Below, one piece after another: positions 1 through 64,000 of a stretch of DNA of 64,000 nucleotides. The stretch lies in NCBI RefSeq assembly GCF_036172515.1, contig NZ_JAXKVW010000002.1:62001-126000 (forward strand), given 5' to 3'. The translations under genes and the position numbers were made by a program. This DNA comes from Flexistipes sp. (lineage in GTDB: Bacteria > Chrysiogenota > Deferribacteres > Deferribacterales > Flexistipitaceae). A model generated the notes under the pieces. That model was not told where the DNA came from. It made no database searches and saw nothing but the letters and a program-made list of their open reading frames with translations. Within the stretch, counting starts at the first letter, position 1. The number at the start of each line of letters is the position of its first letter.

Positions 1-341
1 TTGTTCATTTTGAGCAAAACGGTCGCGTTTTGCCGGGCTTAGCTCCTGTGGCAATGCAGCAGGGAAAATATGCGGCAAAGGTAATTTTAAAAAGAGAAGC
101 CGGAAAACCTTATAAACCTTTTAAATACAGGGATAAAGGACAGTTGGCAACAATTGGAAGGAGCAAAGCAATTGCCGAAATAAAACGTTTTAAAGTTTCC
201 GGGACATTGGCATGGATTACATGGCTTTTCGTACATGTTTTATACTTGACCGGATTTAAGAACAGGATGCTTGTAATGCTGCAATGGGCGTGGTCGTATT
301 TTACATTTAAAAAAGGTGCAAGAATAATCATTGATAAATAA
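1..341 (+). CDS. ndh: Type II NADH dehydrogenase (NDH-2), C-terminal part
   Basis: The frame is open from the window edge, so this is the 3' end of a gene that starts upstream; only about 113 residues are seen. The sequence L-P-G-L-A-P-V-A-M-Q-Q-G matches the conserved C-terminal quinone/FAD-side motif of single-subunit, non-proton-pumping NADH:quinone oxidoreductases. It is followed by a basic, amphipathic and aromatic C-terminus (W-I-T-W-L-F-V-H-V, then R/K-rich segments) that anchors these enzymes to the inner face of the membrane. The gene would feed electrons from NADH to quinone without energy conservation, alongside the complex I encoded at the other end of the window. Identity rests on the motif and tail only, because the N-terminal nucleotide-binding folds are outside the window. 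Confidence 0.8.
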   Translation, partial: VHFEQNGRVLPGLAPVAMQQGKYAAKVILKREAGKPYKPFKYRDKGQLATIGRSKAIAEIKRFKVSGTLAWITWLFVHVLYLTGFKNRMLVMLQWAWSYFTFKKGARIIIDK

Positions 342-494
342 TTTTAAGGCAATCAATATTCAGTTTAACTGAGTTCTGCCCCCGTATCTGGTCTGTTTTT
401 TGACTTTTAAAATCAAGTAATTATGATACTTTAATGATATCAGGAATTATATTACAATTTGTTAAAATATCGAAAGCCAATTTATGGAGACTAT

Positions 495-974
495 ATGTCA
501 AAAAATCTTTTGTTGGTTGTTATTACTCTGACAGCAATCATAGTTTCCGCAATAATCAACAAAGAAAAGACAGCATTGGGATTGCGCAAAGGTATGAAAA
601 TGTTGATCACGCTTTTGCCCCAGTTTCTTATACTGCTTGTATTGGTCAGCATTTTTTTTGCATTAGTACCTCAAAAAACATTGTTATCTTTTTTAATAGA
701 GCATGCTGGGTGGTTTGGCATTTTAGCAGCGTCTATTATCGGTTCTGTTACATTAATTCCAGCTCCAATAGCTTACCCTTTAACTGATCTGTTGATCCAA
801 GAAGATCTACCATTAACAATACCTGCTGTTTTTATTACAACTCTCATGATGGTCGGTATTTTGACACTTCCGGTGGAAAAAGCATATTTCGGTTTTACTC
901 TTGCCATTTTACGCAATATTCTTTTCTTTGTTGGAGCCTTAATTATTGGTCTCTTAGTCGGAGTAATTATATGA
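495..974 (+). CDS. DUF318/ArsP-type permease, first half
   Basis: This 159-residue protein is almost wholly membrane-embedded, with about four or five hydrophobic segments and short polar loops. I chose the ATG at 495 because a GGAGA lies just upstream; an in-frame ATG-type start at 459 has no such site. It overlaps the next gene by ATGA, and both look like halves of one permease: each carries a loop with paired prolines or glycines before a hydrophobic helix. Families of the DUF318/ArsP_1 type are usually single proteins of about 300-350 residues containing two such repeats, so this pair looks like a naturally split version. The substrate is unknown; organoarsenical or another small solute is only a family-level guess. 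Confidence 0.55.
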   Translation: MSKNLLLVVITLTAIIVSAIINKEKTALGLRKGMKMLITLLPQFLILLVLVSIFFALVPQKTLLSFLIEHAGWFGILAASIIGSVTLIPAPIAYPLTDLLIQEDLPLTIPAVFITTLMMVGILTLPVEKAYFGFTLAILRNILFFVGALIIGLLVGVII

Positions 975-1525
975 AAAAAATATCTAACATTCCATTTGGA
1001 TATATACTTGCACTAATTTTTGCTATCACGTCATTTGTTTTTATTGTATTAGAAATCCCTTTAGGAAAACAGTTTATCAGGGAATTTATGATATTTTCAA
1101 GTGAAATGGTCATTATCATTCCGTGTATATTTATTCTGATTGGACTTCTTGAAGTTTGGATTCCAAAACAGTTACTTCAGAAGCATATAGGGGAAGAATC
1201 TGGTTTTCGTGGTGTTTTCTATGTAATTATGTTAGCTATGCTTCAAGGAGGACCACTATATGTAGCCTTTCCTACAGCCTATCTGCTTTGGGAGAAGGGC
1301 TGTAGCATAAGAAATGTTTTTATGTATCTTGGTGCCTTTTCTTCCCTTAAGATCCCGATGGTGCTATTTGAAGTTAATTATTTGGGTTGGGAATTTACAC
1401 TTGCGAGGGCATCAATTGCGTTACCGGTATTTATAATTATAGCAGATATAATGGCAAGATATGCTAGGGCGAAAGGGTTACAATTAAACAATTTCAACCA
1501 TAAAGAGACAAAAAGCCAGCAATAA
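971..1525 (+). CDS. DUF318/ArsP-type permease, second half
   Basis: This 184-residue membrane protein has about five predicted transmembrane helices and a basic C-terminal tail. Its start codon overlaps the stop of the preceding permease gene (ATGA), which implies coupled translation and a heteromeric product. The segment around residues 95-125 (G-G-P-L-Y-V-A-F-P-T-A-Y) resembles the conserved re-entrant loop of DUF318 permeases. No ArsR-type regulator, arsenate reductase or metal-binding protein is adjacent, so the transported substrate cannot be read from context. Assignment to the family is by overall pattern rather than a diagnostic residue. Confidence 0.55.
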   Translation: MKKISNIPFGYILALIFAITSFVFIVLEIPLGKQFIREFMIFSSEMVIIIPCIFILIGLLEVWIPKQLLQKHIGEESGFRGVFYVIMLAMLQGGPLYVAFPTAYLLWEKGCSIRNVFMYLGAFSSLKIPMVLFEVNYLGWEFTLARASIALPVFIIIADIMARYARAKGLQLNNFNHKETKSQQ

Positions 1526-1691
1526 AAATTCTCTGAAACCGGGCTACAATGTGAAATTTTTGAAAAATTCATGTTATCAGTCTCTTTGACTTATTTACCT
1601 TTTAAGTAATTCGCAATTCGACTTATGATTTTACTTTAGCGGCAACGGGTTTGTTAATTAATAAAGTTTTGATTTAAAGAAGGAGCGGGAA

Positions 1692-2591
1692 ATGCCGGGT
1701 TTAAATACGATTTTTGTGATATTAGCTGCGCTGTGCTGGGGACTGTCAGGGGGGATTGGCGGTGTTCTAATGGCAGACGGCTGGGATCCTTTTGTGGTGT
1801 CCTTTTACAGGGGCGCCATCGGTCTGTTGTTTGTTGTCGGCTGGCTGGTGCTGCGTCCTCAGAAGAGCGGCCTGACAAACCGCCGTTTGTGGTTTTGGTC
1901 GGCTGTTGCCGGGCTCGGTGTGGCCGGTAACTTTTCTTTCTATTTCGTAAGCATCTCTGAGGGCAGTGTTGCAGTTGCAGCCACTCTTATGTACTGTGCT
2001 CCGGTTTTTGTTTATCTCATATCTTTTCTTCTTAAGATTGAGCGTCCTACTTTGATTAAATGGGCTGCAATTATTATGGTAATGATTGGAGTTGTGCTGC
2101 TTACCCGTATTTACCAGACCGGGACGGGAGGTGTAACGTTTATCGGTGCCGGGGCCGGGCTGCTTTCCGGACTGTCTTATGCTGTATTCATTTTCGGATT
2201 CAAATATGCGGCGCCTCACGGCAGCCCGCAGGCAATTCTCGTAATCGCGTTCACTGTTCTCGCCGCTGTGCTTATCTTGCCCAGTGATAACGAACAGGTT
2301 CTTGCAGTACTGAGTACGCCGAATTGGCCGCTGTTTGTAACTCTGGGTGTACTTGGAGCCGGATTATCATTCATTCTCTATATAATTGGACTGAATCATA
2401 CCGCCCCTGCCGTGGCATCTATTGTGGCAATGGTTGAGCCGGTTACCGCTTCGCTGTTTGGTGTTGTGGTTTTGGATGAAAGCCTTGTCGGTGTCCAGGT
2501 TGTGGGAATGGGGCTGATATTGGTTACTGTTACTGCATTAAGTGTGCATGGTGCTCAGTCGAAATCTTACGATTTGCCGGTTGCTGAGTAG
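1692..2591 (+). CDS. EamA-family (DMT) drug/metabolite exporter
   Basis: This is a 299-residue inner-membrane protein with about ten hydrophobic helices arranged as two EamA repeats of five helices each, the standard drug/metabolite transporter architecture. The first repeat begins with A-A-L-C-W-G-L-S-G-G, and the second ends with the family's typical E-P-V-T-A-S-L-F-G helix. An AAGGAG precedes the ATG. It is more G+C-rich and uses different codons from its neighbours (many GCC/GTC-type codons), so horizontal acquisition is possible. No regulator or pathway gene is attached; the substrate (amino acid, metabolite or drug) cannot be inferred. Confidence 0.85.
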   Translation: MPGLNTIFVILAALCWGLSGGIGGVLMADGWDPFVVSFYRGAIGLLFVVGWLVLRPQKSGLTNRRLWFWSAVAGLGVAGNFSFYFVSISEGSVAVAATLMYCAPVFVYLISFLLKIERPTLIKWAAIIMVMIGVVLLTRIYQTGTGGVTFIGAGAGLLSGLSYAVFIFGFKYAAPHGSPQAILVIAFTVLAAVLILPSDNEQVLAVLSTPNWPLFVTLGVLGAGLSFILYIIGLNHTAPAVASIVAMVEPVTASLFGVVVLDESLVGVQVVGMGLILVTVTALSVHGAQSKSYDLPVAE

Positions 2592-2662
2592 TACTTACCC
2601 CGGAAATCTCCTGTAATTTAACTGTTTTTAGTCAATAGTAAAAAAGAACCCATGTAAATTAT

Positions 2663-2950
2663 ACTTCTAACACAAATTTCGCACTTGCACTTATTGCACG
2701 TCTTTGTTCACCCTGTTAAATATCAGCTTCGCTGATTGCCTGTGGCATTTAACAGGGCAGGGAGTGATAACGACGAAGCAATCTCTCTTTTTATATCATT
2801 TTGAGATTGCCACAACCCTGTTTCACAGGGTTTCGCAAGGATGCCTATGGCTAGCACCAGTCTTTTAGACTGGTAAATATGTTTAGCATTCTATATATTC
2901 GCTAAAAGCGAATGTTAGACACAGAGAAGTGCGAAACTTGAGTTCTAAGT
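2663..2950. repeat. 288-bp element with 24-bp imperfect terminal inverted repeats and four internal hairpins
   Basis: The left end at 2663-2686 and the right end at 2927-2950 are inverted copies that match at 20 of 24 positions; the shared core is AAGTGCGAAA. Between them lie successive palindromes: CCCTGTTAAAT...ATTTAACAGGG at about 2711-2757, ACCCTGTTTCACAGGGT near 2815-2832, CAGTCTTTTAGACTG near 2859-2873, and TTCGCTAAAAGCGAA near 2899-2913. No open reading frame is convincing. The same 13-mer AAGTGCGAAACTT recurs at 26047-26059. The structure is that of a non-autonomous mobile repeat (MITE-like) or a composite of REP-like hairpins; no target-site duplication was confirmed. Confidence 0.55.
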
Positions 2951-2969
2951 ATTTTATAAAAAATTTTTA

Positions 2970-2998
2970 TTGGTATCTGATTATGCAGGTATTATACT
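2970..2998 (+). promoter_or_regulatory. Predicted sigma-70 promoter of the nitroreductase gene
   Basis: TTGGTA at 2970-2975 and TATACT at 2993-2998 are separated by exactly 17 bases. They lie about 45 bases upstream of the nitroreductase ATG, just outside the right end of the repeat element. No operator is obvious. Confidence 0.5.
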
Positions 2999-3043
2999 TA
3001 AACATAAGTCTGGATACAAACTTTTCGACACAAAGGGGGCTTT

Positions 3044-3598
3044 ATGAGTGTCAGAAACACAATCACAGACAGAAGAGCATACAGGTCGCTGAAGCCTTTT
3101 AATGTAACCGATGATTTAATCTATGATCTGGGCGAATGTGCAGGACTCAGCTCTTCATGCTTTAACAATCAACCGTGGAGATATGTTTTTGTTTATGATG
3201 AAGATATGCTGAAAAATCTTCATACTGCTCTGTCCAAAGGGAATGAATGGGCATATGATGCATCAATGATAATTGCAGTTTTCAGCAAAAAGGATTTGGA
3301 TTGTGTGGTTGCCGGCAGAGAATATTTCTTATTTGATACAGGCATGTCCACAGCTTTTATCATTCTCAGGGCGACTGAGCTTGGGCTTGTGGTGCATCCC
3401 ATGGCCGGATTCAGTGAAAGTAAGGCAAAGGAAGTATTGGGTATCCCCGGAGATATGACGCTTATATCTCTTTTGGCAGTCGGTAAAAAAGCACGTGAAA
3501 TAAACGATAATCTTACTGACAAACAAAAAGAAAGTGAGCTGAGCAGACCAAAAAGACTGGATTTTGATCAGTACGTTTTTTTGAATCAGTTTTCATAG
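3044..3598 (+). CDS. Nitroreductase-family FMN oxidoreductase
   Basis: This 184-residue protein has the nitroreductase fold. It has an N-terminal R-x-x-x-D-R-R-A-Y-R segment that contacts FMN phosphate, a central S-S-C-F-N-N-Q-P-W-R segment (the usual S-x-x-N-x-Q-P-W flavin-binding loop), and a late G-L-x-x-H-P-M-A-G-F motif with G-I-P near residues 120-145. Such enzymes reduce nitro compounds, quinones or flavins with NAD(P)H in the cytoplasm. A GGGGG ribosome-binding site precedes the ATG and a good promoter lies upstream, so it is probably a single-gene unit. The true substrate is not determinable from sequence. Confidence 0.85.
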   Translation: MSVRNTITDRRAYRSLKPFNVTDDLIYDLGECAGLSSSCFNNQPWRYVFVYDEDMLKNLHTALSKGNEWAYDASMIIAVFSKKDLDCVVAGREYFLFDTGMSTAFIILRATELGLVVHPMAGFSESKAKEVLGIPGDMTLISLLAVGKKAREINDNLTDKQKESELSRPKRLDFDQYVFLNQFS

Positions 3599-3802
3599 CA
3601 CTGAGTACTAAGGACTAAGTAATAAGTGTTAAGTGTTAAGAAATATGGTAATAAAAATTTTTTCGGAAATTGCTTCGTCTCTTTTAATCCGTTCATAAAG
3701 ACGGGGGAGTAGCGTAATAGTTGGGGGTGCCTGCTATGTGTTAACAATTTCTGTGTATCTGCTTATTATCAACTCAGCACTTAGCGCTTAATGCTTAGCA
3801 CT
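3599..3802. repeat. Intergenic element with inverted arrays of a degenerate 7-10-base repeat
   Basis: The left arm (about 3597-3640) reads as repeated variants of AGTACTAAG/AGTGTTAAG. The right arm (about 3775-3802) carries the complementary variants (CAGCACTTAGCGCTTAATG). Between the arms is AT-rich sequence with ATTGCTTCGTCTC. There is no gene. Related arrays occur near 12.4-12.5, 16.04-16.24, 24.48-24.66, 27.64-27.74, 31.70-31.75 and 40.85-41.04 kb. Confidence 0.5.
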
Positions 3803-3882
3803 GTTTCATCGCTCAATCTTATACATCCCTCCACGCAGAGTTTTTGTTAAAAATTTCATCCGTCAAAATGAATTCATATTTT

Positions 3883-3896
3883 TTGACATAAATCAA
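3883..3896 (+). promoter_or_regulatory. FNR/Crp-type operator of the nitrate reductase operon
   Basis: TTGACATAAATCAA is a near-perfect inverted repeat of the TTGAT-N4-ATCAA type bound by FNR-family regulators. A TATATT hexamer at 3918-3923 predicts a start near 3930, placing the centre of the box at about -41, the usual class II activating position. The leader to the first ATG would be about 90 bases. A related box sits between hcp and a Crp/Fnr regulator gene in this same window. Confidence 0.7.
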
Positions 3897-4022
3897 TTTT
3901 TTCTTTCAAAAAGCAGTTATATTTAAATATAACTAAAACATTTATAAATTTATAATGGTTATAAATGCCTGTTTAGAAAGTTTTGTTTAAGTCTGAAAAT
4001 AGAACCATTTTATGGAGGAATC

Positions 4023-4475
4023 ATGAGAAAGTTTTTATCCATTATAATCATTCTAATGTTTTTTGCTTTTCTCCCCATGATTGCACCGGCAGAGACAACA
4101 TTCGGGGAACCGTTCAGCAACGGTAGTCCAGCATGTGTTTCATGTCATTCGATCGCTGCTGCCGGTTATACTACTCCGACATGGGCGATAGATCTCAGTA
4201 CCGTTTACAATGACCTGGGCGGGGATCCGGAAGTGATGAAAATGGTTATAAAATCAAGCGGTGTAAAGGCTATGGATGCGGTATATGGCAATGCAGCAAT
4301 TCCGGCAAAGGAGCTTGATGCTAAAGTGAGCTCATTTGCTGCGATTAATTCTGAAAAGCAGGCTAAACTCAGCAGTTTTGGAATTTATACAGCGGCCGGT
4401 GGTGTATTTATCGTGTTTCTAATAATTGTAAGGCTTTTTTTCCGCCGAAATAACAAGCTGGAGGAGAACAGATGA
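4023..4475 (+). CDS. narC: Membrane-anchored monoheme cytochrome c of the nitrate reductase operon (NarC-like)
   Basis: The 150-residue protein starts with a Sec signal peptide (about residues 1-23), has one c-type heme motif C-V-S-C-H at residues 38-42, and ends with a transmembrane helix (about residues 123-141) followed by a basic tail. The heme domain therefore faces the periplasm. It is the first gene behind the FNR-type box and ends one base-overlap away from narG. The order cytochrome c, narG, narH, narJ, narI, narK matches the Thermus-type nar cluster, where NarC links the enzyme to the quinone/cytochrome pool. Thermus NarC is usually described as diheme; only one CxxCH is visible here. 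The name is by position and topology, not close similarity. Confidence 0.7.
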   Translation: MRKFLSIIIILMFFAFLPMIAPAETTFGEPFSNGSPACVSCHSIAAAGYTTPTWAIDLSTVYNDLGGDPEVMKMVIKSSGVKAMDAVYGNAAIPAKELDAKVSSFAAINSEKQAKLSSFGIYTAAGGVFIVFLIIVRLFFRRNNKLEENR

Positions 4476-7400
4476 CAAATAAAAATAAATGGTTTCAGAT
4501 ACTAAAATCACCGAAAAGAAGACAATGGGAAGAACTTTACAGAAACAGATGGCAGTATGACAGAGTAGTCAGGAGTACACACGGAGTTAACTGTACAGGT
4601 AGCTGCAGCTGGAATGTTTATGTTAAAGACGGGGTGGTAACGGGTGAAATACAGGCTGATGACTACCCGGCAATCGGCGGGGATATCCCTCATACAGAGC
4701 CGAGGGGATGTGCAAGGGGAGCCTCTTTTTCCTGGTACCTTTATAATCCCATGCGGATAAAATATCCCTATATACGCGGGACATTACTGGATTTATGGAG
4801 GGAAGCTAAAAATAAGCACAATGATCCTGTAAAAGCATGGGAAAGCATAGTTGAGGATAAGTCAAACAGAGAAAAATATACTTCAAGGCGCGGCAAAGGG
4901 GGATTGAGGAGAGCCGATTTTGAAGAAGCATCGGAAATTATCGCGGCATCCAATCTTTATACGATAAAAAAATACGGTCCCGACAGAATTATCGGATTCT
5001 CTCCTATTCCTGCCATGTCCCAGGTAAGTTATGCAGCAGGCTCAAGATATTTGAATCTCATCGGCGGCGTTGTTATGAGTTTTTACGACTGGTACTGCGA
5101 TCTTCCTTTGGCTTCCCCGCAGGTATGGGGAGAACAGACGGATGTATGCGAAAGTGCAGACTGGTATAATTCCAAATATACCGTACTTATGGGATCCAAT
5201 GTTAATGTTACAAGAACACCTGACGCCCATTACCTGTATGAATCAAAATTAAACGGTACAAAAGTGGTTGTAATGTCACCTGATTACAGCAGCGTAACGA
5301 AGGGAGCCGACTTATGGTTGAAACTCAATAAGGGTGAAGACGGGGCTTTCTGGCTTGCCGTTAATCATGTAATATTAAGTGAATTTTACAGGGATAAAAA
5401 AGATGAATACTTTAATAGCTATGTAAAAAAATATACGGATTTATCATATCTTGTAATGTTGGAAGATGACGGAGAAAACAAAAGCGCCGGCAAATATCTG
5501 AGAGCTTCCGATATAGAAAATACGAAAAATGAAGAACACGCCGACTGGAAACCGTCAGTATTGGATGAGAAAACCAGGTCAGTATCGTTCCCTCTGGGTT
5601 CGATGGGATACAGATGGGCTGAAAAAGATACGGATAAACAAAAATGGAGAATAGAAAACAGATGCGGTGTTTCCGGAAAAGAAATTTCCCCGGCTTTGAG
5701 TCTTATAGATATAGCTGATGAAACCGTTGCTGTGAATATTCCTTCATTTGACGGCGGAAACGATGCGGTACGACATGTTCCCGCAGTAGAAGTTGAAACA
5801 GTAAACGGAAAAAAGTTCGTAACCACAATTTTTGATCTTTTGAATGCCCAGCTGGGAGTCAACAGAGGTTTAAAAGGGGACTACCCGGAGTCATACGAAG
5901 ATGAAAATGCCTATACACCTGCTTGGCAGGAAAAATTAACCGGAGTAAAATCTGAAACGGCTATTCAGGTGGCCAGAGAATTTGCCGATAACGCCTCAAA
6001 AACAAAAGGCAAATCGATGATTATAATCGGTGCCGGAGTAAATCACTGGTATCACAGCGATTTGATGTACCGTTCTGCAATAATGGCTCTGATGCTGACA
6101 GGATCTGTCGGTGTAAACGGCGGAGGTCTTGCCCATTATGTTGGGCAGGAAAAAGTAGCAATGCTCTCTTCATGGGCTGCTCTTGCAATGGCAGGCGACT
6201 GGCTGAAACCTCCCAGAGTTCAAAACACTCCCTCCTTCTGGTACATGCATTCCAACCAGTGGAAATATGAAGGCAGTGTATTCGATTACTTTCAGGTTAA
6301 AGATAAATCAAAATTTAAAGAACAGCATAATGCAGATTTTACAGCTAAGGCAGTCAGGCTTGGCTGGCTGCCCTTTTATCCCAATTTCAGTGAGAACCCT
6401 CTTAAACTTGCAGAAAAGGAAGATCCGGCTGCCTATATTACTGAACAGCTGAAAAACAATAAACTCCGCTTCGCTGTGGAGGAAACCGACCGTGAGGAGA
6501 ATCACCCACGCGTATGGTTTATCTGGAGGGCGAATGCCATCGCTTCAAGTGCCAAAGGGCATGAGTATTTTATGAGACATGTGCTGGGTACAGATGATAA
6601 TCTGAGTGCTGATGAAAAAGCCGGCGATTTACAGACCGTGGAGAATATCAAAAATTCTCAGGGTAAGCTTGATCTGATTGTCGATTTGAATTTCAGAATG
6701 GACACTTCAGCCTTGTATTCGGACATTATACTGCCAGCTGCAACCTGGTATGAAAAGGATGACTTGAATACTACAGATATGCACTCTTTTGCCCATCCTT
6801 TGAGAAAAGCGGTTGCTCCGCTTTGGGAGTCCAAAAGTGACTGGGATACATTTAAAGCGATAGCAAAAAAATTCAGTAACCTTGCAAAAGCACATTTTGA
6901 GAAACCGGTAAAGGATATAGTGGCAGCTCCGCTTATGCACGATACCCCCGGTGAAATTGCCCAGAGTGATACAGCGGATTGGAAATACGGGGAAACGGAA
7001 CCGGTTCCGGGCAAAACTATGCCAAAACTTGTGACTGTAGAGAGAGATTATCAGAGAATTTACGATAAATTTGTTTCGTGGGGACCCGCCGCATCACAAT
7101 CAATAGGCGCCCACGGTGTAGCATGGGATTCTTCCGAAGAATATAACGAATTAAAGAAAATTAACGGAACGGTATCGTTCGGGGGCAATGAATATCCGAA
7201 ATTAGAGGAAGCCTCCGAAGCTGTGAATACAATTCTGCATATGGCACCGGAGGGTAACGGAAAAGCTGCTGAGAAGGGTTTTAAAAAGTTATCAGAAATA
7301 TGCGGGATAGATTTTTCTCCTCTTGTTAAGGGTAATGAAAAAGTAAGAATGAATATAGATGATATTACCATTCAGCCCCGGAGAATAAATACTTCCCCGT

Positions 7401-8059
7401 ATTGGAGCGGAATTGTTGATGAAGGGCGTCCCTATTCTTCCTATACGATAAATACCGAATTCGGTGTTCCCTGGCGTACCATGACAGGAAGACAGCACTT
7501 TTATCTGGACCATGACTTTTATATAGCTGCTGGTGAGGCTTTGCCCGTTTACAAGCCGAATCTTGCTGAAAATTCCCTCAATGAAACGGATAAGGTTGCC
7601 GAAGGTGGTTTAAAACTGAATTATCACACGCCCCACGGTAAATGGCAGATTCACAGTACTTATTTTGATAATCTCAGAATGCTCAGTCTTTCCAGAGGCG
7701 GCCAGGTCATCTGGCTTAATGAAAAGGATGCTGCCGGGCAGGGTATTGAAGACAACGACTGGGTTGAGGTTTACAACAATAATGGTGTGGTTGTCTGCAA
7801 AACAGTTGTCTCTTCAAGAATGCCGGAGGGGGTATGCTACATATACCATGCCACGGAAAGAACAATTAACGCCCCGCTCTCAGAAAAAACCGGTAACAGA
7901 TCGGGCAATCACAACAGTCTCACAAGAGTCCGTTTGAAGCCCCTCGCCATGGCCGGAGGTTACGGGCAGTTCAGTTATTATTTCAACTATTGGGGTCCCA
8001 TAGGTGTAAACAGAGACAGTTATGTGATTGTCAAAAAAGCTGAAAAAGTGAGGTTTTGA
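4472..8059 (+). CDS. narG: Respiratory nitrate reductase alpha subunit
   Basis: At 1195 residues this is close to the usual length of NarG. The N-terminal [4Fe-4S] ligands are H37, C41, C45 and C80 (in H-G-V-N-C-T-G-S-C-S-W and P-R-G-C-A-R-G). The aspartate that coordinates molybdenum lies in Y-D-W-Y-C-D, with D206 as the probable ligand. No twin-arginine signal is present, so catalysis (nitrate to nitrite, on bis-MGD molybdenum) is on the cytoplasmic side. Regions characteristic of membrane-bound Nar, such as G-F-S-P-I-P-A-M-S and the C-terminal S-N-R-D/N-R-D-S-Y-V segment, are all present. It overlaps the cytochrome gene by four bases and is followed directly by narH. Confidence 0.97.
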   Translation: MTNKNKWFQILKSPKRRQWEELYRNRWQYDRVVRSTHGVNCTGSCSWNVYVKDGVVTGEIQADDYPAIGGDIPHTEPRGCARGASFSWYLYNPMRIKYPYIRGTLLDLWREAKNKHNDPVKAWESIVEDKSNREKYTSRRGKGGLRRADFEEASEIIAASNLYTIKKYGPDRIIGFSPIPAMSQVSYAAGSRYLNLIGGVVMSFYDWYCDLPLASPQVWGEQTDVCESADWYNSKYTVLMGSNVNVTRTPDAHYLYESKLNGTKVVVMSPDYSSVTKGADLWLKLNKGEDGAFWLAVNHVILSEFYRDKKDEYFNSYVKKYTDLSYLVMLEDDGENKSAGKYLRASDIENTKNEEHADWKPSVLDEKTRSVSFPLGSMGYRWAEKDTDKQKWRIENRCGVSGKEISPALSLIDIADETVAVNIPSFDGGNDAVRHVPAVEVETVNGKKFVTTIFDLLNAQLGVNRGLKGDYPESYEDENAYTPAWQEKLTGVKSETAIQVAREFADNASKTKGKSMIIIGAGVNHWYHSDLMYRSAIMALMLTGSVGVNGGGLAHYVGQEKVAMLSSWAALAMAGDWLKPPRVQNTPSFWYMHSNQWKYEGSVFDYFQVKDKSKFKEQHNADFTAKAVRLGWLPFYPNFSENPLKLAEKEDPAAYITEQLKNNKLRFAVEETDREENHPRVWFIWRANAIASSAKGHEYFMRHVLGTDDNLSADEKAGDLQTVENIKNSQGKLDLIVDLNFRMDTSALYSDIILPAATWYEKDDLNTTDMHSFAHPLRKAVAPLWESKSDWDTFKAIAKKFSNLAKAHFEKPVKDIVAAPLMHDTPGEIAQSDTADWKYGETEPVPGKTMPKLVTVERDYQRIYDKFVSWGPAASQSIGAHGVAWDSSEEYNELKKINGTVSFGGNEYPKLEEASEAVNTILHMAPEGNGKAAEKGFKKLSEICGIDFSPLVKGNEKVRMNIDDITIQPRRINTSPYWSGIVDEGRPYSSYTINTEFGVPWRTMTGRQHFYLDHDFYIAAGEALPVYKPNLAENSLNETDKVAEGGLKLNYHTPHGKWQIHSTYFDNLRMLSLSRGGQVIWLNEKDAAGQGIEDNDWVEVYNNNGVVVCKTVVSSRMPEGVCYIYHATERTINAPLSEKTGNRSGNHNSLTRVRLKPLAMAGGYGQFSYYFNYWGPIGVNRDSYVIVKKAEKVRF

Positions 8060-8060
8060 T

Positions 8061-9503
8061 ATGGATGTACGTGCACAGTTTGCCATGGTGATGAATCTGG
8101 AAAAATGTATCGGGTGCCATACATGCAGTGTGACATGTAAAAATATGTGGGCCAACAGAAAAGGCACTGAATACATGTGGTGGAATAATGTTGAAACAAA
8201 GCCCGGAACCGGTTTCCCCGGAAGCTGGGAAGATCAGGAAAAATACAAAGGCGGCTGGGAGAAAAGAGCAGATGGATTGAAACTTAAACTGGGCGGAAAG
8301 ACCAAGCTTTTTACAAGGATTTTTTACAATCCCGATCAGCCGTCAATGAAAAATTATTATGAACCATGGACTTACAATTACAGCCATCTGATAAATGCAC
8401 CGGACAGTAAAACACAGCCGACGGCAAGAGCGGTTTCACAGATTACCGGTGAATATATGGAGATAGAAAACGGTCCCAATTGGGATGATGATTTGAGCGG
8501 TTCTTCCAAATACGCTTCAAACGATCCCAATTTGGATGACCGTGAGAAAAAGCTGTTAAAAGAACTGGAAAGTGTTTTTATGTTTTATCTGCCGAGAATC
8601 TGTAATCACTGCGTCAATCCTGCCTGTGTGGCAGCGTGCCCTTCCGGCGCAATTTACAAGCGTGGTGAAGACGGTATTGTTCTGGTGGATCAGGAAAAGT
8701 GTAAATCATGGCGCTACTGCGTATCCGCCTGCCCTTATAAAAAGGTGTATTTTAACTGGAACACCGTTAAGTCTGAAAAGTGTATTTTCTGCTATCCCAG
8801 AACAGAGAACGGCGAATCCACAATCTGTTCAAAATCGTGTGTAGGAAAAATCAGAAATCTCGGTGTGATTCTTTATGATGCAGACGCCTTCGCTAAAGCC
8901 ATGGATTCCGAGGATAATGATCTGATAGAAGCGTTTAAGCAAGCCATTCTCGACCCGAATGATGAGAACAATATCAAAGCCGCAGAATCTTCCGGTATCA
9001 ATGCCGAATGGCTGAAAGCTGCTTCAAATTCACCAGTCTACACGTATATAAAAGAACTGGAGATAGCACTCCCGCTTCATCCGGAGTTTCGGACGTTTCC
9101 TTCGGTTTTTTATGTACCCCCTCTCTCTCCTGTTATGGCGGCTGCTGAGGCACACGAGGAAATACCCTCTGATGCTGACTTGAGAATACCTGTAAAATAT
9201 CTGTCAAAACTCTTTTCTGCAGGCAGTGAGAGCGTAATAGAAGGGGTGTTAAAAAGGCTTTTGCTAATCAGAAAATATATGCGTGCAAAAGGGCTGGATG
9301 AAAAAGCAAAGCTTGATGAGATTACAGATAATTCTCTGCTTACTAAAGAACAGATTGAAAAAGCACATAGATTGTTTACCCAGGCCAAACCCGATGAGCG
9401 TTTTGTACTGCCACAGACTTTTCGGGCCGAAGCTGGGGAACCCTATGAAAATCAAGGACTTACCGGTTTAGGGATAAAAGGGAAAAAAGGTTTGAGAAAA
9501 TGA
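8061..9503 (+). CDS. narH: Respiratory nitrate reductase beta subunit (iron-sulfur)
   Basis: This 480-residue electron-transfer subunit carries four cysteine clusters. The first is C16, C19, C22, C26; the second includes C181, C184, C189, C193; the third is C214, W217, C220, C224; the fourth lies around S-E-K-C-I-F-C. Tryptophan in the third cluster at the second cysteine position is the hallmark of NarH and yields a [3Fe-4S] cluster rather than [4Fe-4S]. It relays electrons from NarI hemes to NarG. Its stop overlaps the narJ start (ATGA). Length is slightly shorter than enterobacterial NarH but complete at both ends. Confidence 0.96.
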   Translation: MDVRAQFAMVMNLEKCIGCHTCSVTCKNMWANRKGTEYMWWNNVETKPGTGFPGSWEDQEKYKGGWEKRADGLKLKLGGKTKLFTRIFYNPDQPSMKNYYEPWTYNYSHLINAPDSKTQPTARAVSQITGEYMEIENGPNWDDDLSGSSKYASNDPNLDDREKKLLKELESVFMFYLPRICNHCVNPACVAACPSGAIYKRGEDGIVLVDQEKCKSWRYCVSACPYKKVYFNWNTVKSEKCIFCYPRTENGESTICSKSCVGKIRNLGVILYDADAFAKAMDSEDNDLIEAFKQAILDPNDENNIKAAESSGINAEWLKAASNSPVYTYIKELEIALPLHPEFRTFPSVFYVPPLSPVMAAAEAHEEIPSDADLRIPVKYLSKLFSAGSESVIEGVLKRLLLIRKYMRAKGLDEKAKLDEITDNSLLTKEQIEKAHRLFTQAKPDERFVLPQTFRAEAGEPYENQGLTGLGIKGKKGLRK

Positions 9504-10009
9504 AAAAAGATATATTTGGATTATATGCGGAAATCTTAAAATATCCAAGTGATATAAATAAGTTGTCAAAATATCTCTTTGATCTCGGGATAGATGAATC
9601 TGACGGAGTAAAGGACTACAGTCTCCAAAGGCTGCAGGAAATCTATGTGGAAACGTTTGATTTTAATGAGAAAACGGCTCTTTTCCTCTCGCAGCATACG
9701 GCGGAAACTGCAGAAGAAAAAAGCAGGATTATATTGGCGATGTCCGAGCTTCTCAGTGAATATGAAATACGGAAAACACCCAACGCCCAGCCTGATTATC
9801 TGCCGGATATTTTGAAAGCTTTCCGGGCAATTCTTAAAACAAGTGAGAATAAAGATGCTGCAATGTATCTGGCTGACATTCTTTTTGAGACCGTTCGTAA
9901 AATTGCGGAAGAACTTAAGGATGCAGGCAGCATTTATGCCGGAATTATGAAACATTTACAAGGCGATTTGGCACCTTTTACGTTTAATCGGGAGGTTACT
10001 TATGTATAA
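9500..10009 (+). CDS. narJ: Nitrate reductase assembly chaperone
   Basis: This 169-residue, acidic, helix-rich cytoplasmic protein lies between narH and narI, which is the invariant place of narJ. NarJ/TorD-family chaperones bind apo-NarG and allow molybdenum cofactor and Fe-S insertion before membrane docking. Sequence conservation in this family is low; the weak signals visible are the N-terminal Y-A-E-I-L-K-Y-P start and the D-Y-L-P-D-I-L-K-A-F segment near residue 95, typical of the family. It is translationally coupled to both neighbours (four-base overlap before, eight-base overlap after). Assignment relies mainly on context. Confidence 0.88.
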   Translation: MKKDIFGLYAEILKYPSDINKLSKYLFDLGIDESDGVKDYSLQRLQEIYVETFDFNEKTALFLSQHTAETAEEKSRIILAMSELLSEYEIRKTPNAQPDYLPDILKAFRAILKTSENKDAAMYLADILFETVRKIAEELKDAGSIYAGIMKHLQGDLAPFTFNREVTYV

Positions 10010-10664
10010 CACCTTTTTTTATATAATAATTCCATATTTGTGCTTGGCAGTTTTTATAACAGGTACAGTTTACGGTATCACCAGAGGCAGATTGGCTATT
10101 TCGGCGCCGGCGACCGGTTTTTTTGAAAAAAGGAAACTTTCCTGGGGTATTACCGCATGGCACTATGCGATAGTTATCATTTTAACCGGACATCTGTTAG
10201 GGTTTTTGTTTCCCAAAGCAGTAATGAATATATTATCCGGATACAAAATTATGTTTGCTGTTGAAGCTCTGGCTTTCGGCCTGGGATTAGCGGCATTCTT
10301 AGGCACTATCATACTGCTTTTCAGACGGATAACAGAGAAAACCGTTTCAAAAAACTCGAATTTTGCCGATTATTTTATCCTCATAATTTTGTTAATCCAG
10401 GTTATCCTGGGCTTAAGCACAGCAGCAAATTACCGCTGGGGGATAAACTGGTATGTATCACATATGTCCGGCTATTTGAAAAGCCTCATAACGTTTGCTC
10501 CAGATGTAAGCTATGCTGCCGGTATGCCCGGAGTAGTGACGGCTCATATTGTTACAGGTTTTCTTATTCTTGCTGTACTTCCCTTTACCCGGCTTATGCA
10601 TCTTGTTTTTGTTCCCGTCGGTTATTTTTTCAGGAAACCGCAGCAGATTATTTTTCATAAATAA
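10002..10664 (+). CDS. narI: Nitrate reductase gamma subunit (diheme cytochrome b)
   Basis: This 220-residue protein has five transmembrane helices. The four heme-b ligands can be matched by spacing: H54 and H64 (ten apart, in W-H-Y-A-I and T-G-H-L-L) and H182 and H200 (eighteen apart, in T-A-H-I-V-T-G and R-L-M-H-L). These are the same intervals as in the enterobacterial protein. It oxidises quinol on the periplasmic side and passes electrons to NarH, generating proton motive force. It overlaps narJ by eight bases, and narK follows after 26 bases. Confidence 0.95.
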   Translation: MYNTFFYIIIPYLCLAVFITGTVYGITRGRLAISAPATGFFEKRKLSWGITAWHYAIVIILTGHLLGFLFPKAVMNILSGYKIMFAVEALAFGLGLAAFLGTIILLFRRITEKTVSKNSNFADYFILIILLIQVILGLSTAANYRWGINWYVSHMSGYLKSLITFAPDVSYAAGMPGVVTAHIVTGFLILAVLPFTRLMHLVFVPVGYFFRKPQQIIFHK

Positions 10665-10690
10665 TAAATACAAATATATAAGGAGTTATA

Positions 10691-12004
10691 ATGGCTAACG
10701 ATGAACTTATTAAAAAATACGGTTTAAAAGGGTCTCCTCTTTCCGGGCTTGTAATGGCAACTTTCGGATTTTTTATAGGGTTTGCAGCTGTTTCGCTGTA
10801 CGGACCGGTGGCCAAAAATTTTGATGATGTTATGAACATGTCCGGGCTGCTTCTCGGTATGCTGGTGGCTGCCCCCAGTCTTACCGGCTCACTCCTGCGT
10901 ATCCCTTTCGGCGCATGGGTGGACAAAGCCGGCGGGAAGAAACCTCTTTTTACACTTTTGACGTTGTCGGTCATAGGGATGGCAGGCCTTACAGTAATTC
11001 TTTTCTTTTTCTACCCTGACCGGCTTACCATAGAAATGTATCCGGTTGTTTTCTTTTTCGGTCTTTTGAGCGGCTGCGGTATAGCTACTTTTTCGGTGGG
11101 AATACCTCAGACCTCTTATTGGTATCCGCAGAAAAAACAGGGGCTTGCACTTGGAACTTACGCCGGGCTTGGAAATACTGCACCGGGAATTTTCGGTGTT
11201 GTTCTTCCTTTTATTCTGGCAGGTTTAGGGCTACCAGGGGCTTATGCGGTGTGGTTTTTATTCTTGTTAATAGGTACAATTATTTATGCGATGTTTGCCC
11301 ATGACGCTTATTATTTTCAGCTCAGACATAACAATGTTGAGCATGATGAAGCACGTGAAGTTTCTGAAAAACTTGGTCAGGAGCTCTTTCCTTCGGGCAA
11401 GGTTATCGAATCGCTGAAAATTTCAGCAAAAATACCGGGGACGTGGGCTCTTGTGGCTCTCTATTTCACATCTTTCGGTGGATTTCTCGCATTAACGGCC
11501 TGGTTTCCCACCTATTGGGTGGAATTTCACAACATAGGTATCAGACCCGCAGGTCTGCTGATGGCTTTTGGATTTTCGCTTCTTGCCTCCGTAATCAGGG
11601 TTTACGGGGGGCACCTTGGTGATAAGTTCGGCGGAGAGAAAACAGCCATAGGAAGTTACTCACTCGTTTTAATCGGAGCACTGTTTCTAATCATCACTTC
11701 AAACTTTTGGTTAGCTCTCATTGGTGAAATAATAATCGGTGCAGGTATGGGTATTGCTAATGCTGCCGTTTTTAAACTTGTACCGAAGTACGTTCCCAAA
11801 GCGCCCGGCGGCGCGAGCGGATGGGTAGGCGGTCTTGGTGCCTTCGGCGGCTTTGCCGTACCGCCCATACTCGGGACATTTGTTGATTTGCAGGGAACAG
11901 AAGGGTATTCAAACGGATTTATCGTTTATGTCGCTCTTGCTTTAATGGCAATGACGATTTCAATCATACTTATGAAAACACTGGGGAGTCAAAAGGAGGC
12001 TTAA
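10691..12004 (+). CDS. narK: Nitrate/nitrite transporter, NarK type (MFS)
   Basis: The 437-residue protein has about twelve hydrophobic helices and both glycine-rich NarK signatures: the region G-T-Y-A-G-L-G-N-T-A-P-G-I-F-G near residue 150 and the later G-x-G-M-G-I-A-N-A-A-V-F-K near residue 350. The substrate-binding arginine is likely in R-I-P-F-G (about residue 72). Proteins of this group import nitrate by proton symport or exchange nitrate for nitrite across the inner membrane. Having a single fused or double copy is common elsewhere; here there is one. The stop codon is directly followed by the ATG of the PAS gene. Confidence 0.93.
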   Translation: MANDELIKKYGLKGSPLSGLVMATFGFFIGFAAVSLYGPVAKNFDDVMNMSGLLLGMLVAAPSLTGSLLRIPFGAWVDKAGGKKPLFTLLTLSVIGMAGLTVILFFFYPDRLTIEMYPVVFFFGLLSGCGIATFSVGIPQTSYWYPQKKQGLALGTYAGLGNTAPGIFGVVLPFILAGLGLPGAYAVWFLFLLIGTIIYAMFAHDAYYFQLRHNNVEHDEAREVSEKLGQELFPSGKVIESLKISAKIPGTWALVALYFTSFGGFLALTAWFPTYWVEFHNIGIRPAGLLMAFGFSLLASVIRVYGGHLGDKFGGEKTAIGSYSLVLIGALFLIITSNFWLALIGEIIIGAGMGIANAAVFKLVPKYVPKAPGGASGWVGGLGAFGGFAVPPILGTFVDLQGTEGYSNGFIVYVALALMAMTISIILMKTLGSQKEA

Positions 12005-12376
12005 ATGGAGAAAAGAGTGCTGGAAGAGTTTATAGAAGAAGCACCGGATATTATACTGACTGTGGACAGGCACGGTGTTATTATATACTGGAATAAGTCA
12101 GCAGAGGAAATTTTTGGATTTACAAAAAAAGAAGCTGAAGGAAGCAGCCTTGATATAATAATTCCCGAAAAACTACAGCAGCGGCACTGGGAAGGTTTTA
12201 ACAAAGTGATGGAGACGGGTAAAAGCAAATATTCCAAGAGAGATATGCTCTCCGTGCCTGCTATGACAAAAACAGGTGAAAAGATTTTTATAGAATTCAC
12301 CATTACCATGGTAAAAGATAACGATGGTAATATTGAATACTGTTTTTCAGTAATCCGGGAAAAGCCTAAAAAATAA
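12005..12376 (+). CDS. Stand-alone PAS-domain protein, last gene of the nar operon
   Basis: The 123-residue protein is one PAS domain with nothing else: PAS core near residues 12-56 and a PAC-like beta-sheet near residues 75-120. The start codon immediately follows the narK stop. There is no kinase, cyclase, HTH or membrane segment. In the helix F region the sequence I-P-E-K-L-Q-Q-R-H-W-E-G-F aligns with the place where FixL-type PAS domains carry their proximal heme histidine, making H61 a candidate heme ligand. A heme-based O2 or NO sensor acting by protein-protein contact on the nar machinery or on the Crp/Fnr regulator is an inference; a flavin-free structural role is also possible. Confidence 0.8.
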   Translation: MEKRVLEEFIEEAPDIILTVDRHGVIIYWNKSAEEIFGFTKKEAEGSSLDIIIPEKLQQRHWEGFNKVMETGKSKYSKRDMLSVPAMTKTGEKIFIEFTITMVKDNDGNIEYCFSVIREKPKK

Positions 12377-12389
12377 AATACTTTTAGTT

Positions 12390-12540
12390 TTTATGAGGGT
12401 GGTGAGATAGTGAAGTGGAGAGTTTAAAAAATCCGTTACCTTAGAATGCCCATTCAACCCTCTCAATCTCTACCTCTACCTCTACCTCTACCTCTACCTT
12501 TACCTCTTCCTTTCACTTAACACTTAGTACTAAAAATTAT
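12390..12540. repeat. Degenerate short repeats with a CTCTAC hexamer run
   Basis: Between convergent genes, the left part reads GGTGGTGAGATAGTGAAGTGGAGAG. The right part contains the complementary style of repeat, about five consecutive copies of CTCTAC (about 12467-12504), then CACTTAACACTTAGTAC. The arrangement is an inverted pair of degenerate arrays like those at other intergenic sites in this window. No terminator hairpin is evident between the two converging operons. Confidence 0.5.
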
Positions 12541-12554
12541 TCGAAGTTCCCGGA

Positions 12555-13586
12555 TTATGTGTCGAGAACAAGTTCCAGATCTGTGGGATCAACCAGCGGC
12601 TCGTCCAGATCCACCACGATCTCAGAGCGTGCTATTACCTGAGCTTTGCCGGTAATGCGGTTGCTTACTCCATGATATCCGCCGATTTTTGTGTCACCGT
12701 AATAGGTGCCTACAAACCTTGTATTTCTCAGGGATACGGTCTCTAAACTTTCTCCGGGCTTTATCAGGCCTTCATAGTGCATCAGGGCGAGTCTGGCAGA
12801 TGTTCCGGTGCCTGTGGGGCTTCTGCAGATGACGCCGGGGTGGACATATGTAGCTGAGGGGGATTCGAATCTGCCTTCGGCAACTTTTGAAACAGGGCCC
12901 ATAAAATGCAGGAACGGCAGAGGACCGACATTTCCAAGCTCCGGGTGCTCATGACGAAAATCTTTGCGGATTGCCTCTGTAATTTTAAATGCAGTTGCCG
13001 CCAACTCAGGTTCTTCTTTTAGCTCAAGATTAAATCCAAGCTCAGTGGCATCAATAAGACCGTAAAAACCACCGCTCCATGCCAAACTGTATGTAACGTC
13101 TCCGATTCCTTTAACATTGATCTTTTCTTTATATGCAGCGATATAACTTGGCAGCCCTTCACAGGTGATCGATTCAACACGGCCGTTATGACATTTTGCA
13201 CCTATATGTGCAAGACCTGCAGGTGATTCCAGGATAAACTCCTGCTCACCTTCCTGCATTGGTACAATCCCGCTTTCCAGCAAGGCTGTGGCTGTACATA
13301 TTGTATTGGATCCGGAATAAACGGGATATCCCATCACTTCCATAATAATATAGCCTGCAACGGCGTCAGGATGGGAAGGCTCAACAATAAGGTCAACAGA
13401 CATTTCAGGTATTCCGTAAGGCTCATTTATAAGAAGCTTGCGCAAACCGTCAGCATGTTTTTGAAGATATTCCATCTTTTCTCTTACATTCCCGCCGGGT
13501 AACAAGCCTATGCCACTGGTTACAATCCTGCTTACATCACCACCGGAATGTGTATCAATAAGTTGAATACGACGCACTCTGTTCAT
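12555..13586 (-). CDS. Proline racemase superfamily protein (atypical active site)
   Basis: This 343-residue protein has the proline racemase/hydroxyproline epimerase fold: an N-terminal R-x-I-Q-L-I-D-T-H-S-G-G-D motif and the two catalytic loops. The loop that carries the first catalytic Cys (usually M-C-G-H) here reads Y-S-G-S-N-T-I-C, so Ser is at that place. The second (usually S-P-C-G-T-G) reads S-P-T-G-T-G-T-S, so Thr replaces Cys. Classical racemases need both Cys, so the reaction may be a dehydration or epimerisation or something else. The start at 13586 has a strong AGGAG; an upstream in-frame start at 13607 is less likely. It lies one base after an MDR oxidoreductase and is probably cotranscribed with it. 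Confidence 0.88.
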   Translation of the reverse strand: MNRVRRIQLIDTHSGGDVSRIVTSGIGLLPGGNVREKMEYLQKHADGLRKLLINEPYGIPEMSVDLIVEPSHPDAVAGYIIMEVMGYPVYSGSNTICTATALLESGIVPMQEGEQEFILESPAGLAHIGAKCHNGRVESITCEGLPSYIAAYKEKINVKGIGDVTYSLAWSGGFYGLIDATELGFNLELKEEPELAATAFKITEAIRKDFRHEHPELGNVGPLPFLHFMGPVSKVAEGRFESPSATYVHPGVICRSPTGTGTSARLALMHYEGLIKPGESLETVSLRNTRFVGTYYGDTKIGGYHGVSNRITGKAQVIARSEIVVDLDEPLVDPTDLELVLDT

Positions 13587-13587
13587 A

Positions 13588-14736
13588 TTATTCTCCTGAA
13601 ACAGCATATTTTTTCCCGTGTTCTTCCCATTCGGAATCCGGGACTATTACAATTTTGCCGACAAAATTACTGCTGCGGTTTACAAAGTAATTTTCCGCTT
13701 TGTGTATTTCCGACAATCTGAAAGTTCCATGTAATACAGGTTTCAGCTCACCTTTTCTTATCCAGTCGATAAGCTGCTTTGCTTCTGCTCTTGTACCATG
13801 GGAAATGCCGAATATCTGAACCTGATAGAGATAAATCTTTGTCCAGAGTATCTTGGTAACATTTCCACCGCTGGCACCGGCAATAGAATATCTTGGATAA
13901 GTTTTCCGTGAGGACATATCCTGTATCATGGAGTCTATCAAAGGTATAGTCATATTACCGCCCACAAGGTCCATTACTGCATCAATTGGTTTACCGTCTG
14001 CAGCCTCATTCACTGCTTTTGGCCAATTGTCAACTTCTGAGCGGTCGATAACGTTTTCAGCTCCCAGTTCAATAAGAGTATTTGCTTTTCCCGGGCTGCT
14101 TACTGCATACGGAGTAGCACCTTTTAAACGGCACATCTGAATAAGCGCTGTTCCAACTCCGCCGCTTGCTCCTGTAATAAGTACATTTTCATTTTCGCTT
14201 ACACCGGCAGCATTCAGCATATGAAGGCCGGTTTGATACGAACACATACCCATAGCAGCAAGCTCAGCATCTGATAATTCAGTGTTCTCTACGGTGTAAA
14301 ACTGATCAGCGGGAACCACCATATATTCTGCAAAACCACCGTCTTTACCATGACCGAAGTAGTCCGGAGTCAGGTTAATATCGTCTCTGTCTGTGGAATA
14401 GATATTAAAATCCAGAAGCCCCCTTTCTCCCACCCTGTTTTCCGAAACACCTGATCCGCATTTTACCACCCGTCCGACTACATCTGCGCCCTGGATTCTC
14501 GGAAAACTCAATCCGGAATCTTTGCTCATGCTGAAGGAAGCGACATCGCTGTCATCCTCAGTCGGGTACAAACCTTCACGAACCTTCCGGTCGGTGTTGT
14601 TTTTTGCGGTGGCGGTAACTTTTATCAGTAGTTCATTTTTACCTGGCTGCGGTACGGAAACATCTTCTCTGTATTTAAGTTTTTCAATACCCCCGTGGTC
14701 TGTTAATTGAACCGCTGACATGTGTTCAGGTATCAT
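13588..14736 (-). CDS. Medium-chain dehydrogenase/reductase (quinone-oxidoreductase-like)
   Basis: The 382-residue protein has the GroES-like N-terminal domain followed by a Rossmann domain with the motif I-T-G-A-S-G-G-V-G-T-A (about residue 190) for NAD(P) binding. The cysteine and histidine ligands for catalytic zinc typical of alcohol dehydrogenases are not clearly conserved (the usual G-H-E is absent), so it resembles quinone oxidoreductase or crotonyl-CoA-reductase-like MDR proteins. I chose the ATG at 14736 because AGAGGTG lies upstream; a GTG at 14745 is the alternative. It precedes the proline-racemase-family gene in a two-gene unit, suggesting a shared small-molecule pathway, perhaps for an imino or hydroxy acid. 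The substrate is unknown. Confidence 0.82.
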   Translation of the reverse strand: MIPEHMSAVQLTDHGGIEKLKYREDVSVPQPGKNELLIKVTATAKNNTDRKVREGLYPTEDDSDVASFSMSKDSGLSFPRIQGADVVGRVVKCGSGVSENRVGERGLLDFNIYSTDRDDINLTPDYFGHGKDGGFAEYMVVPADQFYTVENTELSDAELAAMGMCSYQTGLHMLNAAGVSENENVLITGASGGVGTALIQMCRLKGATPYAVSSPGKANTLIELGAENVIDRSEVDNWPKAVNEAADGKPIDAVMDLVGGNMTIPLIDSMIQDMSSRKTYPRYSIAGASGGNVTKILWTKIYLYQVQIFGISHGTRAEAKQLIDWIRKGELKPVLHGTFRLSEIHKAENYFVNRSSNFVGKIVIVPDSEWEEHGKKYAVSGE

Positions 14737-15097
14737 ATATTTCACCTCTCAATTTATCATGATTAACCCAGAACCCTGGGTTAAATAATATAAAAACTAT
14801 CCACTCTCCGGCATCTTTTCAGCCGCCATTTCGGGGGCTTTGGGCAGATGATTTGAAAAATAAATAGTGGCTTGCGATGCAGTTTGTCAAGAGTAAACTT
14901 GCTTTGAGGTGTAACTTTTTTGCTTTGTTGACAATAAATTGCAAACGAGAAAATTTCCAACATGAATAGTTTAGTTTGGAAATATGCTTATTTTTTGGCC
15001 GGCTTTTTAAAAAATTCTGGAATTTTTGATATATATCAAAGTTTAATTTGCCTGAAAGCCGATATTAATAATCAACAATTTAATAAAGGAGGTAATT
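14737..15097. other. Intergenic region with regulatory site
   Basis: This 361-base gap separates divergent transcription units. It holds the start region of the MDR operon on the left and the FNR-type box and putative -10 element of the hemerythrin gene on the right. A 60-residue minus-strand frame at 14781-14963 has no ribosome-binding site or recognisable motif and is probably not a gene. Confidence 0.5.
15026..15039 (+). promoter_or_regulatory. FNR/Crp-type operator of the hemerythrin gene
   Basis: TTGATATATATCAA is a perfect palindrome of the TTGAT-N4-ATCAA class. TATTAA at 15063-15068 could be the -10, which would place the start near 15075 and the box centre at about -42, the classic activating position. 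The box is 59 bases upstream of the ATG. Confidence 0.7.
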
Positions 15098-15655
15098 ATG
15101 AAATCCACTGAGCAGTTAAAAAATGAGCACGAAGGTATTAAAATCATGCTGGAAGTGCTGGAAAGTATTGCTGAGTACATAGAAAAAGGTAAAGTGAACA
15201 AGCTGGAAGAAGATGAAATAAGGAATACTGTAACATTTTTCAGAGAATTTGCAGACAAGTGTCATCATACTAAGGAAGAAAGAGAATTGTTTCCCACTCT
15301 TGAAAAAGCAGGAATTCAGAAAGAGGGAGGACCTATAGGTGTAATGCTTGATGAGCATGAAATGGGAAGAAATCATATAAGAGCTATGCTCGAATCCCTC
15401 GATGACTTGGCTGAAAGTGAAATAGCTGCTGAAAAATTTGCCGACAATGCATACGCTTATGTGGAGCTTTTGAGACAACATATCGATAAAGAAAACGATA
15501 TATTATTTAGAATGGCAGAGCTCTCTCTTGGCAGCGACATGGATAATAAACTTTTCCAAAGGTTTGAAGAAATAGAGGAAAAAGAAATGGGCGAAGGAAC
15601 ACACGAAAAATACCATAAGATGATAGATGAATACAGAAAGAAATTTTTAAGATAA
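15098..15655 (+). CDS. Hemerythrin-domain protein
   Basis: The 185-residue protein is a four-helix bundle of the HHE/hemerythrin family. Candidate di-iron ligands are H11, H57 and E61 (in C-H-H-T-K-E-E), a further H-x-x-x-x-x-x-H pair in D-E-H-E-M-G-R-N-H near residue 90, and H-I-D-K-E-N near residue 130. Such proteins bind O2 or NO at a non-heme di-iron centre in the cytoplasm, or protect or repair Fe-S proteins. A strong AAAGGAGG precedes the ATG, and a perfect FNR-type box upstream suggests induction when oxygen is low or NO is present. The DUF488 gene follows after 13 bases. Confidence 0.9.
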   Translation: MKSTEQLKNEHEGIKIMLEVLESIAEYIEKGKVNKLEEDEIRNTVTFFREFADKCHHTKEERELFPTLEKAGIQKEGGPIGVMLDEHEMGRNHIRAMLESLDDLAESEIAAEKFADNAYAYVELLRQHIDKENDILFRMAELSLGSDMDNKLFQRFEEIEEKEMGEGTHEKYHKMIDEYRKKFLR

Positions 15656-15668
15656 ACAGGCAGAAAAT

Positions 15669-16037
15669 ATGGATGTTCAGTTTAAAAGGGTATACGACCC
15701 TGTGTCTCAGAGCGACGGTGTAAGAATTTTGGTGGACGGCATCTGGCCAAGAGGAATTAAAAAAGAGGATTTGCTCCTGGATTATTGGCTTAAGTATGCC
15801 GCACCCAGCATCAGTTTGCGCAAATGGTTTTCTCATGATGAAGAAAAATGGGAAGAGTTTAAAAAACTGTATTTTGCAGAACTGAAAGGAAAAGCTGAGA
15901 CTTTGGATAAATTGACAGCTATTGCAAAAAATAATAATAAATTAACTCTCCTGTATTCGGCAAGAAATCGCCGGTATAACCAGGCAGCAGCATTAAAAGA
16001 ATTTTTAGAGAATGAGTTAGAGATTTCTGAAAAGTGA
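15669..16037 (+). CDS. DUF488 family protein (YeaO-like)
   Basis: This 122-residue cytoplasmic protein carries the DUF488 signature: R-V-Y-D-P near the start, then L-V-D-G-I-W-P-R-G-I (about residues 22-31), and a C-terminal L-Y-S-A-R segment. The biochemical function of the family is not established; some members are encoded near oxidative or nitrosative stress genes. It follows the hemerythrin gene closely and is probably in the same transcript. No catalytic residue can be assigned with confidence. Confidence 0.85.
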   Translation: MDVQFKRVYDPVSQSDGVRILVDGIWPRGIKKEDLLLDYWLKYAAPSISLRKWFSHDEEKWEEFKKLYFAELKGKAETLDKLTAIAKNNNKLTLLYSARNRRYNQAAALKEFLENELEISEK

Positions 16038-16039
16038 GG

Positions 16040-16240
16040 AATGGGGGAGATTGTGAGATAGTGAGATGGGGAAGTTGGAGGTTGAGGTTTACCCTGCTAA
16101 ATATCAGCATCGCCACGTCCGCCGGGAGGGCTGGTTGCCTACGGCATTTAACAGGGTAAAGGTTAAGGAAGTTGATAAAGTTGTGTACTCGGTTGGTATC
16201 CCACTGCCTTAACCTCCTCAAGTAACTCAAATACGTTTAA
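16040..16240. repeat. Composite intergenic repeat: degenerate array plus CCCTGTTAAAT hairpin
   Basis: The left side carries GAGATTGTGAGATAGTGAGA-type degenerate repeats. The centre (about 16089-16158) is an inverted repeat ACCCTGCTAAATATCAGC...GGCATTTAACAGGGT that is clearly homologous to the hairpin at 2709-2757. The right side has the complementary degenerate repeats. No gene is seen. Confidence 0.55.
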
Positions 16241-16369
16241 TTACCTCCGTGTTATTAGTCACGCCTTTTTAAATGTGTATATTTTGGTAGCTTGCCGATG
16301 AAAAAACTGGTATCACCCCAAAAATTATATAAAAGTTTTGTTTTACATATATTTAGCTAACATGACACT

Positions 16370-16563
16370 GATTTCAATGTAATTTGCACGCATTTCGCAG
16401 CCGAAACTCGAAACTACTGCCGCTAACCGTCTACACCCTCCTCTCATAATTGTTTTTATTTGCAAATATTTATCCATTTTACATTCCAACACAGGGTGTG
16501 ACCGCTAACCGGCAGTACGTTTCTCAAACATCGGCTGCTTCATTTGTGCAAATTACATTGAAA
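16370..16563. repeat. Long imperfect inverted repeat (about 74-base arms)
   Basis: The left arm (about 16370-16442) and the right arm (about 16490-16563) are inverted copies. Each contains TTTCAATGTAATTTGCAC, then GCAGCCGA, CTGCCG, GCTAACCG or its equivalent, and ACACCCT, with small insertions and deletions between the copies. About 47 bases lie between them. The structure could fold into one large hairpin and resembles a degenerated mobile element. A short plus-strand frame at 16450-16653 overlaps it but shows no protein-like features. Confidence 0.55.
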
Positions 16564-16608
16564 AATATTTGCACTGTGAAAAATGGGGTGACGCTAGTGA
16601 AAAAAGTC

Positions 16609-16637
16609 TTGATTTTAAGTGTTTTTGTCATTATACA
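16609..16637 (+). promoter_or_regulatory. Predicted promoter of the tig-clp operon
   Basis: TTGATT (16609-16614) and TATACA (16632-16637) are 17 bases apart. They give a leader of about 105 bases before the trigger factor ATG. No heat-shock (CIRCE or sigma-32) element was recognised. Confidence 0.4.
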
Positions 16638-16749
16638 TATTCATCTTGAGTAAAGGCACAGTTATGTCTGGAATAAAATTGTATGAGAGCTTCAGGTCTC
16701 GTCACCTGTTTCTAAATAAAAAATCACAAATTTTAAAGGGGACAAAATT

Positions 16750-18129
16750 ATGAAGGTTGAAGTAAAAGATGTTGAAAATTCTCAGAAGGAACTGACTGTT
16801 GAAGTTCCTGCCGAGAAATACAATGAAAGATTTGAAGCGGAAGTCAAAAAGCTTGCTCCGACTGTAAAAATACCCGGATTCAGGAAAGGTAAAGCTCCTA
16901 AAAATATTATTATCAGGGAGCACAATCACAAGCTGAGGGTTAACGCTTTGGAGAATCTTATTAACGATTCAGTTTATGAGGCTATAACTTCAGAGGGAAT
17001 AAATCCGTTAAATACTCCGGTTATTAAGGATGTGAATTTTGAAGAAAATGAACCTATTAAATTCAAGGTTTATGTTGATGTATTTCCAGAGGTAAATATA
17101 GAAAATTATAAAGGCTATTCGTTTGAGAAGGAGATTGCCGAGGTCAGAGAGAATGACGTGGAAAAAGTTCTTGAAGATCTCCGTGAGAAAAACAGTTCTT
17201 TTGAGCCTGTGGAAGATAAGGCTGTTGAAAAGGATGATATGGTTGTAATCGATTTTGTCGGCACAATTGACGGAGAGAAATTTGAAGGCGGCTCGGCGAA
17301 TGATTACAGCATTGTTGTGGGTTCAAATACGTTTTTGGAAGATTTTGAAGAGGGGCTTGTCGGGATGAAACCCGGGGAAACAAAAAACATTGAAGTGACA
17401 TTCCCTGAAAACTATGCGAAAGATCTTGCCGGTAAAGATGCAAATTTCGAGGTTACGTTAAAAGAAGTTAAGCAGAAAGATGTCCCTGAGCTTAATGACG
17501 ATTTTGCAAAGGATATTGACGAAAACTGTGAAACACTGGATGATTTGAAAAAACTTGTCAGAGAGGATCTTGAGAAAGAGGCTGCACAAATGGCTAAGGA
17601 CAGGTTGTATGACAAAATTATCGAAAAACTGATAGAGGAAAATCCTTTTGAAGTTCCTGAGACTATAGTGGATGAACAGGCCGGCAGGCTTGCTGACCAG
17701 ACGCTGCAACAGTACATGTATATGTACGGTGTTAATCCGGAGCAGCTGGGATTGAATAAAGACAATATCAAAGACGAGTTTAAGGGAAGGGCAGCAACTC
17801 AGGTTAAAAGTGCAATAATTCTTAACAAACTCGCCGAAATGCACAGCATAGAAGTAAGTGAAGAAGAAATTGAAAATAAAATTGTAGAACTAGCTGAAGA
17901 AATGAAAAAAGATGTAGAGGAATACAAAAAAGAAATTGAACAACAAGGCGGTAAAGAAAGTCTAAAGAATAACATCATGACAGATAAAATATTCGATTTT
18001 CTCGGCGAACATAATGAAATTGCCGAGAAATACGTTGACCCGGATGAGCTTGCTGAAAAGCAGAATGCTGAAGAAGCAGCAGAGCAGGAAGAACCGGAAG
18101 AAAATAAAGAGAAAAGTGGGGAAGAATAA
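16750..18129 (+). CDS. tig: Trigger factor (ribosome-associated chaperone/PPIase)
   Basis: The 459-residue protein has the three trigger factor parts in order. The ribosome-binding domain carries the G-F-R-K-G-K-A-P signature at about residues 43-50. An FKBP-type peptidyl-prolyl isomerase domain spans about residues 150-240 (D[12 protein letters not shown]). A long helical C-terminal domain ends in an acidic, glutamate-rich tail. It shields nascent chains at the ribosome exit. An AAAGGGG site precedes the ATG. Its last base overlaps the first of clpP, the usual tig-clpP-clpX order. Confidence 0.97.
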
Positions 18130-18716
18130 TGAGTTTTTATGTACCATATGTGATAGAACAGACAGGCAGAGGGGAAAGAGCCTACGATATATATTCAAGG
18201 CTTCTTAAAGACAGGATTATTTTCATGGGAACTCCTATTGAGGATAATCTGGCTAATACAATAATTGCACAGCTTTTATTTTTGGAAGCTGACGATCCTG
18301 ACAAGGATATCCACCTTTATATAAACAGCCCCGGTGGAGTTATTACAAGCGGCTTAGCTATTCTGGATACAATTAATTATATAAAACCCGATGTTTCCAC
18401 AATCTGTCTCGGTCAGGCTGCGAGCATGGCGGCTGTTCTTTTGGCATGCGGAGCCAGCGGAAAAAGATATTCTGTACCCAATGCCAGAATAATGATTCAT
18501 CAACCTCTTGGCGGATTTCAGGGGCAGGCGAAGGATATAGAAATTCATGCGAAGGAAATATTAAGGATGAAAGCCAGAATAAACGAAATACTGGCTGAAA
18601 AAACGGGAAAACCTCTGGAACAGATTGAGGCTGACAGCGACAGAGACTTTTTCATGAGCAGTGAAGAAGCTCTCCAATACGGCTTGATTGATGAGGTCAT
18701 CTCAAAAAGGTCTTGA
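18129..18716 (+). CDS. clpP: ATP-dependent Clp protease proteolytic subunit
   Basis: The 195-residue protein is a typical ClpP. The catalytic serine lies in [10 protein letters not shown] (about residue 98), the histidine in M-I-H-Q-P-L-G-G (about residue 123), and the aspartate near residue 172 in A-D-S-D-R-D-F. The short propeptide begins with [10 protein letters not shown]. Fourteen subunits form a barrel that degrades proteins unfolded by ClpX. It overlaps tig by one base, and clpX follows 64 bases later. Confidence 0.97.
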
Positions 18717-18780
18717 TAAAATTAATCAATACCGTATCTTGAATAACTGATAAATTACTATTTAGTTGAAGAGGTGCCTA

Positions 18781-20022
18781 ATGGCGAAAAAGAAAAATGA
18801 AGAGCTTTTCTGCTCTTTTTGCGGAAAACATCAGGAAGAGGTTAAGAAGCTTATAGCCGGTCCAACTGATGTGTATATCTGCGATGAATGTATATATTTA
18901 TGTAATGATATTCTGGAAGAAGATCTTGAAGCAAAAGAAGCACAAGGTGATGTGAAGCTTTTAAGTCCGAAAGAGATAAAAGCCAAGCTGGATGATTATG
19001 TGATTGGTCAGGACAGTGCCAAGAAGATATTGAGTGTGGCCGTGTATAACCATTTTAAGCGTGTACTGTACGGTAATAAATCTGAAGTTGAATTGGAAAA
19101 ATCCAATATCCTTCTGTTAGGTTCCACCGGGACAGGGAAGACATTGCTGGCAAGGACTCTTGCCAGGATACTGAATGTTCCTTTTGCTATAGCGGATGCA
19201 ACAACACTTACAGAAGCCGGCTATGTCGGTGAGGATGTTGAAAATGTTGTTTTGAAACTTCTTCAATCCGCTGACTTTGATGTGGATAAAACGGAAAAAG
19301 GTATCATTTTTATAGACGAAATTGACAAAATCACACGTAAAACAGACAGCCCTTCAATTACCAGGGATGTCAGCGGTGAGGGAGTGCAGCAGGCACTGTT
19401 GAAAATAATTGAGGGTACTGTTGCCAATATACCGCCTCAGGGGGGCAGGAAACATCCAAATCAGGATTACGTTCAGGTGGATACTTCCAATATACTGTTT
19501 GTATGCGGCGGTGCTTTTGAACATCTTGACGGCATTATAAAAGAGCGTATAGGCAAGAAAGCAGTTGGTTTTAAATCAAACAGTAAGAATGTCAACGATT
19601 ATGAGAGAGCAGATATACTGAAGCTTTTGCAGCCTGAGGATCTTATAAAATATGGACTGATACCGGAATTTGTCGGACGTGTACCGGTTGCAGCTGTTCT
19701 GGATGATCTGGATGAAGATGCACTTGTTTCTATACTTACGGAACCGAAGAATTCACTGGTAAAACAGTATGAGGAAATTTTCAAATTTGATAATGTGAAA
19801 TTGTCTTTTACCGATGGCGCTCTCAGGGGAATTGCCAGACAGGCTATTAACAGAAAAACAGGAGCCAGAGGTTTAAGGGGCATTTTAGAGGAAACAATGA
19901 TGGATATTATGTATAAAATACCATCCCACAAAGATATCAAAGAATGTATCATTAATGAGGATACGGTCAGTTCAGGGGCTGACCCGGTGATAATAAATGA
20001 GGATGAAAAAGAATCAGCATAA
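18781..20022 (+). CDS. clpX: ATP-dependent Clp protease ATP-binding subunit ClpX
   Basis: The protein starts at the ATG at 18781, preceded by GAGGTG; a TTG at 18766 is in frame but lacks a site. It has an N-terminal zinc-binding domain (C-S-F-C-G-K and C-D-E-C), a Walker A motif G-S-T-G-T-G-K-T, a Walker [10 protein letters not shown], the pore loop G-Y-V-G-E-D, and the sensor 2 region G-A-R-G-L-R. It unfolds substrates and feeds them to ClpP. The order tig-clpP-clpX-lon is common and is followed by a clear terminator. Confidence 0.97.
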
Positions 20023-20028
20023 ATTATC

Positions 20029-20051
20029 AGGCGCCTGAAGGCGCCTTTTTT
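20029..20051 (+). terminator. Rho-independent terminator after clpX
   Basis: AGGCGCC-TGAA-GGCGCCT is followed by a run of T. The 7-bp GC-rich stem lies directly after the clpX stop and before lon, so lon probably has its own promoter as well as any readthrough. Confidence 0.9.
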
Positions 20052-20091
20052 ATTCGTTTAATTCAGATAATAAATAAAGGAGTTATAGATA

Positions 20092-22425
20092 ATGGCAGAT
20101 AAAACTGAGCAGTTTTCTCTGATACCGCTTAGAGATATAGTTATATTTCCCACAATGGTTACACCCGTTTTTGTGGGAAGAAAAAAATCTATAAACGCAC
20201 TTGATGTTGCAGGGGACACAGATAAAAAAATATTTCTGGTTTTACAAAAGGATTCAGGTGTCAATGATCCCGGTATTGAGTATTTATACAATGTTGGTGT
20301 AGTAGCTGATGTTCTTCAGGTACTCAAACTTCCTGACGGGAGTATTAAAGTTCTTGTTGAAGGGGCATATCGGGCTGAGATTAAAGATCTGTTTGTGGAA
20401 GAAGAGTGTACTTATGTGAATGTAAAACCTTTTGAAGATAAAAATGAAGATGAAACATTTTATAAATACCTTAGAGAATCACTCATGCAGCACTTTAAGG
20501 AATTCGCACAAACAGAGAATAAAATTCCCAAAGAAATTTATGATTCAATCATCAAAATGGACGACTTGAATAACCTTTCCTATATGATTGCCTCCAACTT
20601 AAGTATACGTGTTAGTGAACAGCAGGAAATACTTGAAATAGCGAGTTTAAGTGAAAGAATTGAAAAAATTATTGAATTTATTGAAATGGAAACTGAAATC
20701 AAGAAAATTGACAAAAAGATAAAGCAGCGAGTCAAATCTCAGATAACCAAGACCCAGCGGGAGTATTATTTGAATGAGCAAATAAAAGCTATTAATAAAG
20801 AGCTGGGAAGAGATGAGGATATAAAGGCTGATATTGAAGAGCTACAGACAGCAATTAATGAGAAAAAAATGCCGAAAATTGTCAGGGAAAAAGCAGAGAA
20901 AGAGCTTAAAAAACTGAGAATTATGCCGCCGATGAGTGCAGAAACAACGGTAGTCCGAAATTACCTTGACTGGATAGTCAGTTTACCCTGGGGCGAATAT
21001 ACCGAGGATATTCTTGATTTAGAAAAGGCTGCAAACATATTAAACAGGGATCATTACGGTTTGGAAAAGCCCAAGGAAAGAATTTTGGAGTTTCTTGCGG
21101 TTAAAAAGTTTTCCGAAAGAATAAAAGGCCCTATACTCTGTTTCGTTGGTCCGCCAGGAGTGGGCAAAACCTCGCTGGCTAAATCCATTGCTGAGTCGAT
21201 GAATAGAAATTTTGTCCGGCTAAGCCTCGGCGGAGTAAGGGACGAGGCTGAAATCAGGGGGCACAGAAGAACATATATAGGCTCGATGCCCGGCAAAATT
21301 ATTCAGTCTGTCAGAAGGGCTGAGAGTATGAATCCGGTGTTTCTGCTTGATGAAATAGATAAACTTGGTATGGATTTTAGAGGCGATCCTTCATCAGCAC
21401 TGCTGGAGGCTTTGGATCCGGAGCAGAATAACAGCTTTTCTGACCATTATCTGGAAGTGGACTTTGATCTTTCGAAAGTATTTTTTATTACAACTGCCAA
21501 TACAGTGGAATCCATTCCCCATGCTCTTCTGGACAGAATGGAAGTTATACGTATCCCGGGTTATACGGAACGGGAGAAGCTTAATATTGCCGAAAAGTAT
21601 CTTTTTCCAAAGCAACTTTCAGAGCATAATATTCCGGCTGAGAAAGTTGACATTGCAGAAAATGCTATTTTGGATGTAATCAGATATTATACCAAAGAAG
21701 CTGGTGTGAGAAATCTTGAGAGAGAACTGGCATCGGTTATCAGAAAGGCAGCAAAAAAGCTTATAACAGAAAACAATGTTACTTCAGTCAAGGTTACAAG
21801 AAAAAATCTTGAAAATCTTCTCGGTGTGAAGCGATTTCGGCTTGAGCACGTTGAGGAATCCGAAGATGTGGGAGTTGCCACTGGTCTTGCCTGGACACCG
21901 TACGGTGGAGACATTCTCCAAACGGAAGTTGCTGCCTATGAGGGCAACGGTCAGCTGCAGATTACGGGTCATATCGGGGATGTGATGCAGGAATCTGCCC
22001 GAACAGCTCTTTCTGTTGTAAAAAGCAGAGCGAGAAGATTCCAGGTTCCATCATATAAATTTAAGGATTTTGACATTCATCTGCATGTGCCTGAAGGAGC
22101 CGTGCCCAAAGACGGACCGTCAGCCGGCATTACCATGGCTACAGCTATATTATCTGCCTTGTCAGGTATTTATGTGGACTGCAATGTTGCAATGAGTGGT
22201 GAGATTAATCTCAGAGGGAAGGTGCTTCCGGTTGGAGGTATAAAAGAAAAAGTACTTGCGGCTCATCGAGCAGGTGTAAAAAAGGTGATTTTGCCGGAGG
22301 ATAACAGGAAGGACTTGACAGAGGTTCCATCGGATGTTAAAAAGCAAATCTCGGTAGTGTTTGCTAAAACTATCGATGATGTTTTTGATATTGTTTTAAA
22401 AACCAAAATTAAAGAAATGGGGTGA
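20092..22425 (+). CDS. lon: ATP-dependent protease La
   Basis: This 777-residue LonA protease has an N-terminal substrate-binding domain (L-I-P-L-R-D near residue 11), a coiled-coil middle, and an AAA+ module with Walker A G-P-P-G-V-G-K-T-S (about residue 352) and the F-L-L-D-E-I-D-K Walker B. The C-terminal protease domain carries the catalytic serine in K-D-G-P-S-A-G-I-T and the lysine in G-G-I-K-E-K-V-L-A-A-H. It degrades damaged and regulatory proteins in the cytoplasm. An AAGGAG precedes the ATG. The stop overlaps the start region of rpsU, an unusual coupling of a protease with a ribosomal protein. Confidence 0.97.
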   Translation: MADKTEQFSLIPLRDIVIFPTMVTPVFVGRKKSINALDVAGDTDKKIFLVLQKDSGVNDPGIEYLYNVGVVADVLQVLKLPDGSIKVLVEGAYRAEIKDLFVEEECTYVNVKPFEDKNEDETFYKYLRESLMQHFKEFAQTENKIPKEIYDSIIKMDDLNNLSYMIASNLSIRVSEQQEILEIASLSERIEKIIEFIEMETEIKKIDKKIKQRVKSQITKTQREYYLNEQIKAINKELGRDEDIKADIEELQTAINEKKMPKIVREKAEKELKKLRIMPPMSAETTVVRNYLDWIVSLPWGEYTEDILDLEKAANILNRDHYGLEKPKERILEFLAVKKFSERIKGPILCFVGPPGVGKTSLAKSIAESMNRNFVRLSLGGVRDEAEIRGHRRTYIGSMPGKIIQSVRRAESMNPVFLLDEIDKLGMDFRGDPSSALLEALDPEQNNSFSDHYLEVDFDLSKVFFITTANTVESIPHALLDRMEVIRIPGYTEREKLNIAEKYLFPKQLSEHNIPAEKVDIAENAILDVIRYYTKEAGVRNLERELASVIRKAAKKLITENNVTSVKVTRKNLENLLGVKRFRLEHVEESEDVGVATGLAWTPYGGDILQTEVAAYEGNGQLQITGHIGDVMQESARTALSVVKSRARRFQVPSYKFKDFDIHLHVPEGAVPKDGPSAGITMATAILSALSGIYVDCNVAMSGEINLRGKVLPVGGIKEKVLAAHRAGVKKVILPEDNRKDLTEVPSDVKKQISVVFAKTIDDVFDIVLKTKIKEMG

Positions 22426-22649
22426 TGAACTTGGCAGTAAACGCTGTAGTAAAGGTTGACGGAGAAAACGTCGATTTCGCTTTAAGGCTTCTCAAGAAAA
22501 AAATTGAAAGAGAAGGTCTTATCAGGGAAATTAAAAAGCATACTTACTATGAAAAGCCTACTGAGGTGCGAAGAAAGAAAGTACTCAAGGCTAAAAGAAA
22601 GCAGCAGAAATTAGTCAGAAAGCTGCAGGAAAAGTACAAATATTATTAA
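22425..22649 (+). CDS. rpsU: 30S ribosomal protein S21
   Basis: The protein of about 74 residues is strongly basic, with the S21 pattern: V-N-A-V-V-K-V-D-G-E at the N-terminus, a helix F-A-L-R-L-L-K-K-K-I-E-R-E-G, and R-R-K-K-V-L-K-A-K-R-K in the second half. S21 sits near the anti-Shine-Dalgarno end of 16S rRNA and influences initiation. The ATG at 22425 overlaps the lon TGA. A TTG at 22431 (giving the usual M-A-V-N-A start) has GGGGTGA at ideal spacing and is an equally good start. A terminator follows directly. Confidence 0.93.
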   Translation: MNLAVNAVVKVDGENVDFALRLLKKKIEREGLIREIKKHTYYEKPTEVRRKKVLKAKRKQQKLVRKLQEKYKYY

Positions 22650-22652
22650 GCC

Positions 22653-22680
22653 AAAAAAGCCGCCGGAAGGCGGCTTTTTT
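22653..22680. terminator. Bidirectional terminator between rpsU and larC
   Basis: AAAAAAGCCGCC-GGAA-GGCGGCTTTTTT has a 7-bp GC-rich stem with A and T runs on either side, so it can end transcription of both converging genes. Confidence 0.92.
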
Positions 22681-23839
22681 ATTCTAAATTTTTCAGTATT
22701 TCCCGGTAGACGGTGTTAAAGGGAGTGCCTGTTTGGCGGGCAATTTCTGCAACACTTTCATACTCAGGATATATTTTAACAAAATTATCACCGGAAATTT
22801 TCTTGAGAGTAACTGTGTATCCTTTGAATTCCAACGAGGTGAACTCCCTGTCCAGAATTATCCTCTGTCGTTCGCTGAATCTGATGCCTGCAGTGGAACT
22901 TTCCCTGAGGAGTTTCTCAGATAAAAATTCAGCTTTATCGGGTGAGCAAAGAATACTGATTTTATACCCCGGTCTGTTTTTTTTCATATAAACCGGTGTG
23001 AAGAATATATCCAAAGCACCTGATTTTAAGAAGCTGTCCATGAGAAAACCCATCTCTTCACCGGTCATGTCGTCAACGTTAGCTTCGATTTCAATAATAT
23101 TATGTGCCTGACTGTTTTGTTTCAGAAGGAGGATTCGGAGTATATTGGGCAGTTCTTCGAATGATTTGGTGCCAGTTGAATATGCTGTTTCAAGGATTCT
23201 CCCGCTGAAAGATATATTTGCATTGTTACAGTAATATTTTATGATTGCTGCACCTGTTGGTGTGGTGAGTTCATCGCCTGCGTCAATGCGTTTTATATCT
23301 AATCCTTTTAAAATTTCCATTGTTGCCGGAGAAGGTACAGGAATAGTCCCGTGTCCAGATTTTATTATCCCGGAGCCAGTGAGAGGGGTGGAAAATACTA
23401 TTTTGTCGGGGGATATTTTTTCCAACAGGTAGGCTGTGGAAATAATGTCTATTATGGAATCAACAGCTCCTACTTCGTGAAAATGTACATTGTCGATATT
23501 TTGACCGTGTATTTTTGATTCAGCTTCGGCAATGATTCTGAAAATTCCTGTTGAGGCAATTTTCACTTTTTCACTGATAAGGGAGCTTGATGAAATCATT
23601 TCTTTTATTGTTAAGAAATCTCTTTTTTTTACTGCAGTTTTGTCGAAGTCTATAGACAACCGGCTGCATTTAATTCCATTGACAAAACAAGTCTCTAACA
23701 CTATTTCCACTTTGCTTTTGAAAAATTTTGAAAAGAGTTCTGAGAGCACTCTGCTTTTTACCCCGCTAATGTGCAGGAGCCCGGCAACAGTCATGTCGCC
23801 GGCAAGACCGGATGTCATATCAAAATATAGAGTATTCAT
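22679..23839 (-). CDS. larC: Nickel-insertion/cofactor protein LarC (DUF111), unsplit
   Basis: The 386-residue protein (start at the ATG 23839, M-N-T-L-Y-F-D; an upstream in-frame start at 23875 is less likely) shows the LarC pattern. It has G-L-A-G-D-M near residue 12, H-F-H-E-V-G-A-V-D-S-I-I-D in the middle, T-P-T-G-A-A-I, and a C-terminal E-A-N-V-D-D-M-T-G-E. LarC is a CTP-dependent nickel-inserting enzyme that completes the nickel-pincer cofactor of LarA-type lactate racemases. In some lactobacilli larC is split by a programmed frameshift; here one frame covers both parts. No larA, larB or larE gene is in the window, so the partner enzyme must be encoded elsewhere. Confidence 0.9.
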   Translation of the reverse strand: MNTLYFDMTSGLAGDMTVAGLLHISGVKSRVLSELFSKFFKSKVEIVLETCFVNGIKCSRLSIDFDKTAVKKRDFLTIKEMISSSSLISEKVKIASTGIFRIIAEAESKIHGQNIDNVHFHEVGAVDSIIDIISTAYLLEKISPDKIVFSTPLTGSGIIKSGHGTIPVPSPATMEILKGLDIKRIDAGDELTTPTGAAIIKYYCNNANISFSGRILETAYSTGTKSFEELPNILRILLLKQNSQAHNIIEIEANVDDMTGEEMGFLMDSFLKSGALDIFFTPVYMKKNRPGYKISILCSPDKAEFLSEKLLRESSTAGIRFSERQRIILDREFTSLEFKGYTVTLKKISGDNFVKIYPEYESVAEIARQTGTPFNTVYREILKNLE

Positions 23840-23948
23840 AATTAAAGTGATAATACAGCCGGCATTATTTTGCAATATATTCTCTTTGACAACAGAGGGG
23901 AAAACATTAATTTTATATATGTAAGCATAAATTCATGGAGGTGCAATA

Positions 23949-24479
23949 ATGAAAAAGCAAATAAACGGGGTTACTTTAGAGACTGTTCAGGGTGATATTG
24001 CATCCCAGGAGGATATTGATGCTGTAGTTAACGCCGCCAATGCCAGGCTTATGCCCGGAGGGGGTGTTGCAGGTGCGATTCACAGAGCCGCAGGCAGCGG
24101 GCTTGCTGAAGAGTGTAAACCCTTAGCTCCCATAAAGCCGGGCGATGCTGTGATTACCGGAGCACATAATTTGCCTAATTCTCATGTAATACACTGTCTG
24201 GGACCTGTCTATGGAGTGGACAAACCGGAAGATAAACTGTTGCGAAACTGTTATAAAAAAGCTTTGGAACTGGCTGAAGATAATAATATTGAATCCATTG
24301 TTTTTCCGGCTATTTCCACCGGTGCATTTGGTTATCCTTTAAAAGAAGCTACAGAGATAGCTGTGGATACAGTGGCAGCTGAAATACCAGTCTTGAAAAA
24401 AGTGAAACTGATTAGGTTTGTTCTTTTTGGGAAGAAAGACTTAGATGTATACGAGGAAATTATTAGCAAAAAATTATAA
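23949..24479 (+). CDS. Macro-domain ADP-ribose-binding protein
   Basis: This 176-residue single-domain protein has V-V-N-A-A-N-A-R-L-M-P-G-G-G-V-A-G-A-I-H-R-A-A-G near residues 25-48, the ADP-ribose-binding region of MacroD/YmdB-type proteins. It also has S-T-G-A-F-G-Y-P near residue 115. Such enzymes hydrolyse O-acetyl-ADP-ribose or remove mono-ADP-ribose from proteins in the cytoplasm. GGAGG precedes the ATG. It stands alone, divergent from larC, so its physiological substrate cannot be inferred from context. Confidence 0.93.
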   Translation: MKKQINGVTLETVQGDIASQEDIDAVVNAANARLMPGGGVAGAIHRAAGSGLAEECKPLAPIKPGDAVITGAHNLPNSHVIHCLGPVYGVDKPEDKLLRNCYKKALELAEDNNIESIVFPAISTGAFGYPLKEATEIAVDTVAAEIPVLKKVKLIRFVLFGKKDLDVYEEIISKKL

Positions 24480-24660
24480 AAGCCGTGATGGGTGATGTGT
24501 AATGCGTTAAGGGTAAAGAGTAAAGAGTGGAGCGTAAGATGCAGGATGGGTTGAACGTTCAAAGTTCAATACCATAATACACCAATACGCCACTCAGCAA
24601 ATTACTACTTCTTTACTTCCCTTCTCACCATATTACTCTCTCACCGGTTATTTGACATAG
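24480..24660. repeat. Inverted degenerate short-repeat arrays
   Basis: The left half reads GTGATGTGTAATGCGTTAAG and AAAGAGTAAAGAGTGGAG. The right half carries complementary-type repeats (CTACTTCTTTACTTCCC, CTCACCATATTACTCTCTCACC). They meet around GAACGTTCAAAGTTCAATACC. The pattern matches the other degenerate arrays in this window; no gene is visible. Confidence 0.5.
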
Positions 24661-24687
24661 CTCTTTAAAAAATGGGAGGGTGTCAGG

Positions 24688-25611
24688 TTAATTTGCAAAA
24701 GTATTACGTAGAACTTCAGCTGCAGGTTCTCCGCCTACCGTTTTCACACCTTTCAGCCATTTTTCAACTATATCTAAATTTTCTCCAATCCACTCTTTTG
24801 CCACATCTTCAGGTGTTCTTTTTTTATAACCAAATTCATAAATCCATTTACTCTGTATCTCAGAGTTGACTTTAATCTGATCGAGAAATTTGTAAACCTC
24901 GGGATAATCTTCTTTTAGTCCCTTTCGTACAATTGTATAGACAACGCTTTTACTGACAAACTTTTCTGTGCCCGGTACCCCTTCCAGATATTTGACATCA
25001 AGAATGACATTCATCCAGTGAGGTTTCCAGCATCCAAAAGTGACCCACTTATTCTGTCTCATCTGGGCTCTTACTGTAGCAAGCATGGCTGGTGTGGAGC
25101 TTTCCACCTGCGTCCAGTCGCCGAGTCCTGCTACATCGTTTGCTATTATCTCTGTCATATGATTGTTCATTCCTGTTCCAGGCTGAAGGTTATATATTTT
25201 GTTTTTAAATTTTTCCGCATATTTATCTAAATCTGCAAATGATTTTACGCCGTCTTCCCAAACATACGTGGGGACACAGAGACTGATTCGACCTTCATCT
25301 AAATTTGTACCGAGTAGTTTTATTTCACCCTTTTCTTTTAAGGGATCTATCATAGTGTCTTCCTGTGGGCTCCATCCAGCCAGGTATGCATCAAGATTAT
25401 TTGTTTTTAAACTTTCAAAAACAGCCGGTGCGCTTAAAACACTTTGTTCTGTTTCGTATCCCATTGTTTTAAGTATCTGGGCGGCTACCTCTGATTTTAC
25501 AGTAACTCCAGGCCACGCAGGTACCCCAAATTTGACAGCCGGTTTGGCAAAAACTGATACGGCTGCTGTCAAAAACAGAATCAAAAAAAACAGTCTAAAA
25601 AAAATCTTCAT
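24688..25611 (-). CDS. Glycine betaine/proline-type ABC transporter substrate-binding protein (OpuAC/ProX family), orphan
   Basis: The 307-residue protein begins with a signal peptide (about residues 1-22, ending in V-F-A) and has the OpuAC fold, with V-P-A-W-P-G and T-F-G-C-W-K-P-H-W tryptophan-rich stretches that in this family form the aromatic box for quaternary amines. GGAGG precedes the start. It should capture betaine, choline or a similar ligand in the periplasm. No permease or ATPase gene is adjacent on either side, so it is either served by a distant transporter or has another role. Confidence 0.88.
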   Translation of the reverse strand: MKIFFRLFFLILFLTAAVSVFAKPAVKFGVPAWPGVTVKSEVAAQILKTMGYETEQSVLSAPAVFESLKTNNLDAYLAGWSPQEDTMIDPLKEKGEIKLLGTNLDEGRISLCVPTYVWEDGVKSFADLDKYAEKFKNKIYNLQPGTGMNNHMTEIIANDVAGLGDWTQVESSTPAMLATVRAQMRQNKWVTFGCWKPHWMNVILDVKYLEGVPGTEKFVSKSVVYTIVRKGLKEDYPEVYKFLDQIKVNSEIQSKWIYEFGYKKRTPEDVAKEWIGENLDIVEKWLKGVKTVGGEPAAEVLRNTFAN

Positions 25612-25749
25612 TATCGACCTCCATTGTATATTTTATGCTTGATTATTATATACATGAAATATTAGCTTGTCAAATATGTATACTGAAACTTCTGCCATGT
25701 TCGTCAAATACTAACAGAAAAAGACCTTTGAATAATGTATTCTTATAAA

Positions 25750-25835
25750 TTTTACCACCCTTCATCCCCTCCTAACTCTTCGATAGGAGGGGAGATAAAG
25801 CTCCTTCCCTAATTTAGGGGAAGTTGGGTGGGGTA
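25750..25835. repeat. Dispersed palindromic repeat, copy A (CCCCTCC...GGAGGGG type)
   Basis: The region reads TTTTACCACCC, then CCCCTCCTAAC and its inverse GGAGGGG, then CCCTAATTTAGGGG and GGGTGGGG. A second copy lies in inverted orientation at 41129-41216. Internal palindromes and matching ends point to a mobile REP/MITE-like element. The remaining gap to about 26.1 kb is AT-rich, with AAGTGCGAAACTT at 26047-26059 and its inverse at about 26012-26030. Confidence 0.6.
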
Positions 25836-26098
25836 CTTATTCAAAGATCTCAGGAATACTTAAATCATTATAGAAGAGATTGATACGTCATTTGGATACA
25901 GGTTTATATTTTAGGTGAGTTAACCGTTTTATGGGTAAATAGTTGATTGCAAATCCATAAGGGGATTTTCCACTTTTTTGATGCAAAATGCCACGTTTAT
26001 TATTCAAATAACAATTTCAAGTTTCGCAAAGAAGTTTAGGAAGGGTAAGTGCGAAACTTAAATGACAATATTGAAACCTGCAATGCTAAAGAGAATAA

Positions 26099-26130
26099 GA
26101 GCCGGCACAATTAAGCCGGTCTCCTTTTTA
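26099..26130. terminator. Probable terminator downstream of ahcY
   Basis: GAGCCGGC and GCCGGTCTC form a short GC-rich hairpin around ACAATTAA just after the ahcY stop on the minus strand. The T run is stronger on the plus strand (CTTTTTAT) and weak on the minus strand, so termination efficiency is uncertain. Confidence 0.45.
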
Positions 26131-26136
26131 TAACAC

Positions 26137-27549
26137 CTAATATCTGTAATATTCCGGTTTATAAGGCCCTTCAACTTTCACACCGATGTAATCAGCCTGT
26201 TCTTTTGTCAATGTTGTCAGCTTTACACCAATTTTTTCCAGATGCAGTCTTGCAACTTCCTCATCAAGTTTTTTAGCCAGCATGTAAACCCCAGGTTTAT
26301 ATGTGTCTTTATTTTTCCACAGATCAATTTGAGCCAGGACTTGATTTGCAAAAGAGTTGGACATCACAAAGGAAGGATGGCCTGTTGCACAGCCTAAATT
26401 TACAAGCCTTCCTTCAGCAAGCATAAAAATTTCGTGTCCGTCCGGAAAACGGTATTTATCCACCTGAGGTTTAATATTTTCCTTTTTTATACCCGGGATA
26501 CCGTTGAGCTGGGATACCTGTATCTCGTTATCAAAATGCCCTATATTACATACGATTGCCTGATCCTTCATTTGCTCCATGTGCCCGGCTTTTATCACAT
26601 CCCTGTTTCCTGTAGCCGTTATGTATATATCCCCTGTTCCGAGAGTGTCTTCCAGTGTTTTAACTTCATAGCCTTCCATGGATGCCTGAAGTGCACAGAT
26701 GGGGTCGATTTCCGTGACAATTACTCTAGCCCCCATTCCTCTGAGAGCCTGAGCGCATCCCTTTCCGACATCCCCATAACCGCAAATAACGGCTGTCTTG
26801 CCAGCTATCATGACATCGGTTGCGCGCTTTATGCCGTCTATGAGTGATTCTCTGCAACCGTAAAGGTTGTCAAACTTGGATTTTGTTACAGAATCATTTA
26901 CATTGATAGCGGGTATGAGAAGTTCCCCCGTTTGCGTCATCTGATATAACCTGTGAACACCAGTTGTTGTCTCCTCGGATACTCCCTTTAAATTTTTTAC
27001 AAGTTTTTCCCAAAAATTGTTATCTCTCTGACGTATATGTTTGAGTCGAGCTAACAATTCTTTTTCATCCTCACCATCTGGTGTCTTATCAAGTAGTGAC
27101 GGATCCTGCTCGGATTTATATCCTAAATGAACCATTAACGTCGCGTCCCCTCCGTCATCTACAATCAGATTAGGGCCGCCGTCTTCAAATGAAAGAGCCT
27201 GCTCTGTGCACCACCAGTATTCTTCCAAAGTTTCCCCTTTCCAGGCAAATACCGGAATCCCGGCTTCTGCAATAGCTGCTGCAGCGTGATCCTGTGTGGA
27301 GAAGATATTGCAGCTTGCCCACCTTACATTTGCACCGAGCTCAACGAGCGTTTCTATCAGGACAGCTGTTTGAATTGTCATGTGGAGGCTTCCGGATATC
27401 TTTACGCCTTTCAGAGGTTTTTCGTCTGCATATTTTTCTCTGATCGCTATCAAGCCGGGCATTTCCTTTTCGGCTATTTTTATCTCTTTTCTTCCCCACT
27501 CTGCAAGGTTTATATCTTTAATTTTATAGTTCTCATTTTGCACCTTCAT
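26137..27549 (-). CDS. ahcY: S-adenosylhomocysteine hydrolase
   Basis: The 470-residue enzyme cleaves S-adenosylhomocysteine to adenosine and homocysteine, keeping methyltransferases active. It shows the family's features: S-L-H-M-T-I-Q-T at the substrate site (about residue 54), D-D-G-G-D-A-T, the NAD-binding [10 protein letters not shown], and the C-terminal K-P-x-Y-Y-R-Y that contacts the NAD of the neighbouring subunit. GAGGAG precedes the ATG. It stands alone, with no SAM or SAH riboswitch recognised in the 200 bases upstream. Confidence 0.97.
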
Positions 27550-27639
27550 ATTTACTCCTCAGTCATATTTTTGAATGAAGTATAATGATTAATAATGAAA
27601 TTTTCAAGATTTTAAGGACTTTTACTCAATCCCATTTTT

Positions 27640-27740
27640 TAATAGCTTTGCCAACTTGTTGGTTAGAGAGTAAAGTAGTAATGTGGTGAAGTGGTTATTG
27701 GTTGAGCGGAGCAGCGGTTGATCAGCGCCTAAAAATAAAA
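27640..27740. repeat. Degenerate short repeats
   Basis: The sequence carries AGAGAGTAAAGTAGTAATGTGGTGAAGTGG and GTTATTGGTTGAGCGG, the same style as at 24.5 and 40.9 kb. It lies directly upstream of the thiolase-like gene's promoter and contains no gene. Confidence 0.4.
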
Positions 27741-27753
27741 ATCTAATACCTGT

Positions 27754-27782
27754 TTGACACTATTTGGCGGCGGGACTATACT
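27754..27782 (+). promoter_or_regulatory. Strong sigma-70 promoter; predicted leaderless start
   Basis: TTGACA (27754-27759) and TATACT (27777-27782) are exactly 17 bases apart. The predicted transcription start falls at about 27789-27790, on the ATG at 27790. No ribosome-binding site precedes that ATG. An apparent upstream TTG start coincides with the -35 element and should be ignored. Confidence 0.7.
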
Positions 27783-27789
27783 TAAAATT

Positions 27790-29214
27790 ATGAAAAGAGT
27801 TTTTATCAGAGATGTTTCTTTATCTGACTTCGGAAAGCTTAAAACCAGCCTTATCGGTATAATTCAGGAGACTTTTGAGAAACTTAATATGGATTCTGAT
27901 GATGTCGACGGAGTATTTATCGGCCTTATGAATCCTGAAGGTTTCACAGGCGTGGGTAACATTGCTTCCTATATTACGGATAAACTGGGAATATATGGTA
28001 AACCGGCTGTTCGCATTGAAACGGCTTCTTCAACAGGGGCAGCTGTTTTTTACAGTGCATATGCAGCAGTAAAAGCAGGTTTATATAAAAATGTGCTTGT
28101 CATAGGTGCTGAGAAGATGACGAGCCTTTCCACGGGTGAAGTTACCGGTTTGATTTCTCAGGTGATTGATCCTTACGAACGCAAAACAGGTCTGACAATG
28201 CCTGCACTGGCTGCGATCGTGGCTAATCGTTTCCGTTATGAAAGCCGCATCAGACCTTCAAAATTTCAAAATCTCTTAGCAGAAGTTGCAATAAAAAATC
28301 ATTTTTACGGAAGCAAAAATCCTACTGCTCACTTTAAAAAAGAAATAAACAGGGAAAAATATTTCAACAGTAAATATATATCCGAACCTTTGAGACTTTT
28401 TGACTGTTCACCTGTCAGTGATGGTGCAGCAGCAATTGTTCTCTCTTCTGAAAAAGGAAGCGTGGAGATCATCGGTATTGGTCAGGGTACTGACAGGCAG
28501 TCTCTGAGTAAAAGGGAGACGATAACTTCTTTTGATGCAACGATAAAAGCTGCTACTCAGGCTTACCAAATGGCAGGTATTGCTCCTGAATCTATAGATT
28601 TTGCAGAAATACACGATGCTTTTACACCTTTTGAGATTTTAGGGCTTCTGGATACAGGGCTTTTAAAACGGAGTGAAATAGAAAATTTTTATCTTTCAAA
28701 AGAAGGATATCACGACGGGAGACTACCCGTGAATATTTCAGGCGGTTTAAAATCCAGAGGACACCCCCTTGGAGCTTCCGGACTTGCTCAGATTGCAGAA
28801 GCTTTTAAAATTATGACTGATCAGTATCCTCCGGAAATAACCCCTGAAAAAAAAGATGTATGCCTTACCCAGAGTGTGGGAGGATTGGCAACAAACAATT
28901 TTGTAACAATTTTACGGTTAAGGGGAGCTGTACTTAAGCCTGCTAAAAAAGATACAGAAGAATTTTTCAGCAAACCGCCAAGGTTTAAAAGTGATTCCAA
29001 TCTCAGGGTCTACTCGCATACCAGGCTTAACTCCACAGCCGAAGGGGTGGAATCCCCTTTAGATCTTGTGATTTGTGAGCATAATTATAAAAAATTTTTT
29101 GCACGTTATTCGGATAGAGACAAACCCCGAATAAAAAGCAAAGTTAAAATAACGAAAAAAGAGAACGGTATAGTTTATGTTAAACAACTGCGGCGGTTTT
29201 CGATAAAAGGGTAG
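27790..29214 (+). CDS. Thiolase-superfamily protein lacking the usual nucleophilic Cys
   Basis: The 474-residue protein has a thiolase fold (about residues 1-390) like SCP2-type or archaeal thiolases, with A-E-I-H-D-A-F and G-L-K-S-R-G-H-P-L-G-A-S-G. The nucleophile loop, normally A-C-A-S-G, reads E-T-A-S-S-T-G, putting S80 at the Cys place. Thiolase-type retro-aldolases and some regulatory homologues also lack this Cys. A C-terminal extension of about 85 residues (from about 390) resembles an incomplete OB-fold/DUF35-like region. The gene leads an operon with an epimerase and a membrane protein. The reaction is unknown; acyl-CoA condensation or cleavage is a family-level possibility. Confidence 0.8.
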   Translation: MKRVFIRDVSLSDFGKLKTSLIGIIQETFEKLNMDSDDVDGVFIGLMNPEGFTGVGNIASYITDKLGIYGKPAVRIETASSTGAAVFYSAYAAVKAGLYKNVLVIGAEKMTSLSTGEVTGLISQVIDPYERKTGLTMPALAAIVANRFRYESRIRPSKFQNLLAEVAIKNHFYGSKNPTAHFKKEINREKYFNSKYISEPLRLFDCSPVSDGAAAIVLSSEKGSVEIIGIGQGTDRQSLSKRETITSFDATIKAATQAYQMAGIAPESIDFAEIHDAFTPFEILGLLDTGLLKRSEIENFYLSKEGYHDGRLPVNISGGLKSRGHPLGASGLAQIAEAFKIMTDQYPPEITPEKKDVCLTQSVGGLATNNFVTILRLRGAVLKPAKKDTEEFFSKPPRFKSDSNLRVYSHTRLNSTAEGVESPLDLVICEHNYKKFFARYSDRDKPRIKSKVKITKKENGIVYVKQLRRFSIKG

Positions 29215-29218
29215 ATTT

Positions 29219-30595
29219 TTGATAAATACATTTAAAAAAGAGCTTGTTGTTGATTATGAGGTGGAGAAGCTTTTCGGATACCATGAAAGACCGGGAGTCT
29301 TAAGGCGTCTGACGCCTCCTTGGGTTAATGCTGAAGTCCTTAGAGAGCCGGACAATCTATATGCCGGGAGCTCTGCGGTTATTAGACTCAAAAAATTCGG
29401 GATTAAATTAAATTGGGAAGCCAGCCACACTGAATATGATAAAAACAAATTCTTTAAAGATGCCCAGATTAAGGGACCTTTCAGATTTTGGCAGCACAGC
29501 CATTATTTTAAGAATATTTCAGCAGGCAGTTCAAAACTGACCGATTTCGTGGAGTATGAACTGCCCCTTTCTGCTCTGCTTGACATTGCTGCCGGAAGAT
29601 CGGTTAGAAAAGAGCTCGGGAGAATGTTTTGCTACAGGCATTCCGTTATTAAAAATGACTTATCAGTAATAGAAAAATACGACGTACCTGAGAAAAAAAT
29701 TCTTATTTCAGGTTCCGGTGGAGTTATTGGAAGGGAATTGACAACTTTACTGAAAATGATGGGTCATAAAGTTTATAAATTAATCAGAAAAAAAAGCAGC
29801 AGAGCAGACGAAATTGTTTATGAACCCTACTCCGGTTATATTTCTGATTCATTGGAAGGTTTTGACATTGTAATTCATCTCGCCGGAGACCCTATAGGTA
29901 AAGGCAGATGGACTGACAATAAAAAGAAAGCAATCAGGGAAAGCCGTATTAATACAACAAGATTCTTGGTTGAGCGAATCAAACAGCTTGAAACCCCCCC
30001 AGAGGTTTTTTTCTCAGCTTCTGCAATCGGTTATTATGGTGACAAAGGGGAAACAGTAGTGGACGAAGAATGTGAAAAAGGTGCAAATTTTATTTCAGAT
30101 TTGTGCTGGGACTGGGAAAAAGAGGCTTTGAAACTGAAAGATACATGCCGGATTGTTACGGGAAGGTTTGGCGTTGTTTTAACCCTTAAGGGCGGGGCAT
30201 TGAAAGAGTATTATAATTTCTACAGATTTGGACTTGGCTTTAAGATTGGCAGAGGTGAGCAGTGGGTAAGCTGGATTTCTCTTGATGATGCTCTGTATTC
30301 AGTACTTGAGTGTATTTTTAATAAAAAAATCCAGGGTGCTGTGAATATTGTTTCGGATTTGCCAGTCAAACAGAAGGACTTTGCCGAAACACTGGCAAAT
30401 TTTATGAAGCGACCGGTTATTTTGAAGTTGCCGCCATCCTTCGTTTGTGGTTTGTTCGGACAAAAGGGTAAAGAGATTCTGCTTGAAGGCTGCAGGGTGA
30501 CACCATCGAAGCTGAAAGAACAAAAATTCACTTTTTTCTACAATGATTTAAGTTCGGCTTTACTTCATCTTATGGGAGGAAAACATGATGCCTAA
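29219..30595 (+). CDS. TIGR01777-type NAD-dependent epimerase with N-terminal SRPBCC (cyclase/dehydrase-like) domain
   Basis: The 458-residue protein has two parts. Residues 1 to about 150 form an SRPBCC/START-like ligand-binding domain (R-R-L-T-P-P-W near residue 30). From about residue 158 there is a Rossmann domain with S-G-S-G-G-V-I-G-R-E and the family's signature S-A-S-A-I-G-Y-Y-G and W-V-S-W-I. Proteins of the TIGR01777 group resemble YfcH; their substrates are unknown. The start TTG lies four bases after the thiolase-like gene, and the stop overlaps the next gene, so all three are co-translated. Fusion of the two domains suggests a common small hydrophobic substrate. Confidence 0.85.
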   Translation: MINTFKKELVVDYEVEKLFGYHERPGVLRRLTPPWVNAEVLREPDNLYAGSSAVIRLKKFGIKLNWEASHTEYDKNKFFKDAQIKGPFRFWQHSHYFKNISAGSSKLTDFVEYELPLSALLDIAAGRSVRKELGRMFCYRHSVIKNDLSVIEKYDVPEKKILISGSGGVIGRELTTLLKMMGHKVYKLIRKKSSRADEIVYEPYSGYISDSLEGFDIVIHLAGDPIGKGRWTDNKKKAIRESRINTTRFLVERIKQLETPPEVFFSASAIGYYGDKGETVVDEECEKGANFISDLCWDWEKEALKLKDTCRIVTGRFGVVLTLKGGALKEYYNFYRFGLGFKIGRGEQWVSWISLDDALYSVLECIFNKKIQGAVNIVSDLPVKQKDFAETLANFMKRPVILKLPPSFVCGLFGQKGKEILLEGCRVTPSKLKEQKFTFFYNDLSSALLHLMGGKHDA

Positions 30596-31703
30596 GCCAG
30601 TTAAAATTATTTTTCTGCTGACAATGACTTCTGCGCTCAGTTTTGGTTTTATGCATCTTTTTTTCCCGCAGATTAATTTTGAGCGTCTTCATATTTTTCT
30701 TTTTAATTTAAGCAGCGGCGGTACAATAATTTTGTATTTCTCAGAAAATTTCGAATATCTAAGTAAAAAGGTATGGTTATTTTTCATCCTTTCGATATGT
30801 TATGCACTTACGGCCTTTTTTGAATTATATGCATTGTCTATTATTCTTGCTTTGATTATGGCATACATCGTGGAAAAAGTGCGTGTCAGTGTCTTTAACT
30901 TTTTCCCTTCGGGTTTTTTCCGAATGGATGTACCCACTGCGCCCAAGTTTCATCATGCATCCCTTCTTTGCTTGTCAATCGGGCTTGTTTTTTCGGCTTT
31001 TGCCGTACTTAATCACCAGTATATTCATATGCTCCCCTTTAGAAAACTGACTCTTAATACGTTTTTTTTGGGGTTTTCATTCCCTGTTTCTCTGATTACG
31101 CTCTCGGTAATGTTCAGCATGATGCACAGGGCAAGAAATTTATTCAAAAAACGTCTGAAAGTATTATGTTTCTGGACGATAACACTTGGTGTTATTATCT
31201 TTTTCGGATTCATTCTTTTTGAATCGCTCATTCTCGAACTAATAATTTCCATGATCCTATTTATAGCTGTAGGGACAGTTCTTTATCTGTATGTATTTCT
31301 GGGAATAAAAGAACAAAGGAAAAGTTTTTTGACATCCGGAATTATTTTTCTCCTTCTGACCGCTGTAACAGGCATTTTATACATTGCACTATATTTCTTT
31401 CTTGGCTCCGGAAGTAAAGAAGGGGAAATTGTTTTAAATTTTCACAGAATAATTTCACTCTATGGATGGAATATGAGCGGGCTTGCTGTAATATCAAGAT
31501 TTCATAATTTTCCAATAAAACTGCATTCGGGTTATGTGATTATACTTCACTGGATTATTGTATGCATCTTTATTCCTATCGGATATTACAATGTTATCTT
31601 TGCAATCATTTCTATTGCTGCTTTTTTTATCTTTCTCCTGCTTTTGTTTTTCAGTAAAGGCAGTGAAGTTATGCCTTCCACCAGAATAGAAGTTGTTCCA
31701 TAA
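30585..31703 (+). CDS. Polytopic membrane protein of unknown function
   Basis: The 372-residue protein has about eleven or twelve hydrophobic helices and overlaps the end of the epimerase gene by 11 bases. I do not recognise the family. Several histidines sit at helix edges (F-H-H-A-S, N-H-Q-Y-I-H, F-H-R-I-I, F-H-N-F-P, L-H-W-I-I), a pattern seen in heme-binding NnrS- and oxidase-like membrane proteins, but no full motif is present. There is no signal or large soluble domain. The context (thiolase-like and epimerase proteins) suggests a role in lipid or cofactor chemistry at the membrane, which is only inference. Confidence 0.65.
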   Translation: MMPKPVKIIFLLTMTSALSFGFMHLFFPQINFERLHIFLFNLSSGGTIILYFSENFEYLSKKVWLFFILSICYALTAFFELYALSIILALIMAYIVEKVRVSVFNFFPSGFFRMDVPTAPKFHHASLLCLSIGLVFSAFAVLNHQYIHMLPFRKLTLNTFFLGFSFPVSLITLSVMFSMMHRARNLFKKRLKVLCFWTITLGVIIFFGFILFESLILELIISMILFIAVGTVLYLYVFLGIKEQRKSFLTSGIIFLLLTAVTGILYIALYFFLGSGSKEGEIVLNFHRIISLYGWNMSGLAVISRFHNFPIKLHSGYVIILHWIIVCIFIPIGYYNVIFAIISIAAFFIFLLLLFFSKGSEVMPSTRIEVVP

Positions 31704-31805
31704 AGTCAGTGCTGAGTGTGAAGCGCTAAGGATTAAATTGAAGGCTTAGTTAGGGATTTAACCTGTTGAATGCCGTGAGTAAAATGACATCCAACAGGTT
31801 ATTAA
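31704..31805. repeat. Degenerate repeats and AACCTGTTG hairpin between converging genes
   Basis: AGTGCTGAGTGTGAAGCGCTAAGG-type repeats are followed by AACCTGTTG...CAACAGGTT, a 9-bp stem related to the CCCTGTTAAAT hairpins at 2.7 and 16.1 kb. No strong T run follows on either strand, so it is not a standard terminator. Confidence 0.45.
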
Positions 31806-31807
31806 AG

Positions 31808-32818
31808 TTACATATGTTTACCTACAGACAAAGCAACTGTTCTTATCTGTCCCATCATTTTTATAAACTCATCAGGATTTAGTGATTGTGCCCCGTCGCT
31901 TAGAGCATTCTCCGGGTCAGGGTGCACTTCTACTATCAAACCGTCTGCTCCAACTGCTATGGCAGCTTTTGACAGAGCGGGCACATAGTGCCAGTGACCG
32001 GCAGCATGACTGGGATCTATAATTATTGGAAGATGTGAGCGTTCTTTGACAACAGGTATACAGCTGATATCCAAAGTATTTCTGGTTGCCGTTTCGAAAG
32101 TTCTTATACCTCTCTCGCAAAGCACTACATTTTTGTTGCCTTCTGATAGAATATATTCTGCCGCCATGAGAAATTCATCTATTGTTGTTGCCATACCTCT
32201 TTTAAGGAGAACGGGCTTATCTGTTTGCCCCAGGAGTGTGAGCAGAGCAAAATTCTGAATATTTCTTGCACCCACCTGAAACATATCCGTATATTTGTAA
32301 ACGAGGTCGACATCCCTTGGGTTAACCACTTCTGTGGTGAAGGGGAGACCTGTTTCTTCTCTTGCCTGGGATAGATATTTCAAACCTTCTTCTCCCAATC
32401 CCTGAAAAGAGTATGGACTTGTACGTGGTTTAAATGCTCCTCCCCGCAGCATTTTTGCTCCGGCAGCCTTGACATATTGCGCCGATTTGACAATTTGTTC
32501 CTCGCTTTCCACTGCACATGGGCCGGCAATTACCGTGATTTCTTCCCCTCCAAACTGGACGCCGCTGACATCAACAGTTGAATATTCTTTTTTAACTTCC
32601 TTGCTGGCAAGTTTGTAGGGCTTAGTGATTGGCAAAACTCTGTCAACACCTTCCATATCTTCGATTATACCCATTTCACTTTTGCCGAGTCCCACAAGTC
32701 CCACCACATTTCTTTCTTTTCCGTAAATTACATGGGGCTTGAATCCCATTTCTTCACCTTTGCTGCAAATCCGATTCAGCTGAGCATCTGATGCTCCGAT
32801 TTTCATTACTACAATCAT
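31808..32818 (-). CDS. aroF: 3-deoxy-7-phosphoheptulonate (DAHP) synthase, type I-beta
   Basis: The 336-residue enzyme condenses phosphoenolpyruvate and erythrose 4-phosphate in the first step of the shikimate pathway. It has an N-terminal ferredoxin-like domain (about residues 1-70) fused to the barrel. The barrel shows A-G-P-C-A-V-E-S, the metal-binding cysteine in that motif, [23 protein letters not shown] and D-P-S-H-A-A-G. This architecture is found in regulated bacterial I-beta enzymes. GGAGG precedes the ATG. Upstream, on the same strand, lies a leader ORF and an intrinsic terminator that appear to form a Phe/Tyr attenuator. Confidence 0.96.
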
Positions 32819-32840
32819 GACAACCTCCGTTTTTAGATAT

Positions 32841-32877
32841 AAAAAAAGGCCGCAAGCGGTGTACCGCCTGCGGCCTT
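32841..32877 (-). terminator. Attenuator terminator upstream of aroF
   Basis: On the minus strand, GGCCGCAGGCGG-TACA-CCGCTTGCGGCC forms a 12-bp stem with one G-U pair and is followed by seven T. It ends 22 bases before the aroF ATG, inside the leader rather than after a gene. GCGGTACACC (32858-32867) of its left arm and loop can instead pair over 10 bp with GGTGTGCCGC (32910-32919), giving an antiterminator. Confidence 0.85.
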
Positions 32878-32905
32878 GGTTTACTTTGATAATATACTAC
32901 CCAGC

Positions 32906-33025
32906 CTACGCGGCACACCCCGAATCTCTGTTATAAAAAAAGAAAAAATAGAAAGAAAAATACTGAGAAGCAAAAGATATTGATGTGCCTAAAAGATTGA
33001 GTGCGGGTAAACTATTTTTAATCAT
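32906..33025 (-). CDS. Phe/Tyr-rich leader peptide of the aroF attenuator
   Basis: This 39-residue ORF runs from ATG 33025 to TAG ending at 32906, upstream of aroF on the same strand. Residues 22-31 read Y-F-S-F-Y-F-F-F-F-Y, that is six Phe and three Tyr in ten codons, the end products of the pathway. The stop codon lies next to the antiterminator segment (32910-32919), so a ribosome stalled at the Phe/Tyr codons would leave it free, and one reaching the stop would cover it. There is no ribosome-binding site; the predicted promoter places the transcript start at about the ATG. The T-rich DNA could give Phe/Tyr codons by chance, so this is predicted. Confidence 0.7.
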   Translation of the reverse strand: MIKNSLPALNLLGTSISFASQYFSFYFFFFYNRDSGCAA

Positions 33026-33031
33026 GTTAAA

Positions 33032-33060
33032 TAAATATAGACTAATAAAAATTATGTCAA
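33032..33060 (-). promoter_or_regulatory. Predicted promoter of the aroF leader
   Basis: On the minus strand, TTGACA occupies 33060-33055 and TATTTA occupies 33037-33032 with a 17-base spacer (an overlapping TATATT gives 15). The start would be near 33025, the first base of the leader ORF. Confidence 0.55.
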
Positions 33061-33080
33061 CAGTTTTTTTACCAGAGATA

Positions 33081-33111
33081 AAAAAAGCGGAGGCGAACCT
33101 CCGCTTTTTTT
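33081..33111. terminator. Terminator downstream of hcp
   Basis: AAAAAAGCGGAGG-CGAA-CCTCCGCTTTTTTT has an 8-bp GC-rich stem with A and T runs on both sides, just after the hcp stop. It also insulates the aroF leader promoter. Confidence 0.9.
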
Positions 33112-33114
33112 GGT

Positions 33115-34785
33115 TTATTTGCCTGCCATCATTGCTTCGATGTCTGTTTCAGGATTTTCAATCGGTTTAATTCCGAAATTTTCAACCAGTACATTTACCA
33201 CATTGGGTGATAAAAATGCAGGAACTGTAGGTCCTAACCTTATCCCTTTTACACCCAGGGAAAGCAATGCTAAGAGTACACAAACAGCTTTCTGCTCGTA
33301 CCAAGCGATGTCGTAAGAAATGGGTAAATCATTGATATCATCCAGACCGAATGCATCTTTCAGCTGCAATGCAATATAAGCCAGGGAATATGAGTCATTG
33401 CACTGACCTGCATCAAGGACTCTTGGTATGCCTCCGATATCTCCGAGATCAAGCATGTTATAGCGGTATTTTGCACAACCGGCTGTAAGAATTACAGTAT
33501 CTTCAGGGAGCTCTTTTGCGACTTCAGTGTAGTATTCCCTGCTTTTTTGTCTTCCGTCACAGCCGCCCATTACAACGAAACGTTTGATTGCACCGCTTTT
33601 TACAGCGTCAATTACTTTATCAGCCAGTTCCATAACCTGGTCTTTTGCGAAACCTATTGTCAATTCTTTATTTTCCTGCGGCTGCAAACTTCCAAGCTGT
33701 TTGGCATGCTCTATTAACGATGAAAAGTCTTTCTGCTCTCCCGTCTTTGCATTAGGAATGTGCTTACATCCCGGCCATCCGACAAGTCCGGTTGTATAAA
33801 TTCTGTCTTTGTATGATTCTTTAGGTGGAACTATACAATTTGTAGTGAAAAGTATTGGTCCGTTAAACTCCTCAAACTCGGATTTTTGGTTGTACCAAGC
33901 CGTTCCGAAGTTTCCGGCCAAATGATCATATTTCTTAAATTCCGGATATGCATTTGCAGGCAGCATTTCACCGTGAGTATAAACATTGATACCTGTTCCT
34001 TCCGTCTGCTTGAGCAGCTCTTCGAGATCGAGAAGATCGTGTCCTGAAACCAGAATACCAGGACCTTCCTTCAGGCTTGTATTAACTGATGTGATTTCCT
34101 GTTTGCCGTACGTGCCTGTATTTGCTTTGTCAAGTATTTCCATTGCTTTGACAGCTGTGTCTCCGGCTTGCATAACAAGTGAGATGAGTTCTTCGGATGT
34201 AATATTTTCTCTTGTGGTTTCAGCGAGAGCTGTTTCAGCAAAAGAAAAAATTTCGTCACTCTTTTCATTAAGAACATATGCATGATCAGCATAGGCTGCA
34301 ATACCTTTAAGGCCGTAAATTATAAGCTCCTTAAGGGATCGTATATCTTCATTCTCTTCTGCCAGCACTCCGTCTTCTTCGGCTTTTGCAAGATAATCCT
34401 CTTTTGTCTTAGCAGGCTCCCATGCAGCTTCTTTGGGTATTTCTTCGCTGAAATCTATGCCTTCTTTTTGTTTATAGGCATTGAGAAACTCACCTTTGAT
34501 TTTTGCTTTTAAATCAGCCGCTTTGTTGCAGTACTCAACAAAACGATCTGCATCAAAATTCACGTTTGTGACGGTAGCAAAAAGTCCTTCAAGAATAAAA
34601 AGGTCAACCTCTTCGTCTGTTACTCCGTATTGACGGGCTTTTTTTGCCCAGAATCCTGTTCCTTTCAAGAGGTATACAAGCGCATCCTGCAGCTTTGCCA
34701 CCTCTTCATCTTTTCCACAAACACCTTTTACGGTGCAGCCTTCATTTTTTGCCGCTTCCTGGCACTGAAAACAAAACATACTCAT
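33115..34785 (-). CDS. hcp: Hybrid cluster protein (hydroxylamine reductase)
   Basis: The 556-residue protein has four N-terminal cysteines C5, C8, C17 and C23, spaced as in class I Hcp, which hold a [4Fe-4S] cluster. Later residues include H-G-E-M-L-P-A, C-I-V-P-P, G-W-P-G-C-K-H, G-G-C-D-G-R, A-G-C-A-K-Y-R and A-G-Q-C-N-D, the ligands of the hybrid Fe-S-O cluster. Hcp reduces hydroxylamine in vitro and is thought to act on NO or S-nitrosylated proteins in vivo. GGAGG precedes the ATG. An FNR-type box lies about 60-70 bases upstream, shared with the divergent regulator, and a terminator follows. Confidence 0.97.
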
Positions 34786-34843
34786 TTGAACCTCCTTTTG
34801 TTATTTATATCATATTACATAATGGCTTGTTAAAAATATTTAT

Positions 34844-34857
34844 TTGATGTATGTCAA
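34844..34857. promoter_or_regulatory. FNR/HcpR-type operator between hcp and its regulator
   Basis: TTGATGTATGTCAA combines the two half-site types TTGAT and GTCAA. For hcp (minus strand), TAATAT at about 34812-34817 gives a start near 34805 and puts the box centre at about -45, consistent with activation. On the plus strand it lies only 33 bases upstream of the regulator ATG, consistent with autoregulation. Confidence 0.7.
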
Positions 34858-34889
34858 AAAAATACAAAAAAATATTGTAAGGATTTGTA

Positions 34890-35549
34890 ATGAATAAAGA
34901 TGCGGCAGTTAAAATGTTTCTAAACATATTTACAGGCTCCCGGGATGAGGATGTTTATAATACATTATACCAGATTAGCAGTGTAGTTAGCAAAGAGAAA
35001 AAAGAGATTTTCTTTCTGGAAGATGAGGAGGGCAGTCATATCTACTTTTTGCTTTCAGGGGTTGTAAAGCTCTCCAAAACCAATGACGAAGGCAAAGAAG
35101 CTGTTATACACTTTGTAAAGAACGGCGAAATTTTTGCGGAGATACTTCTTTATCTTAAAAACAGATATCCTGTTACTGCCACGGCACTGGAGGATTGTGA
35201 AGCTCTTGCAATTGATTCGAAAAAACTTTTTGACGAAATAAAAAGACAGCCTGAATTTTCAATGAAGCTCATAGGTGTGTTAGCCGGAAGGATAAAATAT
35301 TTTGTCAATATGATAGAAAATCTCACGCTGGCGGATACAAGAAAGAGATTTTTATCGTATCTTAATAATATTGCAGAGAAGCAAAATTCGAAAATTGTGA
35401 AACTTCCCGTGAATAAAGGTGAGCTTGCACTGCTTCTGGGAACTACGCCGGAAACGTTTTCCAGATTGCTTAAAAAGCTTACAGAAGAAGAGGTTATCGA
35501 GGTTAGGGGCAAAGAGATAACTCTGATTGATCTCGGTGAGCTGCAATGA
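34890..35549 (+). CDS. Crp/Fnr-family transcriptional regulator (HcpR-like by position)
   Basis: The 219-residue protein has an N-terminal cyclic-nucleotide-type beta-roll (about residues 20-140), a dimer helix, and a C-terminal winged helix. The recognition helix reads T-P-E-T-F-S-R-L-L-K-K-L, with E-x-x-S-R as in FNR proteins that read TTGA half-sites. Only one cysteine is present, so an FNR-type [4Fe-4S] sensor is ruled out; heme or another ligand is likely. Divergent location next to hcp is typical of HcpR/DNR-like NO-responsive regulators. It probably controls hcp, the nar operon and the hemerythrin gene, all of which carry matching boxes in this window. Confidence 0.85.
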   Translation: MNKDAAVKMFLNIFTGSRDEDVYNTLYQISSVVSKEKKEIFFLEDEEGSHIYFLLSGVVKLSKTNDEGKEAVIHFVKNGEIFAEILLYLKNRYPVTATALEDCEALAIDSKKLFDEIKRQPEFSMKLIGVLAGRIKYFVNMIENLTLADTRKRFLSYLNNIAEKQNSKIVKLPVNKGELALLLGTTPETFSRLLKKLTEEEVIEVRGKEITLIDLGELQ

Positions 35550-37573
35550 AACGTTTTGTTGTTTTTTTTCTGCTTATTCTTTTTGTTTCGTCAAATCTGA
35601 ATGCTTCTGAAAATAATCCATTGAGTTCCCTTTATGATATGTTTCCCAAAATGACTGAACTGAAAGGTGGAAGCTCGCGGTGGATAGCCACCGGAGTGGT
35701 TCATGAACTGTATGATAATTACGTAAGACTTGAGAGTACGTACAACTATTTCAGCGAAAAAACGGAAAAAATATGGGATATAAAAAGAGATAAAAACTAT
35801 TCTGTGGATGTAAAACTTTTTTTTGCTAAAGATAATAAAGCTGCTGTGAATCTTTATGAAAATATGACAGATAAGAGAGAAAGCAGGTTTGAGCGGGATG
35901 TAAAGTTCGGAGATGAAGGAAGAATTTTTGTAAGGCCTGTTTCTGTGGTCAACATGGTGTCAGAGTATAATCTTATTTTCAGAGAAGAGAATTTTATTGT
36001 TCATCTTCATACATTTGACGGTTTTGCCCTGATGGATTTCGCCGATTTTTTCCAAAAGAAAATCAATTCATTTGTTTTGAGTAATATAGATATGTATGTT
36101 TTTAAAAACTTTCGTCTCAAAGCAAGGAAAGAGGGTTATATTCCGGAAGAAGAGGAATTAACAGTTGAAGCTGACAATGCCTCAGCAATTGAGATATCCG
36201 GCAGGGTCACAGATGAAGAAGGTAATCCTGTTTCCGGAGTCAGTATAGATGTATTGGGGCATGACAAAACGGTGGTTTCAGGTGCCGAAGGGTATTATTC
36301 TGTAACGTTTGTATTGGGTGAAAAAGGTGTAAAAAGGGAGTTTAAGACAAATTTTACTCTTGTAAACAGAAAAGGGCGGAATAACAAAAATAATAAAGTA
36401 AAAATGTATAAAATGAATGTAAAATATCCCGAAAGGGAGGAAACATTCTATCTGAGAATAAACTTAGATGAAAATTCCGGAGAAATATACATTCCATCCA
36501 AAGGTATTTTTAATAACGTAAATGATATTGTAAAGCAGGGAGATTATCTGGAATTTAAAAGGAACTGTACACCGGAGGGTTCGCTTTTTCAATGCAGACA
36601 AACGTATTCGGGGTTAATGAAGGAATCAGGTTTTCAGGGAAACTGGAAAGGCACAGGGGGCAAAGGTACATTTAAAGGGATACCTATGAAAACTTCTTCT
36701 GAGGAATACAATATTGCCGAAACGGATTTTTGCAGTATTAAAACGGTCCGGTTAGCATCAGATAATTTATCCGGAAATAAACAAAGTACTGATAAGCTTT
36801 ATATCGACCAAAATCACGGTATTTCATTGAAATGCAACAGAGAAGAGAGAGATTTTTTTATAAAAGATGTGCAGATGAAAATTACCAAGAAAGCGTCTGA
36901 GGAAAGATTTTTACTTTATAAGTATAAAGGGCATGAGACAAAGGGTGGTATTTCTTTAAAAAATAAAACTTATATTGGAGTTGTTGGTCCTAATGATGAT
37001 TTTCTCAGCATAGATGTCTTTTTAATGCCTGATTCATTGCAAGGTGTGACCGTATTTGCAGGGGGCGGTATTCAAACTTATGATAAAACAATTTCTTTTG
37101 CCTCAGGCGTTCTTTATCCTGAAAGGCAGCCCAAATTAATTATTGAAAAATTTATAACGGACAAAGCGAAACAGAATGTCACCGACATTAATGTAACGTT
37201 AAAAAAGCTTGCAAGTGAAAAGGATGTTGCAGCGGATAAGGAGACTCTGGGAAGAGACGGGAACAAGGATATGAGCTTGGAGCTCAGGATAAAGGGTGTA
37301 AGTGGAGATCTTAAAGCTGTTGAACTTAGTCATAAAGGAGAAAATTTTTATATTTGGAATACTAAACCTTTTGATATATATCCTGCTGTTGCGCTATTTC
37401 TGAACGGGGGACTGATTAATCAAAACTCAGGGAAAATCAATTTTCCTGTGGACAACAATGCAGTGATTGATATATTTATTCATAAACCTGAATATTTGAA
37501 TAAATCAAATATCAATATGACTTATAAAATATTAATTGGTGATAAGTGGTACAGCGGCAGAGTGGAAAAATAG
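35546..37573 (+). CDS. Large secreted or periplasmic protein of unknown function
   Basis: The 675-residue protein starts with a clear signal peptide (about residues 1-21, ending in L-N-A). Around residues 215-250 there is G-R-V-T-D-E-E-G-N-P-V-S-G-V-S-I, the start of a carboxypeptidase-regulatory-like beta-sandwich domain used in ligand or glycan contacts. The remainder has no motif I recognise and no membrane anchor. Its start overlaps the stop of the regulator gene (ATGA), so both are on one transcript. Function is not inferable beyond extracytoplasmic location. The candidate small selenoprotein gene follows nine bases later. Confidence 0.7.
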   Translation: MKRFVVFFLLILFVSSNLNASENNPLSSLYDMFPKMTELKGGSSRWIATGVVHELYDNYVRLESTYNYFSEKTEKIWDIKRDKNYSVDVKLFFAKDNKAAVNLYENMTDKRESRFERDVKFGDEGRIFVRPVSVVNMVSEYNLIFREENFIVHLHTFDGFALMDFADFFQKKINSFVLSNIDMYVFKNFRLKARKEGYIPEEEELTVEADNASAIEISGRVTDEEGNPVSGVSIDVLGHDKTVVSGAEGYYSVTFVLGEKGVKREFKTNFTLVNRKGRNNKNNKVKMYKMNVKYPEREETFYLRINLDENSGEIYIPSKGIFNNVNDIVKQGDYLEFKRNCTPEGSLFQCRQTYSGLMKESGFQGNWKGTGGKGTFKGIPMKTSSEEYNIAETDFCSIKTVRLASDNLSGNKQSTDKLYIDQNHGISLKCNREERDFFIKDVQMKITKKASEERFLLYKYKGHETKGGISLKNKTYIGVVGPNDDFLSIDVFLMPDSLQGVTVFAGGGIQTYDKTISFASGVLYPERQPKLIIEKFITDKAKQNVTDINVTLKKLASEKDVAADKETLGRDGNKDMSLELRIKGVSGDLKAVELSHKGENFYIWNTKPFDIYPAVALFLNGGLINQNSGKINFPVDNNAVIDIFIHKPEYLNKSNINMTYKILIGDKWYSGRVEK

Positions 37574-37582
37574 GAGGTTCTT

Positions 37583-37723
37583 TTGGGTGATTATATTGGA
37601 GTAATCATTTTTATACTGCTGATTGTAGTTTTTGCTTTTTTCGGCGGGGGCGGCTGAGCAGCTGATTCATGCAGTATCGAGGATCGATACAAAAAAGATA
37701 AAAAGAAGAATAAGAAGAAATAA
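37583..37723 (+). CDS. Candidate small selenoprotein: single-TM protein with in-frame TGA
   Basis: An AGGAGG lies directly before a TTG at 37583. The frame encodes a hydrophobic helix (residues about 5-20) and a run of four Gly, then meets TGA as codon 25 (37655-37657). If TGA is read through, the frame continues as A-A-D-S-C-S-I-E-D-R-Y and a Lys-rich tail to a TAA at 37721-37723, giving 46 residues with a basic flank suited to membrane topology. G-G-G-G-U-A-A-D-S-C would put Sec near a Cys. GTATCGA-GGA-TCGATAC (37674-37690) follows 16 bases after TGA and meets the bacterial SECIS pattern. Otherwise it is a 24-residue peptide ending at TGA. No Sec machinery is in the window. Confidence 0.55.
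37674..37690 (+). promoter_or_regulatory. Putative bacterial SECIS hairpin
   Basis: A perfect 7-bp stem GTATCGA/TCGATAC with a GGA loop lies inside the readthrough coding frame. The loop starts 23 bases after the TGA and has G at the first two loop positions, features of the bSECIS consensus. Confidence 0.5.
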
Positions 37724-38078
37724 AAACCGAAGAAGATGAGAAGAGGAGTAGGGGTAAAGGTTCACCCCTTTAAAATTTACAGGCATTCAGCGAAGTTGAT
37801 ATTTAAAATTGGGTATAGTTTTATCCTGTTAAAAATGTTGATGCGGTTAAGAAGTTTGAGTTAGTTATGACGTTAGTTTTCGTGTTTTATTGCTCATGAA
37901 CGCATCTGCTCAACAATAGGATATCCCAAATGCTTGGAATACCGCATTTCATAAATAAAGTTTTTTTCTAACAAGCTCACTTTCCCTGAATTGTTGGAAA
38001 GGTCTTTAAGCTTAATGCTTTAAAAATCCAATATTTCTGTTATTATCTAAAATTCAAATCAGCAAAAGGCGGGCAGTC
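37724..38078. other. Intergenic region upstream of btuF
   Basis: About 355 bases without a gene. A weak hairpin AGGGGT...ACCCCT followed by TTTAAAATTT at about 37750-37780 may end the preceding transcript. No cobalamin riboswitch was found here, although btuF follows. The rest is AT-rich, with no repeat of note. Confidence 0.45.
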
Positions 38079-38870
38079 TTGTATAGAATATTATTAACAT
38101 TTGTATTTTTCTGCTTTTTAGGAGTTTTATTCACTGCTCATGCGGAATATCGGATAGTCAGTCTCGCACCTAATGTGACGGAGATTCTTTTTGAAGTTGG
38201 TCTGGGCAACCAGGTTGTAGGCGTTACCGATAAGTGCAACTATCCGGCAAAGGCCAAAAATATCGCCGAAATTGGCAGTTACTACAGACCGAGCATTGAA
38301 AAGATTCTTATGCTTGAGCCGACGCATGTTCTTGGTATGAGAGAAGGGTATACAAAAAGGCTTAAGTACAGGCTGGATAAACTGGGGATTCGAAACAGGT
38401 TTTTCAAAGTGGATGATTACCGTGATATAAGCCGGATGATTGATGAGATCGGCAAAATATTTGGTAAATCAACGAAAAATATTCGCAACAGAATTGATTC
38501 CTATTTTAATTCCGGTAAAATAGATTATAAAGGGGATGTTGTATTTCTTATCAGTGCGAAGCCTGCATATGCCGTTGGGGGAGGTAATTTTGTGAATGAT
38601 ATTCTCAAATGTGCAAATCTTCGAAATGCACTTGCTGACAGTAATAAGGATTTTCCACAGATTAATTATGAAAAAATATTCCAACTAAACCCTGATTATA
38701 TAATATTGGCAAGAAGGCACGGAAGGTCGGAAACTGACAGCTTTTTTTATGAAAAAATCAAAGGGCTGGGGGAGAAAGCGAAGATACTGGAGGTTAAGCC
38801 GGATATCTTTCTCAGACCCTCGTACAGGATAATAGACGCATGCAAAATGTTAAAAAAATTAATCAGGTAA
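38079..38870 (+). CDS. btuF: Cobalamin-type ABC transporter substrate-binding protein
   Basis: The 263-residue protein has a signal peptide (about residues 1-22) and the class III binding-protein fold: R-I-V-S-L-A-P-N-V-T-E-I-L-F near the start, V-G-V-T-D-K-C-N-Y-P, and E-P-T-H-V-L. These match BtuF-like proteins that bind corrinoids in the periplasm. The start is a TTG preceded by GGCGGG. It overlaps the permease gene by 31 bases. Three transporter genes here, a downstream cobalamin riboswitch and a TonB receptor together support a vitamin B12 substrate, though iron-siderophore binding cannot be wholly excluded. Confidence 0.85.
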   Translation: MYRILLTFVFFCFLGVLFTAHAEYRIVSLAPNVTEILFEVGLGNQVVGVTDKCNYPAKAKNIAEIGSYYRPSIEKILMLEPTHVLGMREGYTKRLKYRLDKLGIRNRFFKVDDYRDISRMIDEIGKIFGKSTKNIRNRIDSYFNSGKIDYKGDVVFLISAKPAYAVGGGNFVNDILKCANLRNALADSNKDFPQINYEKIFQLNPDYIILARRHGRSETDSFFYEKIKGLGEKAKILEVKPDIFLRPSYRIIDACKMLKKLIR

Positions 38871-39826
38871 CCTATTCAAAGATTTTCTTTTACTTTTTAA
38901 TCTGTTTTGCTGTAAGTGTCAGTATTATTTTTTTCAGCCTTTCTTTTGGCGGTAAATTTATTAATCCTTTTGATTTTTTCGCATCTGAGAATTCTGTTTT
39001 TATGTCACTGCGGCTGCCCAGAGTGCTGGCTGATTTTATGGTGGGCGCGGGATTATCCATTGTTGGGTGCAGTTTTCAGACGTTTTTCAGAAACCCCCTT
39101 GCTGACCCTTTTATTTTGGGGATAGCCGGAGCGGCCGCGGTGGGGGTGGCGTTTTCTCTTTTTCTCGGTGTATCCGGATTTATCCCAACGCAGATATTAA
39201 GCCTTAGCTTTGCGCTTGTTACAATATTTTTTGTATACTGGGCAGCCGGTGGGCTGAGCTCTGTTACTGCCAATTCTCTGATATTGGTGGGAGTGGGGCT
39301 GAATTTCTTTTTTACATCAATTATCACTTTTTTTAATTCGGTACTCTCGGAAAGTTTTACAAAAGATCTGCTTATGTGGTATCTGGGCAGTACTGTCTTT
39401 CTTGATCTTAATATCGTTCTTATCAGTCTTTTGATAGTGATTGCTTTATCCGCTGTTCTTTATATGCAGAGCGGTAAATTGAATGTATATCTGCTTGGGG
39501 AATCTTTTGCCGTTAACTCGGGTGTCAGTATAAAGCAATTTTCACTGATTATTTATATTACCGGCTCACTTATTACTTCGGTATCTGTGGCTCTGTGCGG
39601 TGCGATAGGTTTTGTGGGGATTATTATTCCGCACATTGTAAAAATTATTGCAGGACTTGATCACAGACTGAATATGATACTCTGTTTCTTTGCAGGCGGG
39701 AGTTTTCTGGTTATTATAGATACATTTTTTAAGACAGCTTTTTTCCCTTATGAGGTTCCTATAGGTGCAGTTACAGCAATAATCGGGACACCGTTTTTTA
39801 TATATATACTTAGAAGGCGTATATGA
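38840..39826 (+). CDS. btuC: FecCD-type ABC permease, probable cobalamin importer
   Basis: The 328-residue protein has about ten hydrophobic helices. It carries the family signatures L-R-L-P-R-V-L-A-D-F-M-V-G-A-G-L near residue 57 and G-x-I-x-F-V-G-I-I-I-P-H-I-V-K near residue 255, which contacts the ATPase. It forms the inner-membrane channel for a type II importer. It overlaps both neighbours (31 bases with btuF and four with the ATPase), so all three are translationally coupled. B12 is the most likely cargo given the riboswitch and receptor that follow. Confidence 0.87.
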   Translation: MQNVKKINQVTYSKIFFYFLICFAVSVSIIFFSLSFGGKFINPFDFFASENSVFMSLRLPRVLADFMVGAGLSIVGCSFQTFFRNPLADPFILGIAGAAAVGVAFSLFLGVSGFIPTQILSLSFALVTIFFVYWAAGGLSSVTANSLILVGVGLNFFFTSIITFFNSVLSESFTKDLLMWYLGSTVFLDLNIVLISLLIVIALSAVLYMQSGKLNVYLLGESFAVNSGVSIKQFSLIIYITGSLITSVSVALCGAIGFVGIIIPHIVKIIAGLDHRLNMILCFFAGGSFLVIIDTFFKTAFFPYEVPIGAVTAIIGTPFFIYILRRRI

Positions 39827-40575
39827 ATATTGGTCTCAGGAATCTTAAGATTAGATACAATACGGGCTTTACACTTGATATTGATAATCTCTTTTTCCCT
39901 TCGGGAATGATTACCGGTATTTTAGGTCCTAATGGAAGCGGGAAAAGTACACTTCTGAAACTGATATCAGGTATAATTGATTCACAGGCCGGTGAAATTA
40001 CTGCCGGTGGTAAAGATATCAAGACACTCTCTAAAGCTGAAGTGGCAAGGTGCATATCCTATGTGCCGCCTCAGTTGGATAATTTTCCTATGATCAGGGT
40101 TTTTAATCTGCTTGAGGCTGGGAGATATCCCTATTCTTTGGGGTTTGGAATTCTGGATAAAAAGGATAATGAAAAAATTAATGAAGCCCTTGAAATATGT
40201 GATTTGACAGAAAAAAAAGATTTTTTCCTTAATCAGCTTTCTTCCGGAGAATTGCAGCGGGCACTTATAGCCAAAGCCATTGCCCAGGATACCGAAATTG
40301 TTCTCATGGATGAACCGTTTTCCAACCTTGACCCGAAGTTTACCCTGAAGATTATAGAAATAATAGAATCCATTAAAATGAATAAAACCATTATTATTGC
40401 AGTTCATGATGTTAATATAGCCCACTATTTATGCGATAAACTGGTAGGGCTGAAAGATGGTAAGCTATATTTTGCATTTGACAACAGCTCAGAATTTGAT
40501 GTAGAAAAGATTAATAGTCTGTATGAAGTGAATTTCAGGTGTACGGACGGTAATGTTTTTTTAGATTTTAAATAA
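39823..40575 (+). CDS. btuD: ABC transporter ATPase, probable cobalamin importer
   Basis: The 250-residue protein contains Walker A G-P-N-G-S-G-K-S-T (about residue 37), signature L-S-S-G-E-L-Q-R-A (a slightly altered LSGGE), Walker B I-V-L-M-D-E-P-F-S-N-L-D and the switch H in A-V-H-D-V-N. This is the FepC/BtuD class that powers FecCD permeases. It ends just before the cobalamin riboswitch, so the transport operon itself is not preceded by that riboswitch. An unrelated role with a siderophore is possible but less likely. Confidence 0.88.
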   Translation: MNIGLRNLKIRYNTGFTLDIDNLFFPSGMITGILGPNGSGKSTLLKLISGIIDSQAGEITAGGKDIKTLSKAEVARCISYVPPQLDNFPMIRVFNLLEAGRYPYSLGFGILDKKDNEKINEALEICDLTEKKDFFLNQLSSGELQRALIAKAIAQDTEIVLMDEPFSNLDPKFTLKIIEIIESIKMNKTIIIAVHDVNIAHYLCDKLVGLKDGKLYFAFDNSSEFDVEKINSLYEVNFRCTDGNVFLDFK

Positions 40576-40578
40576 ATT

Positions 40579-40790
40579 GCTGCAGCGTTTTATATAAGGG
40601 GAAGTCCGGTGAGAGTCCGGCGCTGTCCCGCAACTGTAAGCCTGACGAAACTCCATTATGCCACTGACCCGCCCCGAAATTATCCTAAAGTAATTTTGGG
40701 GCGGGATGGGAAGGCGGAGCAGTAGGAGGAAGGCAAGCCAGGAGACCCGGATAAAACGATCGCAGCACCTACTTACGAGGATAAGGGGGT
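40579..40790 (+). promoter_or_regulatory. Cobalamin (B12) riboswitch
   Basis: The conserved core is easily seen: GAAGTCCGGTGAGAGTCCGG, GCTGTCCCGCAACTGTAAG, GCCACTG, GGGAAGGCGG and AAGCCAGGAGACCCG. P1 can form between GCTGC and CGTTTTAT near 40579 and ATAAAACG and GCAGC near 40751-40766. GCACC downstream of P1 can pair with GGTGC in a 10-bp hairpin (about 40764-40792), a possible expression platform, with a T run about ten bases later. It should shut off transcription into the TonB receptor operon when B12 is plentiful. Confidence 0.92.
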
Positions 40791-40844
40791 GCCGAATGGT
40801 ATTTTTTAACAGTTCCTGATTAACCTTCCATATTTTAAAAACCG

Positions 40845-41040
40845 TGACGCTTAATGTGTAAAGCTTGATGAGTAATGCGTAAAGCGTAATATGTGTGGTG
40901 CATTATTAGGGAAGTGGTGAGATAGGGAGGTAGTCAGGTAGTGAAGAACCTTGATGTGGAATGTGCTGGTTCAATGCTCAAAGCGACCTAATTTTTTCTG
41001 CCAATAACCGATACACCACTAAACTAATCAGCAAATAATT
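40845..41040. repeat. Inverted degenerate short-repeat arrays
   Basis: The left part has ACGCTTAATGTGTAAAGC, GAGTAATGCGTAAAGCG and GTGGTGAGATAGGGAGGTAG. The right part has complementary-type sequence (ACCGATACACCACTAAAC, ATCAGCAAATAATTC) similar to 24.58-24.62 kb. It lies between the riboswitch and the receptor gene; no gene is present. Confidence 0.5.
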
Positions 41041-41128
41041 CTGTTTAATGACGAAAAAGTTATAATAAGCAGATACGTAGAAATTATTGGAATATAAGAG
41101 AGTTGTTGTTGCGTTGTTTGATAAAATA

Positions 41129-41216
41129 TACCCCCTCTTGCATCTCCCTCTAAATTAGGGGGAGAGATTAGTTCCCCTCCCAAGCTAAGGGGTTGAGGTG
41201 GTAAAAAATTAATTTA
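41129..41216. repeat. Dispersed palindromic repeat, copy B
   Basis: This is the inverted counterpart of the repeat at 25750-25835: read on the minus strand it gives TTTTACCACCTCAACCCC, GGGAGGGG, CCCCCTAATTTAG and GGGGGTAT in the same order. It sits in the leader of the TonB receptor gene. Confidence 0.6.
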
Positions 41217-41305
41217 TTTGCGACGAGACCTACATCCTTTGGTCTGTATGACATTTGTTCAAGTAGGTATAGGAAAAAGTATCTTTTAAAAATAAAGGAG
41301 GAACA

Positions 41306-43198
41306 ATGAGAATTTTAATAACCATTTTTTTTATGTTGTTATCTATAAATGTTTATGCAGTCACGCTGGAGGGAATAAATGTTTTCGGTGAAATGTATAC
41401 AAAAGAGGACTTAAGCAGAAATCCTTCAGTAGAAGTTATCAACAGAAAGAAGATTGATAAGCTTTCCCCGTCCTCAACTCTTGATCTTTTGAGTTACGCT
41501 GCAGGTTTGCAGATAAAATCCTACAGTAAAGTCAGTTCAACGATTTCCATGGGCGGTTTTGTGGGGGACAAAGCGGCTTTTAATAATGTTATACTTGTAA
41601 ACGGCAGACAAGTTAACCCAGTTGATATGAGCTCTTTTGATATCAATTCAATCCCCGTTGAAATGATAGAAAGGGTGGAGATATATTACGGCCCCAACTC
41701 TGTACTTTTCGGTGACAGGGCAACTGGAGGAGCGATTAATATAATTACAAGAAAGCCGGTGCGAAGCGGCGGCTATCTGAAAGCTGAAGGCGGCTCTTAT
41801 GATACATCAGAGTATTTTGCCCAGGGGACATTTTCCGGTGAGCGCTTTTCTCTGCTGTTTAATGCCGATAAATACAGAACCGACGGTTACAGGGACAACG
41901 GAGAGTATTACAAAGAAAGTTTCAGCGGCGAAACTACATATTATGGAGAAAAATTTGATATAGGGGTTAACGGTTTGTACATTGACAAGGAATACGGACT
42001 GCCAGGCGGCCTCAGTGAGATTGATATAAAACAATTCGGCAGACAACATTCAAATTCTCCTGATGACGGCAGTGATGACTATGAATGGCTCATTGGAGGC
42101 AATGCTAAACTTTATACAGGATACGGGAATTTTATACTGGATGTTTCACAGTACAAAAGACACAGGGATACAAACTGGGTTTCTTACTCGATGAATAGAA
42201 AGGATGAAATTGAAAGTTTTTCTGTAGACCCTTCCTACATTTATACAATAGAAAATAACGGATATTCAAATAAACTTATAGCCGGCTACTCCAACAAAAA
42301 CACAGATCTGGAAGTATTTACCAGTAACAGCGAATTAAACAGAGAAAAAGAAAGTTTTTACCTCTCTGATACCGTAAATATTCACAAGACTGTGCTGGAA
42401 ACCGGATACCGGTATTCAAAAATAGAGGACGATTACAAAGATATAGATAAAAGAAAAGACTATGATGCTGATGCTTACTTTGTAAAAATCGGTTACGAAC
42501 TGGGTAAAAACAATTTCATTTATATAAAATATGACAAAAGTTTTCGTTTCCCCACAACGGATGAAATCAATGAATTCGGCGGATTGAACTCCGAAATTGA
42601 GGAGCAGACCAATAAAACTTATGAGATAGGCTTTAAAAGGGAGCATGACTCTTATCATTTCGATGCATTGGTATACAAACAGGAATCCAATGATGAAATC
42701 TTCACAAACCCAGATTATACTTTCATGGGGACAGAACCTGCCAACACGAATCTGGATACTAAGAAGACTGTTTTTTTAGCAAGATTCGGTTTAAACAGAA
42801 AAAATGCAGTGTTCGATGTGGCATACACGTATACCGACTCTGAGATCGATGAAGACCCCTGGAAAGGTAATACTGTACCACTGGTTTCAAAACATACCGT
42901 TAAAACAAATATAGGTTATAGGTTTGAGAACGGTTTTGGTATGTATTATTTTTACCGTTATTTCAGTGAGTTTTATCAGGGCAATGATTATGACAATGCA
43001 GCCGGAAAAGTTGACGACTACAGTATAAGTGATGTCAAAATCAGCTATAATTTTGGTAATATTGAGGCGTATTTAAAAATTAATAATATTTTTGATGAGG
43101 AATACAGCAATTATGTTATCTATAGCGATTTTTCGGGATCAAGTTACTATCCGGCTGCCGAAAGGAATTATTTAGCCGGTGTTAAAGTCACATTCTAA
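41306..43198 (+). CDS. btuB: TonB-dependent outer-membrane receptor, BtuB-like
   Basis: The 630-residue protein has a signal peptide (about residues 1-18), a plug domain (about 30-150; N-P-S-V-E-V-I, S-T-L-D-L-L-S-Y-A-A-G, V-E-I-Y-Y-G-P-N-S-V-L-F-G, G-G-A-I-N-I-I-T), and a 22-strand barrel ending in the aromatic F required for assembly (V-K-V-T-F). GGAGG precedes the ATG. Size and the upstream cobalamin riboswitch point to corrinoid import into the periplasm, where BtuF would take over. About 500 bases of repeats separate it from the riboswitch. A TonB gene overlaps its 3' end. Confidence 0.9.
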   Translation: MRILITIFFMLLSINVYAVTLEGINVFGEMYTKEDLSRNPSVEVINRKKIDKLSPSSTLDLLSYAAGLQIKSYSKVSSTISMGGFVGDKAAFNNVILVNGRQVNPVDMSSFDINSIPVEMIERVEIYYGPNSVLFGDRATGGAINIITRKPVRSGGYLKAEGGSYDTSEYFAQGTFSGERFSLLFNADKYRTDGYRDNGEYYKESFSGETTYYGEKFDIGVNGLYIDKEYGLPGGLSEIDIKQFGRQHSNSPDDGSDDYEWLIGGNAKLYTGYGNFILDVSQYKRHRDTNWVSYSMNRKDEIESFSVDPSYIYTIENNGYSNKLIAGYSNKNTDLEVFTSNSELNREKESFYLSDTVNIHKTVLETGYRYSKIEDDYKDIDKRKDYDADAYFVKIGYELGKNNFIYIKYDKSFRFPTTDEINEFGGLNSEIEEQTNKTYEIGFKREHDSYHFDALVYKQESNDEIFTNPDYTFMGTEPANTNLDTKKTVFLARFGLNRKNAVFDVAYTYTDSEIDEDPWKGNTVPLVSKHTVKTNIGYRFENGFGMYYFYRYFSEFYQGNDYDNAAGKVDDYSISDVKISYNFGNIEAYLKINNIFDEEYSNYVIYSDFSGSSYYPAAERNYLAGVKVTF

Positions 43199-43961
43199 AA
43201 GAAGCGGAGGGGTGAATTCCCCTCTGCTTATACTTTTTGTAGTATTATCAGGGCTGTTTCATTTTATCCTTGCCGGTATGATTGTATTTCCTTATTCAAA
43301 AAATCATCAGACTGCCCGCTCAATTGCAGTAAGTTTTTATAAAATAGACAATATTCAAAATTCCAAAAAAACGAAACAAGCGAAATCTGCAGGCATTGTT
43401 GATAAAGAAAGAATAAATAAAAAATCAATAAAGTCGGAGAAAGTTCATAAAGAGCCTAAAACTGAGAAACGTACCGAAAAAAAAATTGAGAAAAAGACAT
43501 CGGAAAAAGCAGGGAGTAATAGGAAAAAGGCAGAAGCTGATGAATATAAGACACCGACTAATAGTGAGAGCGGCAAAAAAGTAGTAGTTGAACGCAATTT
43601 GTCAAAACTAACGTTTAATAATGAAAGAAAGCGTGAAATAAGCCAAAGAAGCAGTCTTAAAGTGGTAAAAAACAGCTGGAACGATGAAGAAAAGAGTAAG
43701 TATCTGCAGCATATACGCAAAGAAATAACAAGCCGGATTGAATATCCTTCTATTGCAAAAAGAAGAGGACTTGAGGATAAAGTATTATTATCGTTTAAGA
43801 TCAGAAAAGACGGGACTCTGGGAGAAATTGAGATAGCAAAAGAAAGTTCTTATTCAATTTTGAACGATGCAGTGTTAAAAGCTGTTGAGAATGTTATTGT
43901 TACAGAGAAGCCTCAAGAAGAAATAGCAGTTAATATTCCGGTAAGTTTTACGTTAAAATGA
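43179..43961 (+). CDS. tonB: TonB-family energy transducer
   Basis: The 260-residue protein has a cytoplasmic start and one membrane helix (about residues 15-38), a long Lys/Glu-rich linker (about 55-150) in place of the usual Pro-rich spacer, and a C-terminal TonB domain (about 180-260) with Y-P-S-I-A-K-R-R-G and D-G-T-L. TonB couples proton motive force to outer-membrane receptors through ExbB and ExbD. Neither exb gene is in the window. The gene overlaps the receptor by 20 bases and ends nine bases inside the converging ccdA gene. It is presumably dedicated to this receptor. Confidence 0.85.
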   Translation: MLKSHSKRSGGVNSPLLILFVVLSGLFHFILAGMIVFPYSKNHQTARSIAVSFYKIDNIQNSKKTKQAKSAGIVDKERINKKSIKSEKVHKEPKTEKRTEKKIEKKTSEKAGSNRKKAEADEYKTPTNSESGKKVVVERNLSKLTFNNERKREISQRSSLKVVKNSWNDEEKSKYLQHIRKEITSRIEYPSIAKRRGLEDKVLLSFKIRKDGTLGEIEIAKESSYSILNDAVLKAVENVIVTEKPQEEIAVNIPVSFTLK

Positions 43962-44696
43962 GGATAGAAAAGGAAACCATCTTGTTAGATATGAAACAAT
44001 AACCGTTAATAAATCGGTGAGCATAAGCAGACCAATAACTATAAGCAAAATACCGGCAATTTTTTCCACGATTATCATTGTTTTACCCGCTTTCCTTATT
44101 CCACCTATTACAAAACCGAGTGCAAGAGCAGAAATTAAAAAAGGAATCCATAATCCAAGGGAATAAGTGAAAAGCAGCAACATTCCCTGTGAAACCGTTG
44201 CTTCCTGTGAAGCCATAGCGAGTATACCGCCGAGGATGGGGCCTATACAGGGTGTCCAGCCGAAAACAAAAGCCACACCGAGAAGGAAGGCTTCAATATA
44301 AAAAGGTCCCTTATTTTTTTTCTGATAGTTCCATTTTTTCTGATTTAATAACTTTTGGATTTTAAAGACACCCAGCATATGAAGACCAAGGATAATAACA
44401 ACAATCCCGGCAATTTTTGCCAAAACGCCTTTATATTCATTAAGCAGCTGCCCTATACTTGTGGCACTTGCACCCAGCATTACAAAAATCAGCGTAAAAC
44501 CCAAACCGAAAAAGACTGCTCCGAGAAAAGCTTTCAGGCGCGGGGCATGGCGCCCCCCTTTGGTGAGGGATTCTATACTTTCACCGGATATAAATGAGAT
44601 ATACCCCGGCAAAAGAGGGAGAACACATGGGGACAAAAATGAAAGTACTCCGGCAAAAAATGCACTGTAAAACGATAAATTTTCCATTGATTTCAA
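43953..44696 (-). CDS. ccdA: CcdA-type thiol-disulfide membrane transporter
   Basis: The 247-residue protein has six or more membrane helices and the two conserved cysteines of the DsbD transmembrane family: C in S-P-C-V-L-P-L-L-P-G-Y (about residue 23) and C in G-W-T-P-C-I-G-P (about residue 150). It passes reducing equivalents from cytoplasmic thioredoxin to the periplasm, where apocytochrome c cysteines are kept reduced for heme attachment. Its 3' end overlaps tonB on the opposite strand by nine bases. ccmE starts divergently about 115 bases away. Confidence 0.92.
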   Translation of the reverse strand: MKSMENLSFYSAFFAGVLSFLSPCVLPLLPGYISFISGESIESLTKGGRHAPRLKAFLGAVFFGLGFTLIFVMLGASATSIGQLLNEYKGVLAKIAGIVVIILGLHMLGVFKIQKLLNQKKWNYQKKNKGPFYIEAFLLGVAFVFGWTPCIGPILGGILAMASQEATVSQGMLLLFTYSLGLWIPFLISALALGFVIGGIRKAGKTMIIVEKIAGILLIVIGLLMLTDLLTVIVSYLTRWFPFLSSF

Positions 44697-44810
44697 ACTT
44701 TTTTATTGTATTTTTATCTTACAATGTGTAAGAGAATTCATTATTTATGTCAAGCAATAACATAATGTTTTGCATATATTTGAATAGGTCAATATAAAGG
44801 AGTGATAGTT

Positions 44811-45215
44811 ATGAAAAAGAGTAAGTTTTTAATAGCCGGGCTTATTGTTGTAGCAGCAGTGGGTTATCTGATAATTTCCGGTTTTAATTCCAGCAGTGTT
44901 TACTACCTTGAGGTTAGCGAATTGGTGAAAAAACCTTCTGCTTATTCTGAAAAAGGTCTGAGGGTAAGTGGTGATGTAAAAAACGGTACTGTACAAAAGG
45001 ATGTGGTTAATCAGCATTTGGAATTTGTTATGTCTGACAAAAAAGGATCTGAAATAAATGTTGTATATAATGGAATAATCCCCGATGCTTTTAATGAAGA
45101 TGTACAGGTTATTATTGAAGGTGAGTATTCCAAGAAAACGAATACTTTTAAAGCCAGAACCCTGTTGGCAAAATGCCCATCAAAATACGAAGCTAAAGTT
45201 GAGAAAAAATCGTAA
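44811..45215 (+). CDS. ccmE: Cytochrome c maturation heme chaperone CcmE, Cys-type
   Basis: The 134-residue protein has an N-terminal membrane anchor (about residues 5-23) and a periplasmic OB fold. Near the C-terminus the usual heme-binding H-D-E-K-Y reads C-P-S-K-Y, so C122 replaces the histidine that covalently holds heme, with Y126 retained. This C-x-x-x-Y form is known from archaea and some sulfate reducers and typically accompanies a System I variant lacking CcmH. AAGGAG precedes the ATG at 44811. A terminator follows. It is needed for the NarC-like cytochrome and other c-type hemes. Confidence 0.9.
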   Translation: MKKSKFLIAGLIVVAAVGYLIISGFNSSSVYYLEVSELVKKPSAYSEKGLRVSGDVKNGTVQKDVVNQHLEFVMSDKKGSEINVVYNGIIPDAFNEDVQVIIEGEYSKKTNTFKARTLLAKCPSKYEAKVEKKS

Positions 45216-45248
45216 CGATTATATAAAATTTCTGTAAAGTTACTTTTA

Positions 45249-45283
45249 AAAGAGGGCACTTGAGTCAGTGCCCTCTTTTTTTA
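45249..45283 (+). terminator. Rho-independent terminator after ccmE
   Basis: AAGAGGGCAC and GTGCCCTCTT form a 10-bp stem around TTGAGTCA and are followed by seven or more T. Confidence 0.92.
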
Positions 45284-45475
45284 TACCAGATACAACAAAA
45301 GTGTAATGGCTAAAATGCGCAGGAGATTGCTTCAATGCCCAAACTTGCCGGATAACTGGACGGGGCGGTTCGCAATGTCCCCGAAAAAGTCAAAGCTCGC
45401 CCTGTTGATAAATGGCTACTTTATTCTCATGATAAGTTAGAAGATTATTTACATGAGGAGCAATTGTCACAAGAG
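45284..45475 (+). pseudogene. Possible gene remnant or REP-like repeat
   Basis: Between ccmE and the sensor gene, GGAGATTGCTTC...CGCAATG resembles widespread REP-type repeats and similar words at 2.77 and 3.67 kb. A plus-strand frame broken by a TAA at about 45349-45351 reads M-P-K-L-A-G, then L-D-G-A-V-R-N-V-P-E-K-V and K-W-L-L-Y-S-H-D-K-L-E-D-Y-L-H-E-E, which looks protein-like. It may be a decayed gene fragment. No start site or family was recognised. Confidence 0.3.
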
Positions 45476-45478
45476 AAG

Positions 45479-45498
45479 AAGCCCCCGGCCGGGGGCTT
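45479..45498 (-). terminator. Terminator downstream of the sensor gene
   Basis: AAGCCCCCGGCCGGGGGCTT is a perfect GC-rich palindrome. Read on the minus strand, it follows the sensor stop and precedes TTCTTCTCTTG. The T tract is interrupted, so efficiency is uncertain. Confidence 0.6.
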
Positions 45499-45537
45499 AA
45501 AGGTAATTATAATTCTGTTTAGTGAAAAATGGAAGTT

Positions 45538-46350
45538 TTACTTCATAAGTTTTTTAATGCTTATTCTCAATCGTTCGATTGCGTTAGACAGTGCTCCTAT
45601 TTCGTCCTCCCTTTCTGTGGCTGTAGATATCGAAATATCGCCTGTACTTATTTTTTCAGCTCTGTCCGTTAGTTGTTTAATCGGTTTTGTAACTATATTT
45701 GATAAGATAAGTATCAGGGATACGAGTACAATAATAAGTGTCGATATGCCAAAAATTCCGAAATAGATTCTAGAACTCTTGATTTCCTTTAATGTATCCT
45801 GAATGGGAATTGTAATGCTTATTCCGCCGTTAATGTCTCCTACGGTGTATTCCGGATGGCATTTTATGCAAAACTCTTTTGTAACCATAGGTTTTATATA
45901 TCTGAGAACCTTGTCTTTTTTATTTATTTTGTAAATTTCCGTATCTGTTCCCTTTGTTTTAAACTGCATAAGAGCCTGGGTTTCGAATGCATCTGCTTTG
46001 TTGCGTTTTTTTATGGGATAGGGACTGACAACTTTAAAGTTATACATGTTGTTACCCACAGCTTGCTCTGATAAATCACCGAGCACAATGGAAGTATTTT
46101 TTCTGCCGAAATTTCCTTCTTTTAAAATGAAGTCGTCACCTTTTGGATTTTTTATCCAAATTCCCCTGTGTTTGCCGATGTAAGTTTTTAGGAAACTCAG
46201 CTGCTGATACAATAACTGTGCCTGCTTAATCTTTTGCTGCCATGCATTTTCCCTTAGTTTCGCATCGAGAAAAAAGCTGAAAAACAAAAAAACCAGTACT
46301 AAAACCACCGTAATGATTGCGTTAACTTTCGCCTGAATTGATTTAAACAT
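45538..46350 (-). CDS. Membrane heme-type sensor: DUF3365 domain with CxxCH, plus HAMP
   Basis: The 270-residue protein has a membrane helix (about 10-28), a periplasmic domain of the DUF3365 (Tll0287-like) type to about residue 185, a second helix (about 196-218), and a HAMP domain to the end (T-K-P-I-K-Q-L-T-D-R-A). The motif F-C-I-K-C-H-P-E-Y within the sensor domain is a c-type heme-binding CxxCH. No kinase, cyclase or methyl-accepting output follows HAMP, so signalling must pass to another protein, perhaps the product of the gene immediately upstream, which ends one base before this start. Redox, O2 or NO sensing is inferred. Confidence 0.78.
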   Translation of the reverse strand: MFKSIQAKVNAIITVVLVLVFLFFSFFLDAKLRENAWQQKIKQAQLLYQQLSFLKTYIGKHRGIWIKNPKGDDFILKEGNFGRKNTSIVLGDLSEQAVGNNMYNFKVVSPYPIKKRNKADAFETQALMQFKTKGTDTEIYKINKKDKVLRYIKPMVTKEFCIKCHPEYTVGDINGGISITIPIQDTLKEIKSSRIYFGIFGISTLIIVLVSLILILSNIVTKPIKQLTDRAEKISTGDISISTATEREDEIGALSNAIERLRISIKKLMK

Positions 46351-46835
46351 TAGCCTTCCTCCTTCATTGAATTAAATATTTTCTCTTTCATGTTGTTAAT
46401 AAAAATTTCCCTGTTCTTTTTTGTTTCGATTTCTTCTGCCACCCGTTCCACTGTTTTCAGCATATCCTCTTTGGTGCTGAAAGTGTACTTTTCCTTTAAT
46501 TCTCTAATGATGGCATTGGCTACCGGGCCTATTTGACGGGCAAGTTCCTTCTGAAGGCAGTCGAAAAAGCCTTCGCACTCGACAGGTGCTTCAAGATCTT
46601 CAGAATTGTCGTCAGTGACGTTTTCCCCCGGTTCTTCAAAATCAATGCAGCCTTTTTGTTTTAAAAGCTTCAGCCTCTCCATACATTCTTCTCTGCTGAA
46701 ATGAGAACTTTCAGCAAGGTTGTCAAAGTCTTTTTGTCCGTCTACCAGAATAAAAAGTCTGCGGAGCTTGAGGTCTTTTTCCGAGAATTCCTTAAGGGAA
46801 ATTTTTTTAACAGGTACTTTTGTTTTGCCGGACAT
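46350..46835 (-). CDS. Small cytoplasmic protein, partner of the heme sensor, function unknown
   Basis: The 161-residue soluble protein begins near the previous operon boundary with TAAGGAGGG before the ATG. Residues about 20-70 resemble a winged-helix-like fold (L-R-R-L-F-I-L-V-D-G-Q-K-D-F). Residues about 95-160 are helical, with C-L-Q-K-E-L-A-R-Q-I-G-P-V-A-N, resembling the C-terminal domain found in some delta-proteobacterial signalling proteins. It overlaps the sensor gene by one base. A signalling or DNA-contact role is possible but unproven. Confidence 0.6.
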   Translation of the reverse strand: MSGKTKVPVKKISLKEFSEKDLKLRRLFILVDGQKDFDNLAESSHFSREECMERLKLLKQKGCIDFEEPGENVTDDNSEDLEAPVECEGFFDCLQKELARQIGPVANAIIRELKEKYTFSTKEDMLKTVERVAEEIETKKNREIFINNMKEKIFNSMKEEG

Positions 46836-46949
46836 ATAGCCCTCCTTAATAAAGTGTTATAAAGAAACCTTTAAATTTGATGGTATTAACCAAACATTTT
46901 AAAATGCTTTAAGCCGGACAATTACCAGCAAAAGTAAAATAAAAAATGT

Positions 46950-47420
46950 TTATATGAAAAACTGCTCGAACTTCAGCAGCCTCTCTTTTAACCTCAACCC
47001 TGAAGAAAAGCCTCCTATATTATTTTTGCCCACCACCCGGTGGCATGGAATAATTAAGGCAAAAGCATTTGACTTCATCAAAGTGCCGGCGGGTCTTGCT
47101 GCCCTTGGTTTCCCTGCTTTTTCTGCAAGTGTTGAGTAGGTAATAGTTTGTCCTATAGGTATTTTTGATAAAACGGAATAAATATTGTAAGCAAAATCAG
47201 ACATTCTTCGAAAGTTGAGAACAGACAAGTCAATCCCAGGATTATTTTCATAGTTGTCAAGAATGTGCAGTATTTTTTGCTGTTGTTTAGTACTTATATT
47301 ATTTGACAGCAGGGCATTTTCAGGTGAAGATGAAAAACTTACAGAGTCAAGATTATTGTTATAATCGTTGAAACTGAGCTTAAGATTTACTATACTTCTG
47401 AAGTTATAATAAAGGTCCAT
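46950..47420 (-). CDS. ogt: Methylated-DNA-protein-cysteine S-methyltransferase
   Basis: The 156-residue protein carries the acceptor motif I-P-C-H-R-V-V (about residues 126-132) and the downstream G-G-F-S-S-G, diagnostic of Ogt/AGT. It transfers the methyl group from O6-methylguanine to its own cysteine in a suicidal repair reaction. The N-terminal part is poorly conserved, as is normal. The gene is not tightly linked to its neighbours; rsmB ends about 80 bases upstream. Confidence 0.93.
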   Translation of the reverse strand: MDLYYNFRSIVNLKLSFNDYNNNLDSVSFSSSPENALLSNNISTKQQQKILHILDNYENNPGIDLSVLNFRRMSDFAYNIYSVLSKIPIGQTITYSTLAEKAGKPRAARPAGTLMKSNAFALIIPCHRVVGKNNIGGFSSGLRLKERLLKFEQFFI

Positions 47421-47501
47421 TTGTACTCTTGAATAAATAAAATTATGTTACCTGATTACGATTATAAAGAATATTATGAGATTTTCAAATATAAAAAGAG
47501 G

Positions 47502-48683
47502 CTAAGCTGTATTTTTTAACAATGCTGCAAAAAAACCGTCTGTAAGTGTCTTGTGAGGCAGGGTATAATAAAATTTGTCCCAAAAGAAATCTGAGGGTAT
47601 ATAATGAACATCCGGTGTCAAAATTTTAAAATTTGGGTTTGAGTCTATAAACTTATTGATAACATCAATACCCTCTTCTGCTTCAAGCGAACAGACGCTG
47701 TAAAGAATGTAACCACCGTGTGTGACAAGCTGCGAAGCTTTTTCCAAAAATTTGTTCTGGTAAGAAGCCATCTTTTTAATGTCTTCTCTTGTTCTGAGCC
47801 AGCGTATTTCCGGATGCCTTTTCATTGTCCCAAGACCGGTACAAGGTGCATCCAGAAGGATCAAGTCAAATTTTTCCTGATTTTTCAGATTAAAATTTAA
47901 AAAGTCTTCATTTATTATTCTGACATTATCAGCATTATATTTTTTTACATTGTGAGCGAGAATATCAGACCTTTTGCTGTCTTTTTCCAAAGCGGTGATT
48001 TTTGCATTGGGGTGTAGTTGTGATAGTACAAGAGTTTTCCCCCCGGGTGCTGCGCATGCATCCATAATGGAGGAAGCTCTGATATTACCGCTAAGCATGG
48101 GAATATAAAATGAAGCCAAATCCATTGGATAAGAGCGGTTTGTATTCTTTATGTAAGGCTCCGGTGTCAGGCTGTCCAGGTTTATTGAATGAAATTCAGG
48201 GCTTTTGTTTAAAAAATTTAAGAAATAATCCAGCTCACTGTCATTGGAAAATAAGTTAGACCACTTTTGTACAAACCAATCCGGGAAGTTTTCTTTTATC
48301 GAGTACGATTGAATAAGTACTTCTCTGTTGCGGGCTATATTCCTCAGTGTAGCATTTATAAATTTTTTCAAATATACAGGGGCTAACTTTACTGTTTCAT
48401 TAATACATGCATAATCAGGGATATCGTCCATAAAAAAAATCTGTGACGTTCCGAGGACAAGAAGTGATTTAGCTTTTTTATCTTTAAGGTTTTTTGTGTG
48501 TTCAGTCAGTATTCTTTCAATAAAGCCGAGGTTTCTGAAAATATTGAAATAAATCTTTCTGTAAATACGCTGATATCCGCTGTCTTCGAAAAAGTCTTCT
48601 TCCAGATATGAGGAGCCGTTGTGCTGTGAATTGTAGAAAGAAAGAAGGAGGCTTAAAAGCCTCCTTCTGAATTTATCAGGCAT
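47502..48683 (-). CDS. rsmB: 16S rRNA m5C methyltransferase, RsmB/Sun family
   Basis: The 393-residue protein has an N-terminal NusB-like helical domain (about residues 1-140) and a SAM-dependent methyltransferase domain. The latter shows [10 protein letters not shown] (about residue 210) and the two m5C catalytic cysteines in D-A-P-C-T-G-L-G and Y-S-V-C-S-L. It methylates a cytosine in 16S rRNA. Its start overlaps the htpX stop by eight bases. The order fmt, DUF116, htpX, rsmB on one strand is typical of this gene neighbourhood. Confidence 0.93.
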
Positions 48684-49524
48684 ATGCCATATTTTCGAGA
48701 CGTTTAATCCTTTCTTCCACCGGAGGGTGTGTCGAAAAAAGATTTGCTAAATTTTTTCCTTTAAGTGGATTCATTATAAGCATATGGGTGGTTGCTGCAT
48801 TGGCTTTCATTGGGGTTTTCTGTACTCCTGCTGAGATCTTTCTCAATGCACTTGCCAATGCTTGAGGATTGCCGCATAAGCTTGCACCTTTCTGATCAGC
48901 CAGATATTCTCTTGATCTGGATATAGCCATTTGCACCATCATTGCTGCCAAAGGGGCCACAATCATTGCAATAATTATTCCTGCTATACCGAGTGGATTG
49001 TCTTCATCATCTCCCATACCGAAAATAAGCGCCCATTGAGCCCAGTCGGCTAACATCATAATAGCACCGGCAATGGTTGCTGCCAATGTGCCTATAAGGA
49101 TATCTCTGCCGTGTACATGTGCCATTTCATGAGCCAATACACCTTCCAGCTCATCAGCAGTGAGTAACTCTTTGAGGCCGGTTGTTACGGCCACTGCTGC
49201 GTGTTTTGGATTTCTGCCCGTTGCAAAGGCATTAGGTGAGGGGTTCTGGATTATATAAACTTTTGGCATCGGCAGCTGTCCTTTTGTTGCCAGTCTCTGT
49301 ACAATACTGTAAAGTTCCGGAGCTTCACTTTCGGTTACCGGTTTCGCTTTGTACATTTTCAAAACCATCTTATCACTGAACCAGTATGTGAAAAAATTTA
49401 TACCCATAGCTATAACAAAAGCTATGATCATGCCGGTTCTCCCGGCCAGGATTCCTCCCAGACCTATGAAGAGAACCATCAACAGTACCATAAAAAATAC
49501 TGTTTTCATTGAGTTCGTGTTCAT
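48676..49524 (-). CDS. htpX: Membrane zinc metalloprotease
   Basis: The 282-residue protein has two N-terminal membrane helices (about 7-45), the zinc-binding H-E-M-A-H (in V-L-A-H-E-M-A-H-V) near residue 137, a further hydrophobic region, and the third-ligand glutamate in S-R-E-Y-L-A-D near residue 213. It cleaves misfolded membrane proteins on the cytoplasmic side and works with other quality-control proteases. GAGGAG precedes the start, and it overlaps rsmB. It is in a run of genes with fmt and DUF116. Confidence 0.95.
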
Positions 49525-49534
49525 TGTTCCTCCT

Positions 49535-50320
49535 CTACACTTCCCGCCTGCCGGCGGGTGATATATTTAAAAGTTTTATTATTTCCTCAATAAGATCCAC
49601 ATCCACCATTGTGTTTATACAAGGTCCGTTTGGCCTGGTGTTAAAAACTCCGAGAACGGGCAGTGGATATGTATCCAAAACACCACTCAGCAGGTCCCTT
49701 TCGCAAGCCACAGCCAGAATGACATCAGGACGTTTTTCTTTTATCAAACGTCTGGCAATGGTTCCGCCTGTGGCTACTTTCATTGTTAAATTATACTTTT
49801 CTGCAATTTTTGCAAGACCTCCTATATCGCATCTGCCACATTTCTTGCATATTAAGATATCCTTTGTGATTTTTAGTTCACAATCTTCCAGCTGAATACA
49901 ATGAGGCAGCAGTACAAGAAGATCTTTTACAGTTTTTTTATTGAGATACTCCATTACAAGTTCGTTATTTATTGCTATAAAAGATCGGGTTATCCTGTCT
50001 TTATCAAGATGTAAGAGTTTTGAAACTTTTATTACAAGAGGAAAAAGAAGTTTATTCAGCGGGCCGCGCAGTTTTGAGGCAATTTTGGACTGTTTACCCG
50101 ATATCATCGTAAAAACAAGCACTAAAACAGAAAAAAGTAAAAAAACTCCGAAAGCGAGTATCAGAAGTGTGAAAATATTTCCGGCAAATTTTGATATGGA
50201 GTCTAAGCCTTTATAGGATATATACCAGAATAAGCCTGTCAGTACAACCAGTGTTGAGCCTACTATCGACAGAAGTATTATAAAGAGCCGTTTTTTTTCC
50301 GGTTTTAACCTATTGTCCAA
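49535..50320 (-). CDS. DUF116 membrane protein
   Basis: The 261-residue protein has two N-terminal membrane helices (about residues 12-75) and a C-terminal soluble DUF116 domain with several cysteines: L-P-H-C-I-Q, C-K-K-C-G-R-C and [10 protein letters not shown]. The cysteines may bind a metal or Fe-S cluster. The family's function is unknown, but genes for it commonly lie between fmt and rsmB, as here, suggesting a link to translation initiation or to regulation of that operon. It overlaps fmt by 11 bases. Confidence 0.87.
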
Positions 50321-51242
50321 GTCTTATACCCTTTTCTAATTTATTCCCGGAGAGAAAGTTTTTAACTGTTGTACGTTTTTTCCCTTCCATCTGCAGCTCC
50401 AGTATCCGAAGGCAATCTTTACCGCATTTAACAGTAAAAGATTCTTTGTTAATTTCAATTATTGCCCCGGCTTCATGGGAAGATTCAATATTTTGGACAA
50501 CCTCAGCTTTAAAAAGTTTTATCATTTTACCATTGATATAGGAAAAAGCCGATGGCCAGGGTTGAAATCCTCTGATTTGTCTTTCTATCTGCGATGCACT
50601 TTCTGACCAGTCTATAAGCCCGTCTTTTTTCTTGATAACAGGAGCGTAACTGCTTAAACGGTGGTTTTGCGGTCTGGGCTGTATATGTTCAAAGTTTATC
50701 AGTGTTTTTACAATTAATTCAGCGCCGAGTTCCGACAGTTCTTCTGACAGCTCAATGCTGTTTTTTAAATCGATTTCTACTGATTTCTGGAGCAATATGT
50801 CCCCCTCATCCAGTCCCTCGGACATGAGCATTGTTGTAACCCCTGTATGCTCTTCACCATTAACGACAGCCCAGTTAACCGGTGCCGCTCCCCTGTATTT
50901 TGGCAGAAGCGAAAAATGCACATTTATCGGGGCATATTTGGCGGAATTGAGAATGTTATTCGGCAAAATCCTGCCGTATGCCACCACTACCAAAAAATCT
51001 GGCTCAATATGGGAGATTTTCTGCACCAGCTCATTGTTATTTTTTAATGTTAAAGGCTGATAAACTTCAACTCCGGCTTTTTCGGCAAATTCTTTTACCG
51101 GTGGAGGTGCAAGCTTTTTGCCTCTGCCTTTGGGTTTATCCGGCTGGCATATAACAAGAGGAATATTTATTTCAGGGTGGTTTACCAGCCTTTCGAGAGG
51201 TTTTATGGCAATGCCGGGAGTCCCCATATATATAACTTTCAT
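50310..51242 (-). CDS. fmt: Methionyl-tRNA formyltransferase
   Basis: The 310-residue enzyme formylates initiator Met-tRNA using 10-formyl-tetrahydrofolate. The start at 51242 (M-K-V-I-Y-M-G-T-P) has GGAGT upstream; a longer frame to 51287 is less likely. Motifs include N-V-H-F-S-L-L-P-K-Y-R-G-A-A-P (about residue 108) and, earlier in the chain, Q-P-D-K-P-K-G-R. The usual partner def (deformylase) is not adjacent. It overlaps DUF116. Confidence 0.95.
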   Translation of the reverse strand: MKVIYMGTPGIAIKPLERLVNHPEINIPLVICQPDKPKGRGKKLAPPPVKEFAEKAGVEVYQPLTLKNNNELVQKISHIEPDFLVVVAYGRILPNNILNSAKYAPINVHFSLLPKYRGAAPVNWAVVNGEEHTGVTTMLMSEGLDEGDILLQKSVEIDLKNSIELSEELSELGAELIVKTLINFEHIQPRPQNHRLSSYAPVIKKKDGLIDWSESASQIERQIRGFQPWPSAFSYINGKMIKLFKAEVVQNIESSHEAGAIIEINKESFTVKCGKDCLRILELQMEGKKRTTVKNFLSGNKLEKGIRLGQ

Positions 51243-51319
51243 TTTTACTCCTTGAAATGCGGCTGTTATGGACAGGTGAGGGTGCATGTTTCAACCCTCA
51301 CCTATAAACAATAATGATG

Positions 51320-52549
51320 TTAGAATATAAAATCTTCTTCAGAAAGTCTTTTTTTGATTTCTCCGATTATTCTTTCTTCCTCATCAAGGGATTCGGCTTC
51401 AAAAGTTGCACTGAATCTCAGGAAATTTCCGGCGTCATCCCATGGAACAGAAGATATATATTTTTCTCTGATCATAAAATCGCAGAATTCTTCAGCATTG
51501 TTGAATTTCTTGCCGCTTTTTGTTCCTTTTGGTATCTCAAAGTACAAATAAAATGTGCCTTTGGGCTGATTCACGTAAAAACCCATATCTGAAAGTATTT
51601 CCGACAGTTTGGAAAGACGCCTTTTGTATTTTTCCCTTGTTTTGTCTATGAGTTCCGGATGCTGCAGAGCGTATGCTCCTGCTTTCTGAATGGGAATAAA
51701 CTGACCTGAGTCATAATTGTCTTTTACTGTGGCAAATGCTTTAACAAGCGTCTCATTGCCGCAAACAAATGCCAGTCTCCAGCCTGTCATGTTAAATGAT
51801 TTTGAAAGAGAATGAATTTCTATTCCAACATCTTTGGCGCCTTCAACTGAAAGAAAAGAAGGCTGCTTTTCACCGTAGGTAAGTTCTATATACGCAGCAT
51901 CGTGGACAACAGCTATATTGTTTTCTTTGGCAAACGTTACAACCTTTTCAAAAAAGTCTTTACCTGCTACCGCTCCGGTGGGATTGTTGGGGTAGTTTAA
52001 ATAGAGCAGTTTGGCTTTTTTTCTTATATCTTCGGGAATTGCATCCAAATCGGGGAGAAAATTGTTTTCTTTTGTAAGGGGGAGGGTATAAATATCACCT
52101 CCGAGGTATTTTGTAAGGCTGCCTGTTACAGGATAACCCGGTACCGTCATTAAAGATATATCACCAGGATTTATCAGGGTGAAAGGTATCATTGCCAGCC
52201 CTGGTTTTGATCCGATGCTGTGGTTCACTTCACTTACCGGATCTATATCAACGTTAAAGCGTTTTTTCATATAGTCTGCCGCTACATCTTTGAACTCCTG
52301 TATACCGTTGTCCGAATAAAATCTGTTTTCCTTTTTGTCCACTTCTTTTTTTAGGATATCTGCGATTTCAGCAGGTGCTTTATCATCAGGTTCTCCCACA
52401 CCCATATCGATCAATTCGGCAGAGGGATCTTTTTCCATCGCCGCCTTTTTAGCTCTCTTTATTTTTTCAAACTTGTAGATTTTCGTGTCTTTGCCGAACA
52501 TATTGCCTCCGAGTCTTTCGGCAATCATGTTTTGCATAAATTTACTCAT
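51320..52549 (-). CDS. dapL: LL-diaminopimelate aminotransferase
   Basis: The 409-residue protein has the class I/II aminotransferase fold, with D-M-G-V-G-E-P-D (about residue 48), L-N-Y-P-N-N-P-T-G, and the PLP lysine in S-L-S-K-S-F-N-M-T-G-W-R (about residue 249). DapL converts tetrahydrodipicolinate directly to LL-diaminopimelate, bypassing the acylated lysine pathways, and is found in several deeply branching phyla. GGAGG precedes the start. The CDF gene lies upstream on the same strand and fmt downstream. Confidence 0.93.
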   Translation of the reverse strand: MSKFMQNMIAERLGGNMFGKDTKIYKFEKIKRAKKAAMEKDPSAELIDMGVGEPDDKAPAEIADILKKEVDKKENRFYSDNGIQEFKDVAADYMKKRFNVDIDPVSEVNHSIGSKPGLAMIPFTLINPGDISLMTVPGYPVTGSLTKYLGGDIYTLPLTKENNFLPDLDAIPEDIRKKAKLLYLNYPNNPTGAVAGKDFFEKVVTFAKENNIAVVHDAAYIELTYGEKQPSFLSVEGAKDVGIEIHSLSKSFNMTGWRLAFVCGNETLVKAFATVKDNYDSGQFIPIQKAGAYALQHPELIDKTREKYKRRLSKLSEILSDMGFYVNQPKGTFYLYFEIPKGTKSGKKFNNAEEFCDFMIREKYISSVPWDDAGNFLRFSATFEAESLDEEERIIGEIKKRLSEEDFIF

Positions 52550-52598
52550 GTTTTCCTCCGTTTTTTTGTTTTATGTAAAATTGCATTAATTTCAACTT

Positions 52599-53513
52599 TT
52601 AATCAACGTCGATTCTTACTTTTTTGTCACAATAGTCTATACCGGGGCAATTTTCATCTTCGCACGGCTCAATATGTATAATAACGTCTGAGTTTTTTAT
52701 TTCATCTCTAATCCTTTTTTCAATTATGTCAGCTATTTTATGAGCATCTTTCAAAGAGACTTCCCTGCACAGCGTAAGATGCAGGTCCACAAATTTTTTT
52801 GAACCGGCTTGTCTTGTTCTCAAGCGGTGAAAATCCAGGTGGTAATCATCATATTGCTTGATTATATCTATGATTTTTTCTTTAATATCAACCGGCAATT
52901 CAGTATCAACGAGATCCTTTGTTACATTAAAGTTCAGTTTTAATGCGGAATAAACGATGTAGACAGCTATTAAAACAGACACAACCGGGTCTATAATTTC
53001 AATACCCGTGAACTTTACTACAAACAGCGTCCCTATTACACCGAGATTTGTCAAAATATCAATCTCGTAGTGCAGTGCATCCGCTTTAAGAACTGCCGAT
53101 TCCTCTCTTTTGGCAGTACGCCGCAGAAAAATTGTAAGAAAGAGAGTAACCAGTATAGAAAAAAACATAACATACAATCCGTTATTCACGTTGGTAACGG
53201 ATTCTTTGTTGATGTATTTTGAATATGCCTCGTACAATATGTAAAATCCTGACAGCATAATTATTATGGACTGTATAAAGGTTGCAAGTGACTCATACTT
53301 GTGGTGTCCGAACGGGTGCTCTTTGTCAGGTGGTTGTTCTGAAGCTTTTATGGCATAATAATTAATTGATGAAGTAACAATGTCCATTATGGAGTCAACT
53401 GCTGAAGTGACAATGACCAGTGAGTTTATCATAAGCCCGGTTACAAGTTTGATTACAGCCAGAGTACCTGCCACAAAAGCTGAAGTGAGGGCGGCTCCCG
53501 TTTTTCTGGTCAC
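52599..53513 (-). CDS. Cation diffusion facilitator metal exporter
   Basis: The 304-residue protein has six membrane helices and the paired metal-binding sites of CDF proteins: D-S-I-M-D in helix II (about residue 40) and D-A-L-H-Y-E-I-D in helix V (about residue 150). A C-terminal cytoplasmic domain with H-L-T-L-C and I-I-H-I-E-P-C is followed by a short extra tail with three cysteines (C-x4-C-x5-C pattern, in E-P-C, E-N-C, D-Y-C). Zn2+, Fe2+ or Mn2+ efflux is likely. It overlaps the DUF2232 gene by four bases. Confidence 0.9.
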   Translation of the reverse strand: MTRKTGAALTSAFVAGTLAVIKLVTGLMINSLVIVTSAVDSIMDIVTSSINYYAIKASEQPPDKEHPFGHHKYESLATFIQSIIIMLSGFYILYEAYSKYINKESVTNVNNGLYVMFFSILVTLFLTIFLRRTAKREESAVLKADALHYEIDILTNLGVIGTLFVVKFTGIEIIDPVVSVLIAVYIVYSALKLNFNVTKDLVDTELPVDIKEKIIDIIKQYDDYHLDFHRLRTRQAGSKKFVDLHLTLCREVSLKDAHKIADIIEKRIRDEIKNSDVIIHIEPCEDENCPGIDYCDKKVRIDVD

Positions 53514-54430
53514 TTTTTATCCTTTTTTAAGCGCATTTCATCAAAATGAAACCAGTTATCAAAAAGACCGAAAAGTGCAACTACAACCAGCATAAAAGGT
53601 TCGGAAAATATTATAATATAGACTAAAAGCCTTAAAAAAACGAAAATATTGAACTTCTGCATGAAAAAATTTACCAGGTCGAGCCCCTGAAAAAAGAACA
53701 ATGTCGAAAATATTACGGTTGAATTGTAGGAAATCATTTTTAGCGTGGTGGTTTCAGTTAAAATAAGAAATCCACCCACTAAGAAAGGTATTATCAGGAT
53801 ATCAGGAACTTTGAACAGCTTTATGGGCAGATTCCTGAACTTATAGGCAAAGTTTCTGCTGACAAAGCTCAAAAGTGAAGTGTATGAGTAGCTTAAGCAG
53901 GGCAGCAGGAAGATTCCAAGTTGTGCAATTTTCTCTTTATTGTTCGAAATATAAGCAATGTATCCGCGCTCTTCCAGAGGGACATTGTTTTGCTGAATTT
54001 GCTTCGATATTGCGTCAATATTTTGCACTATTGCATCATGAAGCATCTGTCTGTATTCCGGCAGAGCCAGCAGTGCTATCACTGTGACAATTAAAACAGG
54101 TATTCCGGAGGTGATTACCGGGTACAGTTTTTTCTCTGTTACAGTGTCATAATATAGCAGCAACGCAGGTACAGCAACGATCAGTATAAAATAAAAGGCA
54201 ATTATTGGGCTGTAAAAAGCTGCTATAGCTAATGCGACTAAATTATATGCATCGCTCTTCTTATCTCTGTCTGTTCCATTTAGGTAAGTAATCACTATAA
54301 GAGGAAGAAAAAAAGTCAGAATAAAACCTATCTGCGGAGAAAAAACATTCGATGTAAATAAAAGCAGAGCGATTAATGGTAAAAGTCTGAACGGAATGTA
54401 AGAATATTTTTTGAAAAAATTCTGAGACAT
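53510..54430 (-). CDS. DUF2232 membrane protein
   Basis: The 306-residue protein has about eight or nine hydrophobic helices and no soluble domain. DUF2232/YybS proteins commonly lie next to rpsF-ssb-rpsR (and often rplI), as here, but their role is unknown. A terminator lies only ten bases before its start codon and there is no ribosome-binding site, so it may be expressed by readthrough or translated poorly. It overlaps the CDF gene. Confidence 0.82.
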   Translation of the reverse strand: MSQNFFKKYSYIPFRLLPLIALLLFTSNVFSPQIGFILTFFLPLIVITYLNGTDRDKKSDAYNLVALAIAAFYSPIIAFYFILIVAVPALLLYYDTVTEKKLYPVITSGIPVLIVTVIALLALPEYRQMLHDAIVQNIDAISKQIQQNNVPLEERGYIAYISNNKEKIAQLGIFLLPCLSYSYTSLLSFVSRNFAYKFRNLPIKLFKVPDILIIPFLVGGFLILTETTTLKMISYNSTVIFSTLFFFQGLDLVNFFMQKFNIFVFLRLLVYIIIFSEPFMLVVVALFGLFDNWFHFDEMRLKKDKK

Positions 54431-54440
54431 ATCTTTTATT

Positions 54441-54471
54441 AAAAAAAGGCAGGCGAATTCAGCCCGCCTTT
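54441..54471 (-). terminator. Terminator after rpsR, before DUF2232
   Basis: On the minus strand AAAGGCGGGC-TGAATTC-GCCTGCCTTT (one G-U pair) is followed by a run of T. It separates the ribosomal genes from DUF2232; some readthrough is likely. Confidence 0.85.
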
Positions 54472-54478
54472 CGTTATA

Positions 54479-54706
54479 TTATCTGTTCAACGTGTAGGGA
54501 AGAAGTGCAATATTTCTTGCCGTTTTTACTGAAGATGCCAACATGCGCTGATGTCTTGAACATGTTCCCGTCAGCCTTGAGGGCATGATTTTTCCCCGTT
54601 CTGTGATATACTGTTTAAGCAGTTTAGTATCTTTATAGTCAATATCCAGTTTATCAGCACAAAATTTACAAACTTTTTTTCTTTGAAATCTTCTTCTCAT
54701 TGCCAT
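54479..54706 (-). CDS. rpsR: 30S ribosomal protein S18 (zinc-binding form)
   Basis: The 75-residue basic protein has [13 protein letters not shown] near the start; the paired cysteines, with the later C in G-T-C-S-R-H, suggest the zinc-binding C+ form. S18 sits on the small-subunit platform next to S6. It lies between ssb and the terminator. AAGGAGG precedes the start. Confidence 0.96.
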
Positions 54707-54731
54707 TTTGTATATTCCTCCTTATAAAGTT

Positions 54732-55166
54732 TTAGAAAGGGATGTCGTTTTCATCCATTGTATCATTGCCGGAATAATTATCCGTAATCTGTGAATTTTC
54801 AGAAGATGCAGTTCCTTCAGATCTGTTGCTCTGACCGGAAGGGCGGGATATCATTTGGATGTTTTCTGCAACTATCTCATGCTTGCTTCTTTTTACACCA
54901 TCCTGCTCCCACGTTCTGAAGGTCAATCTTCCTTCTACCAGCAGCGGCATACCTTTGGTTACATATTCTCCGGTAATTTCGGCGAGTCTTGCAAATGCAG
55001 ATATATCAATGAAGAGGGTTTCATCTTTATACTCATCACCGCTTTTGTATCTTCTGTTAACTGCAAGACCAAACTTAGCAACCGGCGTTCCTGATCCTGG
55101 AATATACCTCACTTCCGGATTTCTTGTCACGTTACCAAGTAAGATGACTTTATTTAAGAACCCCAT
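54732..55166 (-). CDS. ssb: Single-stranded DNA-binding protein
   Basis: The 144-residue protein has an OB fold (about residues 1-105) starting M-G-F-L-N-K-V-I-L-L-G-N-V-T. A flexible Ser/Asn/Thr-rich linker follows, and it ends in the acidic tip D-E-N-D-I-P-F that recruits replication and repair partners. The order rpsF-ssb-rpsR is conserved in bacteria. It starts three bases after rpsF ends. Confidence 0.96.
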   Translation of the reverse strand: MGFLNKVILLGNVTRNPEVRYIPGSGTPVAKFGLAVNRRYKSGDEYKDETLFIDISAFARLAEITGEYVTKGMPLLVEGRLTFRTWEQDGVKRSKHEIVAENIQMISRPSGQSNRSEGTASSENSQITDNYSGNDTMDENDIPF

Positions 55167-55169
55167 ATT

Positions 55170-55637
55170 TTATTCCTTCTCTTTAGTATTCTCTTCTTTC
55201 GGTGGATTTTCTTCGGCTGTTGGAGTCTTTTCTTCAGCCGCCTCTACATTTTCTTCCTTAGGAGCGTTTTCCTCTGTGTCTTTGGGGCTCCCTTTTCTCG
55301 CTCTCTCTTTTTTCTCTTTTTCGTCAGATTTCTTTTTCAGTTTGAATTTTTTGCCGTCGATTCTTACCAAAGCTTGTCTTAGGACGTTATCATCGTATTT
55401 GAAACGTTTTTCCAGTTCCTGAAGAACCGGTGTGTCTGATTTGAATTGAATGAGGAAATAGAGACCTTCTTTGTGTCCTTCAACTTCATAGGCCAATCTG
55501 AGTTTGCCCCATGCCTCAGTGTTTACAATTTCTCCGTTTTGCTTCTTAATAAGCTCCTGATACTTTTCCGATAACTCCTGTGCATCCTTTAGGGGCAGCT
55601 CAGGGTTAACAAGTAATACCGTTTCGTACAAATTCAT
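55170..55637 (-). CDS. rpsF: 30S ribosomal protein S6 with a long charged tail
   Basis: The 155-residue protein has the S6 fold in residues 1-95 (M-N-L-Y-E-T-V-L-L-V-N-P-E-L). From about residue 100 to the end is an unusually long Glu/Lys/Pro/Ala-rich tail. The start at 55637 has GGAGG about nine bases upstream; a longer frame to 55685 is not needed. The Glu-rich tail is the part modified by RimK in other bacteria; whether that applies here is unknown. Confidence 0.95.
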   Translation of the reverse strand: MNLYETVLLVNPELPLKDAQELSEKYQELIKKQNGEIVNTEAWGKLRLAYEVEGHKEGLYFLIQFKSDTPVLQELEKRFKYDDNVLRQALVRIDGKKFKLKKKSDEKEKKERARKGSPKDTEENAPKEENVEAAEEKTPTAEENPPKEENTKEKE

Positions 55638-55771
55638 TATACATGTTCCTCCTTTTGGATTAATAGCCGAACACTTTATGCGCACAGCAAGGTAGTTGAT
55701 TTTGATAACAATTTAATTTATATATGTCAACTGAAATGTTGGTTTAACTTGACGGTGTAGGGATTTTATAA

Positions 55772-56695
55772 TTGAGAGAAGGTTTGCATAAGCGCTTTGC
55801 TTCAGATAAGTATTTTAAGAGACTGGATATCTGTCTTTCCGAGAACTTTGATATATCAAGGTCATTCAGCTCAGAGATTGTCAAAGATGGACGTGTTTAT
55901 CTAAATAGCAATGAAATTAAAAAGGCATCTGCTTCTGTACAAGAGGGAGACGTTCTGGATATTTACTTCCCGGAAGAAAAAGAAAAAATACAATTGAGAC
56001 CAGTGGATTTAAACCTGAGAGTAGTATATGAGAATGAATGGTATGCTGTGGTTGACAAACCGGCCGGAATCGCCGTGCACCCCTCAGAGTCAAATAATAA
56101 CATTACTTTGGTAAATGCTTTGCTCTATTCACTGGAGAGTGTTGCAAGCGAGGGGGAGGGAGACGACAGACCAGGCATTGTACACCGTTTGGATAAAGAC
56201 ACATCAGGCTTGTTGATTGTTGCAAAAACATTTGATGCCAAGAAAAAGCTTCAGGGGCTTTTTAAAAATAGAAAGATCAGTAAAAAATATATATGCATAT
56301 GCGCTGGAAATCCTATTGAAAATATCTATGAAATAGAAAATATGGTGGGTAGACACCCTGTGACAAGATATAAAATGGCGGTTTTGAAAGAAGGCGGGAG
56401 GTTTGCAAAAAGCAGGGTTGTGGTTATGGAGAGGTATGAAAGTGCGTTTAAGGCTGAAGTGAAGATTTTTACAGGAAGAACCCACCAGATTCGGGTACAT
56501 ATGGCGCATCTCGGTTTTCCAATTATCGGGGACAGTCTGTACGGCGGCAAAAAAGCCACAGGCTACCCTATACAGAGGCAGGCTCTTCACTCATTCAGCC
56601 TGAGTTTTTTCTGCCCCTTTGAAAGAAAAGAGGTTTATTTTGAAGCTGAGCTGCCTGCAGATATGAAAAAACTGTTAAATGTGTTGGCTGAATGA
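55772..56695 (+). CDS. rluD: Ribosomal large-subunit pseudouridine synthase, RluD type
   Basis: The 307-residue protein has an N-terminal S4-like RNA-binding domain (about residues 15-75) and a catalytic domain. The catalytic aspartate lies in P-G-I-V-H-R-L-D-K-D-T-S-G (about residue 140), followed by K-K-Y-I-C-I-C and R-T-H-Q-I-R-V-H-M. RluD makes pseudouridines in helix 69 of 23S rRNA; RluC or RluA specificity is also possible. It stands alone before the nuo operon. Confidence 0.93.
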   Translation: MREGLHKRFASDKYFKRLDICLSENFDISRSFSSEIVKDGRVYLNSNEIKKASASVQEGDVLDIYFPEEKEKIQLRPVDLNLRVVYENEWYAVVDKPAGIAVHPSESNNNITLVNALLYSLESVASEGEGDDRPGIVHRLDKDTSGLLIVAKTFDAKKKLQGLFKNRKISKKYICICAGNPIENIYEIENMVGRHPVTRYKMAVLKEGGRFAKSRVVVMERYESAFKAEVKIFTGRTHQIRVHMAHLGFPIIGDSLYGGKKATGYPIQRQALHSFSLSFFCPFERKEVYFEAELPADMKKLLNVLAE

Positions 56696-56849
56696 AAGAC
56701 GTGATGCAGTTTTACATGTTGAGATCTTTTAATGGCTTAGGAAAGCACCCGATTTTGCGATCATATATTGTGTATTCCTATGAACAAAATAGGCAAATGA
56801 AATAACTATTGAATAATTTTATATTGTTGTGCTAAAACGATGTTTATTG

Positions 56850-56878
56850 TTGACAGGGCATGAGCGGTGTGTTAAGAA
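56850..56878 (+). promoter_or_regulatory. Predicted promoter of the nuo operon
   Basis: TTGACA (56850-56855) and TAAGAA (56873-56878) are 17 bases apart, about 60 bases before nuoA. The -10 match is weak. Confidence 0.4.
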
Positions 56879-56912
56879 ATGCATACTGTATACAAAATAC
56901 AGAGGTGATATT

Positions 56913-57266
56913 ATGAGTCCTTATTTACCAATAGTAATTATGCTTTTTGCGGCAGCTTTGATCGGCATTATCAGTATGGTGGTCGGGGTACTTATACGTC
57001 CCAGCAAACCAGACGAATCGAAGCTCAGTGTTTATGAATGCGGGATGCCCGAGTTTAGTGACGCCAGGAAACGTTATAATGTACGTTTTTATGTCATTGC
57101 CATGTTGTTTGTAATATTCGATGTGGAGCTAGTGTTTTTGTTTCCATGGGCCGTGGCTTTTGATAAAGTCGGCCTGCTTGGACTTACTTCGGTTTTCGTG
57201 TTTCTGATTATACTGATAGTAGGTTATTTCTATGACTGGAAAAAAGGAGTGCTGGAATGGGAGTAA
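56913..57266 (+). CDS. nuoA: NADH dehydrogenase (complex I) subunit A
   Basis: The 117-residue protein has three membrane helices and the NuoA signature Y-E-C-G-M-P near residue 44, then [12 protein letters not shown] chose the ATG at 56913 with GAGGTG upstream over a longer frame from 56829. It is a membrane-arm subunit near the quinone site and overlaps nuoB by 10 bases. Confidence 0.95.
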
Positions 57267-57733
57267 TGGAGCATAAGTTTTCGGATAATATTTTAACCAC
57301 ATCTGTTGACGGACTGGTCAACTGGGCAAGGCGTTCTTCGTTGTGGCCTCTGACTTTTGGGCTTGCTTGTTGTGCTATTGAGATGATGGCTACAGGTGCT
57401 GCCAGATATGACCTTGACAGGCTCGGAGTTATTTTCAGGGCCACCCCGAGACAGTCGGATGTTATGATTGTTGCAGGTACTGTGACAAGAAAGATGGCAC
57501 CCGTTCTCAGGAAGGTTTACAATCAGATGCCTGAGCCGAAATGGGTTATTGCTATGGGAAGCTGTGCCACAAGCGGTGGGATTTTTGATACATATGCAAC
57601 TGTTCAGGGAGTTGATGAGATAGTACCGGTGGATTTTTACATTCCCGGATGTCCTCCCAGGCCTGAGTCTCTTCTGGATGCTATTGTTGCACTGCAGCAG
57701 CAAATTAAGACAGAAAAAATACTCAGGAAATAG
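57257..57733 (+). CDS. nuoB: NADH dehydrogenase subunit B (N2 cluster)
   Basis: The 158-residue protein carries the [4Fe-4S] N2 ligands: the tandem C-C in [10 protein letters not shown] in G-S-C-A-T-S-G-G, and C in P-G-C-P-P-R-P-E. N2 passes electrons to quinone. A strong AAGGAG precedes the ATG, and nuoC follows after 11 bases. Confidence 0.97.
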
Positions 57734-57744
57734 TGGGGTGTGAT

Positions 57745-58239
57745 ATGAATTTTGAGGATATAAAAAAGAAAGTAGGGGCAGAATTCCCTGAAGATGTTAC
57801 TTTCAGCGAAAAGCATGGTTGCAGATTTTTGGACACAAAGCCTTATGCTTTTAAGAAAGTTTTAAATTTTTTGAAAGATGGATGTGATTTTGAATATCTT
57901 GTCGATGTTGTTGCTGCACATTGGCCGAAAAGAAAAGAGAAATTTGATGTAATATACAATGTGTTTTCCATAACAAATAAAATAAGAGTTTTTGTGAGAG
58001 TGAAAATTGAATCTGATTCCCTGGAAACAGTAACGGATCTCTGGAAGTCAGCACTGTTTCTTGAGAGGGAGCAGTATGATCTGGTCGGAGTGCGTTTTGA
58101 GGGGCATCCGGATTTACGCAGAATACTTATGCCTGAGTACTTTGAGGGTAACCCTTTGAAAAAAGATTACCCGCTTAAAGGGCGTAAATGGTTTAATGAC
58201 GTAGATGAGCAAAATCTCGGCATAAGCTTTAGTAAATAA
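57745..58239 (+). CDS. nuoC: NADH dehydrogenase subunit C
   Basis: The 164-residue soluble protein has the NuoC core: [16 protein letters not shown] near residue 110 and R-R-I-L-M-P near 125. The ATG at 57745 has GGGGTG upstream; a GTG at 57733 is the alternative. It is separate from nuoD, not fused as in enterobacteria. Confidence 0.95.
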
Positions 58240-58255
58240 GTTTGGGAGTTATGCT

Positions 58256-59461
58256 ATGCAGAATACAGAAGTGAAAGATAGAGAACAAAAACAGGTTAGC
58301 GAACTTATTACTGTTAATATGGGTCCTCAGCACCCCAGTACTCACGGGGTTTTAAGGCTGGTTGTGGATCTCGACGGTGAGACAATCGCGGATGTAAGGC
58401 CGGATATAGGTTTTCTTCACAGGGGTGTAGAGAAACTGGCAGAAAACAGAACGTACCACCAATTCATCCCTTTGACAGACAGGCTGGATTATCTTTCCCC
58501 ACTTTCCAACAATCTGGGTTACTGTCTCGCTGTTGAAAAGTTTTTTGATGTTAAAATACCTGAGAGAGCGGAATATCTCAGGGTTATTCTGGCTGAACTG
58601 TCCCGTATAGTAAGCCACCTTGTATGGATAGCTACCCATGCTCTTGATATAGGCGCTATGACCGTTTTTATCTATGCTTTCAGGGAAAGGGAGTATGTTC
58701 TCGATCTTTTTGAGATTGCAACAGGTCAGAGGATGACCAGCTCCTGGATGAGAGTGGGAGGAATCAGAGACGATGTGCCTGAAGAGTTTTTTAAGAGGCT
58801 GGGTAAATTTGTTTCGATTCTCGATGAAAGGGTTGATACATATGAAAGATTACTTACCAAAAATAGAATTTGGCTGAAAAGAACAAAAGGAATTGGATAT
58901 CTCTCAAAAGAGGATGCTCTTAGTTATGGTGTGAGCGGCCCTATTATGAGAGGCTCCGGTATAGATTTTGACTTAAGAAGGGACGAACCATATGGTATTT
59001 ATGACAGGTTCGATTTTGAGGTACCCGTGTATGAAGACGGGGACGTATATGCCAGATACCTTGTTCGTCTGAAAGAGATCAGGGAAGCAAAGAAAATCAT
59101 AAAACAGGCTATGGAGGGTATTCCTGAAGGACCCACCATGACTGATGATCCCAGGGTTGCTTATCCTTCACATGAAGAAGTTTATGAGAAGATGGAAGCA
59201 CTTATCAGAAGATTTTACATAGTTTCGAAAGGCTTTAAACCGCCCAAAGGGCACACATACGGATGTGTCGAAGCTCCTAAAGGTGAGCTCGGTTACTACA
59301 TAATTAGTGACGGGGATGCGAAACCCTATAGATTAAAGATCAGGGCACCCTCGTTTGTTAACCTGGGAGCATTGCCTGAAATGTCCAGGGGGTATATGCT
59401 TGCCGATCTTGTGGCGGTTATAGGCAGCGTAGATATTGTACTTGGTGAGATAGACAGGTAA
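58256..59461 (+). CDS. nuoD: NADH dehydrogenase subunit D
   Basis: The 401-residue subunit lines the quinone pocket with NuoB. It carries M-G-P-Q-H-P-S-T-H-G-V near residue 22, with H-P and the later R-x-x-G-x-I-D-F-D-L-R. It ends with G-S-V-D-I-V-L-G-E-I-D-R, as usual. AAGGAGG follows before nuoE. Confidence 0.97.
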   Translation: MQNTEVKDREQKQVSELITVNMGPQHPSTHGVLRLVVDLDGETIADVRPDIGFLHRGVEKLAENRTYHQFIPLTDRLDYLSPLSNNLGYCLAVEKFFDVKIPERAEYLRVILAELSRIVSHLVWIATHALDIGAMTVFIYAFREREYVLDLFEIATGQRMTSSWMRVGGIRDDVPEEFFKRLGKFVSILDERVDTYERLLTKNRIWLKRTKGIGYLSKEDALSYGVSGPIMRGSGIDFDLRRDEPYGIYDRFDFEVPVYEDGDVYARYLVRLKEIREAKKIIKQAMEGIPEGPTMTDDPRVAYPSHEEVYEKMEALIRRFYIVSKGFKPPKGHTYGCVEAPKGELGYYIISDGDAKPYRLKIRAPSFVNLGALPEMSRGYMLADLVAVIGSVDIVLGEIDR

Positions 59462-59473
59462 AAGGAGGCATTT

Positions 59474-59974
59474 ATGGATGAAAATGCTGTAGCTGAAGAG
59501 CTTGATCTTTCTAAAATAGATAAAATTTGTGAAAAATATAAAGGTAAAAAAGGTTCGACAATACCTGTATTACAGGCTGTTCAGGAAGAGTACGGATACC
59601 TGTCCAAAGAAATGCTCGAAAGGATGGGTGATGTTTTAAATGTATCACCTCATGAGCTTTATGGTGTGTTAACATTTTATGCACAGTTTTATACTAGTCC
59701 CCGTGGCAAGTATGTGATAAGAGTCTGCAGAGGAACCGCATGTCATGTTAAAGGTTCCGGCAGAATTTCCGAGGTTGTTAAAGAAGAGTTTGGAATAGGG
59801 GACGGAGAAACAACTGAAGATTATGGTTTCACTCTTGAAGAGGTTTCCTGCATAGGTGCCTGTGGTATGGCGCCTGTGATTATGGTTAACGATAAAACGC
59901 ATGGAAATTTAACACCTGAAAAATCCAGAGAAATTTTTAAAGATTACGCAGAAAAATTTAAAGAAGAAGAATAG
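59474..59974 (+). CDS. nuoE: NADH dehydrogenase subunit E (24-kDa type, [2Fe-2S])
   Basis: The 166-residue protein has a thioredoxin-like fold with four [2Fe-2S] cysteines: C-R-G-T-A-C (about residues 86 and 91) and C-I-G-A-C (about 127 and 131). It forms the N1a cluster next to NuoF. AAAGGAGG precedes the ATG. It is followed after ten bases by nuoF. Confidence 0.96.
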   Translation: MDENAVAEELDLSKIDKICEKYKGKKGSTIPVLQAVQEEYGYLSKEMLERMGDVLNVSPHELYGVLTFYAQFYTSPRGKYVIRVCRGTACHVKGSGRISEVVKEEFGIGDGETTEDYGFTLEEVSCIGACGMAPVIMVNDKTHGNLTPEKSREIFKDYAEKFKEEE

Positions 59975-59983
59975 GGGCAAGTT

Positions 59984-61774
59984 ATGAGTGCTGTTAAATC
60001 AGACATAATAGAAGTGCATATTTGCACAGGGACGGCAGGTGTTGCATCCGGTGCTTATGAAGTTATGGATGCATTCAATGAGGTTTTTAAAAGCAAGAAT
60101 GTCCCTGCAATTGTCAAGGAACGGGAGTGCAAAGTAAAACAGACAGGCTGCCGGGGGCTGTGTGAGCGCGATGTGCTTGTGGATATTTATCTACCCGGCG
60201 AAGAAGCTGCTACGTACGAGCATGTTACTCCGGATATGGTTCAGACGATAGTTGATGAGCATATTGGAGAAGGCGAACCTGTAAAAAAATGGGCGGCCAA
60301 AAAGAGTTATTACGATTTCTATAGATTGCAGAAACGTTATGTACTTAAGGACTGTGGCGTTGTAGACCCTGAGGATATAGATGACTATATTCAGCTCGGT
60401 GGTTATGAGGCAATAACTAAAGTAATCAAGGAAATGTCTCCTGAAGATGTTATTGAAGAGGTTAAAAAAGCCAATTTAAGAGGACGCGGGGGCGGTGGCT
60501 TCCCTTCCGGTCTTAAGTGGACTTTTTGCCGGAAATCACCCGGGGATCATAAATATCTTGTTTGTAACGCAGATGAGGGGGACCCCGGTGCTTTTATGGA
60601 CAGAAGTATTATAGAGGGAAATCCCCATGATGTTATCGAGGGTATGCTGATTGCCGCATATGCCATAGGCTGTAATGAAGGATACATCTACTGCAGGGCT
60701 GAGTATCCGCTGGCTATAGCCCGTGTGAAAAAAGCGCTCAAAGTGGCTGAGGAGCGAGGCTATCTCGGTGATAATATACTGGGCACTGACTTTAATTTTA
60801 AGCTTCATCTTAAAGAGGGGGCCGGTGCGTTTGTATGTGGTGAAGAAACAGCTTTGCTGGCATCAATTGAAGGTGAAAGAGGGATGCCCAGGCCCAGACC
60901 TCCTTTCCCGGCTGTGAAAGGCTTATGGCAGAAACCAACTAATGTTAATAATGTTGAGACCTTTGCTAATCTGCCGATGATAATACTTAACGGAGCTGAC
61001 TGGTATACGACAATCGGTACTGAAAAATCCAAAGGGACAAAGATATTTGCACTCAGTGGAAAAGTCAAAAGTACAGGACTCGTGGAAGTTCCTATGGGGA
61101 TTACAGTAAAAGAGCTTATATATGATGTGGGCGGAGGTATCCCCAAGAAGCGTAAATTCAAGGCTGTTCAAATGGGCGGACCTTCCGGCGGATGTCTGCC
61201 TGAGGATTTGCTCGATACACCGATTGACTATGATTCATTGACAGCAGCCGGTGCTATGATGGGCTCAGGCGGTGTTGTTGTAATGGATGAAACAAATTGC
61301 ATGGTTAATATTGCCAAGTTCTTTCTGACGTTTACGCAGCGTGAATCCTGCGGCAAATGCATACCCTGTAGAGTCGGAACCAAGACAATGCTCGATATCC
61401 TGGAGCGTATAAGTGACGGTAAGGGCAGAGAAGGCGATATTGAGCTGTTGGAAAGTTTAGCTGAAGACATTAAGATTTCATCACTTTGTGGTCTTGGACA
61501 GACAGCCCCGAATCCTGTTTTGACCACTATCAGGTATTTTAGGGATGAGTATGAAGCCCACATATATGATCAAAAATGCCCTGCCAGGGAATGTCCTGAG
61601 CTTATAGAGTTTGTTGTTATAGATGAAAAATGCAAAAAGTGCGGGATATGCTATAAAGTATGCCCGGTTGATGCTATTTCCTGGGAGAAAGGGAAAGTTG
61701 CTTATATAGATAAAGAGAAGTGCGTTAAATGTCGTGAGTGTATTGTTAATTGTCCATTTAATGCAATAGACTAA
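59984..61774 (+). CDS. nuoF: NADH dehydrogenase subunit F, extended form with extra N- and C-terminal domains
   Basis: The 596-residue protein is longer than classical NuoF (about 430). Residues 1-105 are an extra thioredoxin-like domain: C14, then G19 where a second Cys is expected, then C49, C56 and C60. The core has the NADH loop R-G-R-G-G-G-G-F (about residue 167), the FMN region and the C-G-K-C-I-P-C [4Fe-4S] motif near 460. The C-terminal 50 residues are a two-[4Fe-4S] ferredoxin domain (C-K-K-C-G-I-C and C-V-K-C-R-E-C). This arrangement is like HydB/HoxF-type subunits of NAD-linked hydrogenases and some bifurcating enzymes. Confidence 0.95.
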   Translation: MSAVKSDIIEVHICTGTAGVASGAYEVMDAFNEVFKSKNVPAIVKERECKVKQTGCRGLCERDVLVDIYLPGEEAATYEHVTPDMVQTIVDEHIGEGEPVKKWAAKKSYYDFYRLQKRYVLKDCGVVDPEDIDDYIQLGGYEAITKVIKEMSPEDVIEEVKKANLRGRGGGGFPSGLKWTFCRKSPGDHKYLVCNADEGDPGAFMDRSIIEGNPHDVIEGMLIAAYAIGCNEGYIYCRAEYPLAIARVKKALKVAEERGYLGDNILGTDFNFKLHLKEGAGAFVCGEETALLASIEGERGMPRPRPPFPAVKGLWQKPTNVNNVETFANLPMIILNGADWYTTIGTEKSKGTKIFALSGKVKSTGLVEVPMGITVKELIYDVGGGIPKKRKFKAVQMGGPSGGCLPEDLLDTPIDYDSLTAAGAMMGSGGVVVMDETNCMVNIAKFFLTFTQRESCGKCIPCRVGTKTMLDILERISDGKGREGDIELLESLAEDIKISSLCGLGQTAPNPVLTTIRYFRDEYEAHIYDQKCPARECPELIEFVVIDEKCKKCGICYKVCPVDAISWEKGKVAYIDKEKCVKCRECIVNCPFNAID

Positions 61775-61790
61775 CCGGAGAGGAAGAGCT

Positions 61791-64000
61791 ATGCTAACCC
61801 TTACAATAGACGGAATTGAGGTTAAAGTAAAAGAAGGTTCCACAATTCTTGATGCTGCCAAAGAAGCAGGTGTGGATATACCGCTTCTTTGCCATCATAA
61901 AATGCTGCATCCTTTCGGTGCCTGCCGAGTGTGTCTTGTGGAAGTGGAAGGCAGCCCAAAACTCATGACTGCCTGTACAACGCCGGCAGCCGATAAAATG
62001 AACATTTTTACACAGACTGAGAAATTGCAGAGGGTGAGAAAAACTGCTATTGAGCTTCTACTCATTAACCACCCACTCGATTGCCCTGTTTGTGATAAGG
62101 GTGGCGAGTGCACGCTGCAGGACTTGACATTTGAGTTTGGTATAAATGATGAGCGTTTTGATGCTGAGCCTAACGATACTCCCGTGGATCATTCAAATCC
62201 TTTTATTGAAAGAGATATAGACAGGTGTGTTTTATGCGGAAAGTGCGTAAGAATTTGTGATGAAGTCGTTAACATACAGGCAATCAGCTTTCAGAACAGG
62301 GGCACGGATACTATAATCGGAACCTCGTTTGATCAACCGTGGCATTGTGAATACTGTGGTCAGTGTATGAGTGTTTGCCCGGTCGGATCACTTAATAACA
62401 GGGTATACCTCTTTAAGAACAGACCGTGGAATTTGGAAAGCACTTATTCTACATGTGGCTTCTGTTCATGCGGCTGCACTGTTGTTGTAGATCATCAGGA
62501 CAATGAAGTATTCAGAATTTCCGAAGATCCGGAAGCAGGTATAAACCACGGTTTTCTGTGTGCCAAAGGCAGGTTTGGGTTCGAGCTTTTTAACTCAACC
62601 AAGCGCAAAAGCAAACCTATGATAAAAGGGAAATCCGGTTTTAGCGAAAAAGAATACACCGATGCTATTGATTTTAGTGCTGATAAAATTGTAAAAATAA
62701 AGGAAGAACACGGTCCGGAGTCTATTGGTGTGATTGTTTCACCGAGACTTACCAACGAAGAAGCTTTTCTGGCTCAGAAATTCGGAAGAGATGTTATCGG
62801 CACAAAGAATATTTATTCATTCGAAACAGCAGATGCCCTTCCGGAAGGAACTTATGAAGATGTGGAAAACAGTGATTATATATTGGTGCTTAATAATGAT
62901 GTAACCGAATCAAATCCAATACTGGGACTAGCCGTAAGACGTGCTGCAAGGCACAACCCGGCGAAACTTAATGTTTTCTACAGTAAATATACTGCCTTAA
63001 GAAGGGTTTCCAGTGAATTTATCAAAGATAACCCGAAGAAAATTTATGAGGAAATTGATGATTTGGTTTCCACAGTAGAGAGCGGAAAAGGTAACTATAA
63101 AGCGATGGCTGAAGAGCTTAGCAAAGCTGAAAAACCTGTGGTTATTTATGATCCGTATGCAAGAAAAGATATAGAATTTGCCAAAAGGCTGAAAAACTCT
63201 GTGAATAATCTCATAACAGTGCCATGCAAATGGAAAAATAACTCTCAGGGCATAGCTGACATGGGATGTGTTAACGGATTGAAGCCAGGATACAAAGAGG
63301 CCGAAAAAGGCGAAGGCCTGAGAGAAGCTCTGGAAACAGACAAATTAAAGGCACTTATTGTTTTTGGTGAAAATCTTGCAACAAAAGCTGAATTCAAGGA
63401 TCTCACAGGTTCTTTCAAAAAGTTAGATTTTGTAATGGTAAGTGACCCGTTCTTCAGTGAATCTGCCGAATTGGCAGATGTTTATCTGCCTGTGGCTACT
63501 TTTACCGAAAAGGATGGCAGTTTTACCAACCTGGAAGGTCGTGTTCAGCAGATTTTTAAAGCTGTGGAAAAGGGGTTACCAACGGATGCTGATATAATAG
63601 GTGATTTATCCGCTAAGTTGTCAAAGGAACTGCCGAGGGATATTGAGTCCGTAAGAGATATGATTAAAAAAGAAAATAAACTATACTCTTCAATAAATTT
63701 TGACGGTGAGGTAATAAGTTATCCATACTTGTTTGCAGAAGACATAAAAGATGAAAAGATGGAGCTTGCCAGTACCGGTAAATATTATCTGGCTCCCGCT
63801 TCGCTTAGACTGCATTCCGGTTCATATACGAGACATTCACCTGATTTATCCAAAGTATATAGTGAGGCAATGCTTGAGATAAATCCGGAGGATGCAAAAG
63901 CGTTGAATGTTGAAGAAGGTGAATACCTCGCTGTTAAGGTGGGTGATATGACCCGTAAATATAAGGTTAATATTGATAAACATGTGGACAAGGGAACTGT
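61791..64000 (+). CDS. nuoG: NADH dehydrogenase subunit G (partial)
   Basis: The gene starts at ATG 61791 (GAGGAAGAG upstream) and runs past the window end, so about 736 residues are seen. The N-terminal [2Fe-2S] and [4Fe-4S] domains show C-H-H-K-M near residue 34, C-R-V-C, D-C-P-V-C-D-K-G-G-E-C, and two ferredoxin motifs (C-V-L-C-G-K-C and C-E-Y-C-G-Q-C). A further C-G-F-C-S-C-G-C begins the molybdopterin-like domain (from about residue 220). NuoG passes electrons from NuoF towards NuoB. nuoH and later genes must lie beyond the window. Confidence 0.96.
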   Translation, partial: MLTLTIDGIEVKVKEGSTILDAAKEAGVDIPLLCHHKMLHPFGACRVCLVEVEGSPKLMTACTTPAADKMNIFTQTEKLQRVRKTAIELLLINHPLDCPVCDKGGECTLQDLTFEFGINDERFDAEPNDTPVDHSNPFIERDIDRCVLCGKCVRICDEVVNIQAISFQNRGTDTIIGTSFDQPWHCEYCGQCMSVCPVGSLNNRVYLFKNRPWNLESTYSTCGFCSCGCTVVVDHQDNEVFRISEDPEAGINHGFLCAKGRFGFELFNSTKRKSKPMIKGKSGFSEKEYTDAIDFSADKIVKIKEEHGPESIGVIVSPRLTNEEAFLAQKFGRDVIGTKNIYSFETADALPEGTYEDVENSDYILVLNNDVTESNPILGLAVRRAARHNPAKLNVFYSKYTALRRVSSEFIKDNPKKIYEEIDDLVSTVESGKGNYKAMAEELSKAEKPVVIYDPYARKDIEFAKRLKNSVNNLITVPCKWKNNSQGIADMGCVNGLKPGYKEAEKGEGLREALETDKLKALIVFGENLATKAEFKDLTGSFKKLDFVMVSDPFFSESAELADVYLPVATFTEKDGSFTNLEGRVQQIFKAVEKGLPTDADIIGDLSAKLSKELPRDIESVRDMIKKENKLYSSINFDGEVISYPYLFAEDIKDEKMELASTGKYYLAPASLRLHSGSYTRHSPDLSKVYSEAMLEINPEDAKALNVEEGEYLAVKVGDMTRKYKVNIDKHVDKGT

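Follow-up and report, generated by a model that had tools for sequence, protein, structure and literature searches.

A predicted leaderless Phe/Tyr leader peptide and a probable ribosome-mediated attenuator ahead of the type I-beta DAHP synthase gene aroF in Flexistipes and other Deferribacterales

Analysis of a 64,000-nucleotide stretch of Flexistipes sp. DNA (hereafter the window) indicated that aroF, which encodes a DAHP synthase, the first and committing enzyme of aromatic amino-acid synthesis, is very probably under the control of a ribosome-mediated transcription attenuator that senses charged tRNA-Phe and tRNA-Tyr. Our evidence comes from sequence and comparison, namely a leader ORF and its codon run, a pair of helices that exclude one another, the conservation and covariation seen in relatives, and the promoter spacing, and from these we infer the start site, the translation, the stalling and the Phe/Tyr response of the aroF leader. 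The attenuator is of the classical leader-peptide kind, well supported, and new in its lineage and enzyme class, and its most distinctive trait is a predicted leaderless start that is kept across families. Leader-peptide attenuation of the committing aromatic step is thereby added to a little-studied phylum, with 29 leaders compared, and cultured members should allow direct testing. The elements of the leader and the gene are as follows.

33055..33060, minus strand: -35 element TTGACA (sequence; TTGAC spacing in relatives)
33032..33037, minus strand: -10 element TATTTA, after a 17-nt spacer and ending 6 nt ahead of the leader ATG
32906..33025, minus strand: leader peptide ORF of 39 codons, predicted leaderless, with its ATG at 33025 and its TAG stop at 32908-32906 (sequence and comparison)
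32932..32961, minus strand: sensor run of 10 codons, YFSFYFFFFY (translation; in-frame enrichment over 27 leaders)
32910..32919, minus strand: antiterminator segment 2, GGTGTGCCGC, overlapping the last part of the leader ORF, immediately ahead of its stop codon
32858..32867, minus strand: antiterminator segment 3, GCGGTACACC, running from the 3' half of the terminator left arm through the loop into the first part of the right arm
32846..32877, minus strand: intrinsic terminator hairpin, AAGGCCGCAGGCGG-TACA-CCGCTTGCGGCCTT (terminator scan; covariation)
32841..32847, minus strand: T7 tract of the terminator (sequence; terminator scan)
32824..32828, minus strand: Shine-Dalgarno GGAGG of aroF (sequence)
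31808..32818, minus strand: aroF, type I-beta DAHP synthase, 336 aa (Pfam and structure-family alignment)

Translation of the ORF (33025-32906, minus strand) gave MIKNSLPALNLLGTSISFASQYFSFYFFFFYNRDSGCAA*, and nine of the ten codons of the sensor run (32961-32932, in the order Y F S F Y F F F F Y) were aromatic, six for Phe and three for Tyr, so that the 39-codon ORF with these codons at 32932-32961 in the original prediction was borne out in both coordinates and translation. The 12-bp terminator with seven T that had been placed 22 bases ahead of aroF was found there as well, its stem measuring 12 bp (14 bp counting flanking A-U pairs) and its T7 lying 22 nt from the aroF ATG at 32818. Four terminator-like sites were seen where 0.4 were expected, the terminator of the aroF leader being one of the four. 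The alternative pairing described as 10 bp with one G-U and exclusive of the terminator held to the base, with GGTGTGCCGC (32919-32910) pairing to GCGGTACACC (32867-32858), and the stop codon stands beside the antiterminator segment.

Across 51 genomes of the phylum Deferribacterota, a Phe/Tyr leader with hairpins was present in 29, variants included. Leader, antiterminator and terminator preceded the orthologous aroF in 24 genomes from five families of Deferribacterales, here labelled f1 (the family of the window, three genomes), f2 (four), f5 (12), f7 (three) and f8 (two). The conserved ORF, in-frame run, antiterminator and terminator in these 24 leaders support the proposed geometry of ribosome-mediated attenuation. 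The claim was open to refutation by relatives that had lost both the ORF and the alternative pairing, or in which the codons varied freely; the comparison instead came out for an attenuator.

The codon run was retained as coding sequence. When the 300-nt upstream region was dinucleotide-shuffled 1000 times, a single shuffle reached nine Phe/Tyr codons per 10 in any ORF, and seven consecutive Phe/Tyr codons matched 12 times in the whole genome (six in the reversed control), where, among the sites inspected, a short ORF together with a terminator was found only at the aroF leader. Over 27 leaders, compared in an interval anchored on the leader stop codon, 254 of 449 codons in the reading frame were Phe/Tyr, and the two other frames gave 115 and 107. 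Among close pairs of leaders, 56 of 100 codon changes at Phe/Tyr positions stayed within the Phe/Tyr(/Trp) set, a modest excess over the 40% expected of random changes, in pairs that are non-independent. Phe/Tyr codons rather than mere T-richness thus appeared to be conserved, as the run was kept in frame across the 24 orthologous aroF leaders. The tract is nonetheless about 77% T and no structure is more stable than the terminator, both of which would suit a plain terminator or fixed attenuator whose Phe/Tyr codons are a mere by-product of U-rich, unstructured RNA. This explanation is very unlikely, since base use depended on the place within the codon, C being commonest at position 3 (126 in the compared interval, against 20 and 44 at the other positions), the leader stop codon lies in or adjoins the antiterminator, the antiterminator covaries, and Trp codons are mixed into the run in the leaders of two further families, f4 and f10.

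Covariation argued for an attenuator with two competing helices, compensatory changes having been found in both across the 24 leaders. In alignment A2, 96.5% of the cells of the terminator helix were paired and 8 cells carried two-sided changes; its covariation score was reached by no shuffle, and two pairs went from G-C to A-U on both sides. Because plain MAFFT shifted the antiterminator of f5 one base out of register, a register-fixed alignment (A4) was made, with the register taken from predicted folds and leaders L012, L013 and L015 set by hand. In the antiterminator core of 21 distinct leaders, five pairs showed two-sided changes, amounting to 24 such cells and equalled in 0 of 500 shuffles, counts that are biased toward structure because the register of A4 came partly from predicted folds. 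Sliding the register collapsed the core, slid registers being far worse than the fixed one, and a clean compensatory example within one genus was AGCCG:CGGCT (L019, L020) against AACCG:CGGTT (L025). Duplexes of segments 2 and 3 were on average more stable in native combination (mean -23.5 kcal/mol) than in between-family swaps (-19.3 kcal/mol), although the best swaps equalled or surpassed some native duplexes.

These elements could act together as follows. RNA polymerase would begin at or beside the first base of the leader ATG. A ribosome would load on the leaderless 5' end and trail the polymerase. With Phe- or Tyr-tRNA scarce, the ribosome would stall in YFSFYFFFFY and leave segment 2 free to pair with the emerging left arm of the terminator, and transcription would run on into aroF. 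With both tRNAs plentiful, the ribosome would run on to the stop codon, which lies inside the antiterminator, and cover segment 2, upon which the terminator would form and transcription would end 22 nt short of aroF. Masked folding of the leader RNA of the window, with the ribosome anywhere on the run, gave the nascent antiterminator an energy of -30 to -31 kcal/mol; moving the ribosome to the stop codon reduced this to -4.6 kcal/mol and left the terminator intact. The full-length terminator fold, at -36.6 kcal/mol, was more stable than the nascent antiterminator, so the switch must be kinetic and operate during transcription.

A protector helix between segments 1 and 2, overlapping the sensor codons, was strong in some f5 leaders, with z as low as -7, and a local one occurred in f10 (z -2.5 to -3.1); none was significant in f1, f2, f7 or f8. 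A hairpin with the stop codon in its loop was considered as a universal protector of Deferribacterales leaders and rejected, as it was not significant.

Mutually exclusive hairpins are common to all devices of this general type, and the pair could in principle be governed without a ribosome, by a tRNA-binding T-box, a metabolite riboswitch or an RNA-binding protein. We judged this extremely improbable, the least likely explanation of those weighed here. An Rfam search of the leader region for riboswitches and T-boxes returned sub-threshold chance matches only, with no family at its gathering score; beyond the hairpins, what was conserved was a start codon at a fixed promoter spacing, the codon run and the stop codon; and no other conserved RNA core appeared in the alignments.

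The promoter-like TTGACA/TATTTA reported upstream of the ORF was located, with both elements in place. This promoter was absent from the output of a strict sigma-70 scan because its -10 element is weak. Judged by promoter spacing, the predicted transcription start coincides with the A of the leader ATG or lies no more than about 2 nt from it, and no Shine-Dalgarno was found for the leader ORF of the window. In 19 of the 24 Deferribacterales leaders, representing all five families and comprising every such leader of f1, f2, f5, f7 and f8 outside genus g10, the distance from TTGAC to the leader ATG was exactly 35 or 36 nt and the best -10 element ended 6-7 nt from the ATG. Most of these 19 leaders lacked a Shine-Dalgarno, and aroF itself has a strong one; in genus g5, a GGGAG-like stretch is present in the spacer between the promoter elements, ahead of the predicted start. 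The promoter-to-ATG spacing would place the start site at the ATG, and the leader ORF is accordingly predicted to begin as a leaderless mRNA, which the original prediction had missed. The fixed distance from promoter to ATG offers a natural system for ribosome-polymerase coordination from a leaderless start.

The five leaders of genus g10 (L021-L024, L026) had a longer 5' end and a Shine-Dalgarno-like sequence, with the rest of the attenuator kept. Leaders of f10 also had a longer 5' end.

Leaderless leader ORFs whose transcripts start at the ATG are known from trpL of Sinorhizobium meliloti (PMC7298713) and from the ilvB leader of Corynebacterium diphtheriae (PMC5784534). Both belong to other operons and amino acids, and their starts were mapped experimentally, whereas those described here are predicted from promoter spacing. 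The leaderless trpL peptide of S. meliloti acts in trans (PMC7298713), and by analogy the aroF leader peptide might itself be active, either as an arrest peptide that senses free Phe/Tyr or as a small trans-acting protein. This appears highly improbable for aroF, as particular residues should be conserved in an arrest peptide, whereas the leader peptides of Deferribacterales ranged from 23 to 41 residues and had little sequence in common between families outside the run, notably in their N-terminal parts; the Phe/Tyr run before the stop was always present.

Attenuation of a type I-beta DAHP synthase had been thought undescribed in this lineage. In a search that covered few subscription journals, no paper on leader-peptide attenuation in Deferribacteres was found, and the claim of novelty stands for the lineage and for the enzyme subclass; it does not stand for DAHP synthase attenuation as such, because in aroR-aroF of Corynebacterium glutamicum a leader peptide with Phe-Tyr-Phe attenuates the DAHP synthase gene (PMC4046766, PMC11802643). 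According to the account of Neshat 2014 given in PMC11802643, that attenuation responds to Phe and not to Tyr. The two systems are alike in having a leader peptide with Phe/Tyr codons before a DAHP synthase gene and stalling at them, but they come from unrelated phyla, and C. glutamicum has three aromatic codons against nine in ten here. The aroF enzyme of C. glutamicum is not known to belong to the ferredoxin-domain I-beta class. The pheL-pheA and pheST leaders of Escherichia coli likewise combine a Phe-rich leader ORF with a competing terminator and antiterminator, but they control prephenate dehydratase or Phe-tRNA synthetase and sense Phe only. Both start with a Shine-Dalgarno. For aroF of E. 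coli and Shewanella, post-transcriptional control has been suggested (Camakaris 1980, as cited in PMC2659441), with attenuation proposed for a Tyr-sensitive DAHP synthase; the Shewanella paper describes an attenuator sensing Tyr-tRNA but states that for this gene group a regulatory RNA structure had yet to be proposed (PMC2659441).

The product of aroF carries the catalytic domain PF00793 and an N-terminal ferredoxin-like domain, PF18152, by Pfam. It aligned over its full length to the DAHP synthase of Thermotoga maritima (1rzm, 3pg9), which we take to be a Tyr-inhibited type I-beta enzyme. The gene downstream lies on the opposite strand, and aroF therefore appears monocistronic; the upstream gene encodes a hybrid-cluster/prismane protein (PF03063) with its own terminator at 33079-33112.

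Outside the five families, the same layout preceded a DAHP synthase gene in the two genomes of a sixth, f4, where the leaders end NYFFGWYNMFSLR and NYFFYGWYITMVLRP. The f4 enzyme aligned with aroF only from about residue 61-90 onward, so the ferredoxin-like domain seems absent, and f4 may have lost the feedback domain while keeping attenuation. These f4 leaders (L160, L161) thus carry Phe, Tyr and Trp codons before a DAHP synthase seemingly without that domain. The three genomes of f10, more distant members of the same phylum, had the runs YFWQFYFFS, YFWQYYFFR and FFWQYYFR (L028-L030), with Trp inside the Phe/Tyr run and the sensor codons held in a local protector hairpin, and are nearer to the textbook layout of a trp operon. 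A second hairpin and T-run lie between the attenuator terminator and aroF in f10. Differences of this kind between relatives in the sensed amino acids offer a case of regulatory specificity evolving via codon turnover. We consider it somewhat probable that the design is phylum-wide, with the aroF and trpE attenuators leaderless, start site and start codon forming one locked position, and the sensed set having shifted in evolution (Phe and Tyr in most Deferribacterales; Phe, Tyr and Trp in f4 and f10).

At trpE loci, a Trp-Trp-Trp leader was found in 21 of 30, and Trp-Arg-Trp-Trp in one f10 genome. The distance from the -10 element to the ATG was 5-8 nt in the 20 trpE leaders examined, taking the best-placed ATG, and across the order the promoter spacing of trpE leaders also predicts leaderless starts. 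The genome of the window, outside the window itself (L110, G000:C24), has a leader ORF, MKIKIMLINNAWWWTVNGIS, and a terminator ahead of trpE. The same attenuator scan detected no leader before pheA, pheS or hisG in the lineage, and hits at leuA were rejected as leaders, their sequence identifying them as the ends of a conserved hydrophobic protein encoded upstream.

No leader before a DAHP synthase was found in families f3, f6 and f9; in f6 the only match, at about 50% identity, was the second DAHP synthase, encoded in the pheA operon. In most loci read, the gene for this second enzyme immediately follows an aminotransferase gene of that operon, and among the loci read none had a leader before it. 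Two more aroF copies (L038, L040), which are about 74% identical and come from assemblies that are unassigned or carry other names, also lacked a leader. The aroF of G040 (L025:1501-2514) has one in-frame TAG where the protein of the window has Glu, which is either a sequencing error or the mark of a decaying gene, and about 110 nt extra lie between its terminator and the gene relative to its kin.
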